Virus record (IMG/VR): IMGVR_UViG_3300042291_001586
Coordinates: 1-31,248 of that record
DNA: 31,248 nucleotides
Reading direction: 5' to 3' (one strand)
Source of the DNA: a virus
Numbering within the stretch: position 1 is the first letter of the stretch; every line of letters begins with the position of its first letter. Below are positions 1 through 31,248 of the stretch, in pieces. The notes beneath the pieces were generated by a model. The model searched no databases, was not told where the DNA came from, and worked only from the letters and a program-made list of their open reading frames with translations. The position numbers were made by a program, and so were the translations under genes.

Positions 1-192
1 CTGAGTAATCTTTTACTAGAAGGTGATATAAGCATCGGTGGTGCTTTTATTTTTGATGAGGAAAGCTCTGTATTATCCTCAGCAAGCGTAATGAATTACT
101 TAGAATTAAAACAACTTGTTCCCGAAGGTTACTTATTAGCCCGACTTGGTGATAAAGTAATTAGAATTCCATATTTTTCAGCATCCCCTTGA
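1..192 (+). CDS. 3' end of a hypothetical tail protein (partial)
   Basis: The reading frame is open from the first base of the window to a TGA at 190-192, giving 63 residues of a protein whose start lies outside. The visible part is mixed polar and hydrophobic (EGDISIGGAFIFDEE near its start, ARLGDKVIRIPYF near its end) with no motif I can name. It lies directly upstream of small tail genes on the same strand, so a tail or adhesin role is the simplest guess. Its stop codon is followed at once by the promoter of the next gene. Confidence 0.6.
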   Translation: MSNLLLEGDISIGGAFIFDEESSVLSSASVMNYLELKQLVPEGYLLARLGDKVIRIPYFSASP

Positions 193-196
193 CAAC

Positions 197-206
197 ATGA
201 TATAAT
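197..206 (+). promoter_or_regulatory. Extended -10 promoter ATGATATAAT (leaderless type)
   Basis: TGATATAAT matches the TGnTATAAT extended -10. The last base is 206 and the ATG of the next gene is at 213, so transcription would start on or beside the start codon. A TTGACA at 189-194 lies only 6 bases upstream, too close to act as its -35. Confidence 0.75.
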
Positions 207-212
207 TTTAAT

Positions 213-572
213 ATGGGATTTCCTGCAACTTTTAACATTTTATATTATCGTGGAGATACATATGAATTTGTAATTCAACCCAAAAATGCAGATGGAACAG
301 CTTTTAATTTAACCGACTACCCCTCTGCTAGTGCAAAATTTACAGTAGCATCCCGTGCTGGAGCTATTGATACTTTTGTATTTAATGGAGATGTATCTGT
401 CAATAGTCAAAATTCTTACATTACCTGCACAATATCTAGTGAAGATGGAGGATCTCTTACCCAGGGAACATCCTATGTCTATGACGTTCAAATAAGAAGT
501 GCATTAAATACTTTCACCTTAATAGCGGGAGGACTTTCAGTTACAAACGATATCAGTGGAAGAATAACATGA
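213..572 (+). CDS. Small virion/tail protein, Ig-like or BppU-N-like beta domain
   Basis: A 119-residue protein. It opens with FNILYYRGDTYEFVIQ, then has a linker with NLTDY, alternating beta-strand-like segments, and a C-terminus rich in small and polar residues. The RGDTYEF...G.A.NLTDY pattern resembles the N-terminal beta-sandwich of phage baseplate or minor tail proteins that attach fibres, but I recognise the style rather than a named family. There is no Shine-Dalgarno site: the ATG sits 7 bases after a TATAAT, pointing to a leaderless message. Its stop overlaps the next start (ATGA), so the two are probably translated together. Confidence 0.7.
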   Translation: MGFPATFNILYYRGDTYEFVIQPKNADGTAFNLTDYPSASAKFTVASRAGAIDTFVFNGDVSVNSQNSYITCTISSEDGGSLTQGTSYVYDVQIRSALNTFTLIAGGLSVTNDISGRIT

Positions 573-1168
573 GTATAGAAGTTCTTCTCAATAACCCCGA
601 TATATCTGTAATAGGTCCTCCTCAAAACATCCTTGTTCAGTTGGAAACAGGAGCAACAGGGGATAGAGGAAGTTTAATTTTTAGTGGATTTGACAATCCC
701 AATAGTGCATCATCAAGTTTAACATCTATTCTTCCTAATGATCTTTTTATTAGAGCAAGTCAGGGGCAAACAGAGGGATATATTTATCAATATCTTTCTG
801 ACGGGGTTGGTGGCTTTAATTGGGAAAAAATTGGAAACCTTAAGCCCTCAATATATAGTGAAACTGTTAGTTTAGCTGACGACCCTGGTTTAAGTGCAAG
901 TGCGGGAATATTTAATTATCAAGTTCCTCTTGCAACTGCTTTTAGTGAATATTCTATTTCAGATATAACAGCAACAAACATAAATGTCTCTATTACCCCG
1001 CAGCTATTAAATACCCCAATAGTGACAACGGTATATAGCATACAAGTAAACTCTGGAACAAATACAATTATTATTACTTTTTTTGCAATGAAATATGTAT
1101 CTGGGTCTTGGTCCGTAGTTACTGAAAGTAATGCAAGGTTTCACATAACTCTTTCATTACTTGCTTAA
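569..1168 (+). CDS. Minor tail / fibre-like structural protein
   Basis: A 199-residue protein coupled to the previous gene through an ATGA overlap. The N-terminal part ends in a short collagen-like stretch (ETGATGDRGS, about residues 26-35), common just before the shaft of phage fibres. It is followed by a segment with GYIYQYLSDGVGGFNWEKIG, and a Ser/Thr/Ile-rich C-terminal beta domain (about residues 95-199). No catalytic motif is visible. The neighbouring tail genes and the composition support a virion role; the exact position in the particle is unknown. Confidence 0.65.
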   Translation: MSIEVLLNNPDISVIGPPQNILVQLETGATGDRGSLIFSGFDNPNSASSSLTSILPNDLFIRASQGQTEGYIYQYLSDGVGGFNWEKIGNLKPSIYSETVSLADDPGLSASAGIFNYQVPLATAFSEYSISDITATNINVSITPQLLNTPIVTTVYSIQVNSGTNTIIITFFAMKYVSGSWSVVTESNARFHITLSLLA

Positions 1169-1177
1169 TGATATAAT
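1168..1177 (+). promoter_or_regulatory. Extended -10 promoter ATGATATAAT
   Basis: Exact 10-mer, overlapping the stop codon of the upstream gene and 16 bases before the next ATG. A Shine-Dalgarno site GGGAGGA lies at 1183-1189. Confidence 0.75.
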
Positions 1178-1192
1178 AAACAGGGAGGAATT

Positions 1193-1804
1193 ATGGCTCA
1201 AAACATTTCAGCCACCAATGCATTTACAACCACTTATGATACAGGTGTGCCTGAGCAGACTGACAATGCTAATATTGTTCAGGCTTTTACTGAATACCAC
1301 TATGGTGCTGACTATGATGGCACGGGATCTCCTGGTGGAATAGAAGGACACTTAGCAGATATTTCTGCAGATATTGTTACACATGCTAACTTATCAACAA
1401 GCGTTCATGGAGTATCTGGCAGTGTTGTTGGTACAACCTCAACCCAAACCCTTACAAATAAAACCCTGACTTCTCCAACAATAAATTCTCCAACCTTAAC
1501 TGTTGCAACAACTACATCTAGTGCATCATATACTTTGCTTTTAACAGATGGGGGAAAAATAGTTGAAATGACTTCAGCTTCTGCAAATAATTTAACTATT
1601 CCCTTAAATTCTTCTGTTGCTTTTCCAATTGGCACATCTATTTTTGTGGTTCAGGCTGGGGCAGGTCAAACAACAATAGTTGCAACTGCTGGTGTAACCG
1701 TCAACTCTTATGTTGGTTTAAAACTTATTGGTCAGTGGGCTGGTTGTACTCTTATTAAGCGTGCAACAAACACTTGGGTTGCTGTTGGTGGATTAGTAGC
1801 ATGA
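1193..1804 (+). CDS. Tail fibre protein
   Basis: A 203-residue protein with a clear Shine-Dalgarno site (GGGAGG) before the ATG. The middle holds the phage-fibre signature STQTLTNKTLTSPTINSPT (about residues 82-100), a repeat-like shaft segment widespread in tail fibres. The C-terminal half (TDGGKIVEMTSASANNLTIP...FPIGTSIFVVQAGAGQTTIV) matches the beta-rich domain that often follows it. It is encoded between small tail genes and the PASTA-domain gene and has its own ATGATATAAT promoter. The role in host attachment is inferred from family and position. Confidence 0.8.
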   Translation: MAQNISATNAFTTTYDTGVPEQTDNANIVQAFTEYHYGADYDGTGSPGGIEGHLADISADIVTHANLSTSVHGVSGSVVGTTSTQTLTNKTLTSPTINSPTLTVATTTSSASYTLLLTDGGKIVEMTSASANNLTIPLNSSVAFPIGTSIFVVQAGAGQTTIVATAGVTVNSYVGLKLIGQWAGCTLIKRATNTWVAVGGLVA

Positions 1805-2175
1805 TTCCCAGCATGGCTGGTTTTATGTCTTCAACAGTTTCAGCAGTACCAAATATTGTTGGACTTACAAGGACGAATGCCAATCTATCAATAACAAACC
1901 GAAGGCTTGTTGTAGGGACTCAAACATCAACATCAACATCAAATTCAGCTATTGATCAACAAGTAATTAGTCAAAGTCCTGTTTCAGGGACTGGAGTAGC
2001 CATAGGATCATCAGTTAACTATAATTATTATCAATATGTTGCTCCACCACCACCCCCACCAGAAGCTGTCACCTGTAGGGTAAACTATAATGACCCTGTT
2101 TATGGTCCACAATGCGGCTGCTCTAACGGAAGCTTCTGCTACCCTGGATCATGTGCTGGAGAAGTTTGTGGATAA
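1801..2175 (+). CDS. Virion-associated protein with a PASTA domain and Cys-rich tail
   Basis: A 124-residue protein. I chose ATG 1801 (ATGA overlap with the upstream stop) over an upstream in-frame TTG at 1774. Residues about 16-77 read as one PASTA domain: VPNIVGLT at the start, RRLVVGTQT in the middle, then QQVISQSPVSGTGVAIGSSV. A run of six prolines (82-87) follows, and then a 37-residue end with six cysteines (92, 105, 107, 113, 118, 123) that could form three disulfides. PASTA domains are known from bacterial Ser/Thr kinases and penicillin-binding proteins, where they contact peptidoglycan. In a tail-gene context, binding the cell wall during attachment is a reasonable inference. Confidence 0.7.
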   Translation: MIPSMAGFMSSTVSAVPNIVGLTRTNANLSITNRRLVVGTQTSTSTSNSAIDQQVISQSPVSGTGVAIGSSVNYNYYQYVAPPPPPPEAVTCRVNYNDPVYGPQCGCSNGSFCYPGSCAGEVCG

Positions 2176-2230
2176 GCAGTTAAGTTTTTATTTTTACAAT
2201 CCCGAAAATACACTTGTTCTGTCACACTAA

Positions 2231-2238
2231 TGTATAAT
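2231..2238 (+). promoter_or_regulatory. Probable promoter, TATAAT -10
   Basis: TGTATAAT lies 22 bases before the ATG at 2260. The upstream in-frame ATG at 2230 overlaps this -10 and so cannot be used on a message made from it. No matching -35 is visible. Confidence 0.5.
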
Positions 2239-2259
2239 ATTTTTTTAGAAAGGAAAAAA

Positions 2260-2802
2260 ATGAAAGACTATACAATTAAAGAATTAGATATATTTGATAA
2301 AGTTGCTTACGTCTATATTGATGATTACTTAGTCGGATTTTATCCATATAAAGAAAAACACCCATATTGGGCAGTTTTTGATCAAATAAAAAATGGATGT
2401 GTGCCAATTCATATAAAACAATATGACAAAATTCCGTCAATAGGAATGAAATATGAAGGTAACGTTTTTTTAAATGGTGAAAATGGAGAAACCTTCATGA
2501 ATATCGAAACCGCAATCCCAAATGGTCCACTAATAGAAGGTTCTAATGAAGCAATTATTACCGTGTCAGAACTAAATAAAGTAAATGGATGCTTAATTGT
2601 TTTTATGAAATATAAAAATTGGGTAAACGAAAACTACGCAGCACTTTTCGCAGCACTAATGAGCAACCCCAGAATAGTGATAGAAGATAACGTTGACAAT
2701 GAGTTTGATCACCTGAACGACCCTCAATTAATTGGGACATCAAAGAAAATACCAGAGTTTTCCGATTTTGAAAACTTTTATTCACAATGGGAGGGAAAGT
2801 GA
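2260..2802 (+). CDS. Hypothetical protein
   Basis: A 180-residue acidic, AT-rich gene. ATG 2260 is preferred over ATG 2230 because the latter overlaps the -10 box, and GAAAGGA lies just before 2260. I do not recognise the family. The protein starts MKDYTIKELDIFDKVAYVYIDDYLVGFYPY and contains an alternating strand/turn pattern plus a probable amphipathic helix (YAALFAALMSNPRIVIED). There are no transmembrane segments or signal peptide. It overlaps the following gene by four bases (GTGA), so the two are probably co-translated. The strongly AT-rich composition is shared with the next two genes and differs from the fibre genes. Confidence 0.6.
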   Translation: MKDYTIKELDIFDKVAYVYIDDYLVGFYPYKEKHPYWAVFDQIKNGCVPIHIKQYDKIPSIGMKYEGNVFLNGENGETFMNIETAIPNGPLIEGSNEAIITVSELNKVNGCLIVFMKYKNWVNENYAALFAALMSNPRIVIEDNVDNEFDHLNDPQLIGTSKKIPEFSDFENFYSQWEGK

Positions 2803-3062
2803 AAGAAAGCAATAAAAATAATTGGGAAACATATTTAGAAGAAAAAAAACAAAGAGAAGATAGGCTAGAAAAAGTATCTATATTTGATATGCTAGATAAA
2901 GATAAATATTCAAAAAATAAAGAAGAGGTGGATAGAAGAGTATCTATCTGTGAGGGGTGTGACCATTTTATAAAAATTACAAAGCAATGCTCAAAGTGTG
3001 GATGTTTTATGAAATTAAAAACAAAGTTAACAGACGCTTCTTGCCCAATTGGAAAATGGTAA
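2799..3062 (+). CDS. Small zinc-ribbon protein of a common phage family (DUF6171-like)
   Basis: An 87-residue protein. The start is taken as GTG 2799, which overlaps the upstream TGA (GTGA) and has GGGAGG 5 bases upstream. An in-frame ATG at 2787 lies inside that Shine-Dalgarno region and is less likely. The N-terminal half is charged and helical (YLEEKKQREDRLEKV). The C-terminal half has the pattern ICEGCDHF...TKQCSKCGCFMKLKT...SCPIGKW, with two CxxC pairs plus further cysteines, as expected for a zinc ribbon. The same C-terminal signature recurs in many aquatic phages as a short protein of unknown function, sometimes near hydroxylases, as here. Confidence 0.7.
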   Translation: MKESNKNNWETYLEEKKQREDRLEKVSIFDMLDKDKYSKNKEEVDRRVSICEGCDHFIKITKQCSKCGCFMKLKTKLTDASCPIGKW

Positions 3063-3064
3063 CT

Positions 3065-3074
3065 ATGCTAAAAT
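3065..3074 (+). promoter_or_regulatory. Possible promoter ATGCTAAAAT
   Basis: Two differences from the ATGATATAAT motif and retains TGnTAnAAT. It is 57 bases before the oxygenase start, further than in the other cases, so this is a weak call. Confidence 0.3.
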
Positions 3075-3130
3075 ATTTTCAACATCTTGATACACTAAAT
3101 TTTACAAAAAATATACAGGAAAAATAAAAA

Positions 3131-3724
3131 ATGAAAAGTTTAGTACCATCAGGTCACTTTGGAAATTCATCGGACAATATATATCATGTTAAAAATTTTG
3201 TTAAAAAAAACCATATCAACTTAATATATGAATATTCAAAAAATATAAAATCTTTTAATGGACCTCAAGATAGTGATATTTGGAAAGACAGAGTATGCTA
3301 TGGCAATCAAATTGAAAAAGAAAACAAAGAAGTTTTTGATATAACAAATTTATATTTAAAAAAATCAAAAATATTTATTGAAAATGCTTTTTCATTATCA
3401 TTAAAACCAGCGTATTCTTCAATAGTTGTATGGAATGTAGGGGATAACCAACCTCCACATGCAGATAAAGAAAATCCAGACGGTTCATGCAATGGAACAC
3501 CTTTTTATGACATATCATCATTAATATATATTAACGACAATTTTGATGGCGGATCAATATATTTTCCAAATCAAAATTTAGAAATTCAACCTTCTCCAGG
3601 GGATTTTGTGTGTTTTCCAGGGGACAAGGAATATGTGCATGGGGTAAAAGAAATTACTAATGGAAAAAGATTTACAATTCCTATGTTTTTTACTGTGGAA
3701 AATAAAAAAAATAATTCATATTGA
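3131..3724 (+). CDS. 2OG-Fe(II) oxygenase (prolyl 4-hydroxylase-like)
   Basis: A 197-residue protein fitting the double-stranded beta-helix oxygenase family that uses 2-oxoglutarate, O2 and Fe(II). The metal triad is visible as H110-x-D112 (NQPPHADKEN) and H170 (KEYVHGV). R180 (GKRFTIPMFF) is at the expected 2-oxoglutarate carboxylate position. FDGGSIYFPNQN and PSPGDFVCFPG are the usual strand-turn blocks between the ligands. AGGA lies about 10 bases before the ATG. Phages of aquatic bacteria often carry such enzymes; substrates are mostly unknown. Proline-rich virion proteins nearby (six prolines in the PASTA gene) are possible substrates, but that is speculation. Confidence 0.85.
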   Translation: MKSLVPSGHFGNSSDNIYHVKNFVKKNHINLIYEYSKNIKSFNGPQDSDIWKDRVCYGNQIEKENKEVFDITNLYLKKSKIFIENAFSLSLKPAYSSIVVWNVGDNQPPHADKENPDGSCNGTPFYDISSLIYINDNFDGGSIYFPNQNLEIQPSPGDFVCFPGDKEYVHGVKEITNGKRFTIPMFFTVENKKNNSY

Positions 3725-3730
3725 GATAAT

Positions 3731-3740
3731 ATGATAAAAT
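3731..3740 (+). promoter_or_regulatory. Extended -10 promoter ATGATAAAAT (leaderless type)
   Basis: One change from ATGATATAAT. The last base is 3740 and the gene starts with ATG at 3747, so the transcript should begin at the start codon. No Shine-Dalgarno site is present. Confidence 0.7.
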
Positions 3741-3746
3741 TTATTA

Positions 3747-4055
3747 ATGTTACCAATAGACCCTAATCCATCATGGAAGATGAGAAGAAGAGCAGTTTTT
3801 TCATCCCTGGTTTTTGGAATGGGTATCGTAATCTATACTGCTATTAGATGGGATTCTACATCTCTTGCAGAAACCCTGGCTCTTGGAGGATTTGGTATGA
3901 TAGGTGCTGTTGTAGCCGCGTATATTGGTGGGGCAGCGTATGAAGATGTAAAACTTAGAACTACCCCAGAATATCAAAGCCAACTTTATAGAAACGAAAA
4001 TGAACAGATAGATGATATAATAAACGACGAAGAAGGGAATCAAAATGTTCACTAA
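3747..4055 (+). CDS. Small membrane protein, holin-like
   Basis: A 102-residue protein with a basic N-terminus (KMRRR, about residues 11-15) and two hydrophobic spans, roughly 17-34 (VFSSLVFGMGIVIYTAI) and 44-62 (LALGGFGMIGAVVAAYIG). A long acidic hydrophilic C-terminus (ENEQIDDIINDEEGN) follows. Two membrane spans and a charged tail next to a recognisable holin gene suggest a second holin, antiholin or other lysis partner. Its start is apparently leaderless. Its 3' end contains an ATGATATAAT promoter and overlaps the following holin gene by 11 bases. Confidence 0.6.
   Translation: MLPIDPNPSWKMRRRAVFSSLVFGMGIVIYTAIRWDSTSLAETLALGGFGMIGAVVAAYIGGAAYEDVKLRTTPEYQSQLYRNENEQIDDIINDEEGNQNVH
4012..4021 (+). 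promoter_or_regulatory. Internal extended -10 promoter ATGATATAAT for the holin gene
   Basis: An exact copy of the 10-mer lying inside the coding sequence of the upstream membrane protein (its Asp-Asp-Ile-Ile codons). It is 24 bases before the holin ATG, with AAGGGA in between. Confidence 0.6.
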
Positions 4056-4266
4056 GAAATTTTGGATTGAGGCATCTGAAAGAGCACTCAAGACTTTTGC
4101 ACAATTTATTTTAGTTCTAGGAGCTGCAGGAACACTTAATGTTTTTTCTGTAGATTGGAAGACTAATATTGGACTAGCACTTGGGGGAGCCCTGCTATCC
4201 TATGCTACATCACTTGTATCTGCAAACATAGGACCAGAAAAGGGATCACCAAGTCTAGTAGAGTAA
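4045..4266 (+). CDS. Holin, r1t-like family
   Basis: A 73-residue protein that aligns by eye with the r1t-type holins common in actinobacteriophages. The N-terminal amphipathic helix is FWIEASERALKTFAQF. A first membrane span covers about residues 17-33 (FAQFILVLGAAGTLNVF), then a VDWKTNIG turn, then a second span at about 43-60 (LGLALGGALLSYATSLVSA), and a short Gly/Pro/Ser tail. Holins collect in the inner membrane and open it at a set time so that the lysin acts. Here the likely lysin is 16 kb away on the other strand. AAGGGA precedes the ATG and a strong terminator follows the stop. Confidence 0.8.
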   Translation: MFTKKFWIEASERALKTFAQFILVLGAAGTLNVFSVDWKTNIGLALGGALLSYATSLVSANIGPEKGSPSLVE

Positions 4267-4284
4267 ACAATGACTACATAAAGG

Positions 4285-4314
4285 GCAGGGTAGAGAAATC
4301 TATCCTGCTTTTTT
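4285..4314 (+). terminator. Rho-independent terminator after the holin
   Basis: A 10-bp stem GCAGGGTAGA / TCTATCCTGC (one G-T wobble) closes a GAAA loop and is followed by TTTTTT. It ends the holin transcript just before the next promoter. Confidence 0.9.
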
Positions 4315-4325
4315 GTATTTAAAAA

Positions 4326-4335
4326 ATGATATAAT
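4326..4335 (+). promoter_or_regulatory. Extended -10 promoter ATGATATAAT
   Basis: Exact 10-mer 12 bases after the terminator T-run and 18 bases before ATG 4353. GAGGTG lies between as the Shine-Dalgarno site. Confidence 0.75.
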
Positions 4336-4352
4336 GAATGAGGTGAATATTA

Positions 4353-5999
4353 ATGGCTGCTACTACAAATAATTATGGGTTTCCATACCCCGAAGATACT
4401 GATACCGTAGATGTTGCTGGGGATATTCAGTCTCTTGCTGAAGACATAGACACAAAACTTTCTGAGGCAATCGCAGACACCGTTGGTACAATGGTTACTA
4501 GCAACACAGAAAGCGGAATTACCGTAACCTATGACGATGCCGACAATACTTTAGATTTTGATGTTGCAGATTTTACTCTTACCTTTTTAGGTGATGTTTC
4601 TGGAAGTGCAAGCATTACCAACCTTGCGAGTGCAAGTGCGACCATTACAATCGCACCCAACAGCGTTGCCCTAGGAACTGATACCACTGGAGAATACGTT
4701 GCTACCGCAACAGCAGGGTCTGGCATTGAAGTTTCAGGCTCAGGTTCTGAGACCGCAGCATTAACGATTACCAATACAGGCGTAACCAGTCTAGCTGGAA
4801 CTGCTGATGAAGTAACAGTTTCTGCTTCAGCAGGGGCAGTAACCCTAAGCCTTCCAGCAACCATTAATGCCAATACTACTGGTACTGCAGCAGCCCTTAC
4901 TACAGCCCGTACTATTGAACTAACGGGGGATGTAACAGGAACCGTATCCTTTGATGGTAGTTCTAGCGCATCTTTGGCAACTACCATTGCAGCCAACAGC
5001 GTTGCCCTTGGAACTGATACCACTGGAAACTACGTTGCTACAGTCGCGGGTACTAATAATGAAATTGAAGTATCTGGATCTGGTTCTGAATCAGCAACAA
5101 TAACAATTGGATTACCAGACAATGTAACTATTGGCAATGATCTTACTGTTACTGGAAATTTAATTGTAAGTGGATCAACTGCCTATATTAATACTACAGA
5201 ACTTTTAATAGAAGACAATTTGGTTACATTAAACTCTGGAACAACTGGATCTCCTTCTTTAAACGCTGGTATTGAAATAGAAAGAGGAACATCTCCTAAT
5301 ACCGATATAAGATGGAATGAATCAACAGATGTTTGGGAATTTACAAACGACGGTACAAATTATTATACAATTAAAGATTTTGATACTGCCCTTGCTACAA
5401 AAACAACAGATAATCTTACTCAAGGTTCAACAAATTTATATTTCACAGATGAAAGAGCACAAGATGCAATTTCTACTGCAATAGCAGCTGGAACTCAAAC
5501 AAATATAACAGTTTCATATAATGATTCAACAAACTCTTTTAGTTTTATTTCTGTTGATCCAGGGGTCACTAGCCTACTTGGAACTGCTGATGAGGTAACT
5601 GTTTCTGCCTCAGCAGGAGCAGTAACTCTAAGCCTTCCAGCAACGATCAATGCCAACACCACTGGTACTGCAGCCGCCCTTACAACAGCTCGCACCATTG
5701 CTTTAACGGGAGATGTAACGGGCAGCGTATCCTTTGATGGCAGCGCAAGTGCGTCCATGGTAACGACAGTTGTTGGTGGTGGTGGTGGCGGCGGAACAAT
5801 TGTTTACCAGGATGCTGTTCCAACGGCAGGTATTGAAACTGGAACCTTGTGGGTAGATAAAAATGGTGAATCAAACCTACTTAATGGAAATGATTTTTAC
5901 ACAAAAACACAAATAGACACAAATACTTATACAAAAACACAAGTCGATGGACTTCTTTCAGGAGCAGGGTTTAATCCATTTCTTCTTATGGGTGCATGA
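4353..5999 (+). CDS. Tail fibre protein with internal repeats
   Basis: A 548-residue protein starting AATTNNYGFPYPEDTDTVDVAGDIQSLAEDID, a typical phage fibre or baseplate attachment N-terminus. The shaft contains repeated segments: NSVALGTDTTG twice, and a longer block (GTADEVTVSASAGAVTLSLP... to ...SFDGS) at residues about 149-203 and 410-464. Between them is a block (TVTGNLIVSGSTAYINTTELLIEDNLVTLNSGTTGSP) of a type widespread in fibres of aquatic phages. After a seven-glycine hinge (VVGGGGGGGTIVYQ) the end carries TLWVDKNGESN and two KTQ(I/V)D heptad-like units, likely a trimer-forming region. GAGGTG precedes the ATG. Confidence 0.85.
   Translation: MAATTNNYGFPYPEDTDTVDVAGDIQSLAEDIDTKLSEAIADTVGTMVTSNTESGITVTYDDADNTLDFDVADFTLTFLGDVSGSASITNLASASATITIAPNSVALGTDTTGEYVATATAGSGIEVSGSGSETAALTITNTGVTSLAGTADEVTVSASAGAVTLSLPATINANTTGTAAALTTARTIELTGDVTGTVSFDGSSSASLATTIAANSVALGTDTTGNYVATVAGTNNEIEVSGSGSESATITIGLPDNVTIGNDLTVTGNLIVSGSTAYINTTELLIEDNLVTLNSGTTGSPSLNAGIEIERGTSPNTDIRWNESTDVWEFTNDGTNYYTIKDFDTALATKTTDNLTQGSTNLYFTDERAQDAISTAIAAGTQTNITVSYNDSTNSFSFISVDPGVTSLLGTADEVTVSASAGAVTLSLPATINANTTGTAAALTTARTIALTGDVTGSVSFDGSASASMVTTVVGGGGGGGTIVYQDAVPTAGIETGTLWVDKNGESNLLNGNDFYTKTQIDTNTYTKTQVDGLLSGAGFNPFLLMGA
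4797..4960 (+). repeat. Direct repeat copy 1 inside the fibre gene
   Basis: A 164-base segment beginning GGAACTGCTGATGA that recurs 783 bases downstream with scattered, mostly synonymous changes and no length change. The spacing is a multiple of three, so both copies are read in the same frame. Confidence 0.85.
5580..5743 (+). repeat. Direct repeat copy 2 inside the fibre gene
   Basis: The second copy of the in-frame repeat at 4797-4960. The differences are mostly third-position changes, pointing to an old duplication kept by selection on the protein. Confidence 0.85.
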
Positions 6000-6005
6000 T
6001 ATAAT
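5996..6005 (+). promoter_or_regulatory. Extended -10 promoter ATGATATAAT
   Basis: Exact 10-mer overlapping the stop codon of the upstream fibre gene and 16 bases before ATG 6021. GAGGAT lies in between. Confidence 0.75.
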
Positions 6006-6020
6006 TAAGACGAGGATAAT

Positions 6021-6572
6021 ATGACAGTAATAAGCACAATAGCCAAACCAGCCTATGTTTATGATGCTACGGCTGACACATGGTTTCCAGTCGGGGCTCA
6101 AGCGGTTGCTTTTGTTACCACATATGTTTATACCGCCACGGCTGCCCAAACGGTTTTTTCTGGGGTAGATGATAATTCCCAAACACTTTCTTATATAACA
6201 GACGCAATAAAAGTATTCTTAAACGGAGCACTTCTTACTCCATATACTGATTATTCTGCATCAAATGGAACATCGGTAACACTTGCATCAGGCGCGTCAG
6301 TTAATGATATTTTAGTTATTATTGCATCTGATAACTTTCAGATAGCAGATACTTATACAATTGCTCAAGCTGATACTGCAATTGCCGCCGCAGCAGACGC
6401 TGTTGGGGCCCAGGGTGGGGGCAGCGATCAAATCTTTTACGAGAACGGTCAAACGGTCACGACAAACTATTCCATCAGCGCATCAAAAAACGCGGTGACG
6501 GCAGGCCCAGTCACAATCAACACCGGGATTACGGTCACGGTTCCTTCAGGTTCAACATGGGTGGTGGTCTAA
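6021..6572 (+). CDS. Tail fibre / adhesin protein (mosaic)
   Basis: A 183-residue protein. The first part carries a well-known fibre domain, TVFSG.DDNSQTLSY....VFLNGALLTPYTDYSASNGTSVTLASGASVNDILVIIA (about residues 43-111). The end is another common module: YENGQTVTTNYSIS, then TVPSGSTWVVV at the C-terminus. The base composition changes sharply near 6380-6420, from AT-rich to GC-rich, exactly at the Ala-rich linker between the two modules. The gene therefore looks assembled from two sources. It has its own promoter and is followed without a gap by the next fibre gene (TAA then ATG). Confidence 0.75.
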   Translation: MTVISTIAKPAYVYDATADTWFPVGAQAVAFVTTYVYTATAAQTVFSGVDDNSQTLSYITDAIKVFLNGALLTPYTDYSASNGTSVTLASGASVNDILVIIASDNFQIADTYTIAQADTAIAAAADAVGAQGGGSDQIFYENGQTVTTNYSISASKNAVTAGPVTINTGITVTVPSGSTWVVV

Positions 6573-7124
6573 ATGACGATACGGCTAAACGGTTCGACAA
6601 GTGGCTACGTTGAAATAGACGCCCCCGCTGTTGCGGGTGCTGGAGTGTTGACGTTGCCGACAGGAACGGGGACATTGCTGAGGGCTGAAGGTGGGAAGGT
6701 GTTGCAGGTTGTTGAAGGAGTTTTTGACTCAAACACCAGTTTGACTACAACAACTTCAACAGATATTGGTTTATCTGCTTCAATCACTCCCAGTTTAGCA
6801 ACAAGCAAAGTTCTTGTTGTGGCTCATCTTTCTGGTGTTGCCAGAATTGGTACGTTGACTCCTGCAAACACACAACTAGAAATAAAAGTTTTGCGAGGTG
6901 CTACAACAATATATACGTCAGCCTTGCTAATGGAAATGCTTCCATCATCAGGTGGGGGGGCAGGTTATGTCAGTGTTCCCGGTCCAACAATTGTTCAACT
7001 TGATTCTCCGTCAACAACAAGTTCTACAACATACAAGTTGCAAGCGCGTAATGCTGCGTCTGCAACAGATGGGTTAAGAATACTCTTTCCCATGCGTATA
7101 TATCTGATTGAGGTGTCAGCATGA
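6573..7124 (+). CDS. Tail fibre / receptor-binding protein
   Basis: A 183-residue protein beginning TIRLNGSTSGYVEIDAPAVAGAGVLTLPTGTGTLL, a fibre N-terminal motif known from many phages. A beta-rich C-terminal domain follows (residues about 60-183: TSLTTTTSTDIGLSASITPSLATSKVLVVAHLSG). The start directly abuts the upstream stop with only a GGTGG stretch before it, so translation is probably coupled. Its stop overlaps the next start (ATGA). The first 150 bases are GC-rich and the remainder less so, again suggesting modular exchange. A host-recognition role is inferred from family and position. Confidence 0.75.
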   Translation: MTIRLNGSTSGYVEIDAPAVAGAGVLTLPTGTGTLLRAEGGKVLQVVEGVFDSNTSLTTTTSTDIGLSASITPSLATSKVLVVAHLSGVARIGTLTPANTQLEIKVLRGATTIYTSALLMEMLPSSGGGAGYVSVPGPTIVQLDSPSTTSSTTYKLQARNAASATDGLRILFPMRIYLIEVSA

Positions 7125-7387
7125 TAGAAAAAGAAATTGCGATTGCCAGCCTTCGACAAGACACAGAGTGGGTTATGTACGGCGACGATGTTGAGGGCAT
7201 CATCTGGCACACGCCAGACGTTGAACCTTTAACTACCGCTGAAGTTGAAGCGGAAATCCTACGCCTTGAGCAGGATGCCATTGATGCCGATGCAGCGAAG
7301 GTTGCTGCGCGTGAATCGGCGATGGTGAAACTGGCTGCACTTGGTTTGAACGTGTCCGAAGTTGAAGCGATTGTTGGGGGTGTGTAA
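7121..7387 (+). CDS. Small fibre-associated protein (possible fibre chaperone)
   Basis: An 88-residue acidic protein coupled to the upstream fibre gene by ATGA and to the downstream one by TAATG. It reads IASLRQDTEWVMYGDDVEGIIWHTPDVEPLTTAEVEAEI and then a long helix ending AMVKLAALGLNVSEVEAIVGG. Small proteins with a TP..PLT..E segment followed by a helix ending in ALGL...E typically accompany phage fibre genes, and some act as fibre assembly factors. I see no firm link to one Pfam family. The gene at 8744 has the same arrangement. Composition is GC-rich compared with the rest of the window. Confidence 0.55.
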   Translation: MIEKEIAIASLRQDTEWVMYGDDVEGIIWHTPDVEPLTTAEVEAEILRLEQDAIDADAAKVAARESAMVKLAALGLNVSEVEAIVGGV

Positions 7388-8007
7388 TGGCTGTAACTAT
7401 TAACGGGAACGGTGTTGTTACTGGTCTTGATTCTGAGGGCAGTTCGGATCTTGGTACGGAACTTGAGGCTGCTGGTGGGTTGGTGATGGTTACACCGACA
7501 ACGATTGCGAACAGTGGCGGGACGGCAACGCTGACCGCTGGCGCTGTTGCGTTTAGTGGAGTGACAAGCCTTAGTTTAAATGGCGTATTCACAACTACTT
7601 ACGACAATTACAGAATAATGTGGGACGCAACTTGTAGCACAAATAATAACGTAAATGCAAGAATGAGAGTAGGTGGAGTTGATGAAACTGGATCTAATTA
7701 TGTTAATCAATATTTACTTGCATCAGCAACAACCGTTGCAGCAAATAGGGCAACTACGACATCATTTCCGTTTGGTGATCTTACTACTACAATTAGAGCA
7801 GCGGCCCAAATTGAAATATTTTCGCCAAGAATTGCACAACCCACTAACTTTTTAGTTACCGGCCAGTATTCAAGTGCAAGTGCGGCCCTTATTTTTTACG
7901 CCGGCACTCACTCTTTATCAACGGCTTACGACGGATTTACCATTTCGCCTAATACAGGTACTTGGACTGGGACACTCCGCGTTTACGGCTACAGGAACGG
8001 AATCTGA
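7387..8007 (+). CDS. Receptor-binding tail protein, paralogue A
   Basis: A 206-residue protein whose start overlaps the upstream stop (TAATG). The N-terminal third is AVTINGNGVVTGLD... then VTPTTIANSGGTATLTAGAVAFSGVTSLSLNGVFTTTYDNYRI, a domain found at the tips of many phage fibres. The middle is variable, and the end is GTHSLSTAYDGFTISPNTGTWTGTLRVYGYRNG. Start, hinge and C-terminal pattern recur in the next gene, so the pair is a tandem duplication with diverged centres. GC-rich for the first 180 bases and AT-richer after. Confidence 0.75.
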   Translation: MAVTINGNGVVTGLDSEGSSDLGTELEAAGGLVMVTPTTIANSGGTATLTAGAVAFSGVTSLSLNGVFTTTYDNYRIMWDATCSTNNNVNARMRVGGVDETGSNYVNQYLLASATTVAANRATTTSFPFGDLTTTIRAAAQIEIFSPRIAQPTNFLVTGQYSSASAALIFYAGTHSLSTAYDGFTISPNTGTWTGTLRVYGYRNGI

Positions 8008-8654
8008 TGTCAACAATAAAAACAACTAACATTCAACATCCTTCCGCTGTTGATCCAGCGATTGTTCTTGACGCTGACGGTGACGCTGTTTATGCGGGTG
8101 TACATGATTTCACTGCCGCAACGGTGACGGGTGCGGGTGGGTTGCGTCTAGTAACCCCAACGAGTATTGCTAACAGTGGTGGTAGTGCAAGTGCTAGTGG
8201 TGGTGCGGTGACTTATAGCGGAGTGACTAGCGTCAGCCTCAACGGGGTATTTAGCGCCACATATCAAAATTATACAGTCGTATTTTCTATCGTTTTAGCT
8301 GGTGGGGCTGACGTTTTTTTCCGCTGGCGAGCAGCTGGCACCGATGCAAGTGCAAGCAATTATGTGCAACAATTTAGCCGAGCATTGAACACGACTTTTT
8401 TAGGTGGTTTAAAAACGTCTACTTCAGTTGATACCACAGTAACAGGTGGAACTAACAGCGTTTATCAAGGAACTGTTTTTGCACCATTTGAAACAAATCC
8501 AACATCACATTTTTATTTGTGTGGATCTGAAGCCGGTGTTGCAAATTTAACGGGCCGTCATAGTTTGTCAACGTCTTACGATGGCTTAACTTTTTTCACT
8601 GCATCGGGAACTTTTAGCGGCACCATCCGCGTTTACGGCAATCAAAACAGTTAG
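8007..8654 (+). CDS. Receptor-binding tail protein, paralogue B
   Basis: A 215-residue protein. The start is ATG 8007, overlapping the upstream stop (TGATG); the longer in-frame ATG at 7962 lies well inside the previous gene and is unlikely. It shares with paralogue A the block LVTPTSIANSGGSASASGGAVTYSGVTSVSLNGVFSATYQNYTV (about residues 45-90) and the ending RHSLSTSYDGLTFFTASGTFSGTIRVYGNQ. The central part (about 95-175) differs. The N-terminus (STIKTTNIQHPSAVDPAIVLDADGDAVY) is a fibre attachment motif seen across phages. Likely binds the host surface. Confidence 0.75.
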   Translation: MSTIKTTNIQHPSAVDPAIVLDADGDAVYAGVHDFTAATVTGAGGLRLVTPTSIANSGGSASASGGAVTYSGVTSVSLNGVFSATYQNYTVVFSIVLAGGADVFFRWRAAGTDASASNYVQQFSRALNTTFLGGLKTSTSVDTTVTGGTNSVYQGTVFAPFETNPTSHFYLCGSEAGVANLTGRHSLSTSYDGLTFFTASGTFSGTIRVYGNQNS

Positions 8655-8662
8655 GAAAAACA

Positions 8663-8740
8663 ATGGCTGACGTTATTAAAACAGATTTAACAACTGACCC
8701 ACCCATCATAATAGATATAAAAAATAAAGAAAGGAAATAA
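8663..8740 (+). CDS. 25-residue micro-ORF, truncated copy of the next gene's N-terminus
   Basis: A short frame with TAGGA upstream of its ATG. Its product, beginning MADVIKTDLTTDPPII, matches the start of the next protein, MADITETDYTTDPPTI, at 10 of 16 positions, and then diverges into a Lys-rich end and stops. It looks like the stub of a duplicated or replaced fibre-associated gene. Whether it is translated usefully is unknown. The intact relative begins three bases after its stop. Confidence 0.45.
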   Translation: MADVIKTDLTTDPPIIIDIKNKERK

Positions 8741-8743
8741 AAA

Positions 8744-8983
8744 ATGGCAGATATAACAGAAACAGACTATACAACAGATCCACCAACAATAACGGAGCGT
8801 TCTTTTACTAAAAAAGAAAAAACCCAAATTGAAGAAGATCGTAAAACATTTGAGAAGCTTGAAGCAGATCGCATATCTAGTGAACAATCATTTAGACAGG
8901 CAAAGATAGATGCTATAGAACATGCAAAATCTTTGGGATTTACTGATTCTATGATTTCCGTCATGTATCCAAGCCTTGATTAA
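8744..8983 (+). CDS. Small fibre-associated helical protein
   Basis: A 79-residue charged protein. After a short N-terminal segment (MADITETDYTTDPPTI) it is nearly all helical: KKEKTQIEEDRKTFEKLEADRISSEQ, likely coiled coil, about residues 22-50. It ends AKIDAIEHAKSLGFTDSMISVMYP. The final helix-turn resembles the end of the gene at 7121 (AMVKLAALGLNVSEVEAIVG). This suggests a shared role as small partners of fibre proteins, possibly assembly factors. AAAGGA lies before the ATG. No catalytic or membrane feature is visible. Confidence 0.55.
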   Translation: MADITETDYTTDPPTITERSFTKKEKTQIEEDRKTFEKLEADRISSEQSFRQAKIDAIEHAKSLGFTDSMISVMYPSLD

Positions 8984-9025
8984 TATTTAATATTAAAATC
9001 CAGGGGATAAGAAATATTAAAAAAA

Positions 9026-9035
9026 ATGATATAAT
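9026..9035 (+). promoter_or_regulatory. Extended -10 promoter ATGATATAAT
   Basis: Exact 10-mer, 18 bases before ATG 9053, with AAGGAG in between. Confidence 0.75.
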
Positions 9036-9052
9036 CTATATAAGGAGTTAAT

Positions 9053-10189
9053 ATGACTAGGGCAAGAGATACAGCAGATATAGTTCAAGATGTAAGTGTT
9101 GAATTAGCATTAAAGGCTAATTATTCGCTACCCGTCAATACTAGATCAGGAACAACATATACTTTTGCTTTGGCTGATGATTCTCTGCTGACTGTTGCCA
9201 CTAGTGCCTCTGCTCAGACTTTTACCATCCCCCCACAATCTTCTGTTGCATGGACTGCTAACGATATTCTTCGGGTAGTCAATTATGGAGCAGGGGCTCT
9301 TACCATAGTTGGCGGCGCGGGGGTGACAGTCACAAACACCGCCTCAACTATTGCACAATATCAAAGTGCAGCAGTTATCCGTACTGCGGAGAATGCTTGG
9401 ACCTTGCTCCCTTTTTCGGGTGGGGTTTCTAGTGCTAATTTTAGCAATACTGCAACTGGAACTTATACTGGATACAAATATGTAACTTTTAATGCTTCTG
9501 GAACTTTAACTGTTACAAAAGCTGGAACGTGTGATCTCCTTGTTGTAGGGGCAGGTGGAGGCGGTGCAACTGGTAACACTGTTCGCGGTGCTGGAGGTGG
9601 AGCAGGACAGCATATGTATCTTACTAATTATTTTTTACCTATTGGGGATTACACAGTGACAATTCCAGGTGGTGGAGCGATTGGCACAAGAGGCACTGGA
9701 GCTTCTATTGGAGACATTCGTGTTGCTGGTGGTGGTGGTGCTAATGCAGGTGTTGGCGCGAGCGGTGCTGGAGGCAGAAGCGATGCAGGTGCTGGTGCTG
9801 GAAGTATTTTAATTAATGGATTTAGTGGTGGTTCTGGTGGAGGTCCAAACTATTACGGCGGTGGCGGTGGAGGGGGCTCTGCTGGAGCTGGCGGCAATAG
9901 TACTTATAATCCTCATGGCTATGGAGCCTATCAGGGCGGTGCTGGTGGTGCTGGAGGTGCTGGCACAGCAAATTCTATAACGGGAACTTCTGTTACCAGA
10001 GCTGGTGGCGGTGGCGGTGCCCATGCTGGTACGGGTACTGCTGGAGGAGCTAACGGTGGTGTCGTGAGTGGAACCGCTGGTGCTGCTACAGCTAATACTG
10101 GTAGCGGTGGTGGCGGTGGCGGAAATGGTTCACCAGGAACTGGATCTGCCGGTGCCTCTGGTGTTGTAATTATAAGAGTCGCTGTTTAA
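9053..10189 (+). CDS. Glycine-rich tail adhesin
   Basis: A 378-residue protein. The N-terminus MTRARDTADIVQDVSVELALKANYSLP is a frequent fibre attachment motif. A beta domain follows (about 32-125, similar to the end of the gene at 1193), and then NFSNTATGTYTGYKYVTFNASGTLTVTKAGTCDLLVVGAGGGG. From about residue 165 to 370 it is glycine-rich with many GGGGG runs, ending GASGVVIIRVAV. Such domains occur in phage adhesins; in phage S16 gp38 they form a polyglycine type II helix lattice that presents loops to the receptor. Promoter and AAGGAG precede the ATG. The stop overlaps the next short frame (TAATG). Confidence 0.85.
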   Translation: MTRARDTADIVQDVSVELALKANYSLPVNTRSGTTYTFALADDSLLTVATSASAQTFTIPPQSSVAWTANDILRVVNYGAGALTIVGGAGVTVTNTASTIAQYQSAAVIRTAENAWTLLPFSGGVSSANFSNTATGTYTGYKYVTFNASGTLTVTKAGTCDLLVVGAGGGGATGNTVRGAGGGAGQHMYLTNYFLPIGDYTVTIPGGGAIGTRGTGASIGDIRVAGGGGANAGVGASGAGGRSDAGAGAGSILINGFSGGSGGGPNYYGGGGGGGSAGAGGNSTYNPHGYGAYQGGAGGAGGAGTANSITGTSVTRAGGGGGAHAGTGTAGGANGGVVSGTAGAATANTGSGGGGGGNGSPGTGSAGASGVVIIRVAV

Positions 10190-10281
10190 TGATTATTTTG
10201 TTAGGTGGATTTCCTAGGTCTGGCTCCTCTTTGATATTAACATCTTGTTACAAAGCCAAAGAAAATAAAAAATCATATTAA
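10189..10281 (+). pseudogene. Truncated sulfotransferase N-terminus
   Basis: A 30-residue frame starting MIILLGGFPRSGSSLILTS, in which GFPRSGSSL matches the 5'-phosphosulfate-binding loop of PAPS-dependent sulfotransferases. It ends after a short Lys-rich stretch at a TAA, with no continuation of the enzyme in this frame. The start overlaps the stop of the glycine-rich adhesin (TAATG), exactly the position that an intact sulfotransferase gene takes after another glycine-rich adhesin at 12310. Best read as the remnant of a second sulfotransferase gene. Confidence 0.65.
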
Positions 10282-10388
10282 GAGTTAATAATAAATTAAT
10301 ATAAATATTAGCAATCATAATATTGCTAGTGTTTGTGCTGTTAGAATGATTGCTGTTGATAATTCGAATAAACTATAAAAGGAATAAA
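10282..10388 (+). other. Short intergenic scar with a hairpin
   Basis: An AT-rich gap between the sulfotransferase remnant and the next gene. It holds a 9-bp inverted repeat (ATTAGCAAT / ATTGCTAGT, loop CATAAT, 10307-10330) without a strong T-run. An in-frame stretch to a TAA at 10376-10378 reads like the tail of a protein (SVCAVRMIAVDNSNKL). A weak -10-like GATAAT lies at about 10357. I see no RNA gene. Confidence 0.35.
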
Positions 10389-11093
10389 ATGACTATAAAT
10401 GTTTACTGGGCTTGCTTAGAAGATGAGTGGGTAAGAGACACTGGACCAGAACCTGTATCCAGCCATTTTTATGGAAACAAAGATATCAATGAAAAAGATA
10501 ATAAGCACCTTTCTCTTAATAGGTGTCCATTTTTTAATAAAAATTTTAATAATTTGTATCAGCTTAGATCCATATATTCTTATTCATTTAAAATAAATGG
10601 AAGCTCAGTTTCTAGCGATATTTATGATCAAAGTTTTTTTGACAAACACGTTTACATAAGGTCAATAGAAAAAAGAGCATTTTCTTTTAGTCAAAACAGA
10701 ATATTCTATACTGATAATAAAAAGGGATTAGATATGACATCTTATGAAATGCCATACCTAGAAGAAAATAATATAACCAAAAGAACCATCCCAATTGTAG
10801 GAACATTTGATATTGGAAAGTGGTTTAGAAATATAGAGCATCCATTTTACATGAAAGATGGATATGATGAGTTTAAGATAGAAGAGGGGGAAATCATGTA
10901 TTATTTAAGATTTCATACTAATGAAAAAATTAAATTTATACAGTTCTATCCTAGTGAAAAAATAAAAGAAATCAGCGTATCAAACATGAAATCAGCAATC
11001 AACACCTCCTCTAAACATAGTGCAGATTTTTTTTATAATAATTTTAAAACCAAAAAAATAGTAGAAAAAGAAATAAAGAAGAATATTTTATAA
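10389..11093 (+). CDS. Hypothetical protein of a phage family
   Basis: A 234-residue, very AT-rich gene. ATG 10389 with AAAAGGA upstream is chosen over a TTG at 10350. It starts MTINVYWACLEDEWVRDTGPEPVSSHFYG, a beginning I associate with uncharacterised proteins in aquatic phages. It continues with NRCPFFNKNFNNLYQLRSIYSYSFKI, TIPIVGTFDIGKWFRNIEHPFYM and YYLRFHTNEKIKFIQFYPS. The aromatic-rich alternating pattern suggests a beta-rich soluble protein. There are no catalytic motifs, membrane spans or signal peptide. Its composition differs from the adhesin genes on both sides, suggesting separate acquisition. Confidence 0.6.
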   Translation: MTINVYWACLEDEWVRDTGPEPVSSHFYGNKDINEKDNKHLSLNRCPFFNKNFNNLYQLRSIYSYSFKINGSSVSSDIYDQSFFDKHVYIRSIEKRAFSFSQNRIFYTDNKKGLDMTSYEMPYLEENNITKRTIPIVGTFDIGKWFRNIEHPFYMKDGYDEFKIEEGEIMYYLRFHTNEKIKFIQFYPSEKIKEISVSNMKSAINTSSKHSADFFYNNFKTKKIVEKEIKKNIL

Positions 11094-11100
11094 GAAATTT

Positions 11101-11211
11101 ATGGCAAAGCATAGTGGACTTCATTTATCAGAACCATTTATGAGAAAAAGACACGCTACAGATAAAAAATATCTAGAAAATATTGGAATATGGGGTAGAG
11201 TTGGCTTATGA
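11101..11211 (+). CDS. 36-residue small ORF of unknown nature
   Basis: A short basic frame (MAKHSGLHLSEPFMRKRHATDKKYLEN...WGRVGL) that begins eight bases after the previous stop, with no good Shine-Dalgarno site. It could be translated by coupling, or be the remnant of a larger gene. Its end overlaps a 22-residue frame at 11208-11276 (ATGA) that runs into the next promoter. I do not recognise either product. Confidence 0.3.
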   Translation: MAKHSGLHLSEPFMRKRHATDKKYLENIGIWGRVGL

Positions 11212-11267
11212 TTAATTTATTCTTAACTCAGGAAGCTTTGATTAAAAAAATGAATTTTGCCTACTTT

Positions 11268-11277
11268 ATGATATAAT
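11268..11277 (+). promoter_or_regulatory. Extended -10 promoter ATGATATAAT
   Basis: Exact 10-mer, 17 bases before ATG 11294, with AAAGGAG in between. Confidence 0.75.
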
Positions 11278-11293
11278 TTATAAAGGAGAAAAA

Positions 11294-11626
11294 ATGGCAA
11301 CTAACTATAAATACTCACAAGTTCAAGGGACTGTAAGTACAGGAACCTATGCAACTTTATACACTACTCCCGCTGCTACACAAGCAGTTATCTCTTCGCT
11401 TGTTATTACTAATCAGTCTTCAAATGCTGTCACAGTACGAATTGGTATGGATACTACAGCAGGAACACCAGGAGCTTCAGAATTCCTTGTTTATGATGCT
11501 GCTATTGCTGGTAACGACATGGTTGCACTTACACTTGGTATTACTATGCCTTTCGAAAATTTTATTCGTGTAGCTTCTTCAGCAAGCACATGCAACTTTA
11601 CGGCATTCTTGTCGGAGATTTCTTAA
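11294..11626 (+). CDS. Small virion protein (tail or head decoration)
   Basis: A 110-residue, Ala/Thr/Ser-rich protein with a predicted beta-sandwich. It reads GTYATLYTTPAATQAVISSLVITNQSSNAVTVRIGM at about residues 17-52, then FLVYDAAIAGNDMVALTLGITM and FENFIRVASSASTCNFTAFLSEIS. The strand pattern and the LVITNQSSNAVTV motif resemble small structural proteins of phages that sit next to fibre genes. It has its own strong promoter and Shine-Dalgarno site, and is coupled by TAATG to the glycine-rich adhesin that follows. This may be an attachment partner of that adhesin. Confidence 0.6.
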   Translation: MATNYKYSQVQGTVSTGTYATLYTTPAATQAVISSLVITNQSSNAVTVRIGMDTTAGTPGASEFLVYDAAIAGNDMVALTLGITMPFENFIRVASSASTCNFTAFLSEIS

Positions 11627-12309
11627 TGGCAGTAAGTAGTTTTAAGAGAGCAGGTTTAGTAACTTTCCAAAACTCATACGCTGATTTTTCTAACACTGCA
11701 ACCGGAACTTACGTTGATACTAGCGGATTTGCGTGGAAATACATTCAGTTTAATTCGAGCGGAAGTCTTGTTGTTATTCGTCCGGGGATTGCTGATCTTC
11801 TAGTCATATCTGGCGGGGGAACTGCTTACACAAACAACTCACAAGATTCTGGCTATAACGCTGGCGGTGGTGCCGGTGGGTTGTTAAATCGTCCGTATAC
11901 TCTTGAAACAACAACTTATACGGTTACAGTGGGTGGGGCTGGCAGCAACAGTTCTTTTGGATCATTGGCAACGACAACGGCAGGAACAAACGGGGGCGTT
12001 AATTCTGGGGGAGATCAAGGATCAAATAATCAACCCGCCAATGGTTTTATAGGTTGGAAGGTCTACGCTCAATCAACTGGAGCAGGCGCTGGTGCAAACG
12101 GTGCATCAGGAACACCTGGCGTTGGTGTTGTTTCGTCTATTACTGGCACGGCAGTTACTTATGGAATTGGCGGTTCAAGAAATCAAAGCACTGGTTTTAC
12201 GCCCCCTACTGCTAATAGCGGCAACGGTGGTTCTTCTGCTTCTACTGGAACAGGTTTCGCTAATGCTGGTGCCAGCGGCGTAGTAATCGTTCGTGTGAGG
12301 ACAAACTAG
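11626..12309 (+). CDS. Glycine-rich tail adhesin (short)
   Basis: A 227-residue protein. The start ATG 11626 overlaps the upstream stop (TAATG); the in-frame ATG at 11590 lies inside the previous gene. It contains the shared block DFSNTATGTY....WKYIQFNSSGSLVVIRPGIADLLVISGGG (about 25-70), then a glycine-rich domain with AGGGAGGLLNRPYTLETTTYTVTVGG. It ends GASGVVIVRVRTN, the same ending as the other glycine-rich adhesins. The glycine runs are shorter than in its relatives. Followed immediately (zero-base gap) by the sulfotransferase gene. Confidence 0.8.
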   Translation: MAVSSFKRAGLVTFQNSYADFSNTATGTYVDTSGFAWKYIQFNSSGSLVVIRPGIADLLVISGGGTAYTNNSQDSGYNAGGGAGGLLNRPYTLETTTYTVTVGGAGSNSSFGSLATTTAGTNGGVNSGGDQGSNNQPANGFIGWKVYAQSTGAGAGANGASGTPGVGVVSSITGTAVTYGIGGSRNQSTGFTPPTANSGNGGSSASTGTGFANAGASGVVIVRVRTN

Positions 12310-12855
12310 ATGAAAGTTTTAGTTACTACTTCACCACGATCAGGAACACATTTTATGGTCAGGTCTTTAGGTTTATCCTTGGGAGTACCCGTAGCAGTAA
12401 AGCCTAATATAGACAAACTTCCAATCGAAGATCATTGGGTAGTAGGAACACACGTTACTGACATTCTTGATAATTGCCCCGAAGATGTTGTAAAGATTGG
12501 CGTTCACAGAGAAATGTTAGGTCATTTGTTGTCTTATTTTGATCATCCTGAAGATCCTAATTCCAATGATTTTATTGAAAAAGTAAGGCAGTCTGATTTT
12601 TTTGTTTTACGGAAAAAATTTTTAAATCTTGATATTAATTATTTTTCTTATGATAAAATAGCAAAAAAAGATGACGTAGAGATCAATAGATTGTCTGGAT
12701 TATTTGGTATGCCAATTAAATTTGAAAGCTATGCAAACATAACTAAAGCAATTAACTCAGTGATGTTTAGACACGGTGATCCTGACAGATGGAAAAAAGT
12801 TTTTAGTAAGAAAACACAAGATATTTTAGTTGCTATAAGTGAGGAAACCAAATGA
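12310..12855 (+). CDS. Sulfotransferase (PAPS-dependent)
   Basis: A 181-residue protein, short for the family (usually 250-300) but with its three landmarks. These are the 5'-phosphosulfate loop TTSPRSGTHFMV (residues 6-17), a 3'-phosphate-binding region with R67 and S75 (VHREMLGHLLSYFDHPED), and the C-terminal RHGDPDRWKKVFS (about 154-166), which matches the GDWKN-type PAPS-binding motif. It should transfer sulfate from PAPS to a hydroxyl or amine of a sugar, tyrosine or other acceptor. The gene is wedged between two glycine-rich adhesin genes with no gap upstream (TAG then ATG) and an ATGA overlap downstream, so it is made together with them. A virion or surface target is therefore plausible but unproven. 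Confidence 0.8.
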   Translation: MKVLVTTSPRSGTHFMVRSLGLSLGVPVAVKPNIDKLPIEDHWVVGTHVTDILDNCPEDVVKIGVHREMLGHLLSYFDHPEDPNSNDFIEKVRQSDFFVLRKKFLNLDINYFSYDKIAKKDDVEINRLSGLFGMPIKFESYANITKAINSVMFRHGDPDRWKKVFSKKTQDILVAISEETK

Positions 12856-14507
12856 CGATTTCTAAACTTTCAACTGCCCTAGGTGCAGGGTCTGCGATCC
12901 CAACAGCGGGTCGTTTCGCACAGATTAGTAGTGGTGGAACTGTTACGAGTTATACGGATTCTGGGATCACCTATGAGGTAAGGACGTTTACGGCTAGTGA
13001 TTCGCTGGTGGTGTCTAGTTCTGGTGTTGTTGATGTTCTTATTGTTGGTGGCGGTGGAAGTGGTGGAAAAGAAAATGGTGCAACTGGATATAACGGCGGT
13101 GGCGGTGGAGCCGGTGGTTTTGTAAGTGCTTCAAGGGTTTTTCTTAATTCTGGAAGTACAACTATTACTGTTGGTGCTGGTGCTTCTGCTCTTAGCACAA
13201 CCGGATCAGATTCTCAAATTCTTGGCTACATAACTGCCGTTGGTGGTGGTACTGGTGGTCGCGCAAGTGCAACAACTGGACATGACACACCTCAACGCGG
13301 TGGATCTGGTGGAGGTGGGCGTAACAGTTCAATAGCACTTACACGCGGTGGTGGCGCTGCGGTACTTAACCAAGGAAATAGTGGTGGTGCTGGTTCTTCT
13401 GTAGATAATGATACAACAGCCGGTGGTGGTGGAGGTGGCGGTGCTGGGGCTGTTGGTGGTACTGGAACAACTTCTGTTGGTGGTGTTGGAGGAGCAGGAT
13501 CAGCAAGCACTATCACTGGTACATCTGTTACTTATGCTGGTGGTGGTGGGGGTGCTCGTAATAATGGATCAGCGGGTGTTGGTGGTTCAGGTGGCGGTGG
13601 TGCTGGTGGTACAACAAATGGTACAAACGGTACTGCCAATCTTGGCGGTGGCGGTGGTGGTGCTTATTACACTAATACTCCGGGTAACGGTGGCTCTGGT
13701 GTTGTTATCGTTCGCACGATCATTGCCGGTTCAGCAGCGGGTGTCAGTGCTACTGGTGGAACAGTTACTACTTACACGGGTGACGGTACTAACGGCGTTT
13801 CAGGGCAGTCGTACCGTGTGCATTCTTTCACTGCGAGTTCTTCGCTGGTTGTGAGTGGTGCAGGTTTTGTGGACTGCCTCGTTGTGTCCGGTGGGGGCGC
13901 AAGTGGTTCTGGTGCTGGTGCTGCTGCGCGTGGCGGTGGCGGTGGTGGTGCAGGTGGTTGCATGAATTACTCAAATATGTTTCTTGCTTCGGGTGCATAT
14001 ACGGTTACTGTTGGCGCTGGTGGAACGGCTGACGGTTCGACAGTTGCTATTCCCGGTAAGCAGGGCGGTGGCTCACAATTAGGGGCTATTGGTATCTGCG
14101 GTGGTGGTGCTGCGGGTGGAGCGACAACGACTGGTGCAGGTGGCCTTGGTTGGTCAGGTGGATCAGGCGGCGGTGGTGGTGGAGGATCAACAGGATCTGC
14201 TACTGGCGGTGTAGGAACACCCGGAATTGGAAATGCGGGAGCCACGGCAACATCAGGCGCAGGTGGTGGTGGTGGTGGTGCTACTGCTGCTGGTGGAGTA
14301 CCTACTGCTGGAACCGGATTGTCTTCGTCAATTACGGGATCATCTGTGACTTATGCTACGGGCGGTGCTGGTGGGGCAACTTCAGGTAACGCTGCTGGTG
14401 TAGCCGGTGGTGCGAACACTGGTAACGGTGCAAGTGGTGGCGCTGCAAATAGTGGGGCTTCAGCCAATGGTGGTTCCGGTATCGTAATCGTTCGCTACCC
14501 AATCTAA
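12852..14507 (+). CDS. Large two-domain glycine-rich tail adhesin
   Basis: A 551-residue protein coupled by ATGA to the sulfotransferase. It has two successive glycine-rich domains with the same plan. Domain 1 starts TYEVRTFTASDSLVVSSSGVVDVLIVGGGGSGG (about residue 41) and ends GGSGVVIVRTI (about 280-290). Domain 2 starts SYRVHSFTASSSLVVSGAGFVDCLVVSGGG (about 318) and ends GGSGIVIVRYPI at the C-terminus. The glycine blocks contain many GGGGG runs and STITGTSVTYAGGGGGA-like repeats. Polyglycine-type adhesin lattices are known in tail tips. The gene probably arose by tandem duplication of an adhesin domain like that in the two other genes. Confidence 0.85.
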   Translation: MTISKLSTALGAGSAIPTAGRFAQISSGGTVTSYTDSGITYEVRTFTASDSLVVSSSGVVDVLIVGGGGSGGKENGATGYNGGGGGAGGFVSASRVFLNSGSTTITVGAGASALSTTGSDSQILGYITAVGGGTGGRASATTGHDTPQRGGSGGGGRNSSIALTRGGGAAVLNQGNSGGAGSSVDNDTTAGGGGGGGAGAVGGTGTTSVGGVGGAGSASTITGTSVTYAGGGGGARNNGSAGVGGSGGGGAGGTTNGTNGTANLGGGGGGAYYTNTPGNGGSGVVIVRTIIAGSAAGVSATGGTVTTYTGDGTNGVSGQSYRVHSFTASSSLVVSGAGFVDCLVVSGGGASGSGAGAAARGGGGGGAGGCMNYSNMFLASGAYTVTVGAGGTADGSTVAIPGKQGGGSQLGAIGICGGGAAGGATTTGAGGLGWSGGSGGGGGGGSTGSATGGVGTPGIGNAGATATSGAGGGGGGATAAGGVPTAGTGLSSSITGSSVTYATGGAGGATSGNAAGVAGGANTGNGASGGAANSGASANGGSGIVIVRYPI

Positions 14508-14509
14508 AT

Positions 14510-14519
14510 ATGATAAAAT
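14510..14519 (+). promoter_or_regulatory. Extended -10 promoter ATGATAAAAT
   Basis: A one-base variant of the repeated 10-mer, three bases after the adhesin stop and 23 bases before ATG 14542. AAGGAG lies at 14528-14533. Confidence 0.65.
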
Positions 14520-14541
14520 ATATAAAAAAAGGAGAAATGAA

Positions 14542-14823
14542 ATGGCATATGAAAACGCACACGCGGCCCGAATCGAAGATGGGATCGTTCGAGAAGTAAT
14601 CGTGATCCCTCGGCAAGAGGACGACCGCGACGATCTTGTGACCGCTTACTGCAACAGCATCGGGCTGAGTGGCACTTGGATTGATACCTCATACATTGGT
14701 GCTCGAAGAGGTTGTTATGCAGGGATCGGCTACTCATACGACAGCGAGAATGATATATTTGTTGCTCCTGTTATTGAGATACCCGAAGAAGCCCTTGTAT
14801 TAGAGCCTGTTACAGAAGTATAA
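14542..14823 (+). CDS. Small conserved tail-associated protein
   Basis: A 93-residue protein with the pattern AARIEDGIVREVIVIP....AYCNSIGLSGTWIDTSYIGARRGCYAGIGYSYDSENDIFVAP. This matches a short protein family common in phage tail regions, where the consensus reads roughly AR+++N.V..VIVV...W..TSY......YAGIGYTYD...D.F..P. Its function is not established; it is usually near fibre or baseplate genes. The 5' two thirds are much GC-richer than the flanks, hinting at recent exchange. A promoter and AAGGAG precede the ATG. Confidence 0.7.
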   Translation: MAYENAHAARIEDGIVREVIVIPRQEDDRDDLVTAYCNSIGLSGTWIDTSYIGARRGCYAGIGYSYDSENDIFVAPVIEIPEEALVLEPVTEV

Positions 14824-14943
14824 AACAGTTATTAAGCCTGTTTATATTTAGTATTGTATGTATTTGATCTGCACGGCATTGAGCTTAACTAGACCATAAC
14901 CTTAACAATTCTATAATATAAATTATATCTTTCATACTCATTC
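14824..14943 (+). other. Intergenic gap with a weak hairpin
   Basis: A 120-base gap. AAACAG / CTGTTT (14823-14828 and 14838-14843) forms a 6-bp stem followed by an AT-rich stretch, possibly a weak terminator. The remainder is AT-rich, with a TATAAT at 14915-14920 well upstream of the next gene. I see no RNA gene. Confidence 0.3.
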
Positions 14944-14953
14944 ATGATAAAAT
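14944..14953 (+). promoter_or_regulatory. Extended -10 promoter ATGATAAAAT (near-leaderless)
   Basis: A one-base variant of the 10-mer. Start +7 after the last base gives about 14960, only three bases before ATG 14963. No Shine-Dalgarno site is present. Confidence 0.6.
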
Positions 14954-14962
14954 TAAGATACA

Positions 14963-17900
14963 ATGCTAACCAATTCTAATTTGTATGCAGAAAAAATTTT
15001 TTCAGAGCATCCATTAGCTCTATGGCCTCTTGATGAGAATATAACATATTTGCAATTATTTTCTGATTCCCGCCAAGATCTTGGAAATAATGAAAATTGG
15101 ACATTAACCAATCTAACTGAATCTTCTCCTGTTTCTTATTCAAGCACCCCAATTGACTCTAGTCCCTCTTCTAGATTTTCCGTAACATCTTCTGCTTCCT
15201 ATTCTTCTAATATTGTAAGTTCTTTTACTTTAAATAGCTCTAGTGATTTTAATGACTCTAGATCTACCGCTTGTTTTTCTACCCACGTTTATCAAACATC
15301 TGTCTTTATTGAGTCATTTGAAATTGGAGTAATTTACGACGGAGTAGAATATTATTCTCAATATTCTTTTGAGTCAGATCTTGGTTGGCATAAAATATCT
15401 CACACCTTTAATTTACCATCAAATAAAAACTTAACATTCTTTATTAGAACTAACTATTCGGATTTTGGTTCTATATCTGATTTTGTAACTCAATTTAACG
15501 GAGCCTCTCTAGGACAATGGTCTGAGCAATTTAATGATACAAGTTTGGGCTTTGACTATCAAGACTTTCCAGCAAACCTTGAACATCTTTTAACTTCAGG
15601 TTCTGCATATAGTTATGTTGTTTTAGATTCCTACGGAACTGACACAGATATGAATGGATATTATCTATTAAAAGATAATAAAATTTATGCAGAAAATGCT
15701 GGGATTCCAATGGTATTTGGATCTAACCATACAACAAGAATTCTTGAAGCACCCGATGGCAACCCCTCTATAATGTTTCCAGGAAACGGATTTCTAAATG
15801 ATTCGGGAAAATATAATAATTACACACTGGAAGCCTGGATTAGATTAGATAACTTATCTGCTGATCCCATAAAAATTATTGGACCAATTGAATCAACTGA
15901 CGGGGTATATGTAGAAGAAGGTTTTATTAGCATAAAGATTGGATTCTATGTAAAGTCTTATTTTGTTGGCAAATGGTATAGACCAATGCTTATTCATTTT
16001 AAATATTCAGAAATAGAGGCCAGCCTTCTTATTAATGGACAGCAAGTTATTACCATGCCATTTGATTTAAACAACATAACTTTTCCATCTAAAAGCTCTT
16101 CTGCCTCCCTTGAGCAGGACTGGATCGGAGTGTATGGAAACGACCTTATCTCACCATTTGAAATTGACTGCATTTCTATTACTCCATATTTAATTCCATT
16201 AGAAATGGCTAAAAGAAGATTTGTCTATGGACAGGGAGTTCCTGAAGCAAATAGATCAGGCGGCACCTTTTCAACCAACTCTACGTTGTTTGATTATTCA
16301 TTTGCAAACTATGCTTCTAATATTTTATACCCAGACGTTACTCCTTGGAGAAGTGGATACGCAAACAATTTAGATACAACATCAACATACATGACAACTC
16401 CAAGCTATGACTTGCCAGAAGTTCAATTAAAAAGAAACTCAAGATTTTTGTCAACTCTTCAATGGTTTGAAGAAAATAAAACGGCAAATGATGAGAACCC
16501 AGATCAATTTACCTACTTTTTAATGAAACCTTTATTTGAAAGAGAAAGGTTCCTTGCCTGGAGTGAGGTCTATAACAGCGGAGTAAATACTTGGCAGAAT
16601 TTTTCTACATCAACCTGGTATGACTCAACTCATGAATTTTTTGTTAATGAAGATATTTTTTATTCAGACATTACTGTCTATTACGATAGTTTAAATATTT
16701 TAACAGATAGACTAGCGTCGGTTGTTGGTGTTTTTAAATCTCCAGAGGATTCAGTAATTTCACAAACCCTGTTTTTGTTTAAAAATAAAACAACGGGTGC
16801 AACAATAAATATTTCTTTAAATATAAATTTGCTAAGCTATATTTATACATCTCCTACTGGAGTGCAATCAGTATTAAAAAATGAAGTAGTAGAAGACAAT
16901 GAATATTTTGTAGCTGGAATAAATTTGAGTGATATTGAATCAAGCAAGTACTCTATTATTGGAAATTTCTTTTCATCTCTAGACAGTATCTCTCTAAATA
17001 TTGGTGGATATTTTGAAAATTCTTTTGCTGGAAAAATATTTGCAGTGCATTTTAATAATAACTTTTTTCATAAAAAAGATATGAATAACTTTTTTTCAAA
17101 TGGCTTTGTTGATCAAACATCTGGAACTCAAAATGTTTCAGGGGAGCTTATTGAATATACCGCAAACTATTCTTTGTTACCAGTAAAGCAGGACAATATT
17201 ATTAGTTTAGATATTGGAGTTGCAGGTTATTGGGAAGACATCCAACCCCTATCTTTTTTTGGTAAATATGTAAATGATAGATACGGAAACTCATATTATG
17301 ACTTGGACATGCTTCAGTTTAATATTGATGTTCCTAGTCGTTCAGAACTAGACGAGGCCATCACGCAATATCTAACATATGGGGCACTAGATCTTTTGTA
17401 TGCTACATACTCCGATCTTTCAAATACTGCTTTAACTAACTATGCAAACTACGCAGAGCTAGTAAGCGAGGGAGCAATAGAGGTAGCTCAGGGAAGATTT
17501 GACACAAACGTATCAACCTATCTTTCTTTTCAAAGGTATGCAGATGTTGGGAAAAAACCATATAGTGACTTTACTAATGTTGAAGATGTTCCGTACAACA
17601 ATGTGCTTTCTTTTAATGGCTCAACATACTTAGATACTAAATATGAAATTGTTGATAATACAATTATCTTTCCCCCAAAAATTCCAGACTTTAAGGATTA
17701 TTACTTAGGAATTCATCTTGAAATTAAAGTTCGGGGAATAAATAAAAAGAATCTGTCACTTAGAAGAATGGAACTTTCATCTTTAGCTTTTGACGATTCC
17801 TCTGCCTATGAAGTTGGAACAAGGTATTCAAACTCTGTTTATCCATTTGCAAGAACAAAATATTTATTTGATTATAAACAAAACAATCCATTTACCATAT

Positions 17901-18694
17901 ATAAAGATTCTTCCCCTTATTTGTATCTAACTGAATACTCTGGAATCTATGTAAATCCATTTGAGTCGGACTACACTCGTGGAGTCATTGTTCCATTAAA
18001 TAAAAATAAAGAAGATCTTTATTCAGTTGGGGGTTTGCAATTTTGGTCAAGGTATCCGCTAAACGTATTTCCAGAAACTCCATTTATTGTTGCTAAAATA
18101 AAAACAGAAACAACAGACATAGACTTTTATTTACAACCAGAGTCGGGAGGGAAGAGGGCTTTCTTAAAGAGCTATAGCTACTTAACGGGCCAAGAAGTAG
18201 AAACCATATCTTTCTTTCAGGATGGGATAGAAGTTAAAAATCCAATATTTTATCCAAAACAATGGTCAGCCGTAAACATGTCTTTCTTAGATCCTATAAA
18301 CTCAGATAATTTTACTGGAAAGCTAGAACTATACTCAGGACTGGTATTTAATAACATTGTTGAGTATAACTACACAGAAACCTTGCTTAATAACTCAAAG
18401 ACAGTATTTAAAAAATGGTTCCAGGTATACACTGACGAGACAGAAAATAATGCAATAAATTATTGGCAAGATATTTTAATTCCTGCAGGTGAAGTGTCTG
18501 AAACATCGTGGAAGCTAGCCACTGCAACTTTAGTAGAAAATCAAAGAACAGTTAATGGGGCAACTGAATACAATAGTCAGGTTGGATTATCTGTTTCTGT
18601 TACAGACGACCTTTCTTCTTTAAGTGTTTATTCAAATGGTTCGGATGTATTCACAGATGTTAAATGGAAAACTTTTGAAGTCTCCTCTGTCTAA
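14963..18694 (+). CDS. Large LamG-domain minor tail protein
   Basis: A 1243-residue protein, the largest in the window. The N-terminus LYAEKIFSEHPLALWPLDE is typical of big minor tail proteins of actinobacteriophages. Two concanavalin A/LamG-like regions are visible. One is at about residues 285-400 (NYTLEAWIRLDNL...IKIGFYVKSYFVGKWYRPMLIHFKYSE...LLINGQQV). The other is at about 600-720, ending SLNIGGYFENSFAGKIFAVHFNNNFF. A further region has paired Tyr/Asn/Ser-rich strands (about 800-1000), and the last part has beta repeats. LamG domains bind glycans, so a role in surface recognition or tail-tip structure is likely. It is Ser/Tyr/Asp-rich and AT-rich with no Shine-Dalgarno site. Confidence 0.8.
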   Translation: MLTNSNLYAEKIFSEHPLALWPLDENITYLQLFSDSRQDLGNNENWTLTNLTESSPVSYSSTPIDSSPSSRFSVTSSASYSSNIVSSFTLNSSSDFNDSRSTACFSTHVYQTSVFIESFEIGVIYDGVEYYSQYSFESDLGWHKISHTFNLPSNKNLTFFIRTNYSDFGSISDFVTQFNGASLGQWSEQFNDTSLGFDYQDFPANLEHLLTSGSAYSYVVLDSYGTDTDMNGYYLLKDNKIYAENAGIPMVFGSNHTTRILEAPDGNPSIMFPGNGFLNDSGKYNNYTLEAWIRLDNLSADPIKIIGPIESTDGVYVEEGFISIKIGFYVKSYFVGKWYRPMLIHFKYSEIEASLLINGQQVITMPFDLNNITFPSKSSSASLEQDWIGVYGNDLISPFEIDCISITPYLIPLEMAKRRFVYGQGVPEANRSGGTFSTNSTLFDYSFANYASNILYPDVTPWRSGYANNLDTTSTYMTTPSYDLPEVQLKRNSRFLSTLQWFEENKTANDENPDQFTYFLMKPLFERERFLAWSEVYNSGVNTWQNFSTSTWYDSTHEFFVNEDIFYSDITVYYDSLNILTDRLASVVGVFKSPEDSVISQTLFLFKNKTTGATINISLNINLLSYIYTSPTGVQSVLKNEVVEDNEYFVAGINLSDIESSKYSIIGNFFSSLDSISLNIGGYFENSFAGKIFAVHFNNNFFHKKDMNNFFSNGFVDQTSGTQNVSGELIEYTANYSLLPVKQDNIISLDIGVAGYWEDIQPLSFFGKYVNDRYGNSYYDLDMLQFNIDVPSRSELDEAITQYLTYGALDLLYATYSDLSNTALTNYANYAELVSEGAIEVAQGRFDTNVSTYLSFQRYADVGKKPYSDFTNVEDVPYNNVLSFNGSTYLDTKYEIVDNTIIFPPKIPDFKDYYLGIHLEIKVRGINKKNLSLRRMELSSLAFDDSSAYEVGTRYSNSVYPFARTKYLFDYKQNNPFTIYKDSSPYLYLTEYSGIYVNPFESDYTRGVIVPLNKNKEDLYSVGGLQFWSRYPLNVFPETPFIVAKIKTETTDIDFYLQPESGGKRAFLKSYSYLTGQEVETISFFQDGIEVKNPIFYPKQWSAVNMSFLDPINSDNFTGKLELYSGLVFNNIVEYNYTETLLNNSKTVFKKWFQVYTDETENNAINYWQDILIPAGEVSETSWKLATATLVENQRTVNGATEYNSQVGLSVSVTDDLSSLSVYSNGSDVFTDVKWKTFEVSSV

Positions 18695-18697
18695 GGC

Positions 18698-18726
18698 TTG
18701 ACCTTTTTCTACATCTACAGTATAAT
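18698..18726 (+). promoter_or_regulatory. Sigma70-type promoter TTGACC-17-TATAAT
   Basis: TTGACC (18698-18703) and a perfect TATAAT (18721-18726) are 17 bases apart, upstream of the glycosyltransferase. Unlike the virion-gene promoters it has a proper -35 and lacks the TGn extension. Confidence 0.8.
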
Positions 18727-18747
18727 AAGAAAAACGATTGGAGTTTT

Positions 18748-19842
18748 ATGGATATTCATCCTACAGTTTGTTTCCTTACCTACGACTGGGCCTTTGGCAC
18801 AAAACCCTTGCAACCAAACGGTTGTGCTTGGTATCGCTGCTACTTGCCAATGAAAGAACTAGAAAAGAATGACTGGGATACTGCAATTGGATTCCCTGGG
18901 TGGAACAATGAACATGGTTTTGGTTTGTTAGTTCCAGACAAAAAAGCTATTCATGGTTGGGACATAATTGTTCTTAAATTGATAATGCTTGAGTCAGTTG
19001 CTTCTAAAATATTGGAAGCAAAAAAAATGGGGCAAAAGATAGTTGTAGACATTGACGATTGGTTTGAGGGTTTAGAAAAAACCAACATGGCTTACACTAC
19101 TACAGATCCTAAGAATAATCCTAACAATAATAGAGATCACTACATGTTTATTATTGAGAATGCAGATGCGATTATTACCTCTACCCCATTCCTTTATGAT
19201 TTTTATAAAAATGAAAAGGGTTTAAAAAATATATTTCTAGTTCGTAATGGTATTGACATAGATCGTTGGACTCCAAGAAAGGATCATTCTCGTGGTCTAC
19301 CACAACTAGGATGGGTAGGTGCTACTCCATGGAGATCAATGGATCTAGAAACATTGTCACCTTGGATTGGTCAATTTCTAGAAAGCAACCATCTATCCTT
19401 TCATCATTCTGGAAATGTTATTAATGCTCCTGTGGCTTCTAATCAACTTGGAATACCAAAATCAGTAAAAACAACAAAAGAGCCAATGAAGCCAATTCAC
19501 TATTACCCAGAACTTTTTAGAAAGATTGATATTGGCCTTGTTCCTCTTAACAATGTAAGATTCAATTATGCAAAGTCTGGAATCAAGGGCCTTGAGTATA
19601 GTGCTGCTGGTGTGCCATGGGTTGCCTCTTATAGCCCTGAGTACGCCATTTTAGAAGAGCAGGGTATTGGAAGAGTAGCAAACAATGAAAGAGAGTGGAT
19701 AGGCCACTTAGAAGAGCTTCTAGACCCAAAGGTTCGTAAAGAAGATGCTGAAAGAAATATTGAAAATATTAAGAAGTATCAGTCTATGGAAGTTCGCGGT
19801 AAAGACTGGAATGAAGTAATGCATCAAATCAGAGACCTATAG
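18748..19842 (+). CDS. Glycosyltransferase, GT-B fold (family 4-like)
   Basis: A 364-residue protein. The N-terminal acceptor-side domain has PNGCAWYRCYLPMKELEK (23-40) and VVDIDDWF (99-106), a pair seen in GT4-type enzymes. SGNVINAPVAS and the C-terminal donor domain follow: LGWVGATPWRSMDLETL (188-204) and FNYAKSGIKGLEYSAAGVPWVAS (272-294), where K276 and E283 are likely nucleotide-sugar contacts. It should transfer a sugar from an activated donor; the acceptor is not evident. Candidates are phage DNA, a virion protein or the host envelope. TTGGAG precedes the ATG. It is transcribed alone from its own promoter and closed by a terminator. Confidence 0.85.
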   Translation: MDIHPTVCFLTYDWAFGTKPLQPNGCAWYRCYLPMKELEKNDWDTAIGFPGWNNEHGFGLLVPDKKAIHGWDIIVLKLIMLESVASKILEAKKMGQKIVVDIDDWFEGLEKTNMAYTTTDPKNNPNNNRDHYMFIIENADAIITSTPFLYDFYKNEKGLKNIFLVRNGIDIDRWTPRKDHSRGLPQLGWVGATPWRSMDLETLSPWIGQFLESNHLSFHHSGNVINAPVASNQLGIPKSVKTTKEPMKPIHYYPELFRKIDIGLVPLNNVRFNYAKSGIKGLEYSAAGVPWVASYSPEYAILEEQGIGRVANNEREWIGHLEELLDPKVRKEDAERNIENIKKYQSMEVRGKDWNEVMHQIRDL

Positions 19843-19846
19843 TAAA

Positions 19847-19910
19847 AACCCCCTACCGAATTGTCATTGCCACCAAATTATTTTCTTTGGTTGTTTTCCG
19901 ATAGGGGGTT
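19847..19910. terminator. Branched bidirectional terminator
   Basis: The outer stem AACCCCCTA / TAGGGGGTT (19847-19855 with 19902-19910), extended by CG/CG across a mismatch, encloses an inner hairpin ACCAAA / TTTGGT (loop TTATTTTC). It sits between the converging glycosyltransferase and lysin genes. A-runs and T-runs on the two flanks let it work on both strands. Confidence 0.75.
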
Positions 19911-19923
19911 CAACTATTTTATT

Positions 19924-20454
19924 TTATTTGCATGGGTACTTGTTGTACCAGCTTACATATCTTTCATAAATAGGGCGAGGTGACCACCCTGCTTTCCATT
20001 TTCCTTGACCATCAATGTCCCACATATACCATGTCTTTCCACCTTTGGATTTCTTATATGCGATTCGAGTATTGTAGTCTCTTGTAAGCAATTTCTTTGA
20101 GTCCCACCACGATGCGTCTTTATGTGCATAATGGTTAAACTGGAACATTCCATAATCATTAGTTGATGAAATTGTTTTTTCATTTCCACCAGATTCTCTC
20201 ATAACAATTGCCCACGCTTCGCGTAAGTTTTCGCCACGGAACCCATGTTTGTGAAGATGTTTCACCAACCAGTTCTTGCATATTTTATTCTTTGGCTTTT
20301 CAACCTTTGTAACTTTTACGACAGGCTGAATAGCCTCCGCCGTGCTCGGTGCAGACTTAGCATACACCTGTTCGTTGGTAGCATTAGCCAAGTTTGTAGA
20401 TCCAGAAAGAACCATCGTCATAACTAATACACCTCCTAGCAGTTTTGTTTTCAT
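19924..20454 (-). CDS. Secreted lysin (lysozyme/transglycosylase-like)
   Basis: A 176-residue protein on the minus strand. The N-terminus is a Sec signal peptide: KTK, a hydrophobic core LLGGVLVMTMVLSG, and an ANA-type cleavage site at about residue 25. After a linker rich in Pro, Lys and Val, a lysozyme-like domain follows: NWLVKHLHKHGF, LREAWAIVMRESGGNEKTISSTNDYGMFQFN (E87 is the likely catalytic acid; NDYGMFQFN is the usual second motif), and WDIDGQGKWKAGWSPRP. C59 and C175 could form a disulfide. It should cut glycan strands of peptidoglycan from outside the membrane. AAGGAGG and a good promoter precede it. It is probably the phage endolysin, or else a virion/host-exit hydrolase. Confidence 0.8.
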   Translation of the reverse strand: MKTKLLGGVLVMTMVLSGSTNLANATNEQVYAKSAPSTAEAIQPVVKVTKVEKPKNKICKNWLVKHLHKHGFRGENLREAWAIVMRESGGNEKTISSTNDYGMFQFNHYAHKDASWWDSKKLLTRDYNTRIAYKKSKGGKTWYMWDIDGQGKWKAGWSPRPIYERYVSWYNKYPCK

Positions 20455-20490
20455 CTGTTTTCCTCCTTGTGCGGCGGCAACAACCTATCT

Positions 20491-20520
20491 AGCATAACAT
20501 CAAAAGGTGTGAATTGTCAA
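20491..20520 (-). promoter_or_regulatory. Promoter of the lysin gene, TTGACA-18-TATGCT
   Basis: On the minus strand TTGACA (20520-20515) and TGTTATGCT (-10 at 20496-20491) are 18 bases apart, about 37 bases before the lysin ATG. It has both a consensus -35 and an extended -10. Confidence 0.7.
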
Positions 20521-20548
20521 GTTTGTGGTCTTTTATGTTCTATTATTA

Positions 20549-20579
20549 GGGGAAAAACCTATCTATTTTGTTTATAGAT
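20549..20579 (-). terminator. Possible terminator of the small minus-strand gene
   Basis: Read on the minus strand, ATCTAT / ATAGAT (20579-20574 with 20566-20561) forms a 6-bp stem with a 7-base loop, followed by AGGTTTTT. It is AT-rich and weak, but well placed after the stop of the 20614-20829 gene. Confidence 0.35.
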
Positions 20580-20613
20580 TAGATCTATTCCCTCCCTCCA
20601 CCCTGTTATGGTA

Positions 20614-20829
20614 TCAACTAGATAGTGCTTTGTCAATAACTGACTTAATATTTTCTATCATATTAGTCCCTGGGTGAATTACATCTCCACTGGCAATATC
20701 ATACAGTACAACTTCTTCATTATCAAGTTCCCTTGGAATTAAAATTTGACTAGCATTTCCAAGAGGCGTTGCTTTACCCCTCTTTACCAAATTGTTATAT
20801 GTGTGAATGTCTTTGACTGTTAACTTCAT
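20614..20829 (-). CDS. Small hypothetical protein
   Basis: A 71-residue minus-strand gene with AAAGGAG before the ATG. It reads MKLTVKDIHTYNNLVKRGKATPLGNASQILIPREL, then VVLYDIASGDVIHPGTNMIENIKSVIDKALSS. A short helix, an IPREL turn, two strands and a C-terminal helix can be guessed. I recognise no family and see no Cys clusters, signal or membrane span. Its position beside the reductase promoter, transcribed away from it, would suit a small regulator, but nothing in the sequence proves that. Confidence 0.6.
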   Translation of the reverse strand: MKLTVKDIHTYNNLVKRGKATPLGNASQILIPRELDNEEVVLYDIASGDVIHPGTNMIENIKSVIDKALSS

Positions 20830-20830
20830 T

Positions 20831-20859
20831 TTGACTCCTTTGTTTTTGTCTGGTAGAAT
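20831..20859 (+). promoter_or_regulatory. Promoter of the ribonucleotide reductase, TTGACT-17-TAGAAT
   Basis: TTGACT (20831-20836) and TGGTAGAAT (-10 at 20854-20859) are 17 bases apart. A second candidate, TTGTCT-18-TATAAT (20846-20851, 20870-20875), overlaps it. The -35 overlaps the Shine-Dalgarno region of the divergent small gene. Confidence 0.65.
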
Positions 20860-20873
20860 TGACCTTACATATA

Positions 20874-20882
20874 ATTCTAACA
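20874..20882 (-). promoter_or_regulatory. Extended -10 TGTTAGAAT of the small minus-strand gene
   Basis: Read on the minus strand, TGTTAGAAT lies 45 bases before the ATG of the 20614-20829 gene. It overlaps the plus-strand TATAAT by two bases, so the two divergent promoters interfere physically. Confidence 0.45.
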
Positions 20883-20898
20883 GAGGAAGTGTTTTTAA

Positions 20899-22848
20899 TT
20901 GTCACTTATTAACGATCATGGGTCTATCAAAGACTTTTACAGAAACTTTATCCACATCAGCAGATACGCTCGCTGGATTGAATCAGAGAACAGAAGAGAA
21001 ACTTGGGTAGAGACAGTAGATCGTTACATGTCTTTTATGAAAAACCATTTGGTAACAAACCATGGTTACAGCGAAAATGACAAGACTTTTGAAGAGATTC
21101 GTAATGCAGTTATTGATCATAAGATCATGCCTTCTATGCGTGCTTTGATGACCGCAGGACCAGCTCTTGACAGAGATCATATTGCAGCTTACAACTGTTC
21201 ATTTATTGCAGTAGATAGCCCTAGAGCTTTTGATGAAGCAATGTATATTTTAATGAACGGTACTGGAGTTGGATTCTCTGTTGAACAAAAATACATGAGC
21301 CTACTTCCCGTTGTTGCAGAAGAACTCTACAAGACAGACACAGTTATTGTAGTAGATGATTCAAAATTAGGATGGGCAAAATCATACAAAGAACTTATTG
21401 CACTTCTTTATCAAGGACAAATTCCAAAGTGGGATCTAACTAAGGTTAGGCCAGCAGGGGAAAGATTGAAAATATTTGGTGGAAGAGCATCTGGTCCAGA
21501 TCCACTTGATTCGTTGTTTAGGTTTACTATTGATATTTTCCGTAACGCTGCTGGAAGAAGAATCAAGTCAATTGAGGCTCATGATCTAATGTGTAAGATT
21601 GGAGAGGTTGTAGTTGTTGGAGGAGTGCGACGCTCTGCACTAATCTCTCTTTCTAATCTTGATGATTTTGAAATGGCTAAAGCAAAGTCAGGCCAGTGGT
21701 GGGAAGATAATGGTCAACGTGCCTTAGCCAATAACTCAGCGGTTTATAATATTAAACCAAATACCGCTCAATTTTTAAGAGAGTGGAGAAACCTATACGA
21801 GTCAAAGTCTGGTGAACGCGGAATCTATAACATAGAGAGTGTTCGTAAGCACGTTGACAAGTTTGGTCGCCGTGACTCATCAAAGGTAATGGGGACAAAC
21901 CCATGTGGAGAAATTCTTCTACGTCCAAATGAATTTTGTAATTTAACTGAGGTTGTTATTGAAGCAGATGACAAGGTAGAGGATTTAGCTGAAAAAGTTC
22001 GTTTAGCAACAATCCTTGGAACATGGCAGTCAACATTGACAAACTTTAAATACATTAGAAAGACATGGAAGGATAACTGCGAAGAAGAAAGACTTCTTGG
22101 AGTATCTTTAACAGGAATCTATGGAAATAAAATTACCTCAACAAATAACAAAGATCTTCCAGGAATCCTAGATTCACTTAGAGAAGAATCTGTTTTGACT
22201 AATAGCCAAGAAGCAGAAAAGCTTGGAATCAATCCATCCTTATCTATTACATGCGTCAAGCCTTCTGGAACAGTTTCTCAGTTGACGGGGGTATCCTCTG
22301 GCATTCACCCATGGTACTCAGAATACTACTTGCGATCAGTTCGTGGAGATAACAAAGATCCACTAACATCATTCCTTAAAGATGCTGGTATTCCAAATGA
22401 ACCAGATGTAATGAAGCCAGAAGATACTACCGTTTTTTATTTTCCGATTAAGGCTCCAAAAAATTCAGTACTTACCAAAGATCTTACTGCAATCGACCAC
22501 CTTGAAATGTGGAAGACATATCGTAAGCACTGGACAGAGCATAATCCTTCAGTAACAATTAATGTTCGTGAGGATGAATGGCTAAGAGTTGGGTCATGGG
22601 TATACGATAACTTTGATAGTGTTGGAGGAGTTTCATTCTTACCATCTTCAGAGCATACATACAAGCAGGCTCCATATCAAGAAATAACAAAAGAAGAATA
22701 TGAGAAGTCTTTAAGTGAAATGCCAACAACAATCGATTGGTCAGTTCTCAGTCTTTATGAAACAGTTGACACAACCACGGGAAGTCAAGAGCTTTCTTGT
22801 ACAGCGGGTGTTTGTGAAATTGTTGATTTCGGCTCAGCAGTTGCTTAA
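20899..22848 (+). CDS. nrdJ: Class II (adenosylcobalamin-dependent) ribonucleotide reductase, monomeric
   Basis: A 649-residue enzyme that makes deoxyribonucleotides for phage DNA using a cobalamin-generated thiyl radical. Landmarks match the monomeric Lactobacillus leichmannii-type enzyme. AAYNCSF holds the redox Cys C100. TNPCGEILLRPNEFC holds N334, the thiyl Cys C336, E338, and the partner C347 eleven residues on. The C-terminal shuttle pair is C634-x4-C639 (ELSCTAGVCE). An N-terminal ATP-cone is absent. The start is a TTG at 20899 with AGAGGAAG upstream; the next ATG would remove conserved sequence. It needs B12, so the host must make or import it. It lies between lysis and portal genes with its own sigma70-type promoter. 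Confidence 0.93.
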   Translation: MSLINDHGSIKDFYRNFIHISRYARWIESENRRETWVETVDRYMSFMKNHLVTNHGYSENDKTFEEIRNAVIDHKIMPSMRALMTAGPALDRDHIAAYNCSFIAVDSPRAFDEAMYILMNGTGVGFSVEQKYMSLLPVVAEELYKTDTVIVVDDSKLGWAKSYKELIALLYQGQIPKWDLTKVRPAGERLKIFGGRASGPDPLDSLFRFTIDIFRNAAGRRIKSIEAHDLMCKIGEVVVVGGVRRSALISLSNLDDFEMAKAKSGQWWEDNGQRALANNSAVYNIKPNTAQFLREWRNLYESKSGERGIYNIESVRKHVDKFGRRDSSKVMGTNPCGEILLRPNEFCNLTEVVIEADDKVEDLAEKVRLATILGTWQSTLTNFKYIRKTWKDNCEEERLLGVSLTGIYGNKITSTNNKDLPGILDSLREESVLTNSQEAEKLGINPSLSITCVKPSGTVSQLTGVSSGIHPWYSEYYLRSVRGDNKDPLTSFLKDAGIPNEPDVMKPEDTTVFYFPIKAPKNSVLTKDLTAIDHLEMWKTYRKHWTEHNPSVTINVREDEWLRVGSWVYDNFDSVGGVSFLPSSEHTYKQAPYQEITKEEYEKSLSEMPTTIDWSVLSLYETVDTTTGSQELSCTAGVCEIVDFGSAVA

Positions 22849-22870
22849 AATTAAGTAAGTCAAGCAAATT

Positions 22871-22880
22871 ATGGTACAAT
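22871..22880 (+). promoter_or_regulatory. Extended -10 promoter ATGGTACAAT (leaderless type)
   Basis: TGGTACAAT ends at 22880 and the preferred ATG is at 22888, giving a leaderless message. An in-frame ATG at 22879 lies inside this -10 and cannot be used. Confidence 0.65.
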
Positions 22881-22887
22881 GGTTGTC

Positions 22888-23235
22888 ATGAACATGCCAA
22901 AACCCAAAATAACTGTCATAGAAAAACAAGGTAACGACGGAATCTACGTCTGGCAAACACCTGAAGGAAAGATTGTGACAGATGGAGAAGGAAACACTAT
23001 GAATATTCCATCTCGTCGTGGGGATATTGAGGCAATGTCTAAAATTAGAAAAGCAGCAGCGTACTACGGTTTTCCAGAAGGAGAGGCCGTCTTTCGCGCA
23101 GGACAAAGAAGACTTACAGATGAAGAGCATTCAGAACAGCTTGATAGAATGAAGGATGGACTAATCCCTTCTGAAACCGATATCGGAGCTTGGATGGATG
23201 CATCAAAGGGGATTAAGAGGTATGGAAATGGATAA
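22888..23235 (+). CDS. Small conserved actinophage-type protein upstream of the portal gene
   Basis: A 115-residue protein starting MNMPKPKITVIEKQ (ATG 22888, or ATG 22894). It carries a core GIYVWQTPEGKIVTDGEGNTMNIPSRRGDIEAMSKIRKAAAYYGFPEGEAVFRAGQRRLTDEEHSEQ, followed by GLIPSETDIGAWMDAS. The same WQ.P.G...GDG.G....P...GD...+.K.++AA.YYG.PEG.AVF.PG.+++TDEE pattern is familiar from small proteins near the packaging and portal genes of actinobacteriophages, with no known function. No Shine-Dalgarno site. It overlaps the portal start by 8 bases. Confidence 0.7.
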   Translation: MNMPKPKITVIEKQGNDGIYVWQTPEGKIVTDGEGNTMNIPSRRGDIEAMSKIRKAAAYYGFPEGEAVFRAGQRRLTDEEHSEQLDRMKDGLIPSETDIGAWMDASKGIKRYGNG

Positions 23236-24775
23236 TGAAATAGAGTACCGTGCAAAGATTGACAATCTAGATAAAAGTTCTACGAAGAAAGAGTCTTATG
23301 ACGAATTCAATGCAGAAGTTGATCAAGTAAAAAAGTATGATGGTTTAGATGCAAATTTTAAACGCCGTGTATCAAGAATGACCAAAGTCTGGACAGGCGA
23401 ACAAGATACAAAATCAAAGCAGTTACTTCCTTTACAAGATATTACAACAGCGTATGGACTTTTTGATGTTGTTGTTCCACCCTATAACCTTGACGAGTTA
23501 GCTACATTTTTTGATAGCTCTTTTGCAAACCACTCATCAATCAATGCCAAGGTAGCAAATATTGTAGGACTTGGATACGGCTTTGACATTACAGAAGCTG
23601 TAATGGATAGACTTGAGGATGCAGACACAGATGATCAGCTGAGAAGAGCGCATAGAAAAATTGAGCGTGCTAAAAAAGATTTAATGGACTGGCTTGAATC
23701 CCGCAATGATGAAGATACCTTTACCCATGTTTTAGAAAAAGTTTGGACAGACTATGAAGCAACAGGGAATGGTTACATGGAAGTCGGTAGAACTGTAACT
23801 GGAGAAATTGGTTACCTTGGACATATTCCTGCGACAACAATTCGTGTTCGTAGATTAAGAGATGGATACGTTCAAATAGTTAATCAAAAAACAGTATTCT
23901 TTAAAAACTTTCAAGACAAAAAAACTCCAAACAATATTACCAATGATCCAAGACCAAACGAGCTTATTCATTTCAAGAAGTACACACCTAGAAATAGCTA
24001 CTATGGTATCCCAGACGCTTTATCATCATCAATGGCTATTGTTGGAGATCAATTAGCTAGCAGATATAATATTGATTATTTTGAGAATAAGGCAGTTCCT
24101 CGTTACATTGTTACCCTCAAGGGAGCAAGGCTTAGTGCAGAGTCAGAGGAGAAGCTGTTTAGGTTTATGCAGTCTGGATTGCGTGGACAGAATCATAGAA
24201 CTCTTTTCCTACCACTCCCTGCAGATTCACCTGACAATAAAGTTGAGTTTAAAATGGAGCCAATTGAAAATGGTATTCAGGACGGATCTTTCCAAAAGTA
24301 TCATGTATCAAATACAAATGATATCTTAATGTCTCATCAAGTTCCTATTTCAAAAGTTGGTGGTGGACAAGGAATGTCTATTGCGGCGGCACTAGCAAAT
24401 GATAGAACATTCAAAGAACAAGTTTCAAGGCCAGCCCAAAGAATGTTGGAAAAGGTTCTTAATAAAATTGTAAAAGAAAAAACAGACATGTTCGATCTTA
24501 AATTAAACGAACTTACTCTTACAGATGAAAATACACAGAGTCAGATTGATGAGAGATATCTTAAGGCCCAGGTTGTTGTTCCAAATGAAGTTAGAATGAG
24601 GCTTGGCTTGCCAATGAGACAGGGTGGACAAGATCCACTTCAATTAACTGCTCAGCAAAGAGCAGAGAACACTACCCAAAGATCACGCGACACAGAAAGA
24701 CAAAATAACGCAACAGATAGTCCAAATTCTCCAACAGGAAGAAATGCTGGTGGAGAAGGTCGTGCAACGCAATAA
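23228..24775 (+). CDS. Portal protein
   Basis: A 515-residue protein; ATG 23228 is chosen because AAGAGG lies 7 bases upstream, in preference to ATG 23198 or 23222. It forms the dodecameric DNA gate at one capsid vertex. Signs are DVVVPPYNLDELATFFDSSFANHSSINAKVANIVGLGYGF (N-terminal clip/wing), VWTDYEATGNGYMEVGRT, and LIHFKKYTPRNSYYGIPDALSS. IDYFENKAVPRYIV, NDILMSHQVPISKVGGGQGMSIA and the long C-terminal helix VSRPAQRMLEKVLNKIVKEK follow. The pattern fits PBSX/HK97-type portals. The last 50 residues are Gln/Arg/Asn-rich and disordered. The protease-scaffold and capsid genes follow. No terminase gene lies directly upstream. Confidence 0.9.
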   Translation: MDNEIEYRAKIDNLDKSSTKKESYDEFNAEVDQVKKYDGLDANFKRRVSRMTKVWTGEQDTKSKQLLPLQDITTAYGLFDVVVPPYNLDELATFFDSSFANHSSINAKVANIVGLGYGFDITEAVMDRLEDADTDDQLRRAHRKIERAKKDLMDWLESRNDEDTFTHVLEKVWTDYEATGNGYMEVGRTVTGEIGYLGHIPATTIRVRRLRDGYVQIVNQKTVFFKNFQDKKTPNNITNDPRPNELIHFKKYTPRNSYYGIPDALSSSMAIVGDQLASRYNIDYFENKAVPRYIVTLKGARLSAESEEKLFRFMQSGLRGQNHRTLFLPLPADSPDNKVEFKMEPIENGIQDGSFQKYHVSNTNDILMSHQVPISKVGGGQGMSIAAALANDRTFKEQVSRPAQRMLEKVLNKIVKEKTDMFDLKLNELTLTDENTQSQIDERYLKAQVVVPNEVRMRLGLPMRQGGQDPLQLTAQQRAENTTQRSRDTERQNNATDSPNSPTGRNAGGEGRATQ

Positions 24776-24785
24776 TATACAAAAT

Positions 24786-24795
24786 GTGATAAAAT
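24786..24795 (+). promoter_or_regulatory. Extended -10 promoter GTGATAAAAT
   Basis: A variant of the repeated motif, 32 bases before ATG 24827. A second -10-like TACAAT (24812-24817) lies 10 bases before the ATG and would give a nearly leaderless message. No Shine-Dalgarno site lies before the ATG. Confidence 0.5.
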
Positions 24796-24826
24796 TACTA
24801 AATTATAACGATACAATGGTGACAAG

Positions 24827-26206
24827 ATGAATTCATTAGAAAAAGCCTTTTGGAATACAAGCGGCGAAAACATTTCAATTCTTATGCCTATCCAAAAGAT
24901 AGACGCAGAAAAAAGAATTGTTTCTGGTTGGGCGACAACAGATGTTGTTGACAAGCAGGGAGATATTGTTGCTATTGAAGCCTCAGAAAAAGCTTTTGAC
25001 AATTTCAGGGGAAATGTAAGAGAGCAACACACACCCCTAGCAGTAGGAAAAGTAGTTTCTTTTAAAAGAGACAAATACTTTGACAAAGAAAACGGGGAGA
25101 TTCATAATGGCATCTTTGTTGATGTATATGTATCCAAGGGTGCTCAAGATACCTGGTACAAAGTAACAGAGGGAATTCTTACAGGATTTTCTATTGGCGG
25201 AAAAATTAATGATACAGAAGATATTTACACTAAGGGAATGGATGCTCCAATTAGAATGATTAAAGACTATGATCTTTTTGAGCTTTCACTTGTTGATAAT
25301 CCAGCAAACCCTGCATCAAATGTTGTTTCTGTACAAAAGTTTAACGGAACAGACACACTTGAGAAAAACTACCTAGAGAATGTTTACTGGTGCAACTCAA
25401 GCGAAATGGTTATTATTAGCGAGAAGTCACAATATTCTTGCCCAAGCTGCGATAGACACATGACAAATATTGGTTTTGTAGAAAGCAGCGATACTTCTAA
25501 AGCAGAAACAATCGGAAATCTTATAAAGAGCTATACTGTAAAAGTTTCAGATGAACAATCTGATATAACAATGGCGGTTGACGAAGTAGCCAAGTCAATT
25601 GCTGACAACAATGAAAAGGAGGGGATTAATGTGGGAATTCTAAATAGAAATAAGAGTACAGATCCAGCAGAAGACTTGGTAACAAAGTCTGAAGAAGTAG
25701 CTGAAGAAGTAGCTGAAGAAGTTGCAGAAGAACTCGCCGAAGAAGTCGAAGAGATTGAAGAAGCAGTTGAAGAGGCAATTGAAGAAGTTATTGAAGAAGC
25801 AGCAGTAGAAGAGGCAGTCGAAGAGATTGTTGAAAAGTCTGCTGACGAGGAAGCTGTAGAAGAAGCTGTAGAGACATCCACAACTCCTGCAGACAGCGAT
25901 GAAGACTTGGCGAAATCTGTAGATGAAATCAAGGATTCAGTAGTTGTTGCAGTAGCAGATCTAGCAGCAGCAGTAAAAAGCATTGCAGATAAGGTAGGGG
26001 AACTTACTGGCTCAGTTAATAACGTTTCACAAGAGGTAAAGGTTGTTAAAGGCAATGTTGAAGAGTTTGGACAGCGTGTATCCGCGATAGAGGAAGACAC
26101 GGCTGTTCGCAAGTCTGGCGATCTTGGCGGGATCGTACAGGGAGAAAAAATAAGTAAATCGATGTGGGGCGGTCGTTTCCTCAATTCCGCCGACTTATAT
26201 CGGTAA
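24827..26206 (+). CDS. Prohead maturation protease fused to scaffold
   Basis: A 459-residue protein. Residues about 17-170 are a capsid maturation protease (XkdF/HK97-type): KRIVSGWATTDVVDKQGDIV, REQHTPLAVGKVV (H68 catalytic), ILTGFSIGG (S122 nucleophile), and YDLFELSLVDNPANPASNV. A small Cys motif follows: C189, then C205-P-S-C208 and H211, a possible zinc site not usual in these proteases. The C-terminal half (about 270-459) is an extremely Glu-rich coiled coil built of EEVAEE-like units. A second helical part (AVADLAAAVKSIADKVGELTGSVNNVSQEV) and a Trp/Arg end follow. The coiled-coil half should act as capsid scaffold. An internal start may release it separately. Confidence 0.85.
   Translation: MNSLEKAFWNTSGENISILMPIQKIDAEKRIVSGWATTDVVDKQGDIVAIEASEKAFDNFRGNVREQHTPLAVGKVVSFKRDKYFDKENGEIHNGIFVDVYVSKGAQDTWYKVTEGILTGFSIGGKINDTEDIYTKGMDAPIRMIKDYDLFELSLVDNPANPASNVVSVQKFNGTDTLEKNYLENVYWCNSSEMVIISEKSQYSCPSCDRHMTNIGFVESSDTSKAETIGNLIKSYTVKVSDEQSDITMAVDEVAKSIADNNEKEGINVGILNRNKSTDPAEDLVTKSEEVAEEVAEEVAEELAEEVEEIEEAVEEAIEEVIEEAAVEEAVEEIVEKSADEEAVEEAVETSTTPADSDEDLAKSVDEIKDSVVVAVADLAAAVKSIADKVGELTGSVNNVSQEVKVVKGNVEEFGQRVSAIEEDTAVRKSGDLGGIVQGEKISKSMWGGRFLNSADLYR
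25561..25569 (+). promoter_or_regulatory. Possible internal -10, TGATATAAC
   Basis: One change from TGATATAAT, inside the protease gene and about 60 bases before the internal GTG start of the scaffold part. It could give a separate scaffold message. Confidence 0.3.
25631..26206 (+). CDS. Nested scaffold protein (internal in-frame start)
   Basis: An in-frame GTG at 25631 (codon 269 of the protease gene) follows a strong Shine-Dalgarno sequence, AAGGAGGGG, at 25616-25624, eight bases after AAGGAGG. This is a better ribosome site than the one before the full-length gene, which has none. The product would be 191 residues: GILNRN, the Glu-rich coiled coil and the C-terminal helical region, but no protease. 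This is the same arrangement as lambda C/Nu3, where scaffold is made in excess from inside the protease gene. It would be in the same frame and share the stop. The call rests on ribosome-site quality and the domain boundary. Confidence 0.6.
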   Translation: MGILNRNKSTDPAEDLVTKSEEVAEEVAEEVAEELAEEVEEIEEAVEEAIEEVIEEAAVEEAVEEIVEKSADEEAVEEAVETSTTPADSDEDLAKSVDEIKDSVVVAVADLAAAVKSIADKVGELTGSVNNVSQEVKVVKGNVEEFGQRVSAIEEDTAVRKSGDLGGIVQGEKISKSMWGGRFLNSADLYR

Positions 26207-26229
26207 TAAATCAGGAGGTGAAAAGTAAA

Positions 26230-27228
26230 ATGTCAGAAGAAATTTTAGAAAAAGCAGCAGACGCAGGCGTAGTAGTCTCTGGTGGTATTGGCGCAATTAC
26301 AAATCCCGCAGCAGGTGATTTGGGTGTCGTTGGTAGCACAACTGATGATGGTGGTATTCTCAATCCTGAGCAGTCCCGCCAGTTCATCGAATACATCTGG
26401 GAGCAGCAAGTTTTAGCTCTAGATGGTCGTAGAGTAACTATGCGTTCTAACACTGCAGAACTAGAGAAGCTAAATGTAGGCGAGCGTGTAATCCGTGCAG
26501 CAAATCAGGCTGATGGTACATACACAAACGCAGACGTAGCATTCACTAAAGTAGAGATCGTAACAAAGAAGATTAGACTAGACTGGGAAGTTGCAACTGA
26601 AGCACTCGAAGATAATATCGAGGGTGCCCAGCTTGAAGATCACCTAGTTCGCTCTATGACTCGCGCATTTGCAAACGATCTTGAAGATCTTGCAATTAAC
26701 GGTACAGGTTCAGGAACAAACAACTTCTTGAAGATTATGCAGGGCTTCTATGCAAAAGAAGCCGCAGGAAACCAGGCAGCATCTGTCACTTCCAGCGGTT
26801 CAGCATGGACCGTACAGGATCTACAAGATATTGTCCTAGCCATGCCACGCAAGTACCGTGGTTCAAGATCTGCAATGAAGTTCTATGCAGGTTCACCAAC
26901 AATCTCAAGCCTACTTAACAGTCTTGCCCAAACAGGCAACCTCAATTCCGAAAGAATTGTCGAAAGAATTGTTGACGGTAGCGTTCCACAGATTGTCGGT
27001 GCTCCACTACAGTACCGCGTTCTCGGACTACCCATCATGGAAGTTCCTTACATGCCAGATGATTATGTCTCACTAACATTCCCAGAAAACAGAATTTGGG
27101 GATTCCAGAGAGATGTTACAGTCCACCGCGAGTTCAAGCCAAAGAAAGACACAGTAGAATATACAGTGTTCGTTCGTTTTGGTGTGCAGATCGAAGAAAC
27201 AGACGCAGTTGCCTACGGCAGCAAGTAA
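26230..27228 (+). CDS. Major capsid protein (HK97 fold)
   Basis: A 332-residue protein; ATG 26230 follows a perfect AGGAGGTG at 26213-26220. The first 40 residues (Ala/Gly-rich, ITNPAAGDLGVVGSTTDDGG) may be the part removed at maturation. NPEQSRQFIEYIWEQQVLALDGRRVTMRSNTAELEKLNVGERV is typical of the N-arm and E-loop of this capsid family. VTKKIRLDWEVATEALEDNIEG, LEDLAINGTGSGTN (P-domain), and APLQYRVLGLPIMEVPYMPDDYVSLTFPENRIWGF (A-domain) follow. Codon use is richer in GC than the flanking genes, as expected for a highly expressed virion protein. A terminator hairpin follows. Confidence 0.9.
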   Translation: MSEEILEKAADAGVVVSGGIGAITNPAAGDLGVVGSTTDDGGILNPEQSRQFIEYIWEQQVLALDGRRVTMRSNTAELEKLNVGERVIRAANQADGTYTNADVAFTKVEIVTKKIRLDWEVATEALEDNIEGAQLEDHLVRSMTRAFANDLEDLAINGTGSGTNNFLKIMQGFYAKEAAGNQAASVTSSGSAWTVQDLQDIVLAMPRKYRGSRSAMKFYAGSPTISSLLNSLAQTGNLNSERIVERIVDGSVPQIVGAPLQYRVLGLPIMEVPYMPDDYVSLTFPENRIWGFQRDVTVHREFKPKKDTVEYTVFVRFGVQIEETDAVAYGSK

Positions 27229-27249
27229 TAATTGTTTCTAAATGCAGCG

Positions 27250-27273
27250 GAGGGGAGTCGATTGGCTCCCCTC
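27250..27273 (+). terminator. Hairpin after the major capsid gene
   Basis: A 10-bp stem GAGGGGAGTC / GGCTCCCCTC (one T-G pair) with loop GATT. The T-run after it is poor (TTAAGCATTT), so it may mark an mRNA 3' end or protect it rather than end transcription fully. Confidence 0.65.
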
Positions 27274-27289
27274 TTAAGCATTTATTGAG

Positions 27290-27299
27290 ATGATATAAT
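27290..27299 (+). promoter_or_regulatory. Extended -10 promoter ATGATATAAT
   Basis: Exact 10-mer, 18 bases before ATG 27317, with AGGAGG in between. It restarts transcription just after the capsid hairpin. Confidence 0.75.
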
Positions 27300-27316
27300 T
27301 AATAACAGGAGGAATT

Positions 27317-27559
27317 ATGGAATCAAGTCCCACAAAAAAGGTATCTGTAAAAAACACACAATCTAAAATACAAAAAACACAAACAGATCCAGTTAAAGTT
27401 GCACTCTTTGCTCCTAATTCTATTGTCCACCCATCTCTTGGAAGACTAAATAATGGCTACACTATCGTAGATTCTGATAAAGCTGAAGAGTGGTTAAAAA
27501 TTTCAGATAAGGTAAGGCAAGCAACTCCGCAAGAAGTTGCCTCAGCTTTTGAGGTATAA
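27317..27559 (+). CDS. Small head-region protein
   Basis: An 80-residue protein. The N-terminal third is Lys/Thr/Ser-rich and disordered (MESSPTKKVSVKNTQSKIQKTQTDP). The remainder reads KVALFAPNSIVHPSLGRLNNGYTIVDSDKAEEWLKISDKVRQATPQEVASAF. Small proteins with a W or H after the start, then LGRL..GY.I+....AE.WL....+VR.ATPEEVA, are frequent between the capsid and connector genes of actinophages. Their function is not established. The gene starts the connector operon with a clear Shine-Dalgarno site and promoter. Confidence 0.65.
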   Translation: MESSPTKKVSVKNTQSKIQKTQTDPVKVALFAPNSIVHPSLGRLNNGYTIVDSDKAEEWLKISDKVRQATPQEVASAFEV

Positions 27560-27561
27560 AA

Positions 27562-28431
27562 ATGGAAATTCTTAGACTACCAGAAACAACATCAATTTAT
27601 ATTGATCTCGTAATGCCATCTGCATCTTTACAATATGTTATGCAGTATGAAGACTTATTTACAGGAGAATCTTTTTCTGCATCAGCAACATCTAATGCTT
27701 CAAAGGTTGCAAGGTTTACATTAAACTCCAAATACCTTGTCTATTCTGTAAATCTTTTTGCAAACGTATATGACCCATCAAACAACCTTGTTCTATCCGC
27801 AGGCATAGATATTGTAAAGCCCTATTGCGATCTTACAACGGTAAAAACAAAACTTGGAATTACTACTGGTCAAGCTGTAGAAGCAGAGAAAGTAGCGAGA
27901 AGAATTATTGAGGCTGAGGTAGGGTCTTTTCAATTCGTTCGTAAACTAAAAGAAGTTATTGGAATGGGAATAGACTATTTACCCATTGATGAAAGAATTG
28001 TTGTTCTTTATCAAATGTGGGAGAACAATGAAGTTATTTATATAAAAGATGATGACTCATATGAACAATATAAGATAAGCACAGACAAAAGCTCAATTGT
28101 ACTTGAAGATGAAATTCAGAATAAAGTTGAATACACCAAGGTGTGGAGAGATAGAAACTATGCAGTAACATTCTCTCCTGGATTTGACTACCTACTTGAT
28201 GCCAGCTTTGGATATCAAGTTATTCCATCAGATATTGAAGAGGCTTGTGAAATGCTGATGCAAGATTTAGTTCAAGGAAACACAAGATACTTTAGCAGAA
28301 ATATAACTGAGTTTGATAACAAAGAATTTAAAATTAAGTTTGCAGCAGGATCTTCTGCGGGTACAGGAAATTTGATTGTAGACAAGCTACTAATAAGGTA
28401 TAAGAATAGAATTCGACCAGGGGTAATCTAA
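27562..28431 (+). CDS. Head-tail connector (adaptor-type) protein with an extra N-terminal beta domain
   Basis: A 289-residue protein. The first 90 residues are a beta domain (TSIYIDLVMPSASLQYVMQYEDLFTGESFSASATSN...VNLFANVYDPSNNLVLSAGIDIVKPYCDLTTVKTKLGI). After that comes the helical connector part with ARRIIEAEVGSFQFVRK. The C-terminus is SDIEEACEMLMQDLVQGNTRYFSRNITEFDNKEFKIKF, similar to the gp6/gp15-type adaptors that dock beneath the portal. It is larger than a usual adaptor (about 100-150) because of the N-terminal domain. GAGGT lies before the ATG. TAATG couples it to the next gene. Confidence 0.7.
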   Translation: MEILRLPETTSIYIDLVMPSASLQYVMQYEDLFTGESFSASATSNASKVARFTLNSKYLVYSVNLFANVYDPSNNLVLSAGIDIVKPYCDLTTVKTKLGITTGQAVEAEKVARRIIEAEVGSFQFVRKLKEVIGMGIDYLPIDERIVVLYQMWENNEVIYIKDDDSYEQYKISTDKSSIVLEDEIQNKVEYTKVWRDRNYAVTFSPGFDYLLDASFGYQVIPSDIEEACEMLMQDLVQGNTRYFSRNITEFDNKEFKIKFAAGSSAGTGNLIVDKLLIRYKNRIRPGVI

Positions 28432-28877
28432 TGTTGCCTAATGGAAACTTGTCAGATCTCATGTATCCAATGACAGCAGACATATACTACTCTACTTCTG
28501 AGCAAAGTTCTTTTGGGGAAATGGTAAACACTTGGTCTTTTGATAGAGTAATTAATTGCTCAGCCATAAAAGAAAGACCAGATTCTTCTGTTATAAATGC
28601 TATTAGCTCAGAAAAATTTATTGAATATTCTTATAAATTAGATTTTAGAACAGCAGATGAAATATTAAAATCAAGTGACGACATTTCTTATCCCATAACA
28701 GGAATTCTAGTAACAAATATAAAAGACCCAAGTGGAAAAGTTGTTTGGTTTGAAGTTTTAGATGAGCCAACTGTTTTTGAAATAGGAAACATAGAACCCA
28801 TGTTCGACCCTTTTCATAATTTCTTTGGATACAGAATTTTTCTAAGACGGGCAGATGATCAGTCTTGTATACTGTAA
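28431..28877 (+). CDS. Head closure / stopper protein
   Basis: A 148-residue protein whose start overlaps the upstream stop (TAATG). It reads LMYPMTADIYYSTSEQSSFGEMVNTWSFDRVINCSAIKERPD, then GILVTNIKDPSGKVVWFEVLDEPTVFEIGNIEPMFDPFHNFFGYRIFLRRAD. The beta-barrel pattern, with W/F at turns and a position third after the capsid gene, fits the head closure (gp16/SPP1-like) component. The family is recognised by synteny and pattern rather than by a motif. It should plug the connector after DNA packaging and join the tail. It overlaps the next frame by 13 bases. Confidence 0.6.
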   Translation: MLPNGNLSDLMYPMTADIYYSTSEQSSFGEMVNTWSFDRVINCSAIKERPDSSVINAISSEKFIEYSYKLDFRTADEILKSSDDISYPITGILVTNIKDPSGKVVWFEVLDEPTVFEIGNIEPMFDPFHNFFGYRIFLRRADDQSCIL

Positions 28878-29554
28878 AAATAAATTCTAAAGAAGCTATG
28901 AAGGTATTGAACAATGTAGTTGAATACTCAGAAGGTTTTATAAAAGAAAGTAAAGCCAAAGAGTCATATGTAGCAAGCAAGTTGGCTAGCACAAGCATTT
29001 CTGCTTTCTATCAATACCTTGATGTTCTTGCTAGAACAAATCCAGGAATGCTTCATCATGTATATGAGTGGGGTCAAGTTGGAGACCCTGGAGCAAGACT
29101 AGTAGAATTAAAAAAGGTTCTTGCTGGAAAGACAGCACAAGTTTCATCAAATTTTTTGTCATCAACAAGCATTCCAGAAAATGGATCAGAGCCTTTCTTT
29201 GATAAGGCAGAGATAATGGAAGAAGGCATAGCCGTTCAGGTAAATGAAGTAAGTGCTCAAGCACTATTCTTTCAAATTGACGGTGAAGAATTTTTTAGAA
29301 CTGGACCAATATTAATAGAAAATCCTGGAGGGGAACAAGTTAGAGGATCTTTTGTTAGAGCCTTTGAAGAGTTCTATAACAATTATTTTGATCAGGTATA
29401 TCTAAGGTCTATAAGATTTTACGATCATTTTACAAAGTCAAGAGAGTTTGAATCAGGATTTAATTCTGCAGTAAAATCAAGAAGTGCAGGGTCCATTGGT
29501 AGGCAGTCAGCCCTGAGTTGGATAATTAATGCACCAGGAGAAGATTATGAGTAA
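28865..29554 (+). CDS. Minor capsid / tail-completion protein
   Basis: A 229-residue protein. The start is a TTG at 28865, overlapping the upstream gene; the product begins MYTVKINSKEAMKVLNNVVEYSEGFIKESKA, the normal N-terminus of this family, so the later ATG at 28899 is less likely. The signature LARTNPGMLHHVYEWGQVGDPGARLVELKKVLAGK (about 55-90), then FDKAEIMEEGIAVQV and FRTGPILIENPGGEQVRGSF, is typical of an actinophage connector-region protein. It lies where the tail-completion gene (HK97 gp10-like) is expected. Translational coupling to the upstream gene is likely. Confidence 0.7.
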   Translation: MYTVKINSKEAMKVLNNVVEYSEGFIKESKAKESYVASKLASTSISAFYQYLDVLARTNPGMLHHVYEWGQVGDPGARLVELKKVLAGKTAQVSSNFLSSTSIPENGSEPFFDKAEIMEEGIAVQVNEVSAQALFFQIDGEEFFRTGPILIENPGGEQVRGSFVRAFEEFYNNYFDQVYLRSIRFYDHFTKSREFESGFNSAVKSRSAGSIGRQSALSWIINAPGEDYE

Positions 29555-30065
29555 TTTAGTAGAACCAGTAATAAATAAATATATATGGAAGCAGTTTGAG
29601 CTTAATGGAGCAGCCAATGTTCCTGGATTTTCTTTTTCAACATATGGAGGTGTCACTCCAATCTTTCCTGTTTCAGATAATAAATCAGGGGATGCAAAAT
29701 GGGGACCTAAACCCTACATTATATATGACTCTTTCATGAAGGGAAGAGTAAGCAACAAGTATTTTTATCCAGTTAAGTGTGCTCAGATGATGTACTCAAT
29801 AAGAGGAGCAAGCCTAGAAGAGATTTTTTATTGGAGAGATTTTATCATTAATATTGCAGATAGAGAAGACAGAACAGCCTTTGATGTAAATCAATTTGCT
29901 GGTCAAAATATACAGAATAACAAAATAAACTTTCATTGCATAAATGCTTCTCAGGTCAACTATGTAGGTAATAGCACAGAAACTGCGGGACTTCAAAAAA
30001 CATTTTCAACTAATGTAGTTATAAAATATGACTATCACACGACAAACATCTATAATAATGGCTAA
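29547..30065 (+). CDS. Tail terminator-like protein
   Basis: A 172-residue protein; ATG 29547 with AGGAGA upstream is preferred to ATG 29529. It overlaps the previous gene by 8 bases. Segments are SNLVEPVINKYIWKQFELNGAANVPGFSFSTYGGVTPIFPVSDNKSGDAKWGPKPYIIYDSFMKGR, LEEIFYWRDFIINIADREDRTA and TFSTNVVIKYDYHTTNIYNN. The final gene before the major tail protein in this order is usually the tail terminator, which caps the tail tube. The alternating strand pattern fits, but the family is inferred from order. Confidence 0.6.
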   Translation: MSNLVEPVINKYIWKQFELNGAANVPGFSFSTYGGVTPIFPVSDNKSGDAKWGPKPYIIYDSFMKGRVSNKYFYPVKCAQMMYSIRGASLEEIFYWRDFIINIADREDRTAFDVNQFAGQNIQNNKINFHCINASQVNYVGNSTETAGLQKTFSTNVVIKYDYHTTNIYNNG

Positions 30066-30075
30066 ATTATGCCAT

Positions 30076-30081
30076 TATAAT
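30076..30081 (+). promoter_or_regulatory. Possible -10 TATAAT upstream of the major tail protein
   Basis: TATAAT at 30076-30081 lies 98 bases before the major tail protein ATG and 5 bases before the ATG of a 27-residue micro-ORF. It could drive a leadered major tail message. Confidence 0.4.
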
Positions 30082-30085
30082 AAAG

Positions 30086-30169
30086 ATGAGGAAACGCCCC
30101 ACGCCAAGCAACAAAGGCAATAAGTGTAATAAATGTAATACAAATAAAATAAAAAGAAATAAGGGGTGA
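30086..30169 (+). CDS. 27-residue basic micro-ORF with a CxxC
   Basis: ATG 30086 to TGA 30167-30169; the product is Lys/Arg/Asn-rich with CNKC and no recognised family. Its stop sits inside the Shine-Dalgarno region of the major tail gene (AAGGGG, 30161-30166). It may be a leader peptide or chance; no good ribosome site precedes it. Confidence 0.25.
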   Translation: MRKRPTPSNKGNKCNKCNTNKIKRNKG

Positions 30170-30178
30170 AATAAAAAT

Positions 30179-30862
30179 ATGGCAACTTTAGGTGATTCAA
30201 GAAATATTATCGTAGGTGCAGCTCAGATCTTCGTAGCAAGATCATCTTCACTTAAGTATATTGAAGGCACAGCACCAGCACAATACTCATTCGATGCAGC
30301 AGCAGGATCTGATATTCCAGCATTCGTTGATGGAACACGTTATGCAGATTCATTGTCAGCAGCGGGAGCTTCTGCCAACTGGAGAAACATTGGTTTTACC
30401 ATGAACGGTCTAGAAATTCAGTTCCAGCCAGACTTCGGTGAGGTTCAGGTAGATCAGCTCCTTGACGTAGCTCGTCTATACAAGCAGGGTATGCAGGTCA
30501 ACCTAGTAACAGCATTTGCTGAAGGTACTCTAGAGAATCTAGTAGTAGCAACAGCAGGTGCTGATGCAGACTATAATGACACTGATCCAGATGAAGTAAC
30601 AATGGTTATGCAAGCTGGTAATCTTGGTGAGGTTCCACTAGAACGTGCAATTATAGCTATCGGTCCAGGATCTGGTGATCCAGACGCTACAGGTGCAGAC
30701 AGTGTTGAGCGTGTTTACGTTGCTCACCGTGCCCTCTCAATTGAGAGTGTAACGGCTTCAGCAAAACGTGACGAGCCAACAATGTTCGAGGTATCTTTCC
30801 GTCTACTACCAGCATCAAATGGTTCATACGGCAAGATTGTAGACCGCGTACTAGGTCCGTAA
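30179..30862 (+). CDS. Major tail protein (tail tube)
   Basis: A 227-residue protein with AAGGGGTGA upstream of the ATG. It begins ATLGDSRNIIVGAAQIFVARSSSLKYIEGTAPA, and contains GFTMNGLEIQFQPDFGEVQVDQLLDVARLYKQGMQVNLVTAFAEGTLENLVVA. It ends AHRALSIESVTASAKRDEPTMFEVSFRLLPASNGSYGKIVDRV, the beta-sandwich plan of long-tailed phage tube proteins. Codon use is GC-richer than the neighbours and similar to the capsid gene, suiting abundant expression. A strong terminator follows, then the promoter of the tail assembly chaperone gene. Confidence 0.85.
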   Translation: MATLGDSRNIIVGAAQIFVARSSSLKYIEGTAPAQYSFDAAAGSDIPAFVDGTRYADSLSAAGASANWRNIGFTMNGLEIQFQPDFGEVQVDQLLDVARLYKQGMQVNLVTAFAEGTLENLVVATAGADADYNDTDPDEVTMVMQAGNLGEVPLERAIIAIGPGSGDPDATGADSVERVYVAHRALSIESVTASAKRDEPTMFEVSFRLLPASNGSYGKIVDRVLGP

Positions 30863-30892
30863 TAACAATTTAATAAAAACTAAATAGTATAT

Positions 30893-30936
30893 ACTTAGTC
30901 CCGTTCAGCCAAAAGGTTGGACGGGCTAAGTTTTTA
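30893..30936 (+). terminator. Rho-independent terminator after the major tail gene
   Basis: Stem ACTTAG-CCCGTTCAGCC / GGTTGGACGGGCTAAGT with a bulged T and AAAA loop (30893-30931), followed by TTTTTA. A long stable hairpin with T-run. Confidence 0.85.
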
Positions 30937-30943
30937 CATGCCT

Positions 30944-30953
30944 ATGATATAAT
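30944..30953 (+). promoter_or_regulatory. Extended -10 promoter ATGATATAAT
   Basis: Exact 10-mer eight bases beyond the terminator T-run and 28 bases before ATG 30981. AAGGA lies in between. Confidence 0.75.
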
Positions 30954-30980
30954 TTATATATAACCCCAGAAAGGATTATA

Positions 30981-31248
30981 ATGGCAACGAGCGTATATGA
31001 AACAGTAGAAGTAGAGCTAATTGATGGAGTAAACATCAAGATGCGACCACTAAAGATTACACTTCTTCGTGACTTTATGAAGGAGTTCCAGAAGATTGGT
31101 GATGAAGATATTGCATCTGACAACATTAAGTCAATGGACCTGCTTCTTGATTGTGCAGTAATTGCAATGAAGCAGTACAACGAGGATTACGCAACAAAAG
31201 AAAAGCTAGAAGAGGTCATTGATCTACCAACGGTGTACAAAATTATTG
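30981..31248 (+). CDS. Tail assembly chaperone (5' part)
   Basis: The frame is open to the end of the window (89 codons). It reads TSVYETVEVELIDGVNIKMRPLKITLLRDFMKEFQKIGDED, then LLLDCAVIAMKQYNEDYATKEKLEEVIDLPTVYKII. The first-strand pattern VELIDG..I.MRPLKI..LR.F and the helices after match the tail assembly chaperone (gpG-like) found right after the major tail gene. Such genes usually make a second, longer product by a programmed frameshift near their 3' end; that region lies beyond the window. Confidence 0.7.
   Translation, partial: MATSVYETVEVELIDGVNIKMRPLKITLLRDFMKEFQKIGDEDIASDNIKSMDLLLDCAVIAMKQYNEDYATKEKLEEVIDLPTVYKII

Follow-up and report, generated by a model that had tools for sequence, protein, structure and literature searches.

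What is a frame of only 30 codons, opening with the phosphosulfate-binding loop of a sulfotransferase, doing directly behind the gene of a tail adhesin? The frame lies in a virus record of 31,248 bases, analysed as a whole and referred to here as the window (38.8% GC), which carries genes for a portal protein, a prohead protease and a ribonucleotide reductase and is thus that of a tailed phage. Several adhesin-like genes of the Pfam family Gly_rich_2 are found in its tail region, beginning at 9053, 11632 and 12852, with small accessory genes interspersed between them.

The short frame behind the adhesin gene

The adhesin gene at 9053–10189 (plus strand, 378 aa; Gly_rich_2, E = 6.6e-09; phrog_2295) ends in a stop codon that overlaps the next ATG as TAATG, and the frame started there runs for 30 codons to a TAA (10189–10281, plus strand; product MIILLGGFPRSGSSLILTSCYKAKENKKSY). 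An earlier note on this DNA had described a 30-residue frame with the sulfotransferase loop in this overlap, and we confirm it: the N-terminus reads MIILLGGFPRSGSS. The start codon and the 5'-phosphosulfate-binding loop, together residues 1–16 of the stub (10189–10236), match sulfotransferases both by profile and by alignment. Against a profile of 21 N-termini of full-length sulfotransferases (14 from genomes and seven viral), the stub scored 28.1 bits (E = 4.5e-8), the top score among the 650 frames of the window; as all profile members were picked by patterns containing the P-loop motif, the E-values are biased towards the stub, and the score is to be read as agreement of the stub with sulfotransferases by sequence, not as an unbiased discovery. 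A profile of six viral sequences chosen without the MI start gave 22.6 bits (E = 2.2e-6). The second-best window frame by the 21-sequence profile was 12310–12855 (E = 1.5e-4), and among 19,994 frames from relatives the best score was only 10.0 bits.

The loop is also rare so close to a start codon. Placed at most 15 codons from an ATG, the pattern G.PR[ST]G[ST][ST] occurs once in the window, at 10189, and a looser form of it twice, at 10189 and 12310. Neither form was found near an ATG in related virus DNA (1,020,833 bases in 53 pieces, overlaps included, taken from 23 of the 36 related records) or in simulated first-order Markov sequence (9.37 Mb). In a genome collection the start-plus-loop pattern picked out 16 stretches, 14 of which open sulfotransferase frames of 185–319 aa, whereas the frames of the other two are short (67 and 30 aa); a strict scan of the same collection for a start plus GGFPRSGSS, a pattern that does fit the window, gave no match. 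Searches of the 30-mer against Pfam, NCBIfam and PHROGs returned no match, nor did tblastn of the stub against 50,697 phage records. A kinase Walker A loop was considered and ruled out: the stub is without the lysine and has S-S there instead. The kinase-type loop PRSGK, without S-S, is far commoner among the matches of the viral scans.

Sequence downstream of the loop

The resemblance stops at residue 16 in both profile and alignment. When the last 16 residues of the stub were compared with sulfotransferases, 497 of 2000 shuffles did as well or better, so that only about 16 residues are, by sequence, demonstrably sulfotransferase, and the rest of the frame (10237–10281, plus strand) is not demonstrably homologous. 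Inspection by eye revealed no continuation in the three frames to 10400 or in those of 11091–11300, and no downstream frame contains the 3'-phosphate-binding R-x7-S motif or the rest of the fold; with the fold absent, the stub is to be classed as a remnant and not as a family member. Full-length members of PF13469 (Sulfotransfer_3) and PF00685 share its start, its spacing and its loop G-x-P-R-S-G-[ST]-[ST], but unlike them the stub keeps approximately the first 16 residues only and has neither the 3'-phosphate site nor the enzyme domain. The suggestion of the earlier note that a second sulfotransferase had stood here and is now lost is well supported by the usual distance from motif to start, the S-S after the glycine, the lack of a continuing frame and the presence of a different gene in its place.

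The composition changes where the resemblance stops: GC content falls from 37.5% (10189–10236) to 20.0% (10237–10281) and stands at 27.2% over 10282–11229, a value as low as that being reached in only 2 of 606 stretches of equal length. The gene now occupying the place is an intact accessory gene of 234 aa (10389–11093, plus strand; phrog_17480; 27.4% GC), the product of which is 51% identical to that of a gene in two other contigs, L010 and L011. There the homologue belongs to an operon-like row that also holds a 2-oxoglutarate oxygenase gene and a tryptophan-halogenase-like gene (the halogenase was assigned by eye); tblastn of the accessory gene against the 50,697 phage records gave no match. 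Accessory genes for 2-oxoglutarate/Fe(II) oxygenases (PF13640) are present in the window itself (3131–3724) and in L010 (2333–3501); the former has an equally low GC content of 27.4%, and in L010 the two families adjoin.

The low-GC segment is bounded by an inverted repeat of 19 bases, the left arm (10282–10300) lying directly 3' of the stub's stop codon and the right arm (11211–11229) where a 36-codon frame ends. The arms are complementary at 18 of 19 positions, a match not equalled once when the flanks were dinucleotide-shuffled 2000 times, and no further copy was found across the window. The segment 10282–11229 therefore has the terminal inverted repeats of a cassette, but contains no transposase, the phrog_17480 gene being its sole sizeable gene. 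Simple insertion into a sulfotransferase gene is an insufficient account, as no 3' part follows beyond 10282–11229.

Exchange of tail modules and the origin of the stub

Swapping of tail-region accessory genes is ordinary for phages, and a second strain, G001, documents it for this virus. G001 matches the window at 95.7% identity over 1–1824, 99.6% over 3746–6385 and 98.7% over 8975–9352 and, judged by these identities, belongs to the same virus population or to one very close to it. Between the matching segments whole blocks differ: window 1825–3745 is replaced in G001 by two genes, one glycine-rich and one small, and 6386–8974 by another set of genes that includes a glycine-rich one. The left junctions lie inside genes, about 17 codons into the gene at 1774 and about 122 codons into the gene at 6021. 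The gene at 1774, which in the window encodes a PASTA-domain protein, shares approximately its first 17 codons with the glycine-rich gene of G001 and then diverges. The stub follows the same pattern – behind a conserved stop codon the opening codons persist and what follows is swapped – and we therefore read 10189–10281 as an exchange scar. The G001 contig ends inside the adhesin gene, at window position 9352, and the comparison stops before the slot of the stub. Terminal inverted repeats were sought at the other exchange junctions and none were found, which speaks against the inverted repeat as a general feature of the exchange.

We consider it probable that module exchange replaced a sulfotransferase gene in the slot behind the adhesin gene at 9053–10189 and that the stub is the scar of its 5' end. 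A full-length sulfotransferase gene would formerly have occupied this slot, translationally coupled to the adhesin gene immediately before it. Adhesin and accessory modules of the tail region are swapped en bloc between co-occurring viruses, and in one of these swaps, its left junction falling 16 to 30 codons into the sulfotransferase gene, the remainder would have been deleted and the low-GC accessory gene at 10389–11093 left in its stead. The 30-codon frame is probably without function today. In its en bloc character, its near-identical strains and its sharp junctions the case resembles the mosaic exchange of tail-adhesin modules in phages; unlike the usual exchange, one junction here has apparently left the start of the former gene readable. 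Because the related records examined yielded no full-length sulfotransferase behind a homologue of this adhesin – the check that the earlier note had proposed – we infer, rather than observe, the former full-length gene at the slot. Its loss by exchange and not by slow decay is likewise inferred. The stub would then be a small readable record of the loss of a sulfotransferase gene behind a tail adhesin.

Could the truncation instead have arisen in the assembly, the contig having joined sequence from two strains within a hypervariable tail region, somewhere between approximately 10236 and 10389, so that the cut gene exists in no single virus? This main rival reading is possible since contigs of near-identical viruses, from samples with neighbouring numbers, break in or near the region: G001 does so at 9352, inside the adhesin gene, and another contig (L012) ends inside the gene at 18748; near-identical strains, moreover, differ in their tail modules. 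With the accessory gene at 10389–11093 intact and the inverted repeat placed exactly at the stub's stop codon, we nevertheless regard a false join as unlikely. Decay in place, the erosion of a disused gene by point mutations and small deletions, would suit a frame that stops shortly after the loop in AT-rich sequence, but it would additionally require a large deletion, since the remaining codons have left no recognisable trace in the frames to 10400 or in 11091–11300. As nothing is left of the other approximately 150 codons, decay is less likely than exchange, and we consider it improbable; the statement of the earlier note that one copy had decayed holds for the loss of the gene and probably not for the manner of the loss, a cut by module exchange being the likelier one.

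Two readings would do without a lost gene. Accidental resemblance of a short frame to a sulfotransferase start might be argued from the shortness of the match (16 residues), from the failure of the family searches in Pfam, NCBIfam and PHROGs, and from the two short frames (67 and 30 aa) among the 16 matches in the genome collection; set against the complete lack of such starts in the simulated (9.37 Mb) and the related sequence (1.02 Mb), and against the position of the stub directly at an adhesin stop, like that of the intact window gene at 12310, chance becomes very improbable. That the stub is a functional small peptide, one that binds the phosphosulfate donor or acts in translational coupling, would fit the overlap of its start with the adhesin stop; neither the 50,697 phage records nor the related records yielded a conserved homologue of the 30-mer itself, and we give this reading hardly any credence.

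Sulfotransferase-like genes and adhesins in this and other phages

The intact gene at 12310–12855 (plus strand, 181 aa) begins directly at the stop of the adhesin gene 11632–12309. It has the loop SPRSGTHF near its start, an R-x7-S element (REMLGHLLS) and the sequence GDPDRWKKVF, the latter two of which we take to be typical sulfotransferase motifs, R-x7-S binding the 3'-phosphate. No Pfam or NCBIfam family matched it up to E = 10; its best match in the PDB is a sulfotransferase, with a non-significant E-value of 0.89. The structure prediction has a mean pLDDT of 33.5, and no reading is based on it. We regard the product as a putative sulfotransferase, which may have PAPS-dependent activity. 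No match was obtained by tblastn in the 50,697 phage records, and no relative was confirmed in viral contigs. The 36 related records, which stand behind 36 of 91 loci, likewise gave nothing when searched with 12310, and neither did the same set with the window added when searched with PF13469; these searches are insensitive, as PF13469 also misses 12310 itself.

The earlier note had further proposed that the pairing of adhesin and sulfotransferase arose at least twice, which would strengthen a functional link. To set this against other adhesins, we surveyed adhesin ends in 83 pieces of DNA (1.32 Mb, window included), in which 25 glycine-rich frames passed the filter, 23 of them outside the window; the window adhesin at 11632 falls below that filter. 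Among the 23 ends outside the window, eight are overlapped by the next frame, two have no next frame, and none has a sulfotransferase start directly behind it. With various kinds of genes directly following adhesins in the related records, and with modules moving en bloc, the case for a repeated pairing, and for a functional link drawn from it, is weak.

Scans of viral contigs yielded seven distinct sulfotransferase-like genes. The looser loop scan returned 62 stretches, mainly PRSGK-type kinases and similar P-loop frames, with a single sulfotransferase sequence of the S-S form, present in two contigs (L192 and L196); a TAATG-anchored scan returned 11, five of them sulfotransferase-like (L227, L229, L232, L235 and L236); and a codon-restricted scan returned 24, one of them sulfotransferase-like (L244). 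The remaining stretches of the last two scans are short or unrelated frames. The gene in L235 is flanked by likely structural genes and that in L229 lies upstream of a long tail-like gene (both judged by eye), the gene in L236 follows a DUF2793 gene, and another three have no tail genes visibly adjoining. L244, a contig more distant than the related records, has its gene near adhesins: over 6894–11199 it carries, in order, three Gly_rich_2 adhesin genes, a phrog_7759 gene (corresponding to window 14542), the sulfotransferase-like gene of 171 aa (10103–10618; loop GGFPRSGNHF, Pfam sulfotransferase match far under the cut-off) and a phrog_1276 gene (corresponding to window 11294). This gene and those of phrog_10855 in Pseudomonas phages, 171–180 aa long, have the same loop as the stub and, unlike it, are complete; in phages phiH1 and BL5 the phrog_10855 genes stand among replication genes, not tail genes. 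The L235 and L244 genes found no match by tblastn in the 50,697 phage records. In those parts of the open-licence literature on sulfotransferases of phages and viral contigs that we consulted, including PMC10580990, PMC8290583 and PMC9569957, a stub behind an adhesin is not described.

An association of adhesins with sulfotransferases is possible on this sequence evidence, L244 being one lead. A wider reading, which we think distinctly doubtful, would give the tail adhesin units of this virus group a standing slot for enzymes decorating either the adhesin or its receptor, with sulfation among the options; single-gene cassettes bounded by inverted repeats would replace each other there and leave the start codons of the prior tenant. 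If sulfotransferases do recur in the slot in other phages, the idea that tail adhesins or the receptor are sulfated could be put to the test.

A separate observation concerns the sequence ahead of tail and head genes. The sequence TGATATAAT occurs in nine exact copies in the window, seven of which are placed before gene starts, 15–26 bases upstream of successive tail and head genes (copies at 198, 1169, 4327, 5997, 9027, 11269 and 27291); the placement resembles that of a short promoter common to these genes, immediately 5' of the ribosome site.
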